The notes under the pieces are model-generated. The model was given only the letters and a program-made list of their open reading frames with translations, searched no databases and was not told the DNA's origin. Of a DNA stretch of 64,000 bases, positions 1 through 64,000 are shown piece after piece. The position numbers and the translations under genes were made by a program. This stretch comes from Merismopedia glauca CCAP 1448/3 (GTDB taxonomy: Bacteria; Cyanobacteriota; Cyanobacteriia; Cyanobacteriales; CCAP-1448): contig NZ_PVWJ01000002.1 in NCBI RefSeq assembly GCF_003003775.1, positions 1 to 64,000 of the forward strand, given 5' to 3'. Position 1 is the first letter of the stretch; every line of letters begins with the position of its first letter.

Positions 1-45
1 CCCCATGCCCGATTTCATAAATGTCTATTTTTGAGGATATAAGAT

Positions 46-2394
46 ATGGTATTTTCTTCTGGTTCCCCTAAAACAAACGGACAGTCAACATCCGTTTCAG
101 CAGACTTACTTAACCCTTCTGGTTTGCGTCAAAAACGCCAAGCACAAATCGATATGGTGCTACCAGAGAGGCAAAAACCTAAATCTCAAGGCTGGTCTGG
201 TTTAAGCTTGCGTACCAAAGCCACAGCGATCGCTATAGCCTTGGGAGTGCTGCCAATTATGAGTGTTGGTGCAGTTACCTACCAAATTGCGAGCCAGCAG
301 CTAGAAGCTCAAACCGAAGCTAGCCAAGAGGCATCAGCCCTCCTAGTTGCCCAAAAAGTGAATAACTTTATGTATGAGCGCTATGGTGACTTGCAGGTAC
401 TATCTAACTTAACTTTTTTGACCGATAGTCAGCAGCGCAGTCAGATCCCCCTCGCCCAAAAGCAAAAAAATTTGGATGAGTACATCGCATCTTATGGCTA
501 CTACGATAGTATCGCCGTAGCTGACTTAAATGGTAAAACCATTTTGCAATCTTCTGGCGAACCAGTGACTGGCTTAGGGGAAAGAGACTACTTTAAGGCA
601 GTCAAAGAAACTAGAAAACCTGTAATTACGCCTCCCAGACCGTCAGCTTTAACCAAGAAATGGTCTGTATTTATGGCGGCACCAGTTTTTGATACTAATA
701 CTGGAGAAATGATTGCTATTGTTCGTACCCGCATCCCTGTCAAAAATATCGAGCAATTGTTAGTCGGGGAAAATATCAGCAATTTACCGCAAGTTGAAAA
801 CACCAGTAAATTACTAGATCTGATTGGTTCTAACAACCAAATATTTGCTAGTAGTAACCCAAAACAGCTAGGTAAAGATTTTAACCAAGAATTTCCTGAG
901 TGGAATACTTGGCGCAAAAAAGCAGCTTTAGATACCCAAGTTTTAAAAAAACAGAAAGAATCTACTGTATATTTAGCATCTTATGTTCCTGTAGAAGGTA
1001 GAGGAGGAATGCCTCGACTTGGCTGGAGTTTAGTGGTGCTAGAAAACGAAACTACTGCCTTCATAGGTCAAAGAAGATTAATGTTTACTCTGCTGTTTGG
1101 TTTGGGTATAGCAGCTATTGTAGTGGGAGCTATAGCCGCTTTCTTAGCCAATCGCGTCACTCGCCCAATTTTAGAGACGACGCTGGCTGTTGAAAAACTC
1201 GGTCAGGGGGAATTGGATACTCGCGTTGAAGTTACAGGTCAAGATGAACTATCAACCCTAGGTGCCAATATTAACCACATGGCAGAGCAATTACAAGCTT
1301 TACTCACAGAACAAGGACAAATTGCCTATCAACAGATCGCTTTGCAAGAAACTGTCGCTCGTCAGCAAGCTGATAACGCCGAACAGCAAAAACAAGCAAA
1401 AGAAAACCTGCAACAGCGCGCTTTGCAGTTATTAACTCAAGTAGAACCGATTGCTCAAGGTGACTTGAGCGTCCGAGCTACGGTGACAGAAGATGAAATT
1501 GGGACTATTGCTGATGCTTATAACGCTACGGTCAATAGTTTACGGAAAATCGTCACTCAAGTGCAAAGCGCTGCCGAAAAGATGGTAGCTACCACAAGCG
1601 AAAATGAAGGGTCGGTTCAAGGGTTATCTGTAGAAGCTTTGCGGCAATCACAGGAAATCCGAGAGGCTCTAACTCAATTACAAGCTATGTCTAGCTCAAT
1701 TACCACCATTAGTTTGATGGCTAAACAGGCGGAATTAGCCGTTACCAAAGCTAATCAAACTGTGGCAAATGGGGATTTAGCTATGAACCGAACTGTGGTA
1801 GGGATTCTGAATATTAAGGAAACAGTGACCGAAACCACTAAAAAAGTGCAACAACTCGGTGAAGCTTCCCAAAGTATTTCCAAAGTGGTGAAACTCATTG
1901 CTAACTTTGCGGCTCAAACTAATTTGCTAGCTCTCAAAGCTTCTATTGAAGCCGCTAGAGCAGGGGAAGAAGGGAGAGGATTTGCCGTCTTAGCTGAAGA
2001 AGTCCGCCAATTAGCTCAGCAATCGGGTCAAGCTACTTCAGAAATTGAGAATATAGTTAACAGTATTCAAAAAGAAACTCAAGAAGTACTGACGGCGATG
2101 AAGACTGGTACAGAGCAAGTGCTAATCGGGACTCAGTTGGTCGAAGAAACTCGCCAAAGCTTGAACCAAATTAGTGATGTGAGCGGACAAATTGACCAGT
2201 TTGTCAGCCAGATTGTGAACGCTGCGGCTGAGCAATCTCAAGCTTCTGTCAGTGTCACTCAGACAATGGATGATGTAGCTGAAATTGCTAACCAGACTTC
2301 ACAAGAAGCGGCTAGAGTTTCTGCTGCTTTTAGCCAACTATTAGCTGTAGCTAATTCTCTGCAAAATAGCGCTAGTCAGTTCAAAGTTAGTTAG
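46..2394 (+). CDS. Methyl-accepting chemotaxis protein (PilJ/HmpD-like)
   Basis: Membrane chemoreceptor of 782 residues that would signal to the CheA encoded next. A basic cytoplasmic N-terminus precedes TM1 (about 57-79), an extracytoplasmic Cache-like sensor (about 85-340) and TM2 (about 346-369). Two HAMP segments follow (about 368-420 and 460-515), then the MCP signalling coiled coil with its conserved tip [20 protein letters not shown] starting near residue 626. GAGGAT lies just before the ATG. Family knowledge: cyanobacterial pil/tax/hmp loci place this receptor directly before a CheA hybrid, so a role in type IV pilus motility or phototaxis is inferred. The ligand is unknown. A CheW/CheY pair probably lies before the window. 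Confidence 0.93.
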
Positions 2395-2837
2395 AGCCAT
2401 AATGGAAAAACGTAGTACTTCGATACAGCGAGGTGCTACGTCTGTAAGGGCTTTAGGCAGGAGAGTCAGTGAAATTACTATCATTAAATTTCTCATCCTA
2501 TCAAAAGCTAAAGACTCAAATGAAAGTATCAGTAATTGACTGGGGAAATATAAATATATGGGTTTGGATTATTGGTGGTTGATTGTTGGTGGAAAATATC
2601 CCCCCGCCCCAAATTGGGGAATCAATCAGCTAGAGATTGAAAACCCATAAATTAGCTAAAATTTAGGAACTAAATGCTCCTAAATAACTTAAAAATCTAT
2701 TAATAACCTAAATATAAAGTTGATGCGAGGTTAGGGTTCAAATTGTTAGAGTTAACTGTTAATATTTCCCGTTAGTCAGTGAGCCTCTTCCCAGATTCTA
2801 GCCATCAAATTCAGTAATAAGCGGCATTGTAGAGATT
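2395..2837. other. Intergenic region between MCP and cheA
   Basis: About 440 bases without a convincing gene. It contains a GTGCTACGTCTGT stretch related to the palindrome cores found elsewhere in the window and a short 45-codon frame from 2402 that I do not consider coding. The spacing suggests cheA may have its own promoter, but no clear promoter was identified. Confidence 0.5.
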
Positions 2838-5800
2838 ATGAAAATCGACACTGATATTCGCGACCAAGCCTACGTCTTCTTCATCCAAGAAGCCCCGGAG
2901 CTTTTGCAACTAATTGAGTCAGAGTTACTGACTTTATCAGCAGAACGCACCCCAGCTAAGGTTCATAACATGATGCGAGCGGCTCACTCCATTAAAGGCG
3001 GGGCTGCCAGTGTCGGACTAGAAACCCTAAAGACTATAGCACATAGTTTAGAAGACGTATTTAAAGCCTTATTTAATGAAGAACTACAGATAGATAATCA
3101 ATTAGAAAGTCTGCTGCTTCAAGCATATGACTGTCTGCGCTTGCCTTTGATGGAACAGATTAGTACTGGACAATTCAATGTCGAGCAAGCAATGGCGGCG
3201 GCTGAACCTGTATTTAGTCAATTAGAGGAGATCTTAGGGGATTTAATCGGTTCTAATCAACTTCCTACTTCGGTGGAATTAGGGGTAGATATCGCGGCTT
3301 CAATTTTTGAAATTGATGTATATCAAGGAATTGAGCGTTTAAAAGAGGTGTTAGCCCATCCCGAACACAATCTGGTAGCTGGTGAACTGCGCGCCCAATC
3401 AGAGGTGTTTATCGGCATTTCAGAACTCCTCAGCCTACCAGGATTTACCGAAATTGCCCAAACGGCGATCGCCGCCCTAGATGCTCATCCAAACCAAGCT
3501 ATAGCCATTACTCAAGTAGCAGTAGCTAACTTTGAAACCGCTAGACAAGCAGTTTTAGACGGAGATCGAGAGCAAGGAGGAAGTGTTGCTCCAGAATTAC
3601 GGCAACTAGCTGAACCAGACGCTTTTCCACCTCAAAAAGTGCCGGAAGGTTTTCTAGATCTAGAATCAGAACCCTCTGCTTTCGATTTTGGCGATATCTT
3701 CACACCTTTAGAATCAATTGAGAATTTAGAGTCAATTGACGAGCTAAACCTAGAAGGTGTATTTGATTTTATCGAACCAGAAGCAGATTTAATTTTGCCA
3801 CCCGATGAAATCACTGAACTGGAAATGGGTAATCGCCATGAGATGCCCGCCAACTCTCCTTCTTTAGATGATATTTTTGGAGATTGGAACACTAGTAGCA
3901 CCGTAGCAGCTACCACTGAAGTTCCAGAACTAGAGTCGTCGCCCTCGTATTTGAGCGTAACTGCTCCCCAAATTTACCATGCAACTCCAGTAGATATCTC
4001 CACTGTCATTAAGTCGGTAGAAACATCTTTTGAGGAATTTCCTACCCTCCAAGAGACTTCAGCGATCGCTCAGACACCTGTAGAGATTATCCCTCAGTCT
4101 CAAACTCAACTAGTTAATCAAGAAATTAAGCTAGAAACGAGTACAGTAGCTCAACCAGCCCCAGCTTCCCTATTTGTCAAAGTAGATTTAGATCGGGTTG
4201 AGCGGCTGAATAATTTGGTGGGTGAGCTAGCTATTAATCGTAATAGTCTCTCTTTACAGAACGAGCAACTCCAAGCCACCTTAAGGGAATTAAATCGCCG
4301 TTTTAGTAAATTTAGACAAATGACTAGTCGGCTTCGGGATCTTTCCGACCAAATGATAGTGTCTCCAGAACGCCACCATTCGGGTCAACCACCATCGGGT
4401 TTGTCAAATCATCCCCAAAATTCTAGCATTGACTCAAATGCCCCCAGTTGGTTAGGCAATTTCGACTCTTTGGAAATGGATAGCTACGGCGAACTCCATA
4501 ATTTACTGCAAGACACTCTTGAAGAGATGGTGCAGTTAGAAGAAGTAGTTGGAGATGTGACCTTGATTTCTGGACAATCTAGCGAAACCCTAGAAGGTCA
4601 ACGGCGGATGGTGTCTAACTTGCGAGAGGACTTGATGTGGGCAAGAATGATGCCGATTGGAGAAGTTCTCAATCGCTTCCCCAGATTGATGCGCGATCTC
4701 TCTAACTCCTATCAAAAGCCAGTAGATCTCAAGTTATTGGGAACTGGTGTTTTGGTGGATAAAGCCGCTATTGAAAAGCTGAATTATCCCTTAATGCACT
4801 TATTACGCAACGCTTTTGACCACGGAATTGAACAAGCAGAGGTACGCCGACAGCAAAATAAACCCGAACGGGGTCAAGTTGAAATCAGAGCCTACCATAG
4901 AGGTAGCAATACGATTATTGAGATTCGAGACGACGGTAAAGGGATAGACTTTGAAAGACTCAGAGCTAAGGCGATTGAACTAGAATGGATCACTGCCGAA
5001 CAAGCATCTTTAGTTAGTAGCAGTCAATTACTCGAATTTCTGTTCCAACCAGGATTTTCTACCGCTTCCCAGGTGAGCGAACTTTCGGGTCGAGGAGTGG
5101 GTTTAGATGTGGTGCGTTCTGAGTTACGCTCGGTTAAAGGTACAGTTTCCGTCACCTCGGAATTAGGAAAAGGAACAACTTTCACGTTGAAGGTTCCCCT
5201 AACTTTAAATATTGCCAAATTACTGGTTTGTTCGGTAGGAACCACAATTTATGCCATTCCTTCTGACAGTATCGAAGAAATTATTATCCCTCAACCTCAG
5301 CAAATCAAACGTTCTGGACACCAAAGATTCTTACATTGGCGCAACCAAATTGTTCCGGCTTATCATACCTCCGATCTGATTAGCTATAGTTGTCGTTTAC
5401 CAGAATCCCTGCCCCACCAATCTATCATGGGTTCCGTTCCCACTCCCGAAGAATGGGCACCTCCCATGTTGTTAATTCGAGTCGATCGCCACCTAATTGC
5501 GATTGAAGTAGATCGCCTAGTCTTAGAGCAAGAGTTGGTGATTAAACCTTTAGGTTCAGCGATCGCTCCTCCTGGCTACATTTACGGCTGCTCAATTATG
5601 GGTGATGGTAGTCTAGTTCCCGTGATTGATGTCAGTAACTTAGTGCTACAAGTGCTAGATCGAGGTCAAGCTAATCCTATTGCCATCAGAGCTACACCTC
5701 AACCTTCGATCTCTACTCCGACTTTATCGGAAGCTAGCCCTCAAAATAATTCAAATTTGGTTTTAGTAGTGGATGACTCGATTACTCTGAGACAAACTCT

Positions 5801-6140
5801 GGCTTTAACTTTGCAAAAAGCTAATTATCGAGTTTTACAAGCTAGAGATGGTCGAGAAGCCTTGGAACAGTTGCAGAAAAATGCTCAGATTCGGTTGGTA
5901 ATTTGTGATATAGAAATGCCTAACATGAATGGTTTTGAGTTTCTCAGCCAACGCCGTCAAGATCCTAATATCTCCAAGATTCCGGTGGTGATGTTGACTT
6001 CTCGCAGCAGCGACAAGCATAAAAAATTAGCCATGCATTTAGGTGCTAAAGACTATTTCACTAAGCCTTATATCGAACAAGAATTCTTAGGTGTCATTCA
6101 AAAGTTAATTACAGAAACTTCAACCCTTTCTTTGGCGTAA
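2838..6140 (+). CDS. Hybrid chemotaxis histidine kinase CheA with receiver domain
   Basis: CheA-type kinase of 1100 residues. The N-terminal Hpt domain carries AAHSIKGG with phospho-acceptor His50. An acidic, low-complexity linker covers about 250-440. A dimerisation region follows, then the HATPase with N-box LMHLLRNAFDHGIE near residue 652 and the glycine-rich GRGVGLDVV. A CheW-like domain starts near 790 (KLLVCSVGTTIYAIPS). A C-terminal receiver domain ends the protein, with VVDDS and the phospho-acceptor Asp1024 in VICDIEMPN. This Hpt-HATPase-CheW-REC order is that of PilL/HmpE/PixL. It would phosphorylate CheY-like regulators of twitching motility. Partner receptor is upstream and CheW is 24 bases downstream. 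Confidence 0.94.
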   Translation: MKIDTDIRDQAYVFFIQEAPELLQLIESELLTLSAERTPAKVHNMMRAAHSIKGGAASVGLETLKTIAHSLEDVFKALFNEELQIDNQLESLLLQAYDCLRLPLMEQISTGQFNVEQAMAAAEPVFSQLEEILGDLIGSNQLPTSVELGVDIAASIFEIDVYQGIERLKEVLAHPEHNLVAGELRAQSEVFIGISELLSLPGFTEIAQTAIAALDAHPNQAIAITQVAVANFETARQAVLDGDREQGGSVAPELRQLAEPDAFPPQKVPEGFLDLESEPSAFDFGDIFTPLESIENLESIDELNLEGVFDFIEPEADLILPPDEITELEMGNRHEMPANSPSLDDIFGDWNTSSTVAATTEVPELESSPSYLSVTAPQIYHATPVDISTVIKSVETSFEEFPTLQETSAIAQTPVEIIPQSQTQLVNQEIKLETSTVAQPAPASLFVKVDLDRVERLNNLVGELAINRNSLSLQNEQLQATLRELNRRFSKFRQMTSRLRDLSDQMIVSPERHHSGQPPSGLSNHPQNSSIDSNAPSWLGNFDSLEMDSYGELHNLLQDTLEEMVQLEEVVGDVTLISGQSSETLEGQRRMVSNLREDLMWARMMPIGEVLNRFPRLMRDLSNSYQKPVDLKLLGTGVLVDKAAIEKLNYPLMHLLRNAFDHGIEQAEVRRQQNKPERGQVEIRAYHRGSNTIIEIRDDGKGIDFERLRAKAIELEWITAEQASLVSSSQLLEFLFQPGFSTASQVSELSGRGVGLDVVRSELRSVKGTVSVTSELGKGTTFTLKVPLTLNIAKLLVCSVGTTIYAIPSDSIEEIIIPQPQQIKRSGHQRFLHWRNQIVPAYHTSDLISYSCRLPESLPHQSIMGSVPTPEEWAPPMLLIRVDRHLIAIEVDRLVLEQELVIKPLGSAIAPPGYIYGCSIMGDGSLVPVIDVSNLVLQVLDRGQANPIAIRATPQPSISTPTLSEASPQNNSNLVLVVDDSITLRQTLALTLQKANYRVLQARDGREALEQLQKNAQIRLVICDIEMPNMNGFEFLSQRRQDPNISKIPVVMLTSRSSDKHKKLAMHLGAKDYFTKPYIEQEFLGVIQKLITETSTLSLA

Positions 6141-6164
6141 TATTTTACCAATCTAGGACAAAGC

Positions 6165-6683
6165 ATGAATAGCGCTTTAACTAATTTCCAGTTTCCTTTA
6201 CCAAATCTCTCTCAGAAAAACACTTTCCAGCAAAACCTGAAAGTAATCGTTTTTGCCATTGGGAGTCTTAATTGTGGGATTAATATCTTCTCAATCTACA
6301 AAGTAGTCAACTCGACTCGACTTTATGGAGATGATAATAATTGGGTCAGTATGATGCACATAGGCGATCGCGAAGTTACAATTTTAGACCTGCGTCGCCG
6401 CCTATTTCCCCATGAACCAGTAGAATTCCCCTCCGGTCAAATCTATGTCATCATTTTACAAAACTCTCAAGGAGACTTATATGGAATTCCAGTTAGTGGG
6501 ATTCCCAGCTTGATGGATATTGCTGTAGAGCAAGTTCGAGTTTTACCAGAATCATTTCGTCAAGCTAATGCTTTGGGAATCGCCAGTCACGTTGCTATTG
6601 TTCCTCAGTCTTCAGAATCTTTGACTTTGTTTCTCCTTGATGTTGAGTTTATCCTCGATTTAGAGCAACTTTTGAGCGCTTAG
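6165..6683 (+). CDS. CheW-like coupling protein
   Basis: A 172-residue protein with a single CheW domain (about 25-165): VIVFAIGSLNCGINIFSIYKVV at the start, then DREVTILDLRRRLF in the middle, matching the family pattern. It should bridge the receptor and the CheA kinase encoded immediately before it; only 24 bases separate them and AGGACA precedes the ATG, so they are likely co-transcribed. CheA already has its own CheW-like domain, so this is an additional adaptor. Its N-terminal 25 residues are not conserved-looking. Confidence 0.85.
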   Translation: MNSALTNFQFPLPNLSQKNTFQQNLKVIVFAIGSLNCGINIFSIYKVVNSTRLYGDDNNWVSMMHIGDREVTILDLRRRLFPHEPVEFPSGQIYVIILQNSQGDLYGIPVSGIPSLMDIAVEQVRVLPESFRQANALGIASHVAIVPQSSESLTLFLLDVEFILDLEQLLSA

Positions 6684-6848
6684 CGGTTCCAGCCCTTTTT
6701 CTAGCAATTAGCTGTTATCATTTTGTGCGATCGCCCTCTGGGCTGTCCAGTTAAAGTTTTGAGCAGGTTTTGGCTGGTTTCGTGTGACTGGGGTGAGAGT
6801 TTAAGATTAAAATCATAAATTTGAGGACAGATCTAAAAATATAGCTAC

Positions 6849-7898
6849 ATGGCAAGTCAAAAGCCTAAACCTAACGAGCCGCACGACCAGTTTATCAAAC
6901 AGTTTGTGCCGATAGTTTTAAAAAATTTGTTTGATAGTAAAACTAGCGTATCGGTACAATTATCGGAAGAACTGGCGATTGATGTTTTGTGTACGGCAAT
7001 TAAACGAGATGGCACAATTGAACCCGATCCCAATTTAGGCTTATTAGGTCGCCTGATGGCGATTCATCCCACAATTATTATCGAGCATTATAGCGGTTAT
7101 TTAGACTTAGAAGATATTGATTCTTGTATTTTAAGAAGTGCTATCTATTGGGAATTAAATAAAGCGAAAAGCGATAAATCTCGAAAAATTAGAGTAACCC
7201 AAGATTCAGTTATAAATCCTCATCCTTTACATCTGGATCGTCCCTTTACTTGGATATTTACCGCCAAGTGTAGTGAAAACTCGTTGAGAAGATGGAACGC
7301 AATCCCCGCTTTAGAGTTTGGAACGCACGTTTATCGATTAGCGGCTCCTGGTTTATCGATGGGGATAGTTGATATTGAATCCTTGCCCTACAATGCTGAC
7401 ACTATGCTGCTAAAAATGTTAGGTAAAGCAGAAAGTGCCAAACTTGCCTTTGCGGACGTTTTCAAGTTAGATCCCAACCTAGAATTGAGAAACGATATCA
7501 TAGAAGTATCGATTAAGCACTGTATCTATCTAGAACAAGTTAATCCAGAATTAACCGAGGAGGCTCTAAGTTTTATGACTTATGTAAAAGAAGTTGAAGA
7601 AGCCTATCAACAATGGGTTCAAAAAAGACAAGCAGAAGGAAAGATTGAAGGAAAGATTGAAGGAAAGATTGAAGGGAAGATTGAAGGGAAGATTGAAGGG
7701 AAGATTGAAGGGAAGATTGAAGGAAAGATTGAAGTAGTAAATAAGATGGTTCGGGTTAAGTTTGGGGGCGATGTTTTGACACCAGAGGTAAGAGATAGCC
7801 TCTCTCAATTAACCGAATCACAACTCGATGAATTTATTACAAAAATCTTTGAATGGCAACAGCCGAATGAAATGTTAGCTTGGTTGGAAAATGCATAG
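6849..7898 (+). CDS. Rpn/DUF4351-type protein with GKIE tetrapeptide repeat
   Basis: A 349-residue protein of the Rpn/PD-(D/E)XK-related family common in cyanobacteria, often labelled recombination-promoting nuclease or putative transposase. The N-terminal part (1-260) is the nuclease-like region (EPHDQFIKQF onward). Residues 264-295 are eight perfect GKIE repeats, expected to form a charged helix. The C-terminal 50 residues (VKFGGDVLTP, LTESQLDEF, MLAWLENA) resemble DUF4351. The function is not established; these genes are usually multicopy and mobile-like. No strong Shine-Dalgarno is seen. It is followed by intergenic repeats. Confidence 0.8.
   Translation: MASQKPKPNEPHDQFIKQFVPIVLKNLFDSKTSVSVQLSEELAIDVLCTAIKRDGTIEPDPNLGLLGRLMAIHPTIIIEHYSGYLDLEDIDSCILRSAIYWELNKAKSDKSRKIRVTQDSVINPHPLHLDRPFTWIFTAKCSENSLRRWNAIPALEFGTHVYRLAAPGLSMGIVDIESLPYNADTMLLKMLGKAESAKLAFADVFKLDPNLELRNDIIEVSIKHCIYLEQVNPELTEEALSFMTYVKEVEEAYQQWVQKRQAEGKIEGKIEGKIEGKIEGKIEGKIEGKIEGKIEVVNKMVRVKFGGDVLTPEVRDSLSQLTESQLDEFITKIFEWQQPNEMLAWLENA
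7638..7733 (+). repeat. 12-bp minisatellite, eight in-frame copies
   Basis: Eight tandem copies of GGRAAGATTGAA encode GKIE x8. Copies 1-3 and 8 use GGA for Gly, copies 4-7 use GGG, and the other nine bases are invariant. The unit length is a multiple of three, so copy changes keep the frame. Confidence 0.98.
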
Positions 7899-7924
7899 CT
7901 TTGATAACTGAGCAGGCTAATTAA

Positions 7925-7984
7925 TAAGTTGTTCCGCATCTAAATTTGATAACTGGGGCAGGCTAGAAGCCCACCCCACAAGAG
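7925..7984 (+). repeat. 60-bp dispersed repeat, copy 1
   Basis: Runs from TAAGTTGTTCCGCATC to CCCCACAAGAG and matches 62464-62523 in inverted orientation with only a handful of mismatches. Part of it (GGGCAGGCTAGAAGCCC then CCCCACAAG) recurs at about 8128-8153, and its inverse (CTTGTGGGATAGCCC) starts at 8005. The block 7899-8202 between the Rpn gene and the kinase gene consists largely of this material and holds no gene. Confidence 0.9.
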
Positions 7985-8202
7985 CATTCATCTAGACTAA
8001 CTTCTCTTGTGGGATAGCCCTGTGGGCTGTCCCGTCCCCATTCTACCGACTGAGATTGAGAAGTTTGCGATGCGCACACGGATAATTGTGGGATTCTGGT
8101 AAAGATAGAGATTTTTGTGTGATTCGGGCAGGCTAGAAGCCCGCCCCACAAGATGAGATAAACTACTTCTGACGACGCAATAGCAAAACCTTTTCTTTAC
8201 TT

Positions 8203-9708
8203 TTATTTGGTGGATAATGCGATTAAGCTTATAAAAAGTACTAATAATACACATAACCACAAAATACATCCTTCTTTAGAAGTTAATTTCCTGTTATTTA
8301 CTGATATGGCTTCCGCTTCCACAAGTGCAGGATCTGGCACTTCCTGACGAAACTTAGTAGGTACTGGAGGAGGTGCAAACTGTAACTCCTCATTATTTGC
8401 CGATGGTTCCGTTGGTGGTAGCGGTTGGGATGGAACTTCCACAGGAGGAAGAGGTGGTGGAGTTGGGACAGTTCCCCCTAAATGTTGCCTTTGAGTTACA
8501 CTAGCTACCGTCAAATCTACGTTTCCTAGCCTTACCGTGCTACCTTGAGTTAAAAATACTTCCCCTATCGGTAGTTTTCCTCCATTTACGACTGGTGGGT
8601 TGTTCTGATTCAAAGAACGCAGAAAAAAGCGTTGCTGTTGAGCATCAAAAAAGATTTCTGCTTGCAATCTCGATACACTAGTATCTGATAAAACTAAGTC
8701 ACAAGTCGCTGGATCTCGCCCCAAACGGAATGTACCAGGGTTTCTAGTGCGCTGATTTTCGGCAAATGTAACCCTTTTTGACTGTCCTGCCTCTACCCAT
8801 TCTAAAACTAGTTCGTAGGTCGAACTCACCGCCGTGGGAACTAAGGTTGGCGGTATGGTGGGAGAATTTGTGGGTGGAGTGGGGATGGAATTTACTGTTT
8901 GGAGTGCTTCTAAAACTTCTGCGGCGGATTTGTAGCGCTGCCGGAAATCATAGCGCACCATTTTGTCTATGATATCTCCTAATGTAGGGCTAACCTTAGC
9001 GCCATTACGCCAAATCAATTCTCCTGTCTGTGCGTCTTCTTGGATTTCGTGCGCCATTAAGCCAGTTAATGCTTCAATTCCAATGATTCCAACTGCATAA
9101 ACATCGCTACTTAATCTAGGTACGCCGCGACTTTGTTCGCTTGGCATATAACCGTGAGTTCCGATTCCCACCGTTAGTTTACTCTGTCCTGAACTGGTTA
9201 CCTGAGTAGCAGCAATTTCTTTCACCGCGCCAAAGTCAATTAAAACAACTTTTCCATCTTGTTTGCGTCTAATCAGGTTCGCAGGTTTGATATCTCGATG
9301 AATGACGTTACTCTGATGAACGAAGGCTAGAGGTTCCAGAATATTCTGAAATAAGGCGATGACATACGATTCACTCAACTGCTTTCCCACAGAGAGTTCG
9401 TCGCTAATGGGATGACCTTCGATTAGCTGTTGAACCAGGAAAAATTCTTGATTTTCTTAAAAAAAAGCCAGCAACTGAGGAATTTGAGGGTGAGTACCCA
9501 TTTGCTGTAATGTTTGGGCTTCAGAGTCAAACAAGCGCCTAGCGACTTGCAAAGTAAATGGATCGTTACTAGAAGGTTTCAGATGCTTCACCACACATCG
9601 CGGACTACCTGGAAGTTTGGTATCCTCAGCAATATAGGTTTGCCCAAAACCCCCAGAACCTAACGTATCCGTAACTTTATAACGCCTGTCGAGTAACTCA
9701 TTTAGCAT
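8203..9708 (-). pseudogene. Ser/Thr protein kinase with FHA domain, interrupted by an in-frame stop
   Basis: One 502-codon reading frame broken only by TAA at 9457-9459 (codon 84). Before the stop are the glycine loop LGSGGFGQTY (16-25) and the ATP-binding lysine (Lys41 in CVVKHLKP). After it, still in the same frame, come ENQEFFLVQQLIEG, HRDIKP (about 137), IDFG (about 157) and ADVYAVGIIG-like subdomains. A proline-rich linker, an FHA domain (FRLGRDPATCD, SVSRLQAEIFF, about 325-395) and a C-terminal membrane anchor (ILWLCVLLVLFISLIAL) follow. Homologues have Glu-Glu-Asn where the stop stands, so a single GAA to TAA change is the simplest reading. Neither half is a full kinase. Sequencing error or readthrough cannot be excluded. 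Confidence 0.85.
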
Positions 9709-9876
9709 AGTGGCGATCGCTTTTCATCTACCTAGCGCCTTAATTGAAACAATTTTAGTGGAAATGGAAGATTTGCGATCGCTTCGGTAACTCTACATTT
9801 GCAAATCTTATCCCAATTGTGCGATCGTCCTTTGGGCTGTCCCATTCTACCTACTGAGATTGAGATTGAAAGAATT

Positions 9877-11085
9877 TTAGTGGAAATGAGCAACTCTGGG
9901 TAGGCGATGTTTGAACCCACAGAGAATCTCCCAAGAGATAGTCCCAGTTTTTTGCGCCCAATCTTCGGCAGAAATCTCTAGATTGCCTTGTTTTCCTAGT
10001 AAGGTAACCACATCTCCAGGTTGGACTTTAGGAATGCTAGTAATATCTAACATTAACTGATCCATTGCTATAGCACCGATTTGCGGGACTAATTGACCTT
10101 TGATTAATACTTGCATTCGATTGGATAATTGGCGCGGGACTCCATCGGCGTAACCAATCCCAACTACGGCGATCGCTGTTGGCTCTTTGGCGATAAACTG
10201 ATGATTGTAACTGACTCCAGTACCAGCCGGAATCGTCTTGACTTGAGTAACTTTGGCTTTGAGGGACAAAACTGGTGTTAATTCAAGGCGCGATCGCAAA
10301 TGAGGTGCTGGATAATAACCATACATCGCTAAACCGACTCTCACCATGTCATAGTGCAATTTCGCATCGCTCAAAGTAGCGGCGGAGTTAGCTATATGTA
10401 ACTTCGGAATTTTGATTCCTAAAGACTCTAAATGCCCTAAAGCCCTTTGAAACCTTTGATTTTGCAGTTGCATCACTGCTGGATTAGGATCGTCAGCCGT
10501 AGCCAGATGGCTGTAAACGCTAGCTATCTCTAACCCTGGTAAACCACTAACTAACCGACCAAATTGTAAGGCTTCCTCCCAACTTACCCCTAAACGAGAC
10601 ATCCCTGTATCTATTTTTAAGTGAATGGGTAATTTTTTGCCCAAACTTTCTAGAGTTAGAGAGATTAATTGAGCTTGCTGTTCGCTACATACAGTTGCTT
10701 CCAAATTCCAACGTACTAAGGCGTGTACTTGCTCTGAGCTAATCACGGCTCCTAAAATGAGAATGGGAGCTTTAATCCCAGCTTTCCGTAGTTGAATCCC
10801 TTCAGGAACCGTCGCTACCCCTAAACAACTCGCACCAGATCTCAAAACTGTTTGAGCCACCGTGACTGCGCCATGTCCGTAACCGTCAGCTTTGACCACC
10901 GCCATCAAACTAGTCTGAGGAGATAATAGCGCACACAATCGCTGGATATTGGTAGCTAAAGCCACTAAATCTATTTCTACCCAAGCTCTTTGAAACAGGT
11001 CACACTGGTCAACTGCACTGTTCTGTGTTACACCAGTAAAGGTAGGGGCTTTGATAATTGGTTCAGTAATATCGTACATATTCAA
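9877..11085 (-). CDS. alr: Alanine racemase
   Basis: PLP enzyme that interconverts L- and D-alanine for peptidoglycan, about 400 residues, the usual length. The PLP lysine is Lys65 in AVVKADGYGHG; GVSYNH carries the catalytic tyrosine of the C-terminal beta-barrel; CGFKHRLPRV ends the protein. Start choice: TTG at 11083-11085 has GAGGAG at ideal distance, while ATG two codons later (11079) is the alternative. It stands alone, divergent from the HNH gene. The upstream flank holds HIP1 octamers. Confidence 0.95.
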   Translation of the reverse strand: MNMYDITEPIIKAPTFTGVTQNSAVDQCDLFQRAWVEIDLVALATNIQRLCALLSPQTSLMAVVKADGYGHGAVTVAQTVLRSGASCLGVATVPEGIQLRKAGIKAPILILGAVISSEQVHALVRWNLEATVCSEQQAQLISLTLESLGKKLPIHLKIDTGMSRLGVSWEEALQFGRLVSGLPGLEIASVYSHLATADDPNPAVMQLQNQRFQRALGHLESLGIKIPKLHIANSAATLSDAKLHYDMVRVGLAMYGYYPAPHLRSRLELTPVLSLKAKVTQVKTIPAGTGVSYNHQFIAKEPTAIAVVGIGYADGVPRQLSNRMQVLIKGQLVPQIGAIAMDQLMLDITSIPKVQPGDVVTLLGKQGNLEISAEDWAQKTGTISWEILCGFKHRLPRVAHFH

Positions 11086-11193
11086 ACCTAGTCACTCCTC
11101 TGACTGCGATCGCTAGGTATTTGGCATTCACCTAATGGCAATCGAGCCATCTATGTTAATATCTGTACAAAGATTCTCCGATCGAGAGCGCAA

Positions 11194-11691
11194 ATGAGCA
11201 AGGTTCTGGTGTTAAACGCCTCGTATGAGCCACTCAATATCACTAATTGGCGACGGGCGGTAATTCTGTTGCTCAAAGGTAAAGCCGAGCAAGTCGAACA
11301 TAATGGTAAATGCCTCTACCCTGAGTTAATGTTGCCTACAGTCATCCGTTTGCGTCATTACGTACAAGTTCCATATAAAGAAATTCCTCTGACTCGTCGC
11401 AATATCCTCCATCGAGATAACCATTCTTGTCAATACTGTAGTTATACCGGAGACGAGTTAACTTTAGATCACGTAATTCCTCGATCGCGTAAAGGTGGAG
11501 ATAGTTGGGAAAACATAGTCACCGCTTGCGTTAGGTGTAACGTTAAAAAAGGCAATCGCACTCCAAAAGAGGCTAATATGGTACTTCGCAATCAACCTCG
11601 TCAACCGTATAGTAGCCTGCATTTTGAAGTCGCTAAGCATATTAAGAATGGTTCATACCAAGAATGGCGTAAATATGCGATCGGATTATAG
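11194..11691 (+). CDS. HNH endonuclease family protein
   Basis: A 165-residue protein with an HNH fold. Two CxxC zinc knuckles (CQYC near 77, CVRC near 111) flank LTLDHVIPRSRKGGDSWENIV, which holds the HNH histidine and asparagine. The N-terminal MSKVLVLNASYEPLNITNWRR is the very conserved opening of a single-copy cyanobacterial family. The high conservation suggests a housekeeping nucleic-acid role rather than a mobile nuclease, but the substrate is unknown. A hairpin overlaps its stop codon. Confidence 0.9.
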   Translation: MSKVLVLNASYEPLNITNWRRAVILLLKGKAEQVEHNGKCLYPELMLPTVIRLRHYVQVPYKEIPLTRRNILHRDNHSCQYCSYTGDELTLDHVIPRSRKGGDSWENIVTACVRCNVKKGNRTPKEANMVLRNQPRQPYSSLHFEVAKHIKNGSYQEWRKYAIGL

Positions 11692-11721
11692 CCTCTGAAA
11701 TTACTCAGAGGCTATGTTTTT
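11689..11721 (+). terminator. Rho-independent terminator of the HNH gene
   Basis: Ten-base perfect stem TAGCCTCTGA (11689-11698) with TCAGAGGCTA (11705-11714), six-base loop, followed by a TGTTTTT tail. The stem begins at the TAG stop codon itself. Confidence 0.85.
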
Positions 11722-11826
11722 CCTGAAGATATTTCCTCAATTTTCTCTCCATTTTTCTAAGTATTGGCATAGAGAACCCATTTGAGATCTTCTCTAAAAC
11801 CCTTAGTGAGAAAACATTTCCAGCTA

Positions 11827-11927
11827 ATACCATTTTCTTAAATACCTGCTACAGATCCAAACGTAGAGACGTTGCACTGCAACGTCTCTACACCCCAATG
11901 TGTAGCCCAAGAAAATGAAAATGGTAT
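11827..11927. mobile_element. 101-bp palindrome-cored element with inverted ends (MITE-like), copy A
   Basis: Starts ATACCATTTTCTT and ends in its near complement AAAATGGTAT. The centre is a perfect 29-base palindrome, GTAGAGACGTTGCA at 11863 and its complement up to 11891. Copy B at 47838-47938 is exactly the same length and, read in the opposite orientation, shares ATACCA, TAAATA and TGCTACA at the same offsets. No coding capacity, so non-autonomous if mobile. Confidence 0.7.
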
Positions 11928-12537
11928 AAATTTATTTTTAGGCTGAAACTAGCTTCTAGTCAAAGTTCTGGCATAGTTCTATCGAATAAATTTCTGATAT
12001 AACTGAGAATTTGGCATTTTGAAGACAGATGTAGTGATAGCTATGTCCTAAGCTATTGAGATCTATACAAATGAAATTGATGAGTAGCTTTGCATTTAAT
12101 TTAATAGTGGTTTGATAGTTCAGAAAACTCTCCTTGAGAAATAAGGGGAATTAAAGGAAATTTGATATAATTGGTGAACGGAAATTAAAGCAAAAGTTTT
12201 AGCCATTAACCTGACTATTTTAAGTGCTTTTATCCTAGAAAAATATACTTTTAAAAGACAATCTAATCAACCGCAGATTAGTCATTTCAATTAGGCAAAA
12301 ACTGAGATTATATAAGTATATTGCCGGAGATTTAAACGGAATTATAGAGTTTATTTATCAGGGAATTTTAACATTAAAAATTGATGTTAATTGGGGGGTC
12401 GATAATCGTATTATATTTACGTTAGAGTAATTAAATTAATGTTATTTGACACAAGAATACTGAAATTCTTAAACAAGATTAGATTTACTTATCTATACTC
12501 AGTCAAAATTGTGACAAATTAGTTAAAATAAGAACAT
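11928..12537. other. AT-rich intergenic region before the DHH gene
   Basis: About 610 AT-rich bases with no gene, no recognised RNA and no clear repeat. It presumably contains the promoter of the DHH phosphoesterase gene, but I could not single one out. Confidence 0.5.
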
Positions 12538-13782
12538 ATGAATTCCCATTCTGTGAAAACTTTAGAAGTGAATGAAGTTATTTCTGGCTCTTTGATTCAG
12601 AATGTAGTAGAAAGTTCCAACGGTTATCCAAGCTTGGAGACAGTAAGCACATCAACTCGGATACCAGAACAAAGAGTAGAAGCCTTGCGGGAAGTGTTGG
12701 AAAAACACAGAGGCGATCGCCAAATAGTATTACTCCAAGATTTCCCCGATCCAGATGCTTTAGCCAGTGCTTGGGCTTACCAGTTGATTGCTCAGCAATA
12801 TAACATTCAAGGTGACATCATCTATGCTGGAGCTATTAGCCACCAAGAAAATATCGCCCTCGTTAAACTCACTGGATTGCCAGTCAAACGCCTCAACTTA
12901 CAAAACATCAGAGAAAAAGACCTCCAAGGCTATCAAGGCTGTGTCTTGATTGATAACCAAGGGACTACCTGTCAGCTAATGCAGTTAGTCAGACAAGCAG
13001 AAATTCCCATTACGGTCGTAATTGACCACCACACCTTACAAGAAGACTTATCTCCAGAGTTTCTGGATATTCGCCCTTCAACTAGAGCCACAGCCACAAT
13101 TTTAACCCAATACTTGCAGGCAGGACTCCTCAAACTAGATAGTAGCATCTCGGAACACGTCAAATGCGCTACTGCCCTAACTCACGGGATTCGTTCCGAT
13201 ACCAATCGGTTGATGCAAGCGCAAGAAGAAGACTTTTTAGCTGCTGGTTATCTGAGTCGGTACTATGATGCCCAATTATTGAACGCTGTCTTACAAACAT
13301 ATCGTTCTAAGCGAGTAATGGACGTAATTCAGCGATCGCTCACCAACCGCATCGTGAAAAACAACTTTTCCATCGCTGGTGTTGGATATCTCCGCTATGA
13401 AGATCGAGACGCAATTCCCCAAGCGGCTGACTTTCTGGTCACGGAAGAAAACGTCCACACAGCTTTAGTCTACGGTATCGTCCACGACGAAGACGAAGAA
13501 CTAGAAGTCGTCATTGGTTCCTTGAGAACCACTAAACTTACCCTAGATCCAGACGAGTTCATCAAAGAAGCCTTTGGACAAGATAGCCACGGACGCTTTT
13601 TTGGCGGAGGAAGGATGAGTGCAGGTGGTTTTGAAATTCCGCTCGGCTTTTTGTGCGGATTTACCGAAAATGCCGAATTCGCCAAGCGCAAATGGGATAT
13701 CTTTGACACCCAAATTAAACAAAAGCTACTCCGGTTGGTTAATCCTAAAGATAACCTGCTATCTCCAGAAGAAAAGCGCTAG
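12538..13782 (+). CDS. DHH-family phosphoesterase (NrnA-like)
   Basis: A 414-residue DHH/DHHA1 protein. Motif I is DFPDPDA (Asp68, Asp71, Asp73), the DHH motif is IDHH at 162-165, and the C-terminal DHHA1 substrate loop is GGGRM at 356-360. These are the metal- and substrate-binding residues of NrnA-type oligoribonuclease/pAp phosphatases and of relatives that hydrolyse cyclic-di-AMP breakdown products. The N-terminal 50 residues are an extra, non-conserved extension. The actual substrate cannot be read from sequence. sixA follows 21 bases later and is probably co-transcribed. Confidence 0.88.
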   Translation: MNSHSVKTLEVNEVISGSLIQNVVESSNGYPSLETVSTSTRIPEQRVEALREVLEKHRGDRQIVLLQDFPDPDALASAWAYQLIAQQYNIQGDIIYAGAISHQENIALVKLTGLPVKRLNLQNIREKDLQGYQGCVLIDNQGTTCQLMQLVRQAEIPITVVIDHHTLQEDLSPEFLDIRPSTRATATILTQYLQAGLLKLDSSISEHVKCATALTHGIRSDTNRLMQAQEEDFLAAGYLSRYYDAQLLNAVLQTYRSKRVMDVIQRSLTNRIVKNNFSIAGVGYLRYEDRDAIPQAADFLVTEENVHTALVYGIVHDEDEELEVVIGSLRTTKLTLDPDEFIKEAFGQDSHGRFFGGGRMSAGGFEIPLGFLCGFTENAEFAKRKWDIFDTQIKQKLLRLVNPKDNLLSPEEKR

Positions 13783-13803
13783 AAATGGGAAAACAGTGAC
13801 TTT

Positions 13804-14310
13804 ATGAGCTATAAAACATCTATTTACTTAGTTAGGCATGGAATTGCTGCCGAAAAAGGTACTTATCCCTATGATGGCGAACGTCCGTTAATTAAAGAAG
13901 GTCGCCAGCAAACCAAAAAAGTAGCCAAAAAACTGGGGGAACTAGGACTAAGTTTTGACTTAATTCTGACTAGTCCTTTAATTAGAGCCAAAGAAACCGC
14001 AGAAATCCTGAAAAAAGCGGGATTAGGCAACCAAATAACCGAATCTCCCGATCTAGCACCGATGGGAAACTTTTCTAATTGGCTCCATTGGGTAACCGAT
14101 TGGCATAAATCTAGCTCAGGTCAGAGTTTAGCACTTGTCGGACACCAACCCGATTTAGGTAATTGGGCAGAAAGATTGGTTTGGGGTAGCGTCAGAGACA
14201 ACATAGACCTGAAAAAATCAGGAATTATCGGGATAAATTTCCCAGAAACAGAACATATTGTGGGCGATTGCTCTTTATTTTGGTTAACGTCACCGAAATA
14301 TTTACTTTAA
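13804..14310 (+). CDS. sixA: Phosphohistidine phosphatase SixA
   Basis: A 168-residue member of the histidine phosphatase (phosphoglycerate mutase-like) superfamily, short like SixA. The catalytic RHG is at residues 11-13 (YLVRHGIAAE) and the second conserved histidine is in LVGHQPDLG near 117. SixA removes phosphate from phosphohistidine in phosphorelay Hpt domains or the PTS-Ntr phosphotransfer protein in enterics; the cyanobacterial target is unknown. It sits 21 bases after the DHH phosphoesterase gene. Confidence 0.88.
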   Translation: MSYKTSIYLVRHGIAAEKGTYPYDGERPLIKEGRQQTKKVAKKLGELGLSFDLILTSPLIRAKETAEILKKAGLGNQITESPDLAPMGNFSNWLHWVTDWHKSSSGQSLALVGHQPDLGNWAERLVWGSVRDNIDLKKSGIIGINFPETEHIVGDCSLFWLTSPKYLL

Positions 14311-14340
14311 GCTGTCACGGATTGCTTTTTTGCGATCGCG

Positions 14341-14394
14341 TAAGTACCTGTGCCAAATTAATTTAACATTTTGGTAAGTCATAAGTAACGAGTA
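14341..14394 (+). repeat. 54-bp dispersed repeat, copy 1
   Basis: From TAAGTACCTGTGCC to AAGTAACGAGTA; identical over all 54 bases to 17048-17101 and followed in both cases by AGTAACG/AACGAGT-type short repeats. Shortened copies beginning TAAGTACCTGTGC occur at 20847 and, inverted, near 60100-60116. Confidence 0.95.
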
Positions 14395-14461
14395 GCAAGT
14401 AACGCTATAAATGAGGATGTCACGATAATTTGATGATTAGCGAACCAGATACTCTCACACC

Positions 14462-15865
14462 ATGACACAAGCAACGCGGATTGAACAAGATTCGATGGGA
14501 GAAAGAACCATTCCCAAAGATGCATATTATGGAATTCAAACTTTACGAGCAACAGAAAACTTTCCCATTAGTGGACTTCGACCTTTACGTACATATATAG
14601 ATGCTGGTGTATTCATTAAAAAAGCCACAGCTATAGCCAATGGGGAATTGGGTTGTATTCCTGAAGATGTATCAAAAGCGATCACTCAAGCCGCAGATGA
14701 GGTGTTAGCTGGGAAGTTACGAGATCAGTTTGTGGTGGATATCTACCAAGCTGGTGCGGGAACATCTCATCATATGAATCTTAATGAAGTTCTGGCTAAT
14801 CGAGCGTTAGAAATATTGGGGGACGAAAAAGGTAACTATCGCCGTGTTAACCCTAATGACCACGTAAACTACGGTCAATCTACTAATGATGTCATACCCA
14901 CAGCCATTAGAATAGGGGGCTTGCTGGCGCTGAAACGAACGTTATATCCAGCTTTAACCAAGGCGATCGCCTCTCTAAACACTAAAGCCGATGAATTCCA
15001 AAATATTGTCAAATCTGGCAGAACTCACCTGCAAGATGCCGTCCCAGTCAGGTTAGGCGATACTTTCAGAGCTTGGGCTGATATTTGTCAGCAACACTTA
15101 TACAGACTCGAATTTGCAGCTAAAGATCTCACCTTTTTAGGTTTGGGTGGTAGTGCTGCGGGAACTGGACTCAATACCCATCCTCAATATCGCTTTAAAG
15201 TAGCTGAAATCCTGTCGGAATTGATTGAAGAACCTTTACAACCAGCACCCAACCTAATGGCGGCGATGCAAAGTATGGCTCCTTTCGTCCATGTTTCTGG
15301 AGGATTGAGGAACTTAGCCCAAGATTTGGTGAAAATCTCCCACGATCTGAGGTTAATGGATTCGGGACCAAAAACTGGTTTGAAAGAGATTCAACTTCCC
15401 CCAGTTCAACCTGGTTCTTCGATTATGCCAGGAAAATACAACCCTGTGATGGCAGAAATGACCTCAATGGTATGCTTCCAGGTGATGGGTTACGATAGCG
15501 CGATCGCATTAGCTGCTCAAGCTGGACAATTAGAACTAAATGTCATGATGCCCCTAATTGCCTATAACCTAATCCACAGCATCGAAATTTTAGGCAATGC
15601 TTTATCGGCTTTAACTGAGCAATGCATCCAAGGAATAACGGCAAATAGCGATCGCTGTTTGGCTTATGCTGAAGGTAGCTTGGCTTTGGTAACTGCTCTC
15701 AATCCTCACATTGGTTATCTAAATGCCGCAGCTATAGCCAAAGAATCTTTAGAAACTGGAAAATCTCTGCGAGAAATCGTCTTAGCCCAAAATCTGCTCA
15801 CTCCCGAAGTCTTGGCGCAAGTCTTAGACTTAGAACAAATGAGTGCTTTACCAAAACCTCATTAG
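14462..15865 (+). CDS. aspA: Aspartate ammonia-lyase (class II fumarase/aspartase family)
   Basis: A 467-residue lyase with the superfamily signature GSSIMPGKYNP at about 318-328, the SGRTHLQDAVPVRLG loop and the NYGQSTNDV substrate region. Aspartase reversibly splits aspartate into fumarate and ammonia; class II fumarase hydrates fumarate. I favour aspartase because YYGIQTLRATENFPIS, AAQAGQLELNVMMPLI, CIQGITAN and ETGKSLREIVL match aspartases better than FumC. FumC remains a serious alternative, since cyanobacteria have few fumarases. The gene is single and is bracketed, with the next gene, by two identical 54-bp repeats. Confidence 0.8.
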   Translation: MTQATRIEQDSMGERTIPKDAYYGIQTLRATENFPISGLRPLRTYIDAGVFIKKATAIANGELGCIPEDVSKAITQAADEVLAGKLRDQFVVDIYQAGAGTSHHMNLNEVLANRALEILGDEKGNYRRVNPNDHVNYGQSTNDVIPTAIRIGGLLALKRTLYPALTKAIASLNTKADEFQNIVKSGRTHLQDAVPVRLGDTFRAWADICQQHLYRLEFAAKDLTFLGLGGSAAGTGLNTHPQYRFKVAEILSELIEEPLQPAPNLMAAMQSMAPFVHVSGGLRNLAQDLVKISHDLRLMDSGPKTGLKEIQLPPVQPGSSIMPGKYNPVMAEMTSMVCFQVMGYDSAIALAAQAGQLELNVMMPLIAYNLIHSIEILGNALSALTEQCIQGITANSDRCLAYAEGSLALVTALNPHIGYLNAAAIAKESLETGKSLREIVLAQNLLTPEVLAQVLDLEQMSALPKPH

Positions 15866-15932
15866 ACTTTCTGGGGAAGTCAGGGGTTAGGGGGACAAGG
15901 TGGTGAAGAAGCCCTCAAACTCCCGAAATAAT

Positions 15933-15965
15933 TTGTAGAGACGTAGCAGTGCTACGTCTCTACAA
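15933..15965. repeat. 33-base palindrome
   Basis: TTGTAGAGACGTAGCA, one centre base, then the exact complement. It belongs to the GTAGAGACG / GTAGGGGCG palindrome family scattered in this window (11863, 23527, 47872, 53562). It lies between the lyase and the DUF362 gene. Confidence 0.9.
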
Positions 15966-16007
15966 AGTTAAACAAAAATAAATTAACCATCTAAAACTGT
16001 CAAAATT

Positions 16008-16970
16008 ATGTCACCTATAGTTAGTTTAATTCAGGCTGATAACTATGAAATTGAAGCTTTGAGCAAACAAATAGCAATTTTACTGAACCCTTTAGGTGGA
16101 ATGGAAGCCATTGTTAAACCAGGCTCCCGTGTTCTTCTCAAACCGAATCTCTTAACTGGTAGTCGCCCTGGTAAAGAGTGCATTACTCGTCCAGAATTGG
16201 TTTACTGTGTAGCCAAAATGGTTCAAGCTGTGGGTGGTCAACCTTTTTTGGGAGATAGTCCAGCTTTTGGTTCTGCTAATGGTGTTGCTAAAGCTAGTGG
16301 CTATTTACCTTGGTTGACAGAACTAAATATTCCAGTAGTTGAATTTCATGGGCAAAAATATGAAACGGCTAGCCACGAGTTTAATCATTTGCGGTTGAGC
16401 AAGGAAGCGATGCAAGCAGATGTAGTTATTAATCTGCCCAAAGTCAAATCTCATGCTCAACTTACCTTAACTATGGGTGTAAAAAACCTGTTTGGCTGCG
16501 TACCAGGAAAGATGAAAGCTTGGTGGCACGTAGAAGCTGGGAAAAATCCCGAAAAATTTGCTGATATGCTGGTAGAAACTGCTCGTACCATTAATCCTAA
16601 CCTAACCATCATGGACGGGATTATGGGTCATGAAGGCAATGGGCCAAGTGGCGGAGAACCTAGAAAAATTGGTTTTTTGGGAGCTTCTAGCGATGTGTTT
16701 GCCTTAGATAGAGCAGTAGTAGATATCTTGCAAATCCATCCTAGATTAGTTCCCACGATCGCTGCTTCCCAGCGTTTGGGAATTTGCCCCGAAATAGAGA
16801 GTATTTCTTTCCCTCACGCTCAACCTCTAGATTTATCTATCTCTGATTGGCGTTTACCAGATCGTTTAATGCCAATAGATTTTGGTTTACCTAGAGTTTT
16901 CAAGTCTACATTTAAACACCTGTACATCAAGTGGATTAAAGAACCCATCAGGGACTACGCCAGACGCTAA
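16008..16970 (+). CDS. DUF362 domain-containing protein
   Basis: A 320-residue protein dominated by a DUF362 domain: KPGSRVLLKPNLLTG (about 37-51), TRPELVYCVAKMVQ, DVVINLPKVKSHAQLTLTMG (about 137-156) and the C-terminal GASSDVFALDRAVVDIL. DUF362 proteins often carry or accompany 4Fe-4S ferredoxin domains; no CxxCxxC cluster is present here. Function is unknown. The ATG lacks a strong ribosome site. The gene appears monocistronic. Confidence 0.85.
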   Translation: MSPIVSLIQADNYEIEALSKQIAILLNPLGGMEAIVKPGSRVLLKPNLLTGSRPGKECITRPELVYCVAKMVQAVGGQPFLGDSPAFGSANGVAKASGYLPWLTELNIPVVEFHGQKYETASHEFNHLRLSKEAMQADVVINLPKVKSHAQLTLTMGVKNLFGCVPGKMKAWWHVEAGKNPEKFADMLVETARTINPNLTIMDGIMGHEGNGPSGGEPRKIGFLGASSDVFALDRAVVDILQIHPRLVPTIAASQRLGICPEIESISFPHAQPLDLSISDWRLPDRLMPIDFGLPRVFKSTFKHLYIKWIKEPIRDYARR

Positions 16971-17047
16971 TTAGGCTTTGATTTTAGTATTTTGGCTCAT
17001 AATACGGCAGCGATCGCACTTATAAAATCTCAATCTCCCTTTGTTTT

Positions 17048-17101
17048 TAAGTACCTGTGCCAAATTAATTTAACATTTTGGTAAGTCATAAGTAACGAGT
17101 A
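17048..17101 (+). repeat. 54-bp dispersed repeat, copy 2
   Basis: Exact copy of 14341-14394 in the same orientation, 2.7 kb downstream; bases diverge immediately on both sides. The tail continues with AACGAGTAGC. Confidence 0.95.
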
Positions 17102-17172
17102 ACGAGTAGCGACTGAAGTAGATAGACCACCTCATGTAAATATACAAATAATTTTGCCTACCTACTTAACTC

Positions 17173-18492
17173 CTATTTTTGTACTCTTGCTTGCCGATCG
17201 CCTACCACTTGGTTGCGCGCTAAATCTCCCAATTTTTCGGCGGGGTTGGTGCGATCGCCTGTCGGTGTAATAATAGCCGGGGGATGGGAGGCTACACCCC
17301 AAATCTTAATCAAGCTTTGCAATAATCGATCCTGTTGTGTGCGGAAGTTTTCAAAACCTACACCCCGATTGATAATGGCAAACCACACCAAACCGCGATC
17401 GCGAGTGGGAATTGCTCCAGCTAAGGCGCTAACATCGTTTAATGTCCCTGTTTTGACGACAGTATGAGCGGGTATGCGACGGGTTAATAAAGTTCCTTGG
17501 CGATCGTATCCAGAGACAGGAAAGATATCTGCCACAGTTAGGTTGTGGGGTTGTAAATATCGCTGAATTTTCCCAAACATGGCGACTACTGCTCTCGGAG
17601 AAATTTTATTTTCTATCCCCAACCCCGAACCATTGACTAGGCTAATTTCTATTTGAGGAACCCCAGCCCCTTGGGATGCTAATCTAGCTACTATTGACCC
17701 TCCTCCCAAAGATTTCGCCAACATCTCCGCCATTTCGTTGTTGCTGTAGATGTTCATCTGTTTTAAGATTTGTGCCAAACTCATAGATTGATGGCGGATT
17801 AATAGGGTGCGAGTTGATTCTGGAACACTGCCCACTTGCACAGTTCCCGCGATCGCAACTTGAGGACTAGGACTGCCTGGTGGGAGCTTGAAGGCACTTG
17901 CAGGTACATTTTGACCGTTTAACCCCTGTCGCAATAATTGACCGGCTGTGAGGGGATTAAACTGGTAGTTCATGTAAAATTTGCCGCTAACAATCAGATT
18001 TCCCGTTACCTGGCGGATGCCAATTTGATTGAGGGTATGGGCTAGAGCTACAGATTCTTCCCAAACAAAAAACGGATCTCCATTGCCATCTACAAGTAAA
18101 TCTCCTTGTAAAACCCCGTTTTTGACTATACCTTTGGCGCTGATTAAGGTTTCAAAACGGTGTTGTGGTCCCCAAGTTTCTAAAGCTGCTAGAGTGGTAG
18201 CAACCTTGGTTAAGGAAGCGGCTGGACGGGGTATAGCACCTTGATGATCGAACAGTGAAGTTACTCCCGACTGCATCCAGATTCCTTGTTCTGGAATCAC
18301 TCTTCCTTGAGCAGCTAGTTGTTTTAAGTATTGATTAATCGTGGTTTTGGCTTTTTTATCCGATTCAGCCGGAAAAGCGATTAAAGGTACACCTTGCCAG
18401 GTTAATAGTTCTTGCAGGTTAACCTCACTTGGCTTGATTCCCGCCATGTTTAGCCAAACACCTATCAACCCTGAGCTAAATAATTCCCACAT
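17173..18492 (-). CDS. dacB: D-alanyl-D-alanine carboxypeptidase, peptidase S13 (DacB/PBP4 type)
   Basis: A 439-residue penicillin-binding protein that trims or opens peptidoglycan cross-links in the periplasm. The three active-site motifs are in order: SxxK as ASLTK (Ser93, Lys96), SxN as SNN in NIYSNNEMAE, and KTG in TVVKTGTLND. An insert domain lies between the first two, typical of S13. The N-terminus (ELFSSGLIGVWLNMAG) is a poor signal peptide, so export is uncertain. The C-terminal 35 residues are poorly conserved. It is divergent from the porin gene with 579 intervening bases. Confidence 0.88.
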   Translation of the reverse strand: MWELFSSGLIGVWLNMAGIKPSEVNLQELLTWQGVPLIAFPAESDKKAKTTINQYLKQLAAQGRVIPEQGIWMQSGVTSLFDHQGAIPRPAASLTKVATTLAALETWGPQHRFETLISAKGIVKNGVLQGDLLVDGNGDPFFVWEESVALAHTLNQIGIRQVTGNLIVSGKFYMNYQFNPLTAGQLLRQGLNGQNVPASAFKLPPGSPSPQVAIAGTVQVGSVPESTRTLLIRHQSMSLAQILKQMNIYSNNEMAEMLAKSLGGGSIVARLASQGAGVPQIEISLVNGSGLGIENKISPRAVVAMFGKIQRYLQPHNLTVADIFPVSGYDRQGTLLTRRIPAHTVVKTGTLNDVSALAGAIPTRDRGLVWFAIINRGVGFENFRTQQDRLLQSLIKIWGVASHPPAIITPTGDRTNPAEKLGDLARNQVVGDRQARVQK

Positions 18493-18588
18493 TCTGTCAC
18501 TGACGATACCTTACATTGGCGATTATAGAACCCATTTGATATTTTTTAAGCAATGCCGCTAGGCGGCTACGCCATTGCTAATCTTCTG

Positions 18589-18640
18589 ATACCAAATCAC
18601 CAAATTACTGCTACAGATATTTAGCAGTTCAGCTACAACC
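18589..18640 (+). mobile_element. Half-copy of the 101-bp inverted-end element
   Basis: ATACCAAATCAC then AAATTACTGCTACAGAT match the left 30 bases of the elements at 11827 and (inverted) 47938, then the homology stops and a different hairpin array begins. A preceding palindromic motif (GCAATG ... CATTGC, 18550-18578) flanks it. Confidence 0.6.
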
Positions 18641-18642
18641 GC

Positions 18643-18754
18643 CAGGGGTTCAAACCCCTGTCTCATAGCGAAAGTCCTCTAAAGAGGACTGGGGAGGTAG
18701 TTTCAGTCCACTTGAGTGGACTTTAGCTATTAGCCCAGAACTTGAGTTCTGGGC
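18643..18754. repeat. Array of four consecutive hairpins
   Basis: Four perfect or near-perfect short palindromes in a row: CAGGGGTTCAAACCCCTG (18643-18660), AGTCCTCTAAAGAGGACT (18673-18690), AGTCCACTTGAGTGGACT (18705-18722) and a 22-base GCCCAGAAC...GTTCTGGGC (18733-18754). The spacers are 12, 14 and 10 bases. The structure lies between dacB and the porin and is not explained by a terminator. Confidence 0.9.
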
Positions 18755-19071
18755 GGGTGCTACGTCTCTACGCATGGCTTTTGACTTCGTTTAATCTACT
18801 CTTAATTTTTTGGCGATCAAACTCTTAACTCATTAATTCGTGTTTCGACATAATATATTAACTAAATCTATTGTGAGGACTCAAGTCTCAGAATTTGTAT
18901 CCTTTGTACTTACATTCTCTCTGAAGTGTAAGTATGCTGTAGTGGCAAAATTCTACTACATCTGGATAGATTTACGATAGATTATATTCATCTTTTGTGA
19001 GATGATTTGTAATTAAGCTACAAAGCGATTACTGGGATAAATTCTCAGTTAGGTGTGAGTGAGGAATAATT
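18755..19071 (+). promoter_or_regulatory. Porin leader and promoter region
   Basis: About 320 AT-rich bases before the porin start. A direct repeat of TGTAAGTATG/TGTAAGTA-like sequence (GTACTTACATTC, GTGTAAGTATG) is present near 18905-18935, and GTGAGGAATAATT gives a good ribosome site. Porin leaders in cyanobacteria are often long and regulated; no specific operator is recognised. Confidence 0.4.
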
Positions 19072-20763
19072 ATGTCGAAACTTTTTTGGAACACTATTAA
19101 AGTGTCTCCTAGCCTTTTAGGAGCTTATTTGCTATTTGGTGGTGTAGCGATCGCCGCACCAGAGATCCGAAATCCATCATCAACTATAAACTCGGAAGTT
19201 GCCCAAGCTACTCCTGTAGATACCACAAATCTAGAGCAAATCCAGCAATATTCTAACCCCGATGCGGTCAATGGAGCTAGCAGTGACTCCATGAACCAAG
19301 TCACTAATGTTTCCCAATTTAGCGATGTACAATCTACTGATTGGGCATATGAAGCCTTAAGTCGAGTAGTTGAAAAATACGGCTGCTTGCAAGGTTATCC
19401 AGATGGAACATACAGAGGTAAAAGAGCTTTATCTCGCTATGAATTTGCGGCTGGTTTAAATGCCTGCTTGCGTCAAATTGAAGCTTTAATCGAAGCTAAA
19501 GGTCAAAACTACGTTCTTAAAGAAGACTTTGAAGCTCTGCAACGTCTAGTCGAAGAATTCCGCACCGAGCTAGCCACTTTAGGTAGTCGGGTGGATAACT
19601 TAGAAGCACGTACTGACTTTCTCGAATCCCACCAGTTCTCTACTACCACTAAACTGAATGGAGAGGTGATTTTTGCGATCGCTGACGTGTTTGGCGATAC
19701 AAAAGCTAGTGTTGACGCGAACAATGACGGTGTAAATGACGATTTAGATGTCAATACCATCTTTTCAAATCGAGTTCGTCTCAACTTGGATACTAGCTTC
19801 ACAGGAAAAGACCGCCTCAGAACCCGTCTCCAAGCTCGTAACACCACTTCATTTAGCGGTAGCGCTCTTACAGGTACTAATATGACCCGTTTGGGGTTTG
19901 ATGGTGACGAAGGAAATGATGTATTCTTGAGCCGCTTGCAGTATCAGGCTCCCTTGGGTGATAAAGTCAAAATCATTTTAGAAGCTAATGGTTTTGAGTG
20001 GAACGACACTTTAGACAGCTTTGCAGGTGCTTTTGAATCTTCCGGTACTGGTTCCATTTCTCGCTTTGGTCGCTTTAATCCTATCTACCGTCAGAGCCGA
20101 GATGGTGCAGGTGCTGCAATTAGATTCGATCTGAGCAAGAGCTTCGGTTTGTCATTTGCTTATGCGGCTCCAGGTGGTGAAGCTAACAACCCCAACAGTG
20201 GTTTATTTAACGGTTCTTATGCAGCACTAGCTCAAGTAGCCTTTAAACCTTCAGATAGTATTAGCCTTGGTTTAACCTATGTTCGTTCCTTAAACCAAAT
20301 CGGTGAGGTTGATTTGACTGGTGGAACTGGTAGCGCTCTAGCCAGAAGACCATTCGGTAATGGGGTAGAAACTACTTCTAACCAATTTGGGGTTGAAGCT
20401 CTCTTCCGTCCTAGTAAAAGCATCCAGTTGTCTGGTTGGGTAGGCTTTACAGATGCTCAAGCTGAAGACGGTACAGGTAGAAATGCTGATATCTGGAACT
20501 ACGCCGTAGCTTTAGGTTTCCCAGACTTGGGTAAAAAAGGGAACTTACTTGGGTTTGTTTTCGGAATGCCACCAAAAGCTACCAGTATTGAAGGCGGACG
20601 TGCAGACCAAAATACTTCCTTGCATATCGAAGGCTTCTATCGCTATCGCTTGACAGACAACATTGAAATTACTCCTGGTTTGTTTGTGTTGCTTAATCCA
20701 GAACACAATGACAACAATGATACTCAGTATGTAGGAGTAATTCGGACAACCTTTAAGTTCTAG
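19072..20763 (+). CDS. SLH-domain OprB-type outer-membrane porin
   Basis: A 563-residue cyanobacterial major outer-membrane protein. It has a Sec signal peptide (AYLLFGGVAIAAP, cleavage near 29) and one SLH domain from about 81 (SQFSDVQSTDWAYEAL, GYPDGTYRGKRALSRYEFAAG) that anchors to peptidoglycan. A short coiled coil follows (about 145-195), then an OprB-like beta-barrel ending in the membrane-targeting phenylalanine (TTFKF). Family knowledge: such Som/IutP porins pass inorganic ions, including iron, rather than sugars. Isolated gene with a strong terminator. Confidence 0.93.
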   Translation: MSKLFWNTIKVSPSLLGAYLLFGGVAIAAPEIRNPSSTINSEVAQATPVDTTNLEQIQQYSNPDAVNGASSDSMNQVTNVSQFSDVQSTDWAYEALSRVVEKYGCLQGYPDGTYRGKRALSRYEFAAGLNACLRQIEALIEAKGQNYVLKEDFEALQRLVEEFRTELATLGSRVDNLEARTDFLESHQFSTTTKLNGEVIFAIADVFGDTKASVDANNDGVNDDLDVNTIFSNRVRLNLDTSFTGKDRLRTRLQARNTTSFSGSALTGTNMTRLGFDGDEGNDVFLSRLQYQAPLGDKVKIILEANGFEWNDTLDSFAGAFESSGTGSISRFGRFNPIYRQSRDGAGAAIRFDLSKSFGLSFAYAAPGGEANNPNSGLFNGSYAALAQVAFKPSDSISLGLTYVRSLNQIGEVDLTGGTGSALARRPFGNGVETTSNQFGVEALFRPSKSIQLSGWVGFTDAQAEDGTGRNADIWNYAVALGFPDLGKKGNLLGFVFGMPPKATSIEGGRADQNTSLHIEGFYRYRLTDNIEITPGLFVLLNPEHNDNNDTQYVGVIRTTFKF

Positions 20764-20797
20764 TTGTAAAACAAGCTTTTTCCCTAGCTGCATATTT

Positions 20798-20834
20798 GAG
20801 GCGTTAGTTTACGATTAACTGCGCCTCTTTTTTT
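20798..20834 (+). terminator. Rho-independent terminator of the porin gene
   Basis: GAGGCG and GCGCCTC form the stem base, TTAGT/ATTAACT extend it, and a run of Ts (CTTTTTTTTT) follows directly. Confidence 0.85.
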
Positions 20835-20846
20835 GGCGATCGCTCA

Positions 20847-20901
20847 TAAGTACCTGTGCAAAATTAAGTAAAGAGTAAAGAGTAAAGAGTAAAGAGTAAA
20901 G
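20847..20901 (+). repeat. Dispersed TAAGTACCTGTGC repeat followed by AGTAAAG heptamers
   Basis: The first bases match the 54-bp repeat, then five tandem copies of AGTAAAG run from 20867 to 20901. This is the short tandem heptamer type long known from cyanobacterial genomes. Confidence 0.9.
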
Positions 20902-21031
20902 AGTTAACTACCCAACGCTCTATTGCGTAGCAATGAGGGCGGACTTCGTGACAGGTGGTTAAACTGTGCAGCAGCTAAATTGTAGATGACTGAGTTAGCT
21001 TTCTGGGTTATCAAACCCTCTCCGTGTCTCC

Positions 21032-21661
21032 CTATCTCCGCGTCCCCGTGTCCTCATCCCATTTTTGATTCGGATAAAGATCTGTGGTGACGGGTACATA
21101 AGCACCAGCCGGAATTTCTACTCCAGGACCAAGGCGACAACCCGCACTGATAAAGGCTCCATCTCCAATTTTGACTCTTTTGGCATAGAGCATCAAGTTG
21201 TCTTTCTTTGGTTTGACAGCGTGAGAATAGATCCCGATTCCATGACCGAAAACTACGCGATCGCCGATTTCCAATAGGGAGCGATCGCCAATCTCTAGTC
21301 TTGATGTCCAATATACTCCTTGACCGACTTTTGCCCCCCATAACCTGAGCCACAAGGAAAATAAACCAGGAATTAGGCGCAATATAGTTTCTAAAGCTGG
21401 AAAAGCGATATAAATAAGTTGAATTTGATGGGTTCCCCACCACGGGGCATAGTTTTTCCCTTCTAGATAGCTAATCCCTTCTTTAAGCGGATAAAACAGA
21501 TGATGCAGCCAATAAACTAGCAAAGGTAGTACATAAAATACTGCTAGTAAAGCAACAGCGCTGAAAATACTTGGTTCAATACATAACCACACAAAAGATA
21601 CTACTCCCAAGAGCATCACTAATGTTGGGAAAAAAGAAAGGATGACACTGAGCCAAGTCAT
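21032..21661 (-). CDS. Left-handed beta-helix (hexapeptide) acyltransferase-like protein
   Basis: A 209-residue protein with two N-terminal membrane helices (about 8-30 and 34-53) and a C-terminal hexapeptide-repeat helix (IGDRSLLEIGDRVVFG, VKIGDGAFISAGCRLGPGVEI), the fold of acetyl/acyltransferases that modify glycans or lipids. Acceptor and donor are not deducible. The last residues (EDTGTRR) are encoded by a GACACGGGGACGCGGAG-type dispersed repeat, so the natural C-terminus may have been replaced. Divergent from the next small gene by 62 bases. Confidence 0.75.
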   Translation of the reverse strand: MTWLSVILSFFPTLVMLLGVVSFVWLCIEPSIFSAVALLAVFYVLPLLVYWLHHLFYPLKEGISYLEGKNYAPWWGTHQIQLIYIAFPALETILRLIPGLFSLWLRLWGAKVGQGVYWTSRLEIGDRSLLEIGDRVVFGHGIGIYSHAVKPKKDNLMLYAKRVKIGDGAFISAGCRLGPGVEIPAGAYVPVTTDLYPNQKWDEDTGTRR

Positions 21662-21723
21662 AGGCTATCTTGTGCATATGCAAGAGCTAGATTACACTAT
21701 CAAATTCGCTTTTAAGGTGTAAG

Positions 21724-22137
21724 ATGACAAAAAATAATTTTTTTCAACCTCAAGAGTTTACTGAAGATAAACTGCGAGTAGAGATTCCCCCAGAAACGAG
21801 TTTGATACAGGGAGATAGAGTACCCAATGGATACGATCCAATGGGACAAGTTTATCTTGAAGGTCGAGCCTATAGAGGTTTTGGAGGAGGAAGCACTCCT
21901 TGGTGGGTGATTATTTCAGGTTGGATGATTTTTGGATCGTTCAGTTTTCTGACTCTGGGAGTAGCGTTAGAAGCCATAAAAGACTTGTTGGTTCAAAAAT
22001 CTACGAGTGGGGATCTTTTAGCCAGTTTTTTCGGTTATTTCCCGCTAATAATTGCCATCATAATCTCTGGCTCGATCTTGTTTATTTTGTGGAAAGGGAC
22101 TAAAGCTAAACTTGCTCGAAAACGTAGAAATAGGTAA
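21724..22137 (+). CDS. Small membrane protein of unknown function
   Basis: A 137-residue protein not assigned to a named family. About 60 polar residues (including GYDPMGQVYLEGRAYRGFGGG) are followed by two membrane helices (about 58-80 and 98-124) and a basic tail KAKLARKRRNR, predicting a cytoplasmic C-terminus. ATG is preceded by AAGGTG. It is convergent with the DUF29 gene, only 8 bases apart. Confidence 0.65.
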   Translation: MTKNNFFQPQEFTEDKLRVEIPPETSLIQGDRVPNGYDPMGQVYLEGRAYRGFGGGSTPWWVIISGWMIFGSFSFLTLGVALEAIKDLLVQKSTSGDLLASFFGYFPLIIAIIISGSILFILWKGTKAKLARKRRNR

Positions 22138-22145
22138 GCTGGGCG

Positions 22146-22607
22146 CTACTTACTACCATCGGGGAACCAATTATCATCTAAAGCTTGGTCAATAGTGAAA
22201 GGACAGTCAATCGGAAAATCCTTCAATCCAGTTTCCTTAATGGCTACCTTCACTGCGTCTTGATAACTTTTAGCCAGTACCGTTTTTGGGTAGATTAGCA
22301 AGCTGGGATTGTCTGCTAGCAGCTTTTGGATTTCTAACCGACTATAAGTGATGGAACCCGCCCAACTTCCCTTTGGTTCTCCCTCAATCGTATACTGACG
22401 ACCGCTAGCTTGATATTGCCACTTTAGCAAGTGAGTTAACAAAACAGTGAGGTAAGATGCGATCGCCCTCCGTTCGCTTTTCCCCAAATCTTCTACCTCT
22501 TGCGCCAAAATTTCGAGATCTATCTCCTCAAACCTCCTCTGACGTAACAGTTCAGCCGTCTGCTGCGCCCACAAACTGAAGTCTTGCTGGTACAACTTAG
22601 AAAACAT
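22146..22607 (-). CDS. DUF29 family protein
   Basis: A 153-residue DUF29 protein: LYQQDFSLWAQQTAELLRQ, FEEIDLEILAQEVEDLGKSE and LTHLLKWQYQ are the hallmark helices. The frame is open to 22688, but the extra residues are encoded by CCCCAATCCCCAATC heptamer repeats and would overlap pgeF, so I start at the internal ATG (22605-22607). DUF29 proteins are multicopy in cyanobacteria with unknown function. Confidence 0.85.
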   Translation of the reverse strand: MFSKLYQQDFSLWAQQTAELLRQRRFEEIDLEILAQEVEDLGKSERRAIASYLTVLLTHLLKWQYQASGRQYTIEGEPKGSWAGSITYSRLEIQKLLADNPSLLIYPKTVLAKSYQDAVKVAIKETGLKDFPIDCPFTIDQALDDNWFPDGSK

Positions 22608-22674
22608 GAGTGTTGGGGATTGGGGATTGGGGCATTGACCAACTAAACTTAGTTTACTCCCAACTTCTAACCTG

Positions 22675-23505
22675 TCAATTACTAACAATTCCCGACCATT
22701 GCACTTTTTTCAAGGCTTCGCGACGATAGGAGAAGAAATTCTCTGGATCTTGATAAGTGCATTGAGGAGCGATCGCAATTTGCTCGGGGTTCAACCCTAG
22801 TTGCTGTAATTGAATGCTGTTGACTTTCCTGACATCTAAACGCACTTTACCAGGTTCATCGTCCGGTAAAATTGGTGAATCTGGTAGCTTTTCAGCATAT
22901 TCAATAATTTTCAAGGGCAATTGAGTTAGATCGTTGGACATGAGACTAGACACTACTTGAGCCGCAACTTCAGTAGTTACTTGATATACATCTCCAGCGA
23001 TCGCAGGCCCTAAAGCGACTCTTAAATCGGGGATATGGCTACCAGCTTGAACTAAACGAGCGATCGCCTCTGGTAAAATTTTCTTCCCCGTACCCCGCCA
23101 TCCTGCGTGTACGGCTCCCACTCTACCAGTTTTCACATCTCCAATCAAAGCTGGGGTACAATCAGCACTGCAAACCCAAATTGATTGTAGAGGCACTTCG
23201 GTAATCAAACCATCACCGAAAGGATAATCTCCCTGTTCTTGAGCTTTAATATTAACTTCCGAAGGCGATAAAACCGCAGCACCGTGTACTTGTTTGACTC
23301 GATAAACTTGTGCTTCTCGGTTTAATACCTGAACTAATACTGCTGGTTCTCGCGGCGAAAATTGGCGAGTAAAGAAGCCATGCGACCAATAATTTAACAA
23401 AGAACAAGTAAGATAGGGTAATCCTTCCCAAATATGCCAATCCCAAGTAACTTTTGAGTTATTACTTAGGGGGTGGGAATCGAGTTTTAATAAGGGGTTT
23501 AGCAT
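22675..23505 (-). CDS. pgeF: Peptidoglycan editing factor PgeF (multicopper oxidase-like, YfiH)
   Basis: A 276-residue YfiH/laccase-domain protein. The zinc ligands are visible as His74 (KQVHGA), Cys116 (CSADCTP) and His133 (VHAGWRG). In E. coli this enzyme removes mis-incorporated L-serine from UDP-MurNAc peptides; related proteins have purine nucleosidase/laccase activities. The C-terminal FFSYRRE motif is conserved. It probably forms a unit with the DUF29 gene downstream, separated only by heptamer repeats. Confidence 0.93.
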   Translation of the reverse strand: MLNPLLKLDSHPLSNNSKVTWDWHIWEGLPYLTCSLLNYWSHGFFTRQFSPREPAVLVQVLNREAQVYRVKQVHGAAVLSPSEVNIKAQEQGDYPFGDGLITEVPLQSIWVCSADCTPALIGDVKTGRVGAVHAGWRGTGKKILPEAIARLVQAGSHIPDLRVALGPAIAGDVYQVTTEVAAQVVSSLMSNDLTQLPLKIIEYAEKLPDSPILPDDEPGKVRLDVRKVNSIQLQQLGLNPEQIAIAPQCTYQDPENFFSYRREALKKVQWSGIVSN

Positions 23506-23526
23506 AAGTCAGAAGTCAGAAGTTAG

Positions 23527-23546
23527 GGGCGCAACGCGTTGCGCCC
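23527..23546. repeat. 20-base perfect palindrome of the GGGGCGCAA family
   Basis: GGGCGCAACG followed by its exact complement, flanked by direct repeats of AGAAGTCAGAAGT on both sides (about 23510-23522 and 23552-23562). The direct repeats on both flanks look like an insertion within a short tandem repeat. Confidence 0.85.
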
Positions 23547-23642
23547 GTACAGAAGTCAGAAGTAAAATATATCAAATCAATAGTTTCAGCTTCCAACTAG
23601 GTTTTAACCTTTTATTTTCGGTCAGATTGAGATGGAACACCT

Positions 23643-24323
23643 ATGGGATTTAATCGGGAGTTAGTCGGTTATTGGCTAGGCGATCGCTTACCTCTAAAAA
23701 TTAATCTACAAGTTTATGATACCCTAGCCTCAACTAGTGAGACATTATGGAAATTAATGGAGAAGGGAGCATCTCCAGGAACAGTCGTAGTAGCACTTCA
23801 ACAAACTGCCGGAAGGGGTCAATGGGGACGACAATGGTCTTCTAATCTAGGGGGATTATATCTTTCTTTAGCCCTGACTCCCAACCTACCTACGGCTCAT
23901 AGTAGCTATCTTACTATATGTACCGCTTGGGGAATTGCTACCCAACTTAGAGACTATGAAATCCCTGTAGAGTTGAAATGGCCCAACGACCTAATTTTAG
24001 ATCGCCGCAAACTAGGGGGAATTTTAACCGAAACTCGGATTCAGCAAGATCTAATTACCCAAGCTGTAGTTGGAGTCGGGATTAATTGGACAAATCGAGT
24101 TCCAGAAGTTGGGATTAACCTGCAAGATTTTCTCACGAAAATTGATTCATTAGAAAAATTAGCTGCACTAACGATTCAAGGAATTGTATTAGGCTATAGT
24201 TACTGTAATCCCCAAAAATTCAAAACTATTATTCCAGCTTACAAACAGCTTTTAACTTCAGATACTTATAGAGATACCACTGCTGAATCAGAGTTATTCT
24301 TTCAGCAGTTAGAGTTTAAATAA
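23643..24323 (+). CDS. birA: Biotin--[acetyl-CoA-carboxylase] ligase
   Basis: A 226-residue biotin protein ligase that joins biotin to the AccB carrier. Motifs: LASTSETLW, the ATP/biotin loop TAGRGQWGRQWSS (about 49-61), ELKWPNDLILDRRKLGGIL (about 110-128) and VGVGINW. It lacks an N-terminal helix-turn-helix, so it is a monofunctional ligase without repressor activity. The C-terminal domain is short. Single gene, convergent with the pseudopilin operon. Confidence 0.92.
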   Translation: MGFNRELVGYWLGDRLPLKINLQVYDTLASTSETLWKLMEKGASPGTVVVALQQTAGRGQWGRQWSSNLGGLYLSLALTPNLPTAHSSYLTICTAWGIATQLRDYEIPVELKWPNDLILDRRKLGGILTETRIQQDLITQAVVGVGINWTNRVPEVGINLQDFLTKIDSLEKLAALTIQGIVLGYSYCNPQKFKTIIPAYKQLLTSDTYRDTTAESELFFQQLEFK

Positions 24324-24355
24324 ACCAATTTTTGGTAGGAAACCCAACTTTAAAA

Positions 24356-26884
24356 TTAACGCAAGAACTTACGACTAAATACCTCTTGACGCAAGTAAAC
24401 CAAATTAGGAGTCATGGGAGGTAAGTTTTCGTAAGCATCGAAATAGCGATCGTAATTGTAATCCCGTTTGGGGTTAGTATATGCCCAATTTTGATTATCC
24501 GTCCAAGCACCACTTACGTGTTGAGGAGTTCCTAAACTCACTAGCGAACCATAGTAAGTTAGCGTTATACCAGACCAATTTTCGTGTAATCGGGGGTAAT
24601 TATGCAAGCCACCATTGGGTACGCCAGTTTGTGATATATCTGTACCAGATAGAAAAGCAGCCTGAATTTTAGTTGCTGTAGCGGCTGGTGCAGTTCTAGT
24701 AGTTTTTAAACCAGTATGATTTCCACAATTAAGTAAATTGGTTGTAGTGTTTAAACACGCATTTGATAACACATTAATTGAGTCAGTTAAAACAGAAGCT
24801 GGCTGTTTGTTAATAGTGTTATAGTCACCTTGTAGATAAACAGCTTGATCGCTAGCAATGGTTAATCCAGTAGGATCTGTAACAGAACTAGTCGTTGATA
24901 AACCAGGTAATTCTTGCCCATTAGTTACTACAAAACCATAAGGACTTTGATTAGTATTAACATCTGCTACAGTTTCATCTACCGTAGCATGAATTACTAA
25001 ACCACCTTCTGTTCTATCTGCGGCTGCGTAGCCTAGTTTTTGGAAAGAACCATTAGCTGCTGTACTATCTCCTTGAATGCCATTACTTGAGTTATTATCT
25101 GCATCATAAAGAGTGAAAAGAGCTTGATTAGAACTAAACCCATTCCCACTATTATTGTTACTAGGATCGTTACCAGTAAACTCAACATAAACTCCATCTT
25201 TATTCCAGATAGTTAGAGCCTTCATATTGAATTGTAAAACTTGAATTTGTCTATCTTCTCTACTGTTGTAGAACTGGTTAACGCTTAAAGGTGAAGCGAC
25301 AAAACATCCTCCATTTAGAGATGAAGTAGTTCGTAAACCCGCTACATCATTGGGATTCCAGTCTTTAATTGTATTATTCCAATGATTAGTTGCAGTTCCG
25401 TTATCTAAACCTGTAGCGACCAGCGCATTAATAATATTATCTTTGACAGTATGTATTTTGCCAACACCACCACTATAAAGAGTATTTAATGATGAAGTCA
25501 ATTCAGTACCATATTTTAAGGGAACTTCACTGACTTTAATTGAAGCAATAGATACCTTTAAAGCCTTGGCTATAGCCTCTTTTCTTTCTGGAGTATTAAG
25601 GTCTGTTGGAATACCAGTTAGTTCGTTAGGAACAGAACTGCAAAAATTAGTTATGACTGGTTGGCGCAGACTTTGTAATTGTCCAGGTTGTAAAATTACA
25701 ATCTGACCATTATTGCGATTGATTGATTGAACGGCAAATGGTAAATTTGCACCTGAAGCAGCAGGATTGAACTGAATTCTTAGATCGGCTTGTGCATGGT
25801 AATCTCCGTTTTTGTTGAGAAAACTTGGCTCAGGAACCTTGATGTTTTTAACACCTACTTTAAGACGATTTCCCCAGCGATTTTTGATATAGGTTCGGTC
25901 AATTAGCGATAATAAACTATCAGTGTAACTACTATCGTGTAAAGCTTGGCAATCTTGACCATCTGGTAAACTAGCGTTGTATTTACATAAAGTAGTTCTG
26001 TCACTAGAAAAAGTTGTATCTTCTGACTTCCTTCTGCTATAAGCATCACCAACGGCGGAAACTTGTCCCATAATTTTTAAGTTATCTGGATCGGCTTTTT
26101 GAGCGCCAAAATAGATACTACCGTTGCTATGTACTGGTCCATTAATTACCATTTTAGAGCCAGGGTGAAACTCCATATCATTTTTGTAGAAAGCTGCAAA
26201 TTGAAACAGAGGAACATTGCGGATTTTGATCAGCATTTCTTGTTTAGATTCTTGGCTACAATCAGGGCGATCTTTTTCTGGTATTGATGCTAATTGTTGA
26301 GGATCGCAATATTCGGGTTGAGCATCTGCTACGATTTTATAACGATATTCTAGAGCGGCTAAATCTTCAAACAATTCACCTGGGGGAATTGTGACTCTTC
26401 TCGGTATAGGTTGTTGTGTAACTGCATCTTGATTATTTAAATCGTTAACGTAACTAATAATATTTTTTCCCCCAATTTTATATACTAGACATTGAAAATC
26501 TCCATTTCCATTATTAGATGATTCTTCATCTAAACAGTCGGCTGTTGAAGCTGGAGGGTTTTGTGAACCTTGTCCATTAGGAAGAGTTATGAGAAGAAAT
26601 TTTTGTCTAATTTTTTCGGCTCTCAAGTTTAATCCACCTTCAGCACCGTAGAAACTACTATTACTATTAACTGAAGCTTCAGATGTGCTTTTTTCAATTT
26701 TAGCTGCGACTATGTATGCCATTAATAGTGCTTGTAACACTAACATGACTCCTACAACCACAAAGAGAATATATCCCTGTTCTGACTGTTTTTCTCGTTT
26801 CCATAAATGTAGAGAAACATGAAAAATTAGTCTGGTAATTTTCGAGGAAATTTGATTATTTCGGGGTGTAAATAAGTTTGACAT
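24356..26884 (-). CDS. hpsA: HpsA-like large pilin-related protein
   Basis: An 842-residue protein beginning with a pilin-like N-terminus: a basic stretch, then EQGYILFVVVGVMLVLQALLM (about 38-60), and SNSSFYGAEGGLNLRAEKIR, as in PilX-like pseudopilins. The long soluble part resembles HpsA of the hormogonium polysaccharide locus of filamentous cyanobacteria, including the terminal LPPMTPNLVYLRQEVFSRKF. The residue five after the candidate cleavage glycine is Val, not Glu. Last gene of a four-gene operon of pseudopilins. Inferred role: surface polysaccharide secretion or gliding. The hps name rests on recalled family features. Confidence 0.72.
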   Translation of the reverse strand: MSNLFTPRNNQISSKITRLIFHVSLHLWKREKQSEQGYILFVVVGVMLVLQALLMAYIVAAKIEKSTSEASVNSNSSFYGAEGGLNLRAEKIRQKFLLITLPNGQGSQNPPASTADCLDEESSNNGNGDFQCLVYKIGGKNIISYVNDLNNQDAVTQQPIPRRVTIPPGELFEDLAALEYRYKIVADAQPEYCDPQQLASIPEKDRPDCSQESKQEMLIKIRNVPLFQFAAFYKNDMEFHPGSKMVINGPVHSNGSIYFGAQKADPDNLKIMGQVSAVGDAYSRRKSEDTTFSSDRTTLCKYNASLPDGQDCQALHDSSYTDSLLSLIDRTYIKNRWGNRLKVGVKNIKVPEPSFLNKNGDYHAQADLRIQFNPAASGANLPFAVQSINRNNGQIVILQPGQLQSLRQPVITNFCSSVPNELTGIPTDLNTPERKEAIAKALKVSIASIKVSEVPLKYGTELTSSLNTLYSGGVGKIHTVKDNIINALVATGLDNGTATNHWNNTIKDWNPNDVAGLRTTSSLNGGCFVASPLSVNQFYNSREDRQIQVLQFNMKALTIWNKDGVYVEFTGNDPSNNNSGNGFSSNQALFTLYDADNNSSNGIQGDSTAANGSFQKLGYAAADRTEGGLVIHATVDETVADVNTNQSPYGFVVTNGQELPGLSTTSSVTDPTGLTIASDQAVYLQGDYNTINKQPASVLTDSINVLSNACLNTTTNLLNCGNHTGLKTTRTAPAATATKIQAAFLSGTDISQTGVPNGGLHNYPRLHENWSGITLTYYGSLVSLGTPQHVSGAWTDNQNWAYTNPKRDYNYDRYFDAYENLPPMTPNLVYLRQEVFSRKFLR

Positions 26885-26907
26885 CTGAATAATTTGTATT
26901 TTATGGA

Positions 26908-27828
26908 TTATCTAGATAAAGAGTTTCTAGGGAAAAACTGTCCAGCAATATTCAATTTATCTTGGCTAACTTTGGCAGCGCCAGGTGATGGATTGATCGC
27001 TTTAATATTGACTTTAACGCTTTGTAATCGCCACCATCTATAAGTGTTTCCATCAGTATGTGTATAAGGAAAGGTTCCAGTTTCTACTGAAATAGTGGGG
27101 AGGGATACTTTAACATCAAAAGAGTCAATGGAATTGACTATGTTTAAGGTTTTACTTCCATCAATTATTAGTTTCATTTTATGATCTACCAATTGATAGC
27201 GGTGTTCTTCTAAAATGTAAACTGTGCTATTAGCACTATAATTTCTTTGCCAAGGAGTACCATCATTTAATCTATTAATTGATAAATTTGTGGTATCTTC
27301 GCTGGCGTATGTAAAATATTCTCCATTACCGTTACCATCATGGATAAAAGCTCTCACTCTTTCTTGAGTATTTCCTTGGCAACCTGTTTCTCCATCTAGA
27401 GAACAACGATATGTTTGCCATTGTTGTACATCATCATTTGTATTGCTACAAGTAACAGGAATATTATTGGCGGTAGTAGTCCCCGCACTAACATTTTGAC
27501 AAGTTCGTAATATAGGTAAAGATAGATTTAATCGGATCGTTAAATCGGAACTATTGTTAACTTCAATTACAGGAAAATTTTCTTCGCTGATACGTTCCCC
27601 AGCTTGTTTAAGATCTGTACCAATAATATCAAGGGTGGCACGCAGGTTTTGATTAACTTCTGTTCTAGCTAGATCTTCTACATATAATTTCCGGTTTGAA
27701 ACTAATAAGGATAAAGTTAATGATAATAAGATTCCGCCTATGATTAAACTAACTATTAATTCAATTAAGGTTAACCCTTTACTCGAATTTTGTATAAATA
27801 GTTTCCACAGTATAAATTTTGACTGCAT
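26908..27828 (-). CDS. hpsC: PilW-like pseudopilin (HpsC-like)
   Basis: A 306-residue pseudopilin. The class III leader reads NSSKG, cleaved before LTLIELIVSLIIGGILLSLT, with the conserved Glu at +5. The C-terminal region (RWWRLQSVKVNIKAINP) resembles PilW-type minor pilins. It overlaps the start of the upstream pseudopilin gene by about 50 bases in another frame and precedes hpsA by 23 bases, so the set is translationally linked. The symbol is by analogy with hormogonium polysaccharide loci. Confidence 0.75.
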   Translation of the reverse strand: MQSKFILWKLFIQNSSKGLTLIELIVSLIIGGILLSLTLSLLVSNRKLYVEDLARTEVNQNLRATLDIIGTDLKQAGERISEENFPVIEVNNSSDLTIRLNLSLPILRTCQNVSAGTTTANNIPVTCSNTNDDVQQWQTYRCSLDGETGCQGNTQERVRAFIHDGNGNGEYFTYASEDTTNLSINRLNDGTPWQRNYSANSTVYILEEHRYQLVDHKMKLIIDGSKTLNIVNSIDSFDVKVSLPTISVETGTFPYTHTDGNTYRWWRLQSVKVNIKAINPSPGAAKVSQDKLNIAGQFFPRNSLSR

Positions 27829-28228
27829 CTCTGATTACCTCTAGTTTAATCTTTCTGCAATTATCTTTACAGCTAGTTTGGTCTTCTGAAAAAGTAATAT
27901 TTGCTTGATATGAATAGGAAGTATAATTAGTAATAGCAGGAGGGCATAAATCAATATCTTCTTGAGGAGCAGAATCTATGGGAGGACATTGCTTAGTAAT
28001 AGACTGGTTAATAGGAGGTTTGGGTAAATTATTAGGATCTTTTTGTCTGAGATGATCGAGAATTCTTTGGGAAAACACTACTGCACCAGTCCGAACTTCA
28101 CTATTGATAGTATTCAATCTTTGTTGGGTAAATAGCAAAGATAAAAAGGCTAATCCTACAGTTATGACAACTAAAGCAACTATCACTTCAACTAAGCTAA
28201 AACCAGAATTTGATTCTATTCGCCTCAT
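27779..28228 (-). CDS. hpsB: PilV-like pseudopilin (HpsB-like)
   Basis: A 149-residue pseudopilin with leader MRRIESNSG, cleaved before FSLVEVIVALVVITVGLAFL (Glu at +5). The cysteine-containing C-terminal half (DQTSCKDNCRKIKLEV) suggests a disulphide. Start ATG overlaps the stop of the upstream gene by four bases (ATGA type), and its own 3' end overlaps the PilW-like gene. Would be processed by PilD and assembled by a type II/IV pilus machine. Confidence 0.75.
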   Translation of the reverse strand: MRRIESNSGFSLVEVIVALVVITVGLAFLSLLFTQQRLNTINSEVRTGAVVFSQRILDHLRQKDPNNLPKPPINQSITKQCPPIDSAPQEDIDLCPPAITNYTSYSYQANITFSEDQTSCKDNCRKIKLEVIRDAVKIYTVETIYTKFE

Positions 28229-28707
28229 CTAGTTTCGACTGCTCCGCCTAATAATACTTCAACGGTAGTGGTTGTTTCTGTTTGGGAATCTTTGATCGAT
28301 AGTATAGTATTTTGTTGAGAAATTCCTTTACTGTCGTAGCAAACTTGCCAATTAGCGAAGTTATTAACGGCTTGTCCATTAACTGTAATCGGTAAAAGGA
28401 TGGTAGTATTTTTCGGTAGTTGAACATCAAAGTCAGAATCTATATTCCAATCAGCAACATCGGCTTCACAAGTTTTTGCATATTCTACTTTAACCAAATT
28501 TTCAGAGATTCCTTTAACCCGATAAGCAGAGGTTTTAGACATAGCTTTGGCTCTAGCTAATTTAAAATTACCTGCTATTTGTCTGGTAGCATTTTCTCCA
28601 GCTTTATTAGCCCAAAGTACGCTAGGCATGGCTAAAGCTGCTAGAATACCCATGATAGCTACAACTGCTAAAAGTTCTGTTAAAGTAAATCCTTGAGAGT
28701 TTTTCAT
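28225..28707 (-). CDS. GspH/FimT-like pseudopilin
   Basis: A 160-residue pseudopilin, first gene of the four-gene operon. The leader MKNSQG is cleaved before FTLTELLAVVAIMGILAALA (Glu at +5), followed by the GspH/FimT segment RQIAGNFKLARAKAMSKTSAYRV. The minor-pilin set GspH-, PilV-, PilW- and PilX-like in this order is that of a pilus tip complex. Confidence 0.85.
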   Translation of the reverse strand: MKNSQGFTLTELLAVVAIMGILAALAMPSVLWANKAGENATRQIAGNFKLARAKAMSKTSAYRVKGISENLVKVEYAKTCEADVADWNIDSDFDVQLPKNTTILLPITVNGQAVNNFANWQVCYDSKGISQQNTILSIKDSQTETTTTVEVLLGGAVETR

Positions 28708-29050
28708 GATTAATTCTGGCTAGTTCTACCAAACAGTTGACTGAGAGTTATTCAGATTTAGAAACTAGATTTTAACTAGTATTTTACGTAATTATACTGA
28801 TACCTATATTTTACATATGAAAAATTTAGTTTAGGTTAAATTAGAATATATTCATAGCTTTTTTATGAATTTAGGTGGAGTTCATCCATGATTTAGTTCT
28901 GATTTGTGACTGGAGGAAAGGTGTTGGGTTTCCTATTGTCAACGTAACATAAGGCGATCGCTTTTATTCTCCCACATCACAATCACAATACAGCTAAAAA
29001 ATCTGTATTCATTTAAGTAAAAAAAATTGGTTAAATTTTAGTAATTGCTA
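28708..29050. promoter_or_regulatory. Upstream region of the pseudopilin operon
   Basis: About 340 AT-rich bases between the operon and the ferredoxin gene's end. No gene is seen. A GTGTTGGGTTTCCTATTGTCAAC-type sequence near 28921 matches, in inverse orientation, a sequence near 30838. The operon promoter must lie here but no boxes stand out. Confidence 0.4.
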
Positions 29051-29290
29051 TTACCAAGCTGGATCGATGTAGAGGTTAATGGTAATATGCGATCGCCCTG
29101 AAGGCACTCCACTAATGCAAGCACAAATACTTTCCCCGTCTTCTAATTCTACTTCGCAAGCGTGACAAGAACCCATTAAACAACCAGTCGCAATAAACAC
29201 ACCCGCGCGTTTTGCTACTTCTAATACAGGTTCTCCAGCTTGAGCCGTTACGGTAATATCATCTGGTAGAAATTGAACTTGGATGGTCAT
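29051..29290 (-). CDS. Small [2Fe-2S] ferredoxin
   Basis: A 79-residue plant-type ferredoxin-like protein. The cluster cysteines are Cys37, Cys42, Cys45 (CLMGSCHAC) and one of Cys56/Cys58 (ICACIS), so the CX4CX2C spacing is intact. It is shorter than photosynthetic PetF (about 97 residues) and diverges at the C-terminus, so a specialised electron donor is likely. It lies 44 bases after cobQ on the same strand, separated by GGAAGAG-type heptamers. Confidence 0.85.
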   Translation of the reverse strand: MTIQVQFLPDDITVTAQAGEPVLEVAKRAGVFIATGCLMGSCHACEVELEDGESICACISGVPSGRSHITINLYIDPAW

Positions 29291-29333
29291 GGGGAAGAAG
29301 GAAGAAGGAAGAGGGAAGAGGGAAGAAGGAAGA
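29288..29333. repeat. GGAAGAA/GGAAGAG heptamer-like repeat
   Basis: GAAGGAAGAAGGAAGAGGG-type purine run between cobQ and the ferredoxin gene. A shorter version occurs at the rpoC1-rpoC2 junction (41720-41745). Confidence 0.8.
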
Positions 29334-29334
29334 G

Positions 29335-30801
29335 TTAAGTTAATAAATGTGTTAAGTCTAGGTGAGAGGTAACAAAATCAGCGATAAAATCGAGCATTTC
29401 TTCTCTTTGTTCTTGGTAATTAGGAACTGCGATCATAAGCGGTGGAAGTTGACGTTTGGCGCGGATGGAATTGAGCCAAGAACGTCGCCAAGCTCCGTTA
29501 TCAAAAATACCATGTAGATAAGTTCCCCAAACCGATGAACTAGGATCTACTATGCCTAAATTTGGCTCATTAAATAATGAAATATAACTGCAATTTTCTG
29601 AAATTACCGTTTTGCCTTGATGAATTTCGTAACCAGTGATGGGTGTTTCCAAACTAGGATAAGTAGCAGTTACAACCCGTTGGCGAGTCACTTTTTCACT
29701 AGATATTCTTGTACTTAATGGTAACAAACCCAAGCCGGAAACTGTAGCTGGTTCCCCTTCAATTCCTTCAACATCGCTGACGCTTTCTCCTAACATCTGA
29801 AAACCACCACAAATTCCCAATAATGTGCCCCCAGATTTGATAAATTCAGGAATTTCTTGAGTAATCCCACTTTGCTGTAAATAGAGCAAGTCTGGGATAG
29901 TTGTTTTAGAACCTGGGATGATTAAGGCATCAACACCAGCTAGAGATTCATTTGGTTTGATATATTTGAGATTAACCGTTGGTTCAGCTTCTAAAGCGTC
30001 AAAATCGGTAAAATTAGCAATCCGAGGTAAATGCAGTACGCCGATAGTAAGTTCGGCTCCCGTTTTGCGAGAACGACGATCTAATAAATCTAAAGAGTCT
30101 TCCGCCGGAAAGAGGCGATTTATCCAAGGAATGACCCCAGCTACCGGAATTTTAGTGTAATCTTCCAGCCAAGTCACCCCAGAATCTAAGAGCGATCGCT
30201 GTCCTCTAAACTTATTAATAGCCACAGCTTTGATTAACTGGCGTTCCTCTGGTTCCAATAAGGCTAAAGTGCCTACAACGTGGGCAAAAGCCCCACCACG
30301 GTCGATATCTACTACCAGGAGGGTTGGAGCATTTAAATACTTTGCCACCCGCATATTGGTCAAATCGCGGTGCTTCAGATTGATTTCAGCAGGACTACCA
30401 GCCCCTTCGCAAACGATAAAATCAAAGTGGTTAGTGAGATAATCTAGAGACTCGCAAATTGCTTGCCAACCGCGATCAAAATAATCTTTATAATAGTCTG
30501 CGGCATTGACTTTACCCACCGCCTGACCTTGAATAATCACTTGAGAGGTCATATCTCCCATTGGTTTGAGGAGAATTGGGTTCATTTCCACCCTAGGAGT
30601 AGTTTTTGCTGCCCAAGCTTGCACCGCTTGAGCATGACCCATTTCCTTTCCTTCTGCGGTAACATAGGCATTGAGTGCCATGTTTTGCCCCTTAAAAGGC
30701 GTGACACGGTATCCTTGACGGGACAAGATCCGACAAATAGCCGCGCACAGCAGAGATTTTCCAGCATGGGATGTGGTTCCCACCACCATAAGCGATCGCA
30801 T
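29335..30801 (-). CDS. cobQ: Cobyric acid synthase
   Basis: A 488-residue amidotransferase of cobalamin synthesis (CobQ/CbiP) that amidates four side chains of adenosylcobyrinic acid diamide. The N-terminal ATPase domain has VVGTTSHAGKS and FKGQNMALNA; the C-terminal glutamine amidotransferase domain has LGICGGFQMLGE with the catalytic Cys and YEIHQGKT. I start at ATG 30799-30801 (MRSLMVVG); the frame is open 33 codons further but that segment is repeat-rich and lacks family similarity. Confidence 0.93.
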   Translation of the reverse strand: MRSLMVVGTTSHAGKSLLCAAICRILSRQGYRVTPFKGQNMALNAYVTAEGKEMGHAQAVQAWAAKTTPRVEMNPILLKPMGDMTSQVIIQGQAVGKVNAADYYKDYFDRGWQAICESLDYLTNHFDFIVCEGAGSPAEINLKHRDLTNMRVAKYLNAPTLLVVDIDRGGAFAHVVGTLALLEPEERQLIKAVAINKFRGQRSLLDSGVTWLEDYTKIPVAGVIPWINRLFPAEDSLDLLDRRSRKTGAELTIGVLHLPRIANFTDFDALEAEPTVNLKYIKPNESLAGVDALIIPGSKTTIPDLLYLQQSGITQEIPEFIKSGGTLLGICGGFQMLGESVSDVEGIEGEPATVSGLGLLPLSTRISSEKVTRQRVVTATYPSLETPITGYEIHQGKTVISENCSYISLFNEPNLGIVDPSSSVWGTYLHGIFDNGAWRRSWLNSIRAKRQLPPLMIAVPNYQEQREEMLDFIADFVTSHLDLTHLLT

Positions 30802-30890
30802 AATCTTTTTAAGTAATAAGTAATAAGTGAACTGTAGGTTGGGTTGACGATAGGAAACCCAACACTTTAGCATTCTCATTGATGTCGAAA

Positions 30891-31289
30891 TCACATCCAA
30901 ATTCTGAACCAGCGAGTCATAAAATCAGAAATACGTTCTCTAATTGCAGGATTGACTAATATCTGAGATTTAGACTCACGCTCAAAAACTAATTCTCGCC
31001 CTAGCGGAGTGAGACGAAAACTATCTGTGATTCCCTGTCCATCTACCTCCCGACGCAAGATTCCGACTTGAATCAGCCACATCAGGGAATTTTCGACCCT
31101 TAATTCGGTTATGGGATGGGTAGTGTAGTTATTTTTCACCCCTAACTCATCAGCGATAGTTTGTAGAGGTACACTATGCGATCGCATAGCGATAAATAAA
31201 TCTAAACAGAATGGACTACAATTTAGCGCTCTTTTGGCTCTTTTAATGGTACTAGATCGGTATTTAATCGGTTCTTGGTTTGAACTCAT
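30891..31289 (-). CDS. Conserved cyanobacterial protein, Npun_F0494-like
   Basis: A 132-residue protein without catalytic motifs. Residues 20-55 (RALNCSPFCLDLFIAMRSHSVPLQTIADELGV) and the later LMWLIQVGILRREVDGQGITDSFRLTPLG look like a winged-helix fold, so DNA binding is possible. I recall a small cyanobacterial family named Npun_F0494 with this opening; the name is from memory. Located 89 bases before cobQ on the same strand. Confidence 0.6.
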   Translation of the reverse strand: MSSNQEPIKYRSSTIKRAKRALNCSPFCLDLFIAMRSHSVPLQTIADELGVKNNYTTHPITELRVENSLMWLIQVGILRREVDGQGITDSFRLTPLGRELVFERESKSQILVNPAIRERISDFMTRWFRIWM

Positions 31290-31373
31290 CTTTTAGGTAG
31301 AGGTGACAAAAACGTAGAGTAATGTAAAATTTTGGGGTTGAAGTTCATTATAAGCAACCCAAGGCAAGGATTT

Positions 31374-31814
31374 ATGGCTCTAGCAGTAGGTAGCAAGGCT
31401 CCAGATTTTACTACCAAAGACACTAACGGAAATACCGTCTCTTTGTCTGATTTTGCTGGTAAAACCGTGATTATGTACTTCTACCCAAAAGATGATACAC
31501 CAGGTTGCACCAAGCAAGCCTGTAGCTTTAGAGACTCTTACGATCGATATCTTGAAAAAGGGATAACGGTTTTAGGTGTGAGTAAAGATGATGAAGTTGC
31601 TCACCAAAAGTTTACCGAAAAATTCAATCTACCTTTTCCGTTACTAGCAGATGTAGATGGTTCAATTATCAAAGCCTATGATGTAGAAGGTAATAGTGGT
31701 TACGCCCAGCGAGTCACCTATACCATCGATGCTTCAGGAACTATTACTAACGTTGATAGTAGCGTGAAAACTGAAACCCACGCTCAAGATGTTTTAGCTT
31801 CCTTAGCTTCCTAA
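31374..31814 (+). CDS. Peroxiredoxin Q (BCP type)
   Basis: A 146-residue thiol peroxidase that reduces H2O2 and alkyl peroxides. The peroxidatic Cys45 and resolving Cys50 stand in DDTPGCTKQAC, the CX4C spacing of PrxQ. The start is ATG 31374 (MALAVGSKAPDF) with AAGGCAAGGA before it; the longer frame from 31332 adds 14 unconserved residues. Single gene. Confidence 0.93.
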   Translation: MALAVGSKAPDFTTKDTNGNTVSLSDFAGKTVIMYFYPKDDTPGCTKQACSFRDSYDRYLEKGITVLGVSKDDEVAHQKFTEKFNLPFPLLADVDGSIIKAYDVEGNSGYAQRVTYTIDASGTITNVDSSVKTETHAQDVLASLAS

Positions 31815-31970
31815 GTAGCTCTAGAATCGTTAACGTAAGACTTATGTGGGATAGCCCTCTGTGCTGTCCCTCATCATATTAACCAAAGTTGCTAGTGATA
31901 AATTGGATGTACTCTTGAAGGATTGGGGATTAGGGATTGGGGACACGGGGACAGGGGGAAGAAAATTTAA

Positions 31971-32051
31971 TCAACAATCAACAATCAACAATCAACAATC
32001 AACAATCAACAATCAACAATCAACAATCAACAATCAACAATCAACAATCAA
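31971..32051 (+). repeat. TCAACAA heptamer array
   Basis: Eleven full copies plus a partial copy of TCAACAA with no mismatch. It is preceded by GGGATTGGGGACACGGGGACAGGGG short repeats. The frame running through it (31861-32088) is not a gene. Confidence 0.97.
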
Positions 32052-32084
32052 GTCAAAAATAGTAACTAGCAACTTACGTTATTA

Positions 32085-32441
32085 TTAATTTCCAGATGTT
32101 TGAGTCGGAATAGCTGGTTTTCCCAGTCTTTCTCGCTGTTGACGCAAAAAATCTTCAGTCCCTTTATCCCAGTCTTGACGCTGTTCCTCAATTAACTCGC
32201 TGGAGTTACGCAATGTTCCCATTTGAGCATTACGCATCAAGTTAAAGATATTAAAATCACCGCTATTGTTACCACCAAAATAGGGATCTTTTTCAGCGTT
32301 ATTTTCAAATTGACCTGGCTTTAACTGGGAATCTACTTGAGCCAAACTAGGAAGAGAACTAGATAATAAGCCTAGAGCAAAAGTTATAGACAAACTACTG
32401 CCACTTAAGCCCAAAATCAATTCTTTAAGCTGCTTTTTCAT
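32085..32441 (-). CDS. Small secreted protein of unknown function
   Basis: A 118-residue protein with an N-terminal signal peptide (basic MKKQLK, hydrophobic SLSITFALGLLSSSLPSLA, cleavage near 35), then a polar, Asn/Gln-rich mature part including NIFNLMRNAQMGTLR and DWDKGTEDFLRQQRERLG. No domain recognised; likely periplasmic or outer-membrane associated. Confidence 0.7.
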   Translation of the reverse strand: MKKQLKELILGLSGSSLSITFALGLLSSSLPSLAQVDSQLKPGQFENNAEKDPYFGGNNSGDFNIFNLMRNAQMGTLRNSSELIEEQRQDWDKGTEDFLRQQRERLGKPAIPTQTSGN

Positions 32442-32545
32442 GTTCCGATATACTTAAGTTACAAATATTTATTTTGAGATCTTAGCGAATTTGGACGTAA
32501 CTGAGATCGAAATAGTTCCTCACCAACAACGACTGTCAGCCAATT

Positions 32546-32971
32546 TTATTGGGGATTAACCACCAAAACCGAACAAGGCGCATCAGCTACCACCTCACTA
32601 CTAACCGAACCTTCTAAAATCCGCCGCATTCCCTTCAAACCTCGACAACCAATCACGATCAGATCGCACTCATAAATGTGAGATAAACGAATAATTTCCT
32701 CCGCAGGATCTCCTGTGACGATTTCCAATTCACTGGTACAAGGGAGTTCTTGTTGATATTTTTGTAAGAGTTTTTCTATATGTCGATAGGGAATTTCTTC
32801 TGCATAAGTCTGGGGTAAATCTGCGGCTAATTCTAGGTCGTTACCCGTATCAGGCAAGACATGAGAAAGTATTATTTTAGCTGTGGGAGCTAAATGAATT
32901 TGCTCCAAAGCACCCATAATTTTATGGGAAACTTCTGACTCATCTAGAGCAACTAAGATCGTTTTAAACAC
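32546..32971 (-). CDS. Universal stress protein (UspA family)
   Basis: A 141-residue single Usp domain: ILVALDESEVSHKI at the N-terminus and the ATP-binding loop GCRGLKGMRRILEGSVSSEVV near the C-terminus (G-2x-G-9x-G-S pattern), so an ATP-binding subtype. Ends CSVLVVNPQ. Role in stress signalling is inferred only from family. Lies 99 bases before the end of hisD on the same strand. Confidence 0.9.
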   Translation of the reverse strand: MFKTILVALDESEVSHKIMGALEQIHLAPTAKIILSHVLPDTGNDLELAADLPQTYAEEIPYRHIEKLLQKYQQELPCTSELEIVTGDPAEEIIRLSHIYECDLIVIGCRGLKGMRRILEGSVSSEVVADAPCSVLVVNPQ

Positions 32972-33070
32972 CAGCCCTCCTTGGTTTGATTAGTAAAACC
33001 GGCTTTCAAAATTATCTCTCCCTCAAGTGATTTTTTGATGAATCAGAAGGAAAATTCCTGTTAATCTTAA

Positions 33071-34378
33071 CTAGTCGATAGATTCAGGTTGAGTGCGGAA
33101 TTTAACCGAATCTCCATGAGAAGGTAAACCTTCTGCTTGAGTCAAAATATTTATGGCTCCCGCGACTTTTTGCAAAGCTTCAGGAGAATATTCAATTAGG
33201 CTGGAATGTTTCATAAATGTTTCCACACCCAACGCTGAAGCGTACCGCGCCGCACCAGAAGTTGGTAAGGTATGGTTAGGTCCAGCTAGATAATCTCCCA
33301 CGGCTTCTGGAGTCGATTTGCCCAAAAATATCGCTCCTGCATGGCGAATATGTTCTAGGAACTCCCACGGTTCTCTGATCTCCAATTCCAGGTGTTCGGG
33401 AGCAAACTCATTGGATAGTTGAGCGGCGGTGACTAGAGTATCTACTACAATGATTAAGCCGTAGTTAGCTATAGCCTTTTCAGTGAGAAGCTTGCGAGTG
33501 TGATAGCGTAATTGTCTTTCTACCTCCGTTTGCACTCTGTCTGCTAAAGATTCATCATCGGTGATTAAAATTGCTGCTGCCATTGGATCGTGTTCCGCTT
33601 GAGCTAACATATCAGCAGCAACGTGGACAGGATTAGCACTGCGATCGGCAATAATCAACACTTCTGAAGGTCCGGCTAGGGAATCTATCCCTACTGTTCC
33701 ATAGACTAATTTCTTAGCCAGAGTTACATAGATATTACCAGGCCCGCTAATTACATCCACTTTAGGAATCGTTTCTGTACCAAAGGCTAGAGCCGCTATA
33801 GCTTGCGCGCCTCCTACTCGGTAAATTTCCTCTACACCAGCCTCTTGAGCGGCTACCAGTACTGCCGGATTAATGGTTTTATCCTGACCTGGTGGTGTTA
33901 CCATTACTATTCGCTCCACCCCTGCAACTTTGGCTGGAATAGCATTCATCAAAACGGTACTAGGATAACAAGCTCTTCCCCCAGGTACGTATAACCCAGC
34001 TTTGTCTACTGGAGTATATTTTTTCCCCAAGACGATGTTATCTTGACCAAAATTGACCCAAGATTTGGGAACTCTCTGCTGATGAAAAGCTTCTATGTTC
34101 CGCTTGGCTAAGCCTATAGCATCTAGTAGTTCTTTAGATATTTGCTGATAAGCAGCATCTAATTCTGACCCGCTAACGCGCAACTCTTCCCCATTGAGTT
34201 GTTGTCCGTCAAATTCGGCTGTGTAATGTAGCAGAGCCTTGTCACCTTGGCGTTTGACTGTCGCTAGAATTTCGCGGACAGTCGCCTCTTTATGGACGAT
34301 TTGTTCGTCGCTTGTGCGATCGCAGATTCTTTTGATTTCGGCTTGGGCTTCAGCCTGCTGAGTGATAATGCGCAGCAT
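33071..34378 (-). CDS. hisD: Histidinol dehydrogenase
   Basis: A 435-residue enzyme catalysing the last two oxidations from L-histidinol to histidine with NAD+. Landmarks are YVPGGRACYPSTVLMN, SGPGNIYVTLAKK, GPSEVLIIAD, DMLAQAEHDP with the zinc-site residues, and GPNHTLPTSGAARY with the catalytic region. Length is normal. Divergent from rpsT. The other histidine gene in the window is hisIE, 26 kb away, so there is no his operon. Confidence 0.96.
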   Translation of the reverse strand: MLRIITQQAEAQAEIKRICDRTSDEQIVHKEATVREILATVKRQGDKALLHYTAEFDGQQLNGEELRVSGSELDAAYQQISKELLDAIGLAKRNIEAFHQQRVPKSWVNFGQDNIVLGKKYTPVDKAGLYVPGGRACYPSTVLMNAIPAKVAGVERIVMVTPPGQDKTINPAVLVAAQEAGVEEIYRVGGAQAIAALAFGTETIPKVDVISGPGNIYVTLAKKLVYGTVGIDSLAGPSEVLIIADRSANPVHVAADMLAQAEHDPMAAAILITDDESLADRVQTEVERQLRYHTRKLLTEKAIANYGLIIVVDTLVTAAQLSNEFAPEHLELEIREPWEFLEHIRHAGAIFLGKSTPEAVGDYLAGPNHTLPTSGAARYASALGVETFMKHSSLIEYSPEALQKVAGAINILTQAEGLPSHGDSVKFRTQPESID

Positions 34379-34573
34379 GGAGTCAGAATGCCTATCTTCT
34401 AGAAAAGCCGCTCAAGATTTGACTTGAGCAAGATTTGCTCTAGCTCGATCTTGTGGCGTGCTGGGACTTCTCTAGCTTAACGTGAATTTTTCTACAGCAG
34501 CTAGTACATTATGTCAGAAATAAATGTTATATTAGTCTGTCTGGTATCTTTTACATTTATTTCTCAACCATAG

Positions 34574-34891
<318 letters not shown>

Positions 34892-35007
34892 GTGCTAGCA
34901 ATTCTACTTTTAACCCTAAATATCAGGTTTAGTAGCTAACATGGAAACTGTTAGATTTACCAAACCTGTTTCTCTGTCAGATAGATCTGGGCGATCGCTA
35001 GTAAATC

Positions 35008-35832
35008 ATGACTATCCAACTAATTGATACTCACGTACATCTAAATTTCGATGTCTTTAGCTCAGAGTTGGAAGAGGTTAGAAGCAGATGGCAAGCAGCA
35101 GGAGTGACTCAAGTAGTTCACTCTTGTGTCGAACCAGGAGAGTTTTCTAGTCTTCAAGCGATCGCCGATCGTTTTCCAGAAGTTAGTCTCTCCATTGGTT
35201 TGCATCCTTTAGATGCTCATAAGTGGAATCAGACCACAGCCGAAGAAATTTGGCAAGGAGCTTCTTCAGATTCTAGGGTAGTTGCCATTGGGGAAATGGG
35301 ACTGGATTTTTACAAAGCAGACAACATTCAACATCAACAAGAAGTCTTCTTGACTCAGTTGGAAATTGCTTGTCAGTTAGATTTACCAGTTATTATCCAC
35401 TGTCGAGATGCTGCTAGCGCTTTGCGCCAAGCTTGTCAAAGCCTATCTTCTAAATACCATCTCAAAGGGGTGATGCATTGTTGGTCAGGAACTCCAGAAG
35501 AAACTCGTTGGTTTTTAGATTTGGGATTTTATCTTAGTTTCAGTGGGATAGTCACCTTTAAAAACGCTCACCAGGTTCAAGAATCGGCTCTAGTCGTGCC
35601 TAGCGATCGCTTACTTGTCGAGACTGATTGCCCATTTCTAGCTCCTCTACCCTATCGGGGAAAACGCAACGAACCAGCATATGTATATTATGTCGCCCAA
35701 CACCTAGCCGAACTAAGAAAAACCCCGTTGCCCAAACTGGCTAGAGAAACTACCGAAAATGCACGTCAACTTTTTGCTTTAAGCTTACCGGAAAATGCAA
35801 CCAAGGAACTTGTGAAAACTTTGCCAGACTAA
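35008..35832 (+). CDS. tatD: TatD family deoxyribonuclease
   Basis: A 274-residue metal-dependent hydrolase of the TatD family (3'-5' DNase). Metal ligands: [10 protein letters not shown] (His8, His10), GEMGLDF (Glu), IIHCRDA, MHCWSGT and ETDCPFLAP. The position between rpsT and rpoB is conserved in cyanobacteria. 116 bases after rpsT; likely co-transcribed with it. Confidence 0.93.
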
Positions 35833-36248
35833 AATACTTAGGATTTATTCGCTCCCGAACCTCCGTGAGATTCCACAATTTAGTCAATAGCCTCAAAGGT
35901 AGTATAAACATAAATGAGTTATACTAGCAATGCTCTAAGCCAAAAAATTCGGCGATGTACCTCCGGTACACTATCGCGATCGTCAACTTATACAGTCTTG
36001 CTTACCTTGTTAAAAGTTGCAGTTAGCAAAATCCCCTGGCTCGACCAAATCCAGTCGCCGCCTGACCCAATAGCCGTTGCCTACCTTAAATTTACTACAT
36101 TAATCAAACTGCCAAAAGCTATACCCACTTGACTTTCAGTAGTTGTTTTCGCACTGATAAAACAACTACTCACCTTTCGATTGGCTAAATTCCTCTCTAG
36201 ATTGCCATAGAGGATGCCTCTGACTCAAAAACGTGCCCGAGGAGATGC
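35833..36248 (+). promoter_or_regulatory. Leader of the rpoB-rpoC1-rpoC2 operon
   Basis: About 415 bases. GTACCTCCGGTAC at about 35956 is a short inverted repeat next to a CGCGATCG site. GAGGAG just before the rpoB ATG is the ribosome site. A 72-codon frame (35914-36132) lacks family features and I treat it as non-coding. The operon promoter presumably lies here. Confidence 0.5.
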
Positions 36249-39200
36249 ATGACTAACCAAACTCAGATTGCTACACCTGCTTATATATTGCCAGACTTAG
36301 TTGAAATTCAGCGTTCTAGTTTTCGTTGGTTTTTGGAAGAAGGGCTAATTGAAGAACTAAATAGCTTTTCGCCGATTACCGATTATACCGGTAAGCTGGA
36401 ACTATACTTTAATGCCAAAGACTATAAGCTTAAGCGCCCTAAATACGATGTAGACGAAGCCAAGCGGCGAGATGCGACTTATGCTGTCCAAATGTACGTG
36501 CCTACCCGTCTTGTCAATAAAGAAACCGGAAATATCAACGATCAAGAAGTATTTATTGGTGACTTGCCCTTAATGACTGATCGCGGCACCTTTATTATTA
36601 ATGGTGCAGAACGAGTCATAGTTAACCAAATCGTTCGTTCTCCAGGAGTATACTATAAATCAGAGGTTGATAAAAACGGTAGACGTACCTACAATGCCAG
36701 CCTAATCCCTAACCGAGGGGCATGGTTAAAGTTTGAAACTGATAAAAACGACATTGTTTGGGTCAGAATCGACAAAACTCGCAAACTTTCTGCCCAAATA
36801 CTCTTAAAAGCTCTGGGATTATCTGACAATGAAATTCTCGATGGTTTGCGACACCCCGAATACTATCAAAAAACCTTAGACAAAGAAGGTAACCCTACCG
36901 AAGAAGAAGCTTTACTAGAACTGTACCGCAAATTACGTCCTGGTGAACCACCTACAGTTAGTGGCGGACAACAGCTATTAGAATCTCGGTTCCGCGATCC
37001 CAAGCGTTACGACTTAGGTAGAGTCGGTCGCTACAAAATGAATCGGAAGTTACGCCTCAACGTCCCAGATACAGTCAGAATCTTAACCCCTCAAGATATA
37101 TTGGCAGCAGTTGACTACCTAATCAATCTAGAATTTGATATCGGAAACGAAGATGACATCGATCACTTAGGAAATCGCCGCGTTCGTTCTGTAGGGGAAC
37201 TGTTGCAAAACCAAGTCCGAGTTGGTTTAAACCGACTAGAGCGGATTATTAGAGAACGGATGACCGTTTCTGACTCAGAAATCTTAACTCCAGCTAGTTT
37301 AGTCAACCCTAAACCACTAGTCGCTGCCATTAAAGAATTCTTTGGCTCATCCCAGCTATCTCAATTTATGGATCAAACCAATCCCTTAGCGGAACTGACC
37401 CATAAACGTCGTCTTAGCGCTTTAGGTCCTGGCGGCTTAACCAGAGAAAGAGCAGGATTTGCTGTCCGTGATATTCATACTTCCCACTACGGTAGAATTT
37501 GCCCGATTGAAACTCCAGAAGGACCAAACGCTGGATTAATCGGTTCCCTAGCTACTCATGCTCGCGTCAACCAGTACGGGTTTATCGAAACCCCATTTTG
37601 GCCAGTCAAAAATGGTCGGGTACTTAAAGATACTCCCCCTAACTACATGACGGCTGATGAAGAAGATGACCTGCGGGTAGCTCCTGGGGATGTCGCTGTA
37701 GACGAAAACTGGATGATTATCGGTAAAGCGATTCCTGTGCGCTATCGCAAAGAATTTAGTATCGTCACTCCCGATCAAGTAGATTACATAGCTGTCTCAC
37801 CAGTCCAAATCATTTCCGTTGCTACCTCCCTGATTCCATTTTTGGAGCATGACGACGCTAACCGCGCTCTGATGGGTTCCAATATGCAAAGGCAAGCAGT
37901 ACCTCTATTAAAACCTTCACGCCCTCTAGTTGGGACGGGTTTAGAAGCTCAAGCTGCCCGCGACTCAGGAATGGTTATCATCGCCAAAGCTCCTGGAGAA
38001 GTGACTTATATAGATGCCAATCGGATCAGAGTTAAATCTGATATTCCAGAGGGTAATCGCAAAGAAATTGAGTACCAACTCCAGAAATATCAACGTTCCA
38101 ACCAAGATACTTGCCTTAATCAAAGACCGTTGGTTGAACTAGGCGATCGCGTTGAAGTCGGTCAAGTTTTAGCTGATGGTTCCGCCACAGAAGGTGGTGA
38201 AATTGCTCTGGGGCAAAATATTCTAGTTGCTTATATGCCTTGGGAAGGCTACAACTACGAAGACGCGATTTTGATTAGCGAACGGTTGGTACGTGAGGAT
38301 GTCTACACCACCATTCACATCGAAAAGTTTGAAATCGAAGCTCGCCAAACCAAGCTAGGACCAGAAGAAATTACCAGAGAAATTCCCAACGTTGGTGAAG
38401 ATTCCCTGCGTAACCTGGATGAAAATGGCATTATCCGCAAAGGCGCTTGGGTGGAAGCTGGAGAAATCTTAGTAGGTAAGGTTACCCCTAAAGGTGAATC
38501 AGACCAACCCCCTGAAGAAAAACTCTTAAGAGCGATTTTTGGGGAAAAAGCTAGAGATGTGCGAGATAACTCCCTGAGAGTCCCTAACGGTGAAAAAGGT
38601 CGGGTCGTCGATGTGCGGGTATTTACTCGCGAACAAGGAGACGAACTACCCCCTGGAGCTAATATTGTTGTTCGGGTTTATGTTGCCCAGAAACGTAAAA
38701 TCCAAGTTGGCGACAAAATGGCGGGCCGTCATGGGAATAAAGGAATTATTTCCCGAATTTTACCAGTGGAAGATATGCCTTATCTCCCCGATGGCACTCC
38801 TGTAGACATTGTGCTTAATCCCCTAGGTGTACCTAGCCGGATGAATGTCGGTCAAGTGTTTGAGTGTTTGCTGGGATGGGCTGGCAAAAACTTAGGCTTG
38901 AGGTTTAAAATAACTCCTTTTGACGAGATGTATGGAACTGAAGCCTCTCGCGAAACCGTACACGGCTTATTATCAGCAGCCAAAGAGCAAGTAGGTAAAA
39001 GTTGGGTCTTTAACGAAGATCATCCTGGTAAAATCCGTCTTTATGACGGAAGGACTGGAGAACCATTCGATCGCCCCATTACCATTGGGATGGCATATAT
39101 GCTGAAACTAGTTCACTTAGTTGACGACAAGATCCACGCTCGTTCTACAGGACCTTACTCGTTAGTCACCCAGCAGCCATTGGGTGGTAAAGCTCAACAG

Positions 39201-39563
39201 GGCGGTCAAAGATTTGGAGAAATGGAAGTATGGGCGCTCGAAGCCTTTGGAGCAGCTTATACCTTGCAAGAACTGTTAACCGTTAAATCTGACGATATGC
39301 AGGGACGTAACGAAGCGTTAAACGCCATAGTTAAGGGTAAAGCGATTCCTCGCCCTGGAACTCCAGAATCCTTTAAAGTCTTAATGCGGGAGTTGCAATC
39401 ATTAGGTCTAGATATTGCGGTACACAAAGTGGAAACTAAAGAAGACGGAACCACCCGCGATGTGGAAGTCGATCTGATGATGGAAACTAGTAATCGACGT
39501 ACTCCATCTCGACCTACATATGAATCTTTAACTCGCGAAGACCTAGAAGAAGAAGATGCCTAA
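36249..39563 (+). CDS. rpoB: DNA-directed RNA polymerase subunit beta
   Basis: A 1104-residue beta subunit, usual for cyanobacteria. Visible landmarks: [19 protein letters not shown], the rifampicin-region [46 protein letters not shown], the DNA-binding [12 protein letters not shown] and the terminal [20 protein letters not shown]. The rifampicin cluster shows the susceptible-type residues S, Q, D, H, R. GAGGAG precedes ATG. First gene of rpoB-C1-C2. Confidence 0.98.
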
Positions 39564-39757
39564 TCAAGACATCAGTATCAGACGGCGTAAGTGAAGCAGC
39601 CATTAGTAAGTCATCAAAACCATTGAACACTAATACTTCTGACTGACACCAAGCGGTAATAGGGAATTAGAGGCTCTAAAATCCCCTAATTCCCCCTCCT
39701 TGAGTCCCATAGCCATTTCCCCCCAAACTTAAAACTATTAAAACCCAAAACTTGAAG

Positions 39758-41722
39758 ATGAGACCTCAGCTAGAACAGCGATTTGATTACGTAAAAATCG
39801 CTTTGGCATCTCCAGAGCGAATTCGTCAATGGGGTGAAAGAACTCTCCCTAACGGTCAATTAGTAGGTGAAGTCACCAAGCCAGAAACAATTAACTATCG
39901 CACCCTCAAACCAGAAATGGATGGGTTGTTCTGCGAGCGGATTTTTGGCCCATCGAAAGATTGGGAGTGTCACTGCGGTAAATATAAGCGTGTCCGTCAT
40001 AGGGGGATTGTCTGCGAACGTTGTGGCGTAGAAGTGACGGAATCTAGAGTGCGTCGTCATCGGATGGGTTACATTAAACTCGCTGCTCCTGTAGTCCATG
40101 TTTGGTACTTAAAAGGGATTCCCAGTTATCTGAGTATCTTGCTGGATATGCCTTTAAGGGATGTTGAGCAAATTGTTTATTTCAACTCTTATGTAGTCCT
40201 AAGTCCTGGAAATGCCCCCAATTTAAGCTACAAACAGCTATTAACCGAAGATCAGTGGTTAGAAATTGAAGAGCAAATCTATAGCGAGGATTCTCAGCTA
40301 GAAGGTGTAGAAGTTGGCATTGGTGCTGAAGCCGTGCAGAGATTACTACAGGATCTAGAAAATGAAAGAGAAGTAGAAGATACTGACGAACTATTCACTT
40401 CAGACGCAGACAAAGAGATTAGATCCGGTTTAGTTATAGAATCGGCTAACTTGCGTAAAGAGATGGAAACTGCTAAGGGGCAAAAACGCGCCAAGCTGAT
40501 TAAGCGCTTGCGGGTGATTGATAATTTTATTGCCACTGGTAGTAGACCAGAGTCGATGGTTCTGGAAGTAATTCCGGTAATTCCTCCCGATTTACGTCCT
40601 ATGGTGCAGTTGGATGGCGGTAGATTTGCCACATCTGACTTAAATGACCTTTATCGCCGCGTTATTAACCGCAATAACCGTTTGGCTAGGTTGCAAGAAA
40701 TTTTAGCTCCAGAAATCATCGTCCGCAACGAAAAGCGGATGCTGCAAGAAGCTGTAGACGCTCTGATTGATAATGGTCGTCGCGGTAGAACTGTCGTGGG
40801 AGCTAATAACCGTCCTTTAAAATCTTTGTCAGATATTATTGAAGGAAAACAGGGTCGGTTCCGACAAAACCTATTAGGTAAAAGGGTTGACTATTCTGGA
40901 CGGAGTGTAATTGTAGTTGGTCCAAAACTGAGAATTCATCAGTGTGGGTTACCTAGAGAAATGGCAATTGAACTGTTCCAGCCATTTGTGATTCATCGCT
41001 TAATTAAAAGTGGCGCGGTGAATAATATTAAGGCAGCCAAAAAGCTAATCCAGCGCAATGACGCTCAAATCTGGGATGTGTTGGAAGAAGTGATTGCCGG
41101 ACACCCAGTGTTATTAAACCGTGCCCCTACCTTGCACAGATTGGGAATTCAAGCTTTTGAGCCTATTTTAGTAGAAGGCAGGGCAATTCAGCTACATCCT
41201 TTGGTTTGTCCGGCGTTTAACGCTGACTTTGACGGAGACCAAATGGCGGTACACATACCATTATCTTTGGAAGCTCAGTGTGAAGCCAGATTGTTGATGT
41301 TGGCTTGTAATAATATTCTGTCTCCAGCGACGGGAAGACCGATTGTTGCACCCAGTCAGGATATGGTGTTGGGATGCTATTACTTAACTGCGAATAATCC
41401 AGCGTTAAATGAGCAAAGATCGGGTAATGTTCCCAAATACTACGCCAATTTAGACGATGCCGTTCGAGCCTACGAACAAAAGCAAATAGAGTTGCACGCC
41501 TATATTTGGGTTCGCTTTGATGGGGTGATGGAAACAGGTAAACCAGAAGGAGAACCAATATCAAATGAAACGTTGACAGATGGTACGCAACTGTCGATTT
41601 ATCCACACCGCCGCGTGCGCCGATCGCCTGATGGGGAACTGCTTTCTCAGTATATCTATACCACCCCTGGTCGAATTATTTACAACAGAGCTATTTTAGA
41701 GGCGATCGCTAGCGGTCAATGA
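39758..41722 (+). CDS. rpoC1: DNA-directed RNA polymerase subunit gamma
   Basis: The N-terminal part of beta-prime, split off as in cyanobacteria and plastids, 654 residues. The zinc ribbon is CHCGKY...CERCGVEV, the lid/rudder region follows, and the catalytic [12 protein letters not shown] triad of Asp residues starts at 488. I start at ATG 39758 ([14 protein letters not shown]); a TTG two codons earlier is also in frame. Followed by rpoC2 after 131 bases. Confidence 0.97.
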
Positions 41723-41853
41723 AGGAAGAGGGAAGAAGGAAGCGCATTAATTCCCTCATTAATTCTGCAATAGGTCTAATAATTTCAAAATCTGCCGCAA
41801 TTGATGTAGTTGAGTCAAACTCACCAAGACTTAAGACAAAGGGTACAGGACAA

Positions 41854-44800
41854 ATGACTAAAGACGCGATCTTTTTTAATCGGGTAGTCGGTAAAAAACA
41901 ACTTAAAGAACTTATATCCTGGTCTTATACCAACTATGGAACTGCCCGAACTGCTTATATGGCAGATAAGTTGAAAGAACTGGGATTTCGTTATGCTACC
42001 CAAGCGGGAATCTCAATTAGCGTGGATGATTTGCAAGTTCCTCCCGCTAAACGAACTATGCTCAACGCGGCAGAAACCGAAATTCAAGCCACAGAAGAGC
42101 GCTATCTGAGGGGAGAGATTACCGAAGTGGAACGGTTCCAAAAAGTAATTGATACTTGGAATAGTACCTCTGAATCCCTCAAAGATGAAGTAATTCGTCA
42201 CTTTGAAGCGACAGATCCCCTGAACTCGGTTTATATGATGTCTAGCAGTGGTGCTAGAGGTAGTATGGCGCAAGTCAGGCAGTTAGTGGGGATGCGGGGC
42301 TTAATGGCAGATCCCCAAGGGCAAATTATCGACCAACCAATTAAGACTAATTTCCGCGAAGGGTTAACGGTTACAGAATACATTATCTCTTCCTATGGCG
42401 CTCGAAAAGGGTTGGTTGATACCGCCTTGCGGACGGCAGATTCTGGATATCTCACTCGTCGTTTGGTAGACGTTTCCCAAGATGTAATTGTCCGGGAAGC
42501 CGATTGTGGAACGATTAGAGGGGTGCGGATAGTACCCATGAAAGATGGCGATCGCACTTTGATTCCGTTAGGCGATCGCTTGCTGGGACGAGTTTTGGCT
42601 GAAGATGTCGTCGATCAAAAAACTGGTGAAGTCGTCGTTCCTCGGAATCTACCCTTATCGGACGAATTGATTGCTAAAGTTGTCGGAACTGGAGTCGAAG
42701 AAGTCATCGCCCGTTCTCCTTTAACTTGCGAAGCTGGTAGATCTATTTGCCAAATGTGCTACGGTTGGAGCTTAGCTCACGGTAAGTTGGTAGATCTAGG
42801 CGAAGCTGTCGGGATTATTGCCGCTCAGTCGATTGGGGAGCCAGGTACGCAGCTTACCATGCGGACATTCCACACCGGAGGTGTCTTCACTGGAGAAGTA
42901 GCCAGACTAGTTAAAGCTCCCTTTAACGGTATTGTCAAGCTATCCGAACTGCGAACTCGTGGGGTGAGAACCCGTCATGGAGAAGAAAGAGAACAAGTAG
43001 AAACTGGTGGAGAATTGATCCTTTTGCCTAAATCTGGCAAAGGAAAGTCATTAAAAGTTCCCGTCACGGCTGGTTCTCTGCTGCTAGTTAAAGAAGGAGA
43101 TGTCGTCGAAACCGACCAGTTATTGGCAGAAGTCGCCCTAGCTAAAGTCCGACACTCCACCGAAAAAGCTGTGAAAGACGTATCGACAGCGATCGCTGGA
43201 GAAGTCGTATTTGCTGACATTTCCCCGGAAGAAAAAACCGATAGACAGGGTAATACCACCAGAATTGCCCAGCGTGGCGGTCTGATGTGGGTGCTATCTG
43301 GAGAAGTCTATAACTTACCTCCTGGAGCCGAACCTGTAGTTAAAAACGGCGATCGCCTCAGTGTCGGTTCGGTATTAGCCGAAACCAAGCTAATTACTTC
43401 CTCTGGAGGGGTAGTCAGACTGAGAAGCGATCGAGAAATTGATATCATTACCGCCTCTGTACTACTAGATCAAGCGCAAATCAGAGCCGAAAGTACGGCT
43501 GGTCGAGAGCATTATGTGATTAATAGTACCGAAAATCAGTCTTTCTCTCTTTTAGCCGCTCCAGGAACTAAAGTCCAAAACCATGCTCCTGTAGCTGAAC
43601 TGATTGAAGACCGCTACCGGACTAATACTGGTGGTTTACTCAAGTATGTGGGGGTAGAAGTCCAAAAAACTCGTAAGGTCAAACAAGGATATGAAGTAGT
43701 CAAGGGTGGTACTCTGTTGTGGATTCCTGAAGAGTGCCACGAAGTTAATAAAGACCTATCCTTACTCTACGTCGAGAATGGTCAGTATGTAGAAGCTGGC
43801 ACCGAAATCGTCAAAGATATCTACTGTCAAAACTCTGGAATTGTCGAAGTCATTCAGAAAAACGAGATTCTCAGAGAGATGGTGGTCAAACCAGGGGAAC
43901 TCCATCTAATAGATGTTGAATATGAGCCTCCTACCGAAGGCATAATTCTCCATCCTGGTTCTTCTGTTCTACCAGGATTGCCCCCAGTAGAGGAACTTAA
44001 ATATGTCGAATACGTTGAAACTCCTGAAGGACCAGCTTTATTAGTCAGACCAGTCATTGAGTTTCAAGTTCCTGACGAACCTAACCTACCTTCTCAAGCT
44101 TCCATCAACAAATCTGGAGGAGCGAAGATTGAACTCAGAGCCGTTCAACGCTTACCCTTTAAAGATGGGGAAAGAGTCAAATCTGTAGAAGGGGTGGAGT
44201 TGGTCAGAACCCAATTGGTTCTGGAAATGGATATTGAATCTACAGATTCCCAATTAGCGGCTGATATTGAATTAATTCCCGATCCAGATGGAGATGCTGA
44301 CGTTTCTCGCCTACAACTCGTCATTTTGGAATCTCTAGTCGTTCGCAAAGATGCTGGTGCTGACCCCTTGGGTGGAAACACTCGCACTGAGGTTCTAGTC
44401 ACTGATGGGATGCAAATTCCTCCTGGAGCAGTTGTTGCTCGGACTGAGATTCAGTGTAAAGAAGCTGGCTTAGTGCGGGGGATTCGGGAAGGAGCAGAAG
44501 CAATTCGCCGGATTTTGATTGTTAGGGATCAAGATTTAGTTGACATTCCTGTAGAGAATTGTCAACTAAAAGTGGGTACTTTAGTAGTTGCAGGTACTCA
44601 GCTAGCTCCAGGTGTTAAAGCGCCTGAATCTGCTCAAATAGTTACTAGAAAAGCAGATTCAGTCAAATTGCGCTTAGCTCGTCCTTACCGTGTTTCTTCT
44701 GGGGCGATCTTACACATTGATGACGGTGACTTGGTGCAACGGGGCGATAACCTAGTTTTACTAGTGTTTGAGCGGGCTAAGACTGGAGATATTATCCAAG

Positions 44801-45918
44801 GTTTGCCGAGAATTGAAGAGCTATTAGAAGCGCGTAAACCCAAAGAAGCTTGCGTCTTGACAAGACGACCTGGTACTGTTTCTGTCGTCTATAGTGAAGA
44901 CGAAGTAACAGAAGTCAAAATCATTGAAGATGATGGTGTCATTAGTGACTATCCCATTGGTCCTGGGCAAAATGCGATGGTGCTTGATGGTCAAAGGGTA
45001 GAGTCAGGTGAGCCACTTACAGATGGTTTAACCAATCCTCACGAGATTCTGGAAGTTTTATTTGATGTTCACCGAGATGAGCTAGGGGTTCATGAAGCGG
45101 CTAAAGTAGCGTTGTATCAGGCTCAAGCCTTTTTAGTCAATGAAGTTCAGTCGGTTTACCAATCTCAAGGAATTGATATTTCTGATAAACACATTGAAGT
45201 CATTGTGCGTCAGATGACCTCCAAAGTCAGAATTGATGATGGCGGTGATAGCACCTATTTACCTGGAGAATTGGTGGAACTGCGGGAAGTTCATAACTTT
45301 AATGAAACTATGTCAATCACTGGTAAGGCTCCAGCAGATTATACCCCTGTGTTGCTGGGAATTACCAAGGCTTCTTTAAATACAGATAGTTTCATCTCCG
45401 CAGCTAGTTTCCAAGAAACTACTCGCGTGCTGACAGAAGCAGCAATTGAAGGTAAGTCTGACTGGTTAAGAGGTCTGAAAGAAAACGTTATTATCGGTCG
45501 ATTGATCCCCGCAGGTACTGGCTTTAATGCTTATGAAGAAGCAAGTATGGCCGCCAGTGTAGAAGTAGAGAGTATCTATGGTAGCTCTTTGGCTCCTGGA
45601 GGCAGTGTTTATGGTTTTGGTGATGGTTTAACCCCTGGTTCCGATGACCCTCTAGATATGGTTGTAGATGACCGCACAGCGCGCAACTACACCAGAGATG
45701 AGTCCGTTGGAATGGCTGGTTGGAGTATTAAAGATGAAGAGGTAGATGATGAGACATTCTCTATTGTGGAACCTAAGACTTCATCTTCTAGTTCACCAAA
45801 ATCTAAAGCTTCTAGCTACTCTGCTAGATTCGATCCCGACGACCTTGATGATGACTCTGATAGTGATGAATTTGAGGAGGGATATGAAGATGATGATGAT
45901 GATGATGATGACTATTAA
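41854..45918 (+). CDS. rpoC2: DNA-directed RNA polymerase subunit beta-prime (C-terminal part)
   Basis: The C-terminal part of beta-prime, 1354 residues from [10 protein letters not shown]. The bridge helix/trigger loop region is present ([23 protein letters not shown], then [16 protein letters not shown]), followed by the long cyanobacterial insertion (SI3-like, about 350-970), the jaw end ([20 protein letters not shown]) and a very acidic Asp/Glu tail ending in eight or nine Asp. The frame is open 45 codons upstream to 41719, overlapping rpoC1 by four bases, but that segment starts in a GGAAGAG repeat and is unconserved. Confidence 0.97.
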
Positions 45919-45985
45919 GGAAGAGGTATTAGGTTAAACAGACTCCCCGTGCAGTAGGGTGGGCATTCCCCACCCGAAACAAGCT

Positions 45986-46495
45986 ATGCTTAAACTTAGT
46001 CCCCTCCGGCAGATAGCCTCTATGCTCAGGCATCTTCGCAGACCAGTTTCCCTTTCTGTAGTCGGTACCGATTTACCAATATGGTCTCAGGTTGCCACTG
46101 CGGCTATGATTTACCAAAAAGATGGGCAACTGTTCGATCTAGTTCTCAAAGAACCCAGCATTTCGGAAGCAACTTCAGATTCCGCTCTCTATAAAGATAC
46201 TTCGTTTCGCTTGCTTTGGTTGGAAATATCGCCAGATCGGGTAATTATGACCATGCAAGAAACGCAGAAGCTCAGTTATCGTCACTTTTGGGCAACAGGA
46301 GTTTATGGCATAAGTCGCTATTGGCTCCATGATGAACCACCCAAACAACCGCAGGGAATGCAGTTGCGTAATTACACCCGCAGTCTCAAGCTTAAAGGTC
46401 ATCCCTTACCAGAGCAGTTATCGATAGATTATGAATTGTGGGCTGGTCAATTGCAATTAGGGCGCTACATTCTCAATTTAGATATTGAATATTAG
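45986..46495 (+). CDS. Conserved cyanobacterial protein of unknown function
   Basis: About 169 residues from the ATG at 45986 (MLKLSPLRQ); a GTG at 45959 would add nine residues encoded by a GTGGGCATTCCCCACCC hairpin repeat, so I reject it. Visible: IWSQVATAAMIYQKDGQLFDLVLKEP, FRLLWLEISPDRVIMTMQ and RYWLHDEPPKQPQGMQLRNYTRS. No catalytic motif or membrane helix. 67 bases after rpoC2, may be read through from it. Confidence 0.65.
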   Translation: MLKLSPLRQIASMLRHLRRPVSLSVVGTDLPIWSQVATAAMIYQKDGQLFDLVLKEPSISEATSDSALYKDTSFRLLWLEISPDRVIMTMQETQKLSYRHFWATGVYGISRYWLHDEPPKQPQGMQLRNYTRSLKLKGHPLPEQLSIDYELWAGQLQLGRYILNLDIEY

Positions 46496-46672
46496 TTGCC
46501 TTTATAGGGCGCGATCGCCCTGAGAATTTCGGTGTTTGAGTATCAAGTGATACTGTTGGCGAAGTCAACAGAAGTAGACAGGTGAGGTCATGCTCAAAAC
46601 AACTAACAGCAATGGCAGTTTCACGAGTAAAATAAATTATTCTGCTTGTCTATTGGTCGAGAATAACCCAAC

Positions 46673-47809
46673 ATGAGTGTCTGCGAATACAAACCAGGTC
46701 TAGAAAACATTCCGGCTGCACAATCAAGTATCAGCTATGTTGATGGACAACAAGGCTTACTTGAATATCGTGGTATCAGTATTCAAGAACTAGCCGAAAA
46801 GAGTACCTTTTTAGAAACCTCTTATCTCCTAATTTGGGGACACTTACCTAGTCGGGAAGAGCTTAACAAATTTGAAGCGGAGATTTATTCCCATCGCCGG
46901 ATCAAGTATCGCATCCAAGACATGATGAAATGTTTCCCCGAAACAGGTCATCCGATGGATGCGTTGCAAGCTTCCGCAGCCGCACTGGGTTTATTTTATT
47001 CTCGGCGCGCCTTAGATAACCCAGAATACATTTTTCAAGCTGTAGTGCGCTTATTAGCCAAAATACCCACGATGGTGGCAGCTTTTCAACTGATGCGGAA
47101 AGGTAACGAACCTGTTAGACCAAGGGACGATCTAGATTACGCAGCTAACTTTTTGTATATGTTGAGCGAAAAGGAACCAGATCCTTTAGCTGCCAGAATT
47201 TTTGACCAGTGCCTGATTCTTCACGCCGAGCATACGATGAATGCTTCAACTTTTTCGGCTAGGGTAACAGCTTCCACTTTAACCGATCCCTATGCAGTAA
47301 TAGCATCGGCTGTAGGGACTCTCGCTGGTCCTTTACACGGGGGAGCTAATGAAGATGTGATTGAAACCTTACAAGAAATTGGCTCGGTAGGAAACGTCCG
47401 TTCTTGGTTAGAAGATGCTTTAGCTAATAAACGGAAAATCCCTGGATTTGGACATCGGGTTTATAAAGTTAAAGATCCTCGCGCCTCAATTTTGCAAAAG
47501 CAAGCTAAAGCCTTATTTGAAAAGTTTGGCAGCGATAAACATTACGAGATCGCTCTAGAACTTGAAAAAGCTGTAGAAGACAGATTATCTGAGAAAGGAA
47601 TTTACCCAAATGTGGACTTTTATTCTGGCTTTGTTTACAGCAAATTAGGTATTCCCCAAGACTTATTTACCCCGATATTTGCTATAGCTCGCGTCGCTGG
47701 TTGGTTGGCTCACTGGAAAGAGCAATTGGGAGAAAATAAAATTTATCGTCCTACCCAAATATACGATGGGGAACACACTCGTGGTTATACTCCGATTGAG
47801 GAACGCTGA
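46673..47809 (+). CDS. gltA: Citrate synthase
   Basis: A 378-residue type I/short citrate synthase making citrate from oxaloacetate and acetyl-CoA. Active-site pieces: LHAEHTMNASTFSAR, GPLHGGANEDV (catalytic His), GFGHRVYKVKDPRA and NVDFYSGFVY (catalytic Asp). LLEYRGISIQELAE opens the family domain. A 2-methylcitrate synthase role is possible but less likely in a cyanobacterium. Convergent with the DGQHR gene. Confidence 0.95.
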   Translation: MSVCEYKPGLENIPAAQSSISYVDGQQGLLEYRGISIQELAEKSTFLETSYLLIWGHLPSREELNKFEAEIYSHRRIKYRIQDMMKCFPETGHPMDALQASAAALGLFYSRRALDNPEYIFQAVVRLLAKIPTMVAAFQLMRKGNEPVRPRDDLDYAANFLYMLSEKEPDPLAARIFDQCLILHAEHTMNASTFSARVTASTLTDPYAVIASAVGTLAGPLHGGANEDVIETLQEIGSVGNVRSWLEDALANKRKIPGFGHRVYKVKDPRASILQKQAKALFEKFGSDKHYEIALELEKAVEDRLSEKGIYPNVDFYSGFVYSKLGIPQDLFTPIFAIARVAGWLAHWKEQLGENKIYRPTQIYDGEHTRGYTPIEER

Positions 47810-47837
47810 AGTTAGAAACTAGTCAGGAGATCTATTC

Positions 47838-47938
47838 ATACCAATTCACTTTGAAAATGCGACAAATCTTGGTAGGGGCGCAATGCATTGCGCCCCTACA
47901 GATAATTTATATGTAGCAATTATTTAGTGATTTGGTAT
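47838..47938. mobile_element. 101-bp palindrome-cored element with inverted ends (MITE-like), copy B
   Basis: Ends ATACCAATTCACT and AGTGATTTGGTAT are inverted repeats with one mismatch. The core is a perfect 28-base palindrome (47872-47899, GTAGGGGCGCAATG and its complement). Identical in length to copy A at 11827. Its right end overlaps the stop codon of the DGQHR gene. Confidence 0.75.
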
Positions 47939-49221
47939 CAGATTTTGCTCCAACCTAATTGTTTTAAACAGTTTTCTTTTGCAGCACTCACTGAACTACG
48001 ACTAGTATTAAGTTTGATACCTCCTTTCCCATCAGGAGAAATTAGTGTATCTTTCCAACATTCACCCTGTCTTGACCAATCAATTTCCTTCACTAATTGC
48101 ATAACTTTATTGCGGTCAAAAAAATTAGTTTCATGATCAAGAGTGCAGTAAAGTAAATCACCTAGAGTTTCTAAACCAACGCTAATTCCTAGAATACAAT
48201 TATCTCTGTATTCAGTGGCTTGTTTCCAATGTATTTTCTCTTTTTCACAGATATCGCCAGTCAATTTAGCCATTTTTCTCCAATTATTATCTTTGTCAAG
48301 ATCGTTAACTGTATCAGAATACTTAACAAAGAAATAATTAAGACAGTCACTCAATTCCTTCGCTCTTTCCTGTACTAGATTGTCTGTGTTTGCTTCAGAA
48401 AGCTTGTTAGCTGGATTACCTGCAAAACTACAACTGACTAATTTAGCAATATAGTTGATTGTGTAAATGTAACCCGTTTTAGATCCAGGACTGGATTTAA
48501 TTTTTTGAGTTTTGTTACGAAACATATTAACTTGTTCAACAACTTCCTTTGCTATAGCGTCCTTTCCATATCCTCCATAAGCGACTAGGAGAGACTGAGC
48601 AATTGGTAAAGTTTGAGCCATATCACGAAAATCGGTTTGACACTGCTCAAGTTCTCCTTCTAGTACCAAATTTACTGGAAATGTCACCTGACTAATCAAA
48701 TCCCGATCTTCTCCTTCAAACTCTATAAGTTCTTTAATTGCTTTTTTTCGATGTTGACCATCAGTAATTTCTAGGGAAGTGCTGTTATAGATAAAAACAA
48801 CATATAAATCCCCCCAAATCTTCTGATATTTGATTTTAGAAGGATCTACATTAGCCGTAATAGTCCCCAAAATCCATTTATTTCCTGCTTGAGCACGTTC
48901 TCTAATGTAGTTTTTGATTTTTTCAACGTGTCTATTATCTATTGGACGATTTTTGCCAGAATTTGGATTATTACTCTCTTCAGCCACACTTCTTGCTCTT
49001 AGAAGAGTTGGTATTTCATTTGCGTGAACATTAATTTGAAGCATTCGGCGATTACCATGCTTCGATCCAATTGCTAAAAAAGTCTGTCCTTCTCTGTATC
49101 CCTCTACCATGATGGGTTGAATACTATTCTTAATGGCTTGGGTAAGCTCAGGAGTAACTAAAGAACTATTACCCTCTAAATTGTCAGGATTTTGACTCAG
49201 AGTGTCTATTTCAGTAACCAT
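47938..49221 (-). CDS. DGQHR-domain protein (DndB-like)
   Basis: A 427-residue protein with EITDGQHRKKAI at 151-162, the signature of DndB and related DGQHR proteins (ParB/sulfiredoxin-like fold). Preceding motifs: RPIDNRHVEKIKNYIRER and KWILGTITANVD. The C-terminal 250 residues are helical. DndB regulates phosphorothioate DNA modification operons, but no dndACDE genes are nearby, so this is an orphan. The TGA stop (47938-47940) is made by the end of a MITE-like element, so the C-terminus may be truncated. Divergent from a small gene with a shared 150-base AT-rich region. Confidence 0.75.
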   Translation of the reverse strand: MVTEIDTLSQNPDNLEGNSSLVTPELTQAIKNSIQPIMVEGYREGQTFLAIGSKHGNRRMLQINVHANEIPTLLRARSVAEESNNPNSGKNRPIDNRHVEKIKNYIRERAQAGNKWILGTITANVDPSKIKYQKIWGDLYVVFIYNSTSLEITDGQHRKKAIKELIEFEGEDRDLISQVTFPVNLVLEGELEQCQTDFRDMAQTLPIAQSLLVAYGGYGKDAIAKEVVEQVNMFRNKTQKIKSSPGSKTGYIYTINYIAKLVSCSFAGNPANKLSEANTDNLVQERAKELSDCLNYFFVKYSDTVNDLDKDNNWRKMAKLTGDICEKEKIHWKQATEYRDNCILGISVGLETLGDLLYCTLDHETNFFDRNKVMQLVKEIDWSRQGECWKDTLISPDGKGGIKLNTSRSSVSAAKENCLKQLGWSKI

Positions 49222-49259
49222 AAAGTGTTTAGCCTCTTTTAACTATCTTGCTTCAATCG

Positions 49260-49346
49260 TATCACATGCAATAAGCAAATTTAGTACTTTAAAAAAAATG
49301 TGCTTTGTCAAAATAAACAATATCACACGTGAAATAAAATGTGATA
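49260..49346. promoter_or_regulatory. Candidate operator: three TATCACA sites between divergent genes
   Basis: TATCACA occurs at 49260-49266 and 49321-49327, and its inverse TGTGATA at 49340-49346. The last two form a 7-base inverted repeat with centre spacing of 19 bases, the geometry of a dimeric regulator site. They lie between the DGQHR gene and the small divergent gene and partly over the likely promoter of the latter. Confidence 0.5.
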
Positions 49347-49371
49347 CAGTGTAAAAGTAAATATATTGATA

Positions 49372-49728
49372 ATGAAGAAACCCGCTATGGCTCAACAGCA
49401 TCTTGATTTGGCAATGACAGCAATGAATCACCCACAAGCTATAGAAATATTGGCTTTTATTCACCGTTTAGCAGAAAAAGGCATCAGCTCCTCTTTTACG
49501 ACCGTACTCACGCATAAAACTGACTCTGGCAATAACTTACCTCGCTTGTTAGAACTTGAGATGTATGGTGTAAATGCCAGCGATCAAAGACTGATTCGAG
49601 TTGCTAGTCGATACACAGAGAGATTATCTTCTGCGATTAATGCGTGGCTAAAGTGGGCATCTTATACAGAAGTTGAATATCCCACTAGCTCATTAATTAC
49701 AGCTATTGAGCGAAACTGGAGGATTTAA
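49372..49728 (+). CDS. Small protein of unknown function, divergent from the DndB-like gene
   Basis: 118 residues from ATG 49372 (an in-frame TTG lies two codons earlier). Mostly helical: HLDLAMTAMNHPQAIEILAFIHRLAEKG, then SDQRLIRVASRYTERLSSAINAWLKWASYTEVEYP. No membrane segment and no known domain recognised. Shared upstream region with the DGQHR gene and symmetrical TATCACA sites suggest joint regulation. A hairpin follows its stop. Confidence 0.6.
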   Translation: MKKPAMAQQHLDLAMTAMNHPQAIEILAFIHRLAEKGISSSFTTVLTHKTDSGNNLPRLLELEMYGVNASDQRLIRVASRYTERLSSAINAWLKWASYTEVEYPTSSLITAIERNWRI

Positions 49729-49752
49729 ACCTAAAATCTATCTAAAATAAAC

Positions 49753-49789
49753 TCCGACAGTGACCTAAACCGTAAAATTTACTGTCGGA
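49753..49789 (+). terminator. Hairpin after the small gene
   Basis: TCCGACAGT (49753-49761) and ACTGTCGGA (49781-49789) form a perfect 9-base stem. There is no T run after it, so terminator activity is uncertain; mRNA 3' end protection is an alternative. Confidence 0.5.
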
Positions 49790-50323
49790 ATTAACCCAAG
49801 AAGCATCGACAAGATATAGGTTGAGGTTAAGAAGGCAGAAATTTTAGCAAAACATAGATTTCTGTAATCTGCAAACCTATTCTGGTTTGGGAAACAAGGA
49901 AGAATCGGCTTCAAGAGTCAATAAAAGAGAAAGGAAAGTGATTGCAATTCTCCCTAAAACACAGTAGATTAGATTTCATCATTGAGCTTCTAGAACCTGG
50001 GTTTTTAAACCAGTTACTCAACCTTTGTCCCAAAAGTTGGCGACTATCTTTAGCCCGTATCTGCCCATCAATGATCGAGGTTAATTAAGGTAAATCCTCA
50101 GTTTTGGCACTCATGACGAGATAAAGTGCTAAACAAACAAGCGACACCGCCCATCCAGTTAGGTGTAAAGAATACCAAAGGCGATCGCTCCCATTTAAAT
50201 AGTAACCATAGGAACAATCTCTATCATCTAGCCATAGGCTAAATACATTTGAACGATATACTAAGCTAGAGTGTAAAAAATCTTCACATTAATTGTTCCA
50301 AGTCATCCTTTGCTACTGGAAAC
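49790..50323. promoter_or_regulatory. Intergenic region before ndhA
   Basis: About 530 bases. No confident gene. A minus-strand open frame (50085-50288) reads DRLWYSLHLTGWAVSLVCLA and LYLVMSAKTEDLP before TAA, a plausible membrane helix, but has no start codon. The ndhA promoter must lie in the last part. Confidence 0.45.
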
Positions 50324-51442
50324 ATGAAACCAGGTATCGATCTACAAGAAATTTTTATTCAATCCTTAAGGGATTTTGGACTTCCCCCTGGAGTTGCTAA
50401 GCTCATCTGGATGCCTCTCCCGATGTTTTTAATGATCATTGGGGCAACTTTTGGGGTGTTGGTAGTTGTCTGGTTGGAACGTAAAATCTCAGCCGCCGCT
50501 CAACAGCGTATTGGTCCAGAATTTGCTGGTCCTTTAGGGGTTCTCCAACCAGTTGCAGATGGACTCAAACTGGTATTTAAAGAAGATATTCTGCCAGCTA
50601 AATCCGACCCTTGGTTATTTACTCTAGGGCCAGTTTTGGTGGTAATTCCCGTATTTTTGTCCTATCTAATCGTACCTTTTGGGCAGAATTTGATAATTAC
50701 TGACCTTAATGTGGGTATTTTCTGGTGGATTGCTCTTTCTAGTATTGCACCCATTGGTTTATTGATGTCAGGCTATGCCTCTAATAACAAATACTCTTTA
50801 TTAGGAGGTTTGAGAGCCGCAGCACAATCAATTAGCTATGAAATCCCATTAGCTTTGGCAGTAATGGCAGTAGCGATGATGTCTAACAGTCTCAGTACGG
50901 TTGATATTGTCGATCAACAAGCTAGTTACGGGATTTTGAGTTGGAATATTTGGCGACAACCAGTCGGATTCTTAATCTTCTGGATTGCAGCTTTGGCAGA
51001 ATGCGAACGTCTACCTTTTGACTTACCAGAAGCCGAGGAAGAAATAGTTGCTGGCTATCAAACTGAATATGCTGGGATGAAATTCGGCTTATTTTACATC
51101 GGTTCCTACGTTAACCTAGTTTTATCGGCTCTTTTGTTTGCTGTTTTATATCTAGGTGGTTGGGAAACGCCAGTTCCCCTTGAGCTTTTGGGTGGTTGGA
51201 TTGGAGTCAGTCCTGATAGTCCCTGGTTGCAAGTAGTTGATGCCTCTTTGGGTATTACTATGACCTTGCTGAAAGCTTATTTCTTGATTTTCTTGGCGGT
51301 TTTATTGCGCTGGACTTTACCTCGCGTCCGAATTGACCAATTACTCAACTTAGGCTGGAAGTTTTTACTACCAGTAGGTTTAGCTAATTTGCTCCTGACA
51401 GCCGCCCTCAAACTAGCCTTTCCTGTTGCTTTTGGGGGTTAG
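50324..51442 (+). CDS. ndhA: NAD(P)H-quinone oxidoreductase (NDH-1) subunit 1
   Basis: A 372-residue membrane subunit of photosynthetic/respiratory NDH-1 (complex I-like, ferredoxin-dependent), at the junction of arm and membrane. Eight or so hydrophobic helices; [19 protein letters not shown] and [28 protein letters not shown] are the hallmark quinone-site loops. First gene of ndhA-ndhI-ndhG-ndhE, the conserved cyanobacterial and plastid order. Confidence 0.97.
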
Positions 51443-51550
51443 TCGTTGGCGAATATGCGTCTTTGCGTCTTGAGTTTTGGCTGAACTGCGATCGCCATAG
51501 TTCAAAATGATAAGTAGTAAGCAACAGCTAGATTCTCAAGGGGAGACACT

Positions 51551-52138
51551 ATGTTTAAGTTCCTGAAGCAAGTGGGCGATTATGCCCAGGAAACCGTCCA
51601 AGCGGCTCGTTACATCGGTCAAGGTCTATCTGTGACTTTTGACCATATGCGGCGGCGACCTGTCACCGTTCAGTATCCTTATGAGAAGCTGATTCCCTCC
51701 GAAAGATTTCGCGGACGGATTCACTTTGAGTTTGATAAATGTATTGCTTGTGAAGTTTGCGTGCGGGTATGCCCGATTAACTTACCAGTAGTAGATTGGG
51801 AATTCGATAAATCGAGCAAAAAGAAAAAACTCAACCACTACAGCATTGATTTTGGAGTCTGCATTTTCTGCGGTAATTGCGTGGAATATTGCCCGACTAA
51901 CTGCTTATCGATGACGGAAGAGTATGAGTTAAGTACTTACGATCGCCACGAACTCAACTACGATAGCGTGGCTTTGGGACGCTTACCATACAAGGTTACA
52001 GATGACCCAATGGTGACACCATTGCGAGAATTTGCCTACCTTCCCAAGGGCGAACACGAGCCTCATGACTTACCTGCTAATGCCATGCGCGCTGGTAAAC
52101 GCCCAGAGGAAATAGTAGAACAAATGCAGCAAAACTAA
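51551..52138 (+). CDS. ndhI: NDH-1 subunit I (ferredoxin-type iron-sulfur protein)
   Basis: A 195-residue subunit with two 4Fe-4S motifs, [12 protein letters not shown] (about 74-85) and [12 protein letters not shown] (about 113-124), carrying electrons toward quinone in the connecting arm. GGGGAGACACT provides the ribosome site. Lies 108 bases after ndhA in the same operon. Confidence 0.97.
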
Positions 52139-52140
52139 TC

Positions 52141-52175
52141 TTGGGGACTGGGGATTGGGGATTGGGGATTGAGAA
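52141..52175 (+). repeat. GGGGATT heptamers between ndhI and ndhG
   Basis: GGGGACTGGGGATTGGGGATT followed by one more copy. Related runs exist at 22612 and 31921. They do not touch the ndhG ribosome site. Confidence 0.85.
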
Positions 52176-52229
52176 ATTTCTTAATCACCAATTTCTAAAA
52201 TCAATTAGTAATTACTAGAGGAAGAGAGA

Positions 52230-52862
52230 GTGAATTTAGCTCAAGGGGTTCAAATTGTTACGTTTGGCATCTTAGCAGCTATGACCCTTGGCGCAGCTTT
52301 AGGAGTAGTGCTATTTGCTAACATTGTTTACTCTGCCTTTTTACTGGGTGGGGTATTTATTAGCATTGCAGGGATATATCTGTTGCTGAATGCTGACTTT
52401 GTAGCTGCGGCTCAAGTTTTGATTTATGTGGGTGCTATCAACGTTTTAATCTTATTTGCCATTATGTTGGTGAATAAGCGAGAAGAATTTAAACCCATCG
52501 CACGACGTTGGTTTCGTCAAGGGGCGACTGCTGTGGTATGTGCGGGTTTATTTACTTTGCTAAGTACTATGATTTTGGTGACTCCTTGGTCGATAGAAGG
52601 TCCTCCCAGTGCAGCACCGAGTACGATTATTCGCCTCGCCCAACACTTTTTTAATCAGTTTTTACTGCCCTTTGAATTGGTATCAATTCTGTTATTAATT
52701 GCGATGGTTGGGGCGATCGTTTTAGCACGCAGAGAGTTTATTCCTGAAGCGACAGTTGGAGACAATACTCCAGTTCCAGGTTTGAGTTTACCAGAACGTC
52801 CCCGCGAACTTTTGGTAGTTGGTTCTAGTCAATCTCCTAACAATTCAAATGCCGAAAATTAG
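52230..52862 (+). CDS. ndhG: NDH-1 subunit 6 (subunit G)
   Basis: A 210-residue membrane subunit with five helices (about 6-26, 31-50, 57-80, 99-120, 145-168) and [27 protein letters not shown], the NuoJ/ND6 signature. It starts with GTG at 52230, supported by GAGGAAGAGAGA immediately upstream. The C-terminal 40 residues are a soluble tail rich in Pro/Ser/Asn. Confidence 0.96.
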
Positions 52863-52879
52863 AAAAGGTTGGTAATTTT

Positions 52880-53191
52880 ATGCAACTACAACTTCAATAT
52901 TTTTTATTACTAGCCGCAGCTTTATTCTGCATTGGAATTTTTGGCTTGATTACTAGTCGTAATGCAGTGCGGGTGCTGATGTCGATTGAATTGCTGTTGA
53001 ATGCAGTTAATATCAATTTGATGGGTTTTTCTAATTACTTAGATCCCCAAGGGATTAAAGGTCAAGTTTTTGCGGTGTTTGTAATTACAATTGCGGCGGC
53101 GGAAGCTGCTGTGGGATTGGCGATCGTTTTGGCTATTTATCGCAACCGCGATACGGTGGATATGGAGCAGTTTAATTTACTGAAGTGGTAG
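52880..53191 (+). CDS. ndhE: NDH-1 subunit 4L (subunit E)
   Basis: A 103-residue NuoK/ND4L homologue with three helices; the conserved glutamates sit in [12 protein letters not shown] and [14 protein letters not shown], part of the proton path. 17 bases after ndhG. Ends the operon. Confidence 0.97.
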
Positions 53192-53216
53192 ATTTTACTA
53201 ATGTTTTGCGATCACG

Positions 53217-53239
53217 TAGGGTAGGCATTGCCTACCCTA
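53217..53239. repeat. 23-base palindrome after ndhE
   Basis: TAGGGTAGGCA, one base, TGCCTACCCTA. Could act as a hairpin at the 3' end of the ndh mRNA; no T run. Resembles the GTAGGGTGGGCATTCCCCACCC motif at 45955. Confidence 0.8.
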
Positions 53240-53275
53240 AATTTCTATCGGTGTGGAATAATCGATCCGATATTG

Positions 53276-53428
53276 ATGCTTCCACCAGAAGAATTTGCTC
53301 CTTTGCTCCTCCAATTATCCCGCTTATCCCGCGAGGAATTATCCCTCTTCTGTCATTCTCCGGTATTTCCTATTAATAAAAGATTTTCAAGAGAAGTCAC
53401 AGCAATTCATAGAGCTATTTGTAGTTAA
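53276..53428 (+). CDS. Possible 50-residue protein
   Basis: An open frame starting at ATG 53276 (MLPPEEFAPLLLQLSRLS) with reasonable codon choice and an amphipathic helix, ending before TAA. No recognised family and no ribosome site, so it may be a fragment. Alternatives are overlapping frames 53185-53376 and 53295-53477, both weaker. Confidence 0.22.
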   Translation: MLPPEEFAPLLLQLSRLSREELSLFCHSPVFPINKRFSREVTAIHRAICS

Positions 53429-53561
53429 ATTTTCGTCATTTGATCGCTTTGGGGAATTTATACTGAGAAATAACTGAGCGATCGCTTACAGTACAATAGC
53501 TACAGAAATTAGAAATCGCAAGGGTTTTCGGAAAGTGACAGAAGAGGGATATTAACCCTCT

Positions 53562-53589
53562 GTAGGGGCGCAATGCATTGCGCCCCTAC
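53562..53589. repeat. 28-base perfect palindrome
   Basis: GTAGGGGCGCAATG plus its complement, identical base for base to the core of the element at 47872-47899. Only the core is shared; the terminal inverted repeats are absent here. Confidence 0.95.
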
Positions 53590-53605
53590 CCAACATTTGT
53601 AGCAT

Positions 53606-54028
53606 TTGCTCGAAAAAGCGAAGAAATTGCGCGATCGCCTCCCATTAGATTATGCTGTGGGATTGCGATCCTTATCGAGCATCATGGCAAATTTACCAGT
53701 TCATACGATAACTACTGTTTTCCACTTGCAGCGTCAGTTATGGGAACTAATTAATGAAGCTACAGAAACTGAATGGATGATGTTTAAGCAGTTTGGAGAG
53801 ACTCAAGAAACTATTCCCGAACTCGAACAACTCAAAAATGCTGCTGAACGCTTAAGAAACTCTTACTCTCGCCTTTATACTTTGATGCTACAAGTGGCTG
53901 AATCGCAACCAGTAGCTAATTCTGCTACCCTAGATTTACTACTTCAGTCAATCGAACGAGGAGAGTCTACTGCTAGTGCTTCGCAAGCAAGCGTTCAAGA
54001 AATTAAAATGACTTGGAACCTAATATGA
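53606..54028 (+). CDS. Small helical protein of unknown function, first of a coupled pair
   Basis: 140 residues from TTG 53606, or 114 from ATG 53684 (MANLPVHTITTVFHLQRQ). The residues before the ATG (KAKKLRDRLPLDYAVGLRS) look protein-like, so either TTG is the start or the 5' end was clipped by the palindrome repeat just upstream. Helical, no membrane helix, no known domain. The stop codon overlaps the start of the next gene (ATGA). Confidence 0.6.
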   Translation: MLEKAKKLRDRLPLDYAVGLRSLSSIMANLPVHTITTVFHLQRQLWELINEATETEWMMFKQFGETQETIPELEQLKNAAERLRNSYSRLYTLMLQVAESQPVANSATLDLLLQSIERGESTASASQASVQEIKMTWNLI

Positions 54029-54231
54029 TTGAGCAACCAAGAATCCCCGATGCAGAAACAAGAGCGCGAAATGTAGCTCGATTGCGCGAAACTTGCCAAA
54101 TGCTTGATGCTTTAAATCTGTTTTTAGATGAAGCTATAGCTCAAGTAGAAGAAGAAAATCGCCGCAGTCCTTTGTATCGTTATAGACTAGAAAGAGCCAA
54201 GAAATTACTAGATGCTCAATCTGCATCATAA
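54025..54231 (+). CDS. Small helical protein of unknown function, second of a coupled pair
   Basis: 68 residues from ATG 54025, sharing ATGA with the preceding stop, so translation is coupled. Charged helices: ETRARNVARLRETCQMLDALNLFLDEAIAQVEEENRRS then YRLERAKKLLD. Pair architecture resembles small two-gene modules (for example toxin-antitoxin) but no toxin motif is recognised. A strong terminator follows. Confidence 0.6.
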   Translation: MIEQPRIPDAETRARNVARLRETCQMLDALNLFLDEAIAQVEEENRRSPLYRYRLERAKKLLDAQSAS

Positions 54232-54250
54232 ATACTCACATTGCCCGTAA

Positions 54251-54308
54251 TTATTGACAAGACCGTTTCTTTTTCCAGAGCTTGTTGTCAATAAGCGAGC
54301 ATTTTTTT
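54251..54308 (+). terminator. Rho-independent terminator of the small gene pair
   Basis: TTATTGACA (54251-54259) and TGTCAATAA (54286-54294) form a perfect 9-base stem, extended by AG/CT, followed shortly by ATTTTTTT (54301-54308). Confidence 0.75.
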
Positions 54309-54389
54309 CAGGGAGTCTACAGGCTGAAAGCTTTTCTGTATAATGGTTTGGGGGCGACAAGCGCCCCCTGAATGCTACGTCTTTACATT

Positions 54390-55337
54390 TTATTCAACTT
54401 TAGTTGAACCGGAAGGACAGGTAACTTCTCCCTTATTGTCGATTTTAGGTGCTGCTGGAGAAGTTTTAGACGGTGTTTCAGTTTCGCAAATACCACTAAA
54501 TGTAGTAGTTTTGCCTTTATTTTTGAAAGCAACTATAGCCGCAGTGTAACTCTTCAAATTAGCCATTTTAGCTGTAGCTGTGGCGATCGCACCTGGTTTT
54601 TGGGTGGGGTGAGTCGCTATTTTATAGTCGTATTCGTTATTGGAAGAGACATAAACACCTAATTCGCTGATGCTACTAGCAAATTTCTTCTTGCTGGTAT
54701 AGTAACTCAACTGCGATCTGTTGATGTTTTCCATTGAATAACGAGCATTAGATTGGTATTGCTTCGTTTTTTCAGCTTGGATATCGTAAAATTGAGTATT
54801 GCGGGGTAAAGCTGTGATGGTGGAGAGTTTTTCTAAAACCACCGATCCTACTGTAAAGGAAGTTGGTCTGGGATCTCCTGCTTTTAAACCCACAAATTCA
54901 ACTCGCATTTCCCCTGACTGGGTTAATTCAAAGATACTTAATAAAGGTTCTCCACCACTAGGACTAGAGATATCAATTTGGTGGGGTGTAGTACTAGAAT
55001 TGATTCGATAGCGGAAATCTAAGGCAATGGGACCTTGAGTAAATCCGTCAACAAATGGCAGAGAAGACGGCAAAAACACATATAATTTGTTATCTGCGGT
55101 AAAAACTACCTTAATCCCGATAGGAAGCACATCTTTGAGTTGCCATTCTCCAATTAAGGTTTGTTCTACTGTATTGGTGTTGGCGGGGGTAGTCAATGGC
55201 GTGGTAGGAGTGGGGGTAATCGTCGGTTGAGCGATCGCCTCTATCTGACATACACTTAACCCAGCTAAAGTAATGGTACTGGCGATCGCAATTTTACATA
55301 CTGTTGGGAAATGACCCGATAATTTACGGTCGATCAT
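54390..55337 (-). CDS. Secreted protein with type IV pilin-like GH domain
   Basis: A 315-residue protein. N-terminal signal peptide (IAIASTITLAGLSVCQIEAIA, cleavage near 36), Thr/Pro-rich linker, a lipocalin-like or beta-rich region (GEWQLKDVLPIGIKVVFTADN, about 62-180), then about 200-285 resembling the cyanobacterial pilin G/H domain (NINRSQLSYYTSKKKFASSISELG, MANLKSYTAAIVAFKNKG). It lacks the prepilin peptidase motif and hydrophobic assembly helix, so it cannot polymerise as a normal pilin. Confidence 0.72.
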   Translation of the reverse strand: MIDRKLSGHFPTVCKIAIASTITLAGLSVCQIEAIAQPTITPTPTTPLTTPANTNTVEQTLIGEWQLKDVLPIGIKVVFTADNKLYVFLPSSLPFVDGFTQGPIALDFRYRINSSTTPHQIDISSPSGGEPLLSIFELTQSGEMRVEFVGLKAGDPRPTSFTVGSVVLEKLSTITALPRNTQFYDIQAEKTKQYQSNARYSMENINRSQLSYYTSKKKFASSISELGVYVSSNNEYDYKIATHPTQKPGAIATATAKMANLKSYTAAIVAFKNKGKTTTFSGICETETPSKTSPAAPKIDNKGEVTCPSGSTKVE

Positions 55338-55387
55338 AGTAATTTAATCCTCACAATAAAAGGATTGTACCAGCAGCAACTATTTTT

Positions 55388-56293
55388 ATGGCAAGCAATC
55401 ATCAAAGATCTAACTCGTCTTTAGCTGTATCTCTACTAGATTCAGAAACTTTAGCGGCTTGGGCTTTTCTATCTCCCAGTTTGATTTTGCTGGGTATTTT
55501 CTTGCTTTTCCCGATTGCTTACTTGTTTTATCTAAGTTTTACTACTGGTAGCTTTACTCTGGCTGGAATTAAATTAGTAGGTCTGAAAAACTACGTGCGG
55601 TTGCTAGCAAGTGATGATTTTTGGCAAGTATTGGGAAATACTCTTTATTTCACCCTAGCTACTGTGATTCCCAGCTTGTTAATTCCTTTGGGATTAGCTG
55701 TATTGCTAGATCGAGCCGTAGCTTTTAGAGGATTCCTGCGCGCAGCCTACTTTATTCCTTCGGTTACTTCATTAGTTGCGGCTGGATTAGCCTTTCGCTG
55801 GTTATTTCAAACTGAAGGACCAGTTAACGCATTTTTAGAGAATTGGGGTATCGAGCCAATTCCCTGGCTGGGTAGCACCACCTGGGCGATGCCTGTGTTA
55901 ATTTTACTAAGTATCTGGAAGCAAATCGGCTTCAATTTAGTTACTTTTCTAGCAGGTTTGCAAGCGATTCCCCTCAATCGTTACGAAGCGGCTGAATTAG
56001 ACGGTGCTAATGATTGGCAACAATTTTGGTATATTACTCTACCAGGATTGCGACCTACTTTAGTTTTTGCCACTGTGACGACAGCCATCTTTACTTTAAG
56101 AAGTTTTGAACAGGTTTACGCCGTGACTGGTGGTGGTCCCTTAAATTCCACTAATTTGCTAGTTTATTACATTTACGAACAAGCTTTTGGACAGTTTGAC
56201 TTTGGCTATGCTGCTGCTGCTGCGACTGTGTTGCTATTAATTAGTTTTGTTTTGGTTTATCTGCAACTCAAAGCTTGGGGAAGCGAAAGCTAA
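55388..56293 (+). CDS. Sugar ABC transporter permease (MalF/UgpA type)
   Basis: A 301-residue inner-membrane permease with six helices and the ATPase-contact EAA motif EAAELDGANDWQQFWYITLP (about 199-218). Sequence resembles carbohydrate uptake permeases of the CUT1 type. The second permease, binding protein and ATPase are not adjacent, which is common in cyanobacteria. Substrate unknown. Divergent from the pilin-like gene by about 50 bases. Confidence 0.88.
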   Translation: MASNHQRSNSSLAVSLLDSETLAAWAFLSPSLILLGIFLLFPIAYLFYLSFTTGSFTLAGIKLVGLKNYVRLLASDDFWQVLGNTLYFTLATVIPSLLIPLGLAVLLDRAVAFRGFLRAAYFIPSVTSLVAAGLAFRWLFQTEGPVNAFLENWGIEPIPWLGSTTWAMPVLILLSIWKQIGFNLVTFLAGLQAIPLNRYEAAELDGANDWQQFWYITLPGLRPTLVFATVTTAIFTLRSFEQVYAVTGGGPLNSTNLLVYYIYEQAFGQFDFGYAAAAATVLLLISFVLVYLQLKAWGSES

Positions 56294-56411
56294 TGAGGTG
56301 GCGATCGCACTGTCATTGGTATCTATTGGCGCTAAAACCAATAATAAGTCGGAATTAGCCGTTATATTATCTTCTTCGCCATATCAATCCTCATACAGTG
56401 TAGCGATCGCC

Positions 56412-57896
56412 TTATGGTAGCCAGCGTGGATGGAAACCTGCTAGAGGTAGCTTTTCTGGTTGAACTGGTACTGTTGCTTGTAAATTAGCGGCATTAATTG
56501 GTAAAAACCAAAGCTGACTGGTAGATATAGCTTGTCCATCATTAGTTGTCAAAGCTCGATCGGGGGGAATTCCTGGAGTAGTGACTACTTGATCGAACAA
56601 AATCCCCAAACCATCAGGAGAAATGGTCATTTGAATATCTCTCTGTTGGGGAAGCAGGAGTAAAGGTTTGAGTTTAGGGTTTTCGAGGTCAATTGCCGCT
56701 AAATATGGCTGTTCTTGATATTGATCTTCTTCTTGCTCCCCCTTTATCTGTTGTAAGTCCGTTAATAAAGCGTAAACACTGGTGCCTGTAGGATCGAACT
56801 TCGCATCTAAGACAGAACCACTCGTGCGGGCAATTTCTTTTTGCACCCCTTGATTATTAACGTAATACAGCGATTTGGTGTAATCAGTATTAAACTTTAC
56901 CATCGCCGCAGCGCCGCCATCTCTGGAGAAACTCAAGACAGTTCCAAATTTGGGGAGAAAGTCGAGGGCTTTTTCTCCTGGGTTGAGGGAGAGAATCGCT
57001 ACACCTTGTTCTTGGGCTATAGCCAAAGATACTCCATCAGGTGCCAGAATAAAATCTCCTCCTGGTTGTCCTCCTAAAGATAAAGGAACTTGACCATCTC
57101 GCAGCACCCATAAGCCAAATTCGCTCAAATTACTGCGATTTAGCCGTTGTACAACAATAGTTTTGCCATCAGCCGAGAGATCGAATCTCAGATTTTGATA
57201 GGCTTGAGAGTCGAGAACTAGTTTGAGTTCGCCAAACTTGGAGTTGGAACCGGAGGCATTGAGTCCAGTCGTGACAGTGTATATTTGTTGATTAAAGGTT
57301 CCTGGTGGTCGATCTAGCAAAGGTTCAGCCGAAAACAAGATGCGATCGCCTTGCGGATAAAACTTAAAATCTGTCACCACTAGCTGTTCTGGGGTCAGAA
57401 TTAGTTTAGTCTTGCGGGTGAGGTTGTATAAAATTAGTCTGCCTTTTTCTGAAGCATCAACGCCAATATAAGCAAAAGCGCGATCGCGCACCTTAAAATT
57501 ACTTTTAAATGGCTTAATCGGATTCCCTTGGCGTTTCCCTTCCCCCCCAGCAAACTGTTGATAAGCTCGTTCTAATTTTACTTCGTATTCCTTCCCATAG
57601 CTAGGGGGTTTGATCAAGGTATAGACCATTTTTCGCCCCGTCCAGCTAATTTTTCCAGGTAGTAAAGGGTCGGTTTGTAAGTTAGATTCTACACTAGCCC
57701 TATCCATTGGACGGCTAAAAGTGAGGGTAAAAGCTGTATCTTCAGCCCCAATAGTTTGATTTTCCCAGCTAAATTCTTTGATTTTTGGGGAAGCATGGTC
57801 GCCTGTCCCAATTAAAATAGCAATGAATAGCAATAGCATCGCCATGAGAGCGATCGCTGTTTTATCTAAAGTTTGTAGTTTTTTCTGGTTAATCAC
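56412..57896 (-). CDS. Membrane-anchored beta-propeller protein with Ig-like domain
   Basis: A 494-residue protein starting with GTG at 57896. A membrane anchor is at about 13-30 (IALMAMLLLFIAILIG), an SbsA/Big_5 Ig-like domain at about 38-128 (AFTLTFSRPMDRASVESNL, GKEYEVKLERAYQ), then TolB/WD40-like repeats (about 135-490; DFKFYPQGDRILFSAEP, NLRFDLSADGKTIVVQR, SPDGLGILFDQ). Probably periplasmic, function unknown. No ribosome site is obvious for the GTG. Confidence 0.7.
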   Translation of the reverse strand: MINQKKLQTLDKTAIALMAMLLLFIAILIGTGDHASPKIKEFSWENQTIGAEDTAFTLTFSRPMDRASVESNLQTDPLLPGKISWTGRKMVYTLIKPPSYGKEYEVKLERAYQQFAGGEGKRQGNPIKPFKSNFKVRDRAFAYIGVDASEKGRLILYNLTRKTKLILTPEQLVVTDFKFYPQGDRILFSAEPLLDRPPGTFNQQIYTVTTGLNASGSNSKFGELKLVLDSQAYQNLRFDLSADGKTIVVQRLNRSNLSEFGLWVLRDGQVPLSLGGQPGGDFILAPDGVSLAIAQEQGVAILSLNPGEKALDFLPKFGTVLSFSRDGGAAAMVKFNTDYTKSLYYVNNQGVQKEIARTSGSVLDAKFDPTGTSVYALLTDLQQIKGEQEEDQYQEQPYLAAIDLENPKLKPLLLLPQQRDIQMTISPDGLGILFDQVVTTPGIPPDRALTTNDGQAISTSQLWFLPINAANLQATVPVQPEKLPLAGFHPRWLP

Positions 57897-58048
57897 CTGG
57901 AAGTAGGGTTAAGCAAGGAACGAAAATGTCAGTAGTTTAGTTTAACCCTGACTTCCCATTCTACTAAATTACGTGAGGGCTAATAGTTGCAATTCTAGTA
58001 TGAAAAAGCTGATACATTTCCCAATTCCTTATCCCCAATCACCAATAT

Positions 58049-58825
58049 TTAGTAATCATAGGGATTTTTCGGTTCAGGAATTTTGGTTAAAGAAGCCGCT
58101 TCAATTGTGAGTTGACGCTTATTATTGAGAGTTGCAGTTAACATTTTCCCTTGAACTTCTAGCCAACTATCAGAAGGATAAGCTTGACGATTTTGGGGAA
58201 GTTTGATGGGAATTCCGACAGGATAAACATCAGCCGCACAACAAGTAATTACGAAGCGAGACAGCATAATATATTCAGGAGGAAAGTCGGGTGGATGCAC
58301 TACAAATCCTTGGACTTTAGCTTTTTGTCCTTTATAGTCGTCTGGTTCGGGATTATTATCTAAAGTTCGCACCCAATCTATTAAAGAACGATCTTCAGGT
58401 TTTACAGATGCGCGAAAAGATTGGGCTTGGGTACGAGTAATAGTATTAGTGTCAGCAATCCCTCTTTGAATTGCTGTTTGGCTGGCAAAAACTTTGGGTG
58501 TTACTATTAATCCAACTATCGCAGTTGCTAATAATATAGCACTACTCAAGCCAGGAGGAAATAAAGTCATGTGTTGAACATTTGCGAGATATTTAGATGG
58601 TCTTTGTCGCTTTTGTTTGAGTAGTTCTGCCACCTTAATTGCACTGATACAGATTAAAAATACTCCGCTAACTACAGCTAACCCAAAATAATTGGGGTGA
58701 ATCAGTAAGACTAATTTATTAGTAAGCCAATATTTGAGTAATAAAATTCCCCAACCAGCGATCGCCAAAATATCTAATAATAGATGTAGCCGAAACTGAG
58801 AGCTACGAGAAGATTTAGCTGACAT
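58049..58825 (-). CDS. TIGR03943 family protein (DUF1980, YcgQ-like)
   Basis: A 258-residue membrane protein: helices at about 13-30, 43-60 and 88-108, then the DUF1980 soluble domain (VQGFVVHPPDFPPEYIMLSRFVITCCAADVYPVG) with paired Cys in the middle. It overlaps the upstream permease gene by 11 bases. Family knowledge: this protein is always paired with a DUF318 permease, as B. subtilis YcgQ with YcgR. Cargo is unknown. Confidence 0.85.
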   Translation of the reverse strand: MSAKSSRSSQFRLHLLLDILAIAGWGILLLKYWLTNKLVLLIHPNYFGLAVVSGVFLICISAIKVAELLKQKRQRPSKYLANVQHMTLFPPGLSSAILLATAIVGLIVTPKVFASQTAIQRGIADTNTITRTQAQSFRASVKPEDRSLIDWVRTLDNNPEPDDYKGQKAKVQGFVVHPPDFPPEYIMLSRFVITCCAADVYPVGIPIKLPQNRQAYPSDSWLEVQGKMLTATLNNKRQLTIEAASLTKIPEPKNPYDY

Positions 58826-59837
58826 ATAAATTGATAATTAAGGTGAAACTAAAGGTTAATAAAGCTGCCAATCCAAAAAAATAAAATACAGCTTTAGCCC
58901 GAAAGACTGATAACATCAAACCAATACCTTTAATATCAATCATTGGACCAAATACTAAAAATGCTAGTAAAGAACCACTAGTAAATACTGAGGCAAAAGA
59001 GAGGGCAAAAAAAGAATCTACAGTCGAACAAATAGAAATTGTTCCCGCTAATATTAACATTGCCAGAATCGAAGTGACGGGATCTTGTCCCAAATTAACA
59101 ATTAAATCTCGCGGGGTAAACACTTGAAAGATTGTGGCGATCGCACTGCCAATTACTAAGACTCCCCCTAGTTCTCTTAGTTCTTGAACTGTGTTATCTA
59201 ATAGTAAATGTAACTTGTCTTTAAGCGGTTTTTTTACTTCCCAAGAATTACCACTTCCGGCGACAAAACTATTTGGCATTGGGAAGACTTGACCGCCTTC
59301 TCCTAAGATAAAAGTTCCCGATCGTAAAAGTGGATGTACATCGCTACTTTCAAAAGCTGAATCTAGTTTTACATGAGGTAAACCAGCCGCCACCGCAGGT
59401 TGTAAAATTGGACGTGGATCTAATTGACGACCAAAAACCCACCCAATAATTGTGGCAATTAACAAAGAAAATATCACCCGCAACCAGACAATTTCTGGTT
59501 GATCTCGAAATGCCGTCCAAGTTGACCAAATCACAATTGGGTTAATAGTAGGTGCGGCTAAGAGAAACCCTACAGACACAGGAAGAGGTACTCCCTGCAT
59601 CAATAATCTTCTAGCTACAGGCACATTACCGCATTCGCACACAGGAAATAAAAAGCCAATACAACTACCTACTAATGCCCCTAAAATAGGTTGACGGGGC
59701 ATATGTTTAATCAGCCATCCTTCATCAATAAATACTAATAATAAACCAGAAAATAATACTCCCAAGATCAAAAATGGGATCGCCTCGACTAAGAGACTAA
59801 AAAATAAGGTGAAAGCACTGTTAAACTGTTCATTCAT
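58815..59837 (-). CDS. Permease, DUF318/UPF0718 family (YcgR-like)
   Basis: A 340-residue integral membrane protein with two sets of helices around a soluble loop (about 160-215). The conserved FPVCECGNVPVARRL near 62-76 and GTISICSTVDSFFALSFA near 272 are the hallmark motifs. Partner of the TIGR03943 protein downstream (11-base overlap, coupled translation). Proposed transport of a metal or small thiol compound is not proven. Confidence 0.85.
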   Translation of the reverse strand: MNEQFNSAFTLFFSLLVEAIPFLILGVLFSGLLLVFIDEGWLIKHMPRQPILGALVGSCIGFLFPVCECGNVPVARRLLMQGVPLPVSVGFLLAAPTINPIVIWSTWTAFRDQPEIVWLRVIFSLLIATIIGWVFGRQLDPRPILQPAVAAGLPHVKLDSAFESSDVHPLLRSGTFILGEGGQVFPMPNSFVAGSGNSWEVKKPLKDKLHLLLDNTVQELRELGGVLVIGSAIATIFQVFTPRDLIVNLGQDPVTSILAMLILAGTISICSTVDSFFALSFASVFTSGSLLAFLVFGPMIDIKGIGLMLSVFRAKAVFYFFGLAALLTFSFTLIINLYVS

Positions 59838-59901
59838 GCTAGGAGTTTATCACTGGAGTTGAGACTAAATCAAAACAAAGTGGTTAGCTATATAGAGGTG
59901 A

Positions 59902-60036
59902 CTACTTTTTAGTCAATACTTGTTCCTGATAGTTGCGCCGGATGGCTACGACTCTGGCGATTTCGATAGCATGGTTAATAAGTAGGTAGTCAAAATTATG
60001 GGTATAGATCTGCACTAGTTCCCAATTATCCCAATT
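59902..60036 (-). pseudogene. C-terminal fragment of a former gene
   Basis: An open frame reading WELVQIYTHNFDYLLINHAI and EIARVVAIRRNYQEQVLTKK before TAG at 59902-59904. It has no start codon and its upstream end meets a TAAGTACCTGTGC/GAGTAAA-type repeat (about 60040-60116, inverted). The composition is protein-like, but I cannot name the family. Confidence 0.35.
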
Positions 60037-60039
60037 ACA

Positions 60040-60116
60040 TTAACTCCTTACTCTTTACCCTTTACTTTTTACTCCTTACTCAGCCAAATCTTACATTAAT
60101 TTTGCACAGGTACTTA
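60040..60116 (-). repeat. Dispersed repeat with heptamer tail, inverted copy
   Basis: Read on the minus strand it begins TTAAGTACCTGTGCAAAATT and continues into GAGTAAGGAGTAAAAAGTAA-type short repeats, like the copy at 20847 and the start of the 54-bp repeats. Confidence 0.85.
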
Positions 60117-60163
60117 ACTCTTCTGGCAGCTTAGTCAGAGCCTATCTTAATTTTGACATTCTC

Positions 60164-60814
60164 TTAACGCCGACGATCTTGTAGTTTGCGATATACAGCT
60201 TTTAAATCTACTTGGTGATGAGCCAAAGCTACTAGGGTATGATAGAACAGATCTGCGACTTCACCAGCGATCGCTTCTGGATCGTCATCTTTACACGCCA
60301 TGACGACTTCGGCTGACTCTTCCCCAATTTTTTTGAGGATTTTGTTGTCTCCGCCAGCTAAAAGTTTACAAGTATAGGAACTTTCGTTGGGATTGTCGCG
60401 CCGTTCTATAATAGTCGCAAACAGTTCTGATAAAGTATCGGCTGGTGGATGGGCTTTTATGCCATCAACGCGGTGAAAACAACTACGTTCCCCCGTATGG
60501 CAAGCAATATCTCCGATTTGTTCCACACCGATAAGCAAAGCATCACTATCGCAATCATAGCGGAGCGATCGCACTTTCTGGATATGTCCTGATGTCTCCC
60601 CTTTATGCCAAAACTCCTGGCGCGATCGACTCCAAAACCAAGTTTCACCAGTTTCTAGAGTTTTTTGCAGGGATTCCCGATTCATCCAAGCCAACATTAA
60701 GACTGTTGCATCCAAATAATCCTGGATAATGGCTGCGACTAATCCTTGCTCGTTGTAGCGAATTTTGTCAAGGGGAATTGCTTGGGTATGGTTCTGGATT
60801 TGAGGAACTGACAT
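60164..60814 (-). CDS. hisIE: Bifunctional phosphoribosyl-AMP cyclohydrolase / phosphoribosyl-ATP pyrophosphatase
   Basis: A 216-residue fusion of HisI and HisE, steps two and three of histidine synthesis. HisI part (1-115): [31 protein letters not shown] and the zinc/magnesium site [21 protein letters not shown] with CF following. HisE part (about 122-213): [22 protein letters not shown] and the EVADLFYH helix. Single gene; hisD lies far away. Confidence 0.95.
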
Positions 60815-61117
60815 AAAATTTAAATGATGGCTAAAGAGCTAGTGAATACTCTCTAGTGAAAAGCGATCGATTTGCCACATAATAACTTAACAGAAATCCT
60901 TTGCTATTTATTGCTAGCTAGCCTCCCCAAAAACTCTGTAATTCAGGTGAGGTTAGAGAAACAGCATTTCTGTGTTACAAAATGTATCCCAAATTTTTCT
61001 GATTCAACATCACTGTACCTCTGCTATATCTATAAAGAATGAGGTTTTGGGAATAGTCCACCAAAAGTCAACTTCTGAATCTACAGTTTCCCAATTACCA
61101 AGGAAAGGAGAAATCTT
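60815..61117 (+). promoter_or_regulatory. Leader of hemL
   Basis: About 300 bases between divergent hisIE and hemL. No gene or clear repeat. AGGAAAGGAG at 61101-61110 is a strong ribosome site that fixes the TTG start of hemL. Confidence 0.5.
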
Positions 61118-62419
61118 TTGATTAGTACACCAACTTTGAAAACAACTAAATCGCAAGAAATTTTTACAGCCGCGCAGAAACTCATGCCAGGAGGCGTTAG
61201 TTCTCCAGTGCGTGCCTTCAAATCTGTAGGCGGACAACCTATTGTATTCGATCGCGTCAAGGGCGCTTATGTTTGGGATATCGATGAAAATCAGTATATT
61301 GATTATGTCGGTACTTGGGGGCCAGCTATTTGTGGTCATGCCCATCCAGAAGTCATTGCGGCTTTACATTCAGCTTTAGAAAAAGGAACGAGTTTTGGCG
61401 CACCTTGCGTTTTAGAGAATGTGTTGGCAGAAATGGTGATTGATGCCGTTCCTAGTATTGAAATGGTGCGGTTTGTCAATTCTGGTACTGAAGCTTGTAT
61501 GTCTGTTCTGCGCTTGATGCGTGCCTTCACTGGGAGAGAAAAACTGATCAAGTTTGAAGGCTGCTATCACGGTCATGCTGATATGTTCTTAGTTAAAGCT
61601 GGTTCTGGAGTAGCTACTTTAGGTTTACCAGATTCTCCTGGAGTGCCCAAAGCGACTACTACTGCTACTTTAACGGCTCCTTACAACGATTTGGAAGCTG
61701 TAAAAGCTCTATTTGCCGAAAATCCCGACCAGATTGCCGGAGTCATCCTGGAACCAGTAGTCGGTAATGCAGGGTTTATTCCCCCCGATGCTGGCTTTTT
61801 AGAAGGATTAAGGGAACTAACGCAAGAAAATGGCGCTTTGCTAGTCTTTGATGAAGTAATGACAGGCTTCCGCATTGCTTATGGTGGCGCTCAAGCAAAA
61901 TTTGGCATAACACCCGATTTAACCACTTTAGGGAAGGTAATTGGTGGTGGTTTACCCGTAGGTGCTTATGGTGGACGCAAAGATATTATGTCGATGGTTG
62001 CTCCCGCAGGGCCAATGTATCAAGCTGGAACTCTTTCTGGTAACCCATTAGCCATGACAGCCGGAATTAAAACCCTAGAATTGCTAGGGAAACCAGGCGC
62101 TTACGAACAGCTAGATAAAATCACCAAAAAACTATCTGAGGGATTATTACAAATAGCAAAAGAAACTGGTCATGCTGCCTGTGGCGGTCAAATTAGCGGA
62201 ATGTTTGGCTTATTCTTCACCGAAGGTCCCGTTCATAACTATGAAGATGCCAAGAAGTCGGATCTGAATAAATTTAGCCGCTTCCACAGAGGGATGTTAG
62301 AAAAAGGGATATATCTAGCACCTTCTCAATTTGAAGCTGGATTTACCTCTTTAGCGCATACAGAAGCAGATATCGACCAAACTTTGGCAGCAGCGCGGGA
62401 AGTAATGTCAAGTTTGTAG
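61118..62419 (+). CDS. hemL: Glutamate-1-semialdehyde 2,1-aminomutase
   Basis: A 433-residue PLP enzyme that makes 5-aminolevulinate from glutamate semialdehyde (C5 pathway to haem and chlorophyll). The PLP lysine is Lys273 in [36 protein letters not shown] and FDEVMTGFR bind the cofactor. Starts at TTG 61118, seven bases after AGGAAAGGAG; no ATG lies in the usual position. Confidence 0.97.
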
Positions 62420-62463
62420 CTAAGCTCAAACGCATCTAATATTGATATTTAAATTGATTCAAA

Positions 62464-62523
62464 CTCTTGTGGGGTAGGCATCCTGCCTGCCCCAATTATC
62501 AACTTTAGATGCGGAACAACTTA
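62464..62523 (-). repeat. 60-bp dispersed repeat, copy 2
   Basis: Reverse complement of the repeat at 7925-7984 with few mismatches. Contains the hairpin GGGTAGGCATCCTGCCTGCCCC, which sits between the convergent hemL and Rieske genes and may help terminate both. Confidence 0.9.
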
Positions 62524-62566
62524 ATACCCTGTAGGACAACCGAGACGGCTATTCCAGCAGAATTTT

Positions 62567-63019
62567 TTAAGAAACTTTGACTAATACTGCGTTACCTTCA
62601 ATCTTAGCTTCGTATTTGGGTAAAGGTTGAGTAGCAGGGCCATTAGTTACTTTGCCATCAGCCGCAAATCTAGAATTGTGACAAGGGCAAACAAAGGATT
62701 TAATATCTCCTTGCCAAGCTACAGTACACTGCTTGTGAGGACAAGTTGGATTAACTGCCAGCAATTTTTTACTATCCTCTGGACTGCGAACCACTAAAAC
62801 TGGTTGTTTAGCTGCCTGTTTATTTAATATTTGCCCCTCACCGCTATCTAATTGAGAAACTGCACCGACGGAGGTAAATCCATCGCTTCGAGGGGTAGCA
62901 CTAGAGTTCTGTGCTGTGGTAGAGGTTGGCTCATTTGGTGAACAAGCAGCCAAAGCTATCGGAAAGTAACTCGCCAGACAACCCACGCCAAACCATTGGC
63001 AAAATTCACGGCGTTGCAT
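62567..63019 (-). CDS. Rieske [2Fe-2S] protein with lipoprotein/Tat-like leader
   Basis: A 150-residue exported protein. The leader MQRREFCQWF...LASYFPIALAAC has RR and a lipobox-like LAAC (Cys26). The Rieske domain has box 1 CPHKQC (Cys93, His95, Cys98) and box 2 CPCHNSRF (Cys111, Cys113, His114), all ligands and the disulphide pair present. Too short and unlike PetC, so an accessory Rieske protein. I start at ATG 63017-63019; a TTG five codons earlier is in frame. Confidence 0.88.
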   Translation of the reverse strand: MQRREFCQWFGVGCLASYFPIALAACSPNEPTSTTAQNSSATPRSDGFTSVGAVSQLDSGEGQILNKQAAKQPVLVVRSPEDSKKLLAVNPTCPHKQCTVAWQGDIKSFVCPCHNSRFAADGKVTNGPATQPLPKYEAKIEGNAVLVKVS

Positions 63020-63123
63020 TTTAGTAGTCCTCAAATCTGACTAATTTTAAGATCGGCATTAGAAACCAGTTATAGCGTCCATACTGTAACTTTGTCACTT
63101 TGAATCTGCGTTAACAGTATCAG

Positions 63124-63210
63124 GACTTACGCACAACTAACGAAAAACCAACCATTTCAACCCCCGAAGATCCTCCTAAATCCCCCTTAAAAAGGGGACT
63201 TGCGTAAGTC
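63124..63210. mobile_element. 87-bp element with 10-base perfect terminal inverted repeats
   Basis: GACTTACGCA (63124-63133) and TGCGTAAGTC (63201-63210) enclose CCTCCTAAATCCCCCTTAA and AAAAAGGGGAC, itself a hairpin. It carries no gene. This sequence type is frequent in cyanobacterial genomes; non-autonomous element is an inference. Confidence 0.7.
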
Positions 63211-63334
63211 ATGAGTATACTTCTCTGCTCTGACCAATTTTAAAGATCGTAACCAGTAATTCTTTATTTGAGATGCGATAGACCAATTCTAAATGAGCCA
63301 CGGAATTAATTAGATCGCATCCCCCAGAGCATGG
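63209..63334 (-). pseudogene. Remnant of a RelE/ParE-like toxin gene
   Basis: An open frame ending at TGA (63209-63211) reads AHLELVYRISNKELLVTIFK then IGQSREVYS. This matches the C-terminal pattern of RelE/ParE-family toxins (Y-R-V-Y-R-I-x-x-x-x-L-x-V-x-V-x-x-I-G-x-R-x-x-V-Y). There is no start codon and the N-terminal two thirds are missing, so it is a decayed copy. The stop codon falls at the edge of the 87-bp element. Confidence 0.45.
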
Positions 63335-63692
63335 CGTATGGGAAATTTTGTGACAGCATTAGTTTAAGAGGTTAAATAAGTTAGGGCGATCGCCATTGAA
63401 TTTATTTATCGATTTTGGGTGATATATTCTTGTAATAATTAATAGTTATTTAGCTGATTTGCTGATTTGAATCGATAGCCAACCAAGCCAAATCCAGTGA
63501 CTGAAACAGATTGCAGTTACAGGTAAAAATCAAAATAATAGTTACACTAACAATTCACTACATAAACATCAAATTATTTTATCAAAATCTTCAGTTTTTC
63601 TAATACCTAGACTCAATTGACATTACCTGTTAAACTGCGAAAGATCTTTTTTTCAAAAACAGTCCTGCGATCGAGGAGCGGAGTTCACAACA
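63335..63692 (+). promoter_or_regulatory. Upstream region of the last gene
   Basis: About 360 AT-rich bases with one HIP1 octamer-like site (GGGCGATCGCC near 63387) and no gene. The promoter of the downstream secreted protein presumably lies here; CGAGGAGCGG is its ribosome site. Confidence 0.4.
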
Positions 63693-64000
63693 ATGCTAGA
63701 ATCTCTAAAACAGGCAAGGCAAGCCCTAACTTTATCAGGAATATTATTGGGTACAGTGTTAGTTAGCCCTCACCAGGCAACAGCTACAGTCTTGCAAATT
63801 GCACCAGATAATCTCGAAAGAATTCATTTAGAAACGGCCGGTTGGCAAACCTTAAGTACCAGATTTAAATACTTACCTTGGTCGGGATGTGAAGACGGTA
63901 AGTTCTGTGGAAAAGATTTAGTTGCACCCTTCAAAAGGTCTTATAAAGGGAATTATACTAAGTTAGCTGATGCTCAAGGCTATTATTGGGGAGAGTGCGT
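63693..64000 (+). CDS. Secreted protein, start only (partial)
   Basis: The first 102 codons of a gene that runs off the window. ATG at 63693 follows GAGGAG. Signal peptide: MLESLKQARQALTLSGILL then GTVLVSPHQATA, cleavage near 31. The mature part has paired Cys in SGCEDGKFCGKDL. No family recognised from this stretch. Confidence 0.7.
   Translation, partial: MLESLKQARQALTLSGILLGTVLVSPHQATATVLQIAPDNLERIHLETAGWQTLSTRFKYLPWSGCEDGKFCGKDLVAPFKRSYKGNYTKLADAQGYYWGEC

Follow-up and report, generated by a model that had tools for sequence, protein, structure and literature searches.

Two related MITE families of the cyanobacterium Merismopedia glauca CCAP 1448/3 with evidence for exchange of their palindromic cores

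Two short elements in the first 64,000 nucleotides of a contig of Merismopedia glauca CCAP 1448/3 (the window; contig C2 of a 5.2-Mb genome in 254 contigs) raise the question of how units of the same length and with the same inverted ends come to hold different, perfectly palindromic centres. As the original prediction stated, 101-bp intervals with ATACCA...TGGTAT ends are present at 11827–11927 (A) and 47838–47938 (B), with perfect palindromes of 29 nt in A and 28 nt in B at their cores. Shuffling predicts 0.05 occurrences of the gapped end pattern in the 64-kb window, which contains two. Both intervals include part of a 3-bp target duplication at their ends, and the elements proper are thus 99 bp each, at 11828–11926 (A) and 47839–47937 (B):

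11825–11827, no strand: left target duplication TAA of copy A, equal to the TAA at 11927–11929
11828–11926, plus strand: copy A, family A MITE of 99 bp with ends TACCA...TGGTA, from BLAST and end pairing
11848–11853, plus strand: inner motif GCTACA of copy A, complementary to TGTAGC at 11901–11906
11863–11891, no strand: P2-type hairpin at the core of A, GTAGAGACGTTGCA-C-TGCAACGTCTCTAC, a perfect palindrome of 29 nt
11927–11929, no strand: right target duplication TAA of copy A
47836–47838, no strand: left target duplication TCA of copy B
47839–47937, plus strand: copy B, family B MITE of 99 bp
47872–47899, no strand: P3-type hairpin at the core of B, GTAGGGGCGCAATGCATTGCGCCCCTAC, a perfect palindrome of 28 nt
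47938–47940, no strand: right target duplication TCA of copy B

Both copies are intergenic. Copy B is flanked by a citrate-synthase-like ORF (46673–47809, plus strand) and a convergent ORF (47938–49221, minus strand); its right TCA is the TGA stop codon of the latter on the minus strand, so that the stop was kept despite the insertion. Single-strand folding predicts that the whole element forms one stem with the core at its tip.

Genome-wide BLAST (40 candidate places scored per query) yielded at least 77 matches to A and at least 79 to B, reverse-strand core-only matches included. Copy A has five other genomic copies at 91–97% full-length identity. Copies are dispersed in unrelated flanks; A and B represent two MITE families that are related, each with dozens of copies, and not the single family first proposed. 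Their ends are related, and A/B mosaics occur at L045 and L022. Like other MITEs, the elements have terminal inverted repeats, short length, no coding capacity, a target-site duplication and dispersed copies. A length of 98–101 bp is seen in 36 of 55 end-paired places, which include some neighbouring or one-sided pairings; the usual element has 99–100 bp, and other forms have 60 bp (coreless), 109 bp or 143–145 bp, the last with a second hairpin within the core. The predicted constant length therefore holds as a mode and not as exactly 101 bp. Likewise, of two inner motifs thought to keep fixed offsets, TGCTACA is common to most end types and TAAATA is confined to some. A half-copy reported at 18589 is real and consists of a single B-type end; a second remnant lies further along the window:

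18590–18615, plus strand: solo B-type end (TACCAAATCACCAAATTACTGCTACA), one-ended remnant with 5 mismatches in 28, preceded by TGA
53562–53589, no strand: P3 hairpin in a B remnant lacking both ends, in which the inner flanks TATTAACCCTCT and CCAACATTTGTAGCATTT persist

Window positions 18620–18760 hold a cluster of short inverted repeats (AAGTCCTCT..AGAGGACTT, GTCCACTTGAGTGGAC and CCCAGAACTTGAGTTCTGGG) that recurs in the genome, and a relative of this cluster is split by a B MITE at L207:8367.

The flanks of the elements carry a signature of transposition. The trinucleotide TNA stands on both sides in 37 of the end-paired places and is identical in 29 of these 37, compared with a chance of 0.32 from base composition (binomial p = 1.2e-8). 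Cases of TCA/TCA and TGA/TGA exclude a duplication of TA, the canonical IS630 pattern. Because the closest relative available has only about 76% DNA identity, empty sites were sought among paralogous repeats rather than across species. A 143-bp B-family copy (L097:8966–9108) is inserted within another repeat that is uninterrupted in three paralogous copies: the empty site reads TTTTTCG-TTA-GTTGTG and the filled site TTA-element-TTA. An uninterrupted copy lies in the window:

63119–63213, minus strand: empty site, an uninterrupted copy of the repeat that the B-family element at L097:8966–9108 interrupts

An A copy inserted into a GGACTTACGCA-type element, beside the P4 hairpin of that element, is also consistent with TTA. 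Dispersal in unrelated flanks, matched TNA duplications and the empty site together bear out the proposal of a mobilised unit.

The cores have a distribution of their own. Perfect palindromes with arms of at least 12 nt, searched for in 850 kb, contain GTAG in 39 of 46 cases and are mostly 25, 28 or 29 nt long. They comprise four types of GTAG...CTAC hairpin, P1 and P2 (29 nt), P3 (28 nt) and P4 (25 nt). In 2.0 Mb of the host genome, allowing up to 4 mismatches, P1 is present in 56 hairpins and a carrier end adjoins none of them. P3 occurs 46 times, with both carrier ends in 9, one in 10 and none in 27, a few of which are MITE remnants. P2 occurs 23 times (both ends 10, one 7, none 6, these six being mostly MITE remnants), and none of 28 P4/P4b hairpins has A/B-type ends. 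Many P1 and P3 hairpins are located in arrays of the heptad TCAGAAG, and several P4 hairpins lie inside an element with GGACTTACGCA ends. Overall, GTAG...CTAC hairpins stand by themselves, form part of heptad arrays or lie inside terminal-repeat carriers, of which at least three are unrelated. The perfect palindrome is no inherent part of the carrier. The implied derivation of the A and B palindromes from one another is likewise unsupported: they belong to different hairpin types, both of which also occur outside these elements. Two hairpins illustrate this dispersal within the window:

15935–15963, no strand: standalone P1 hairpin GTAGAGACGTAGCA-G-TGCTACGTCTCTAC
23523–23550, no strand: hairpin of P3 type within an array of the heptad TCAGAAG, not part of a MITE

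P4-type hairpins are also present in the window outside the reported elements, at 53216–53240 (1 mismatch) and 45954–45978 (3 mismatches). At the P3 hairpins in heptad arrays (L071:12119, L079:4798, L086:15359, L096:15087 and window 23523), TTCT or AGAA recurs on either side; a 4-bp duplication or the register of the array could account for this.

Comparison between genera and between copies indicates that cores are exchanged. The same carrier in Kastovskya, Symplocastrum, UBA11153 and UBA8803 is 92–102 bp long and contains a CCCCCTTAATAAGGGGG-type core, with matched TNA in most cases; in a Prochloraceae MAG, its cores are polypyrimidine. Conversely, P3-type hairpins reside in TATAGC-type carriers of genomes G044 and G148, and one lies beside a GGACTTACGCA end in genome G133. 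One A copy holds a P1 core (L016), and the A/B mosaics likewise combine parts of the two families. Cores are also lost: coreless copies have a common CTACA junction in both A end types. One repeat is present both with and without a P1 hairpin, and this pair looks like a 5-nt replacement, not a clean insertion. The notion of a mobilised unit with an exchangeable core is thus largely right.

Nesting is seen as well. An insert of 44–45 bp lies within the P3 hairpin of B copies at L064, L067, L178, L183, L217 and L278, the last of these showing that a P3 hairpin with a second hairpin of this length also exists in Cyanosarcina. The outer stem GGTYGC/GCRACC of the insert is conserved; the inner stem-loops vary in sequence with complementarity kept.

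Compensatory change, the other route by which the palindromes were thought to be maintained, is real and yet limited, in that each hairpin type shows it chiefly at one or two base pairs. At P3 pair 13/16, TA is found in 15 copies, CG in 14 and AT in 9, the other 17 of 55 being unpaired or mixed. Paired variation also affects P1 pair 4/26 and P4 pair 8/18, and most other hairpin pairs are nearly invariant. Pairing in P3 exceeds that in all 1000 shuffles and in the other types lies about 2 to 3 sd above the shuffle mean, with kinship of the copies uncontrolled.

What might disperse the hairpins? Of 120 genomes of the order, 105 contain RAYT genes. GTAG repeats occur at distances of up to 620 bp from 18 of the 30 top RAYT genes compared with 2 of 29 control loci (p = 1.3e-5), an imperfect control in that all these loci surround one conserved gene; in the host genome, 40 of 300 random windows contain GTAG repeats. 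The RAYT-linked repeats mostly consist of GTAG and a stem without the closing CTAC, and mostly do not have P1–P3 sequence. A P4-type repeat adjoins one RAYT gene, a P3-like palindrome is found only at about 570 bp, and neither P1 nor P2 was seen beside the examined RAYT genes of the order. From these sequence relationships, it is plausible that the core hairpins are REP-like, and RAYT proteins may move them. The Y1/RAYT genes of the host genome were rejected as direct partners, as no GTAG hairpins adjoin them; other inverted repeats adjoin both of its RAYT-like genes. The first (L134, G000:C20:4216–4608; NF047646, 81.9 bits, cut-off 80) is adjoined by a 33-nt near-perfect palindrome, AGATGCCTGACTTCTTCAAGAAGTCAGGCATCT, similar to a 41-nt palindrome at L100:7654–7694. 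The second (L135, G000:C68:20016–20408; 72.8 bits, below the cut-off) is bracketed by inverted repeats of 58 bp that start with GGGCGGGTTT and resembles a TIR-flanked RAYT.

The most serious alternative is that the palindromes have no transposase of their own and arise and multiply by template switching during replication and by recombination, with the MITE merely tolerant of them. The hairpin that replaces 5 nt, with no insertion and duplication, would fit such an origin, as would coreless copies produced by slippage between CTACA repeats and the often perfect arms that correction by template switching would give. A dedicated mobiliser is favoured by the small number of fixed sequences, their high copy number and fixed length of 25–29 nt, and by the enrichment of GTAG repeats near RAYT genes. 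We therefore regard template switching as a rather unlikely, albeit credible, source of the hairpins.

A hairpin intrinsic to the MITE, serving transposition or RNA stability and leaving standalone hairpins behind as MITEs decay, would account for those end-less hairpins that are clear remnants (window 53562 and several P2) and would suit the predicted folding of the whole element as one stem. It is improbable and largely contradicted already: all 56 P1 hairpins lack an adjoining carrier end, P3 is present in heptad arrays and unrelated carriers, the same carrier has other cores in other genera, and 60-bp copies have no core at all. Moreover, the element at L190:12182–12281 has the same length and matching TTA duplications around a non-palindromic core.

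The original prediction also called for target duplications, described above, and for a transposase with the same ends; such partners exist in other cyanobacteria, where they belong to the IS630 family. In the host genome, an end scan of 2.0 of the 5.2 Mb together with the transposase loci found no complete transposon or cognate transposase with these ends, a scan for autonomous copies (TACC ends, equal TNA) gave chance-level pairs only, and the best protein match spans 54 aa at 46% identity. By contrast, an end-pattern scan of named genomes identified in Microcoleus vaginatus HSN003 a complete IS of 1156 bp (L310:471–1626) flanked by TAA/TAA. The first 14 bases of its two ends are identical, the ends are closely similar to those of A and B, and its two ORFs, which a frameshift may have to join, are assigned to the IS630 family by NF033545 (117.5 bits, DDE part) and PF13358. 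A protein search across the order brought the number of such elements, the Microcoleus one included, to 23, with lengths of 1102–1172 bp and TACC-type ends. TNA is identical on both sides in 17 of the 23; as the selection pattern demanded TNA on both sides, this count is informative solely as to the match of the middle base. Autonomous partners with the same ends are hence found in Microcoleus and other genera. The MITEs share their ends with IS630-family transposons; the duplication is TNA, including TCA and TGA, and not TA, and we accordingly treat these IS630-type elements as a variant group, not as canonical representatives of the family. A transposase adjoining a B copy on contig C61 was dismissed as partner: it belongs to an IS982-like element (family assigned by eye; L220, G000:C61:8676–9237, ends ACCTGAGTTCGGG) that splits the MITE.

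TNA duplications are typical of the IS5/IS1031 and PIF-Harbinger groups, and an IS5/IS1031 affiliation was considered on these grounds. It was dropped once the complete element proved to carry an IS630 transposase; because elements with matching ends encode IS630-family transposases, and IS5-type genes of the host are few and none has matching ends, derivation from either group is very improbable. Equally improbable are regulatory RNAs or terminators retained for function at gene ends, for which the strong predicted RNA fold and the intergenic position of both window copies would speak, against the lack of an Rfam match to the element, the differing cores and the signatures of transposition (TNA duplications and empty site).

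Taken together, these data make it highly likely that A and B are non-autonomous MITEs, with ends matching those of cyanobacterial IS630-family IS, whose centre is an independently dispersed passenger hairpin that is gained, lost and swapped. A transposase supplied in trans, and perhaps lost since, would have inserted the element at TNA after recognition of its TACCA...TGCTACA ends; the duplication of three bases is observed, and as no cognate gene was found in the host genome, we can only infer the action of the transposase. The centre of the carrier, at the tip of its own stem, would tolerate foreign sequence, and the separately dispersed GTAG...CTAC hairpin may ride there as a passenger. 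Gain, loss and swapping of cores are evident from comparison and would most likely proceed by REP/RAYT-type insertion, by recombination between arms held in common and by deletion through slippage between CTACA repeats. Because a few pairs vary in a paired way, arm symmetry is probably maintained by replacement or arm-to-arm correction. A broader reading, for which we hold the balance of doubt slightly the heavier, is that this IS630-family group has shifted from TA to TNA and that its MITEs became vehicles for independently mobile GTAG hairpins by stem-tip insertion, swap, loss and nesting, combining two unrelated mobile systems.

The elements thus offer a view, at the level of sequence, of two small mobile DNA kinds combining, a transposon-type carrier and REP-like hairpins. 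The natural comparison set that they provide (same carrier with other cores, same core in other carriers) lends itself to testing the means by which palindromic repeats spread, a question still unanswered for REP elements. To our knowledge, the IS630 elements studied so far duplicate TA only; TNA duplication by an IS630-type group challenges a rule thought valid for the whole Tc1/mariner group and is testable in vitro.

Several known systems resemble parts of this arrangement. The small dispersed repeats of Nostoc that Elhai described in 2008 are reportedly very small mobile cyanobacterial repeats, and the P1–P4 hairpins are possibly identical to them. GTAG-tagged REP repeats and REPINs are short palindromes of high copy number with cyanobacterial members (Di Nocera 2013, PMC3733652; Bertels and Rainey 2011, PMC3116915), and the reports on GTAG REPs include GTAG-15 dimers inside longer palindromes in Anabaena variabilis (PMC3733652, PMC3116915). 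The core hairpins are likewise short, GTAG-tagged and present in many copies, and P4 agrees in sequence with repeats located near a RAYT gene. Unlike those repeats, P1–P3 are perfect palindromes with a paired tag (GTAG...CTAC), are sited inside an IS630-type carrier and were found to have no adjacent cognate RAYT in the host genome. Nezha and the MITEs of Anabaena sp. 90 (PMC3542288) are also short, gene-less inverted-repeat elements dispersed in a cyanobacterium; in the part of their description available to us, nested independent cores and core exchange do not feature. The autonomous partners resemble ISY100 and the IS630 family (Tc1/mariner superfamily) in their NF033545 and PF13358 DDE_3 transposase, length of about 1.1 kb and inverted ends. 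ISY100 of Synechocystis, an IS630-family element, inserts almost only at TA and duplicates TA (PMC2170065), whereas the cyanobacterial group with A/B-type ends duplicates three bases, TNA.
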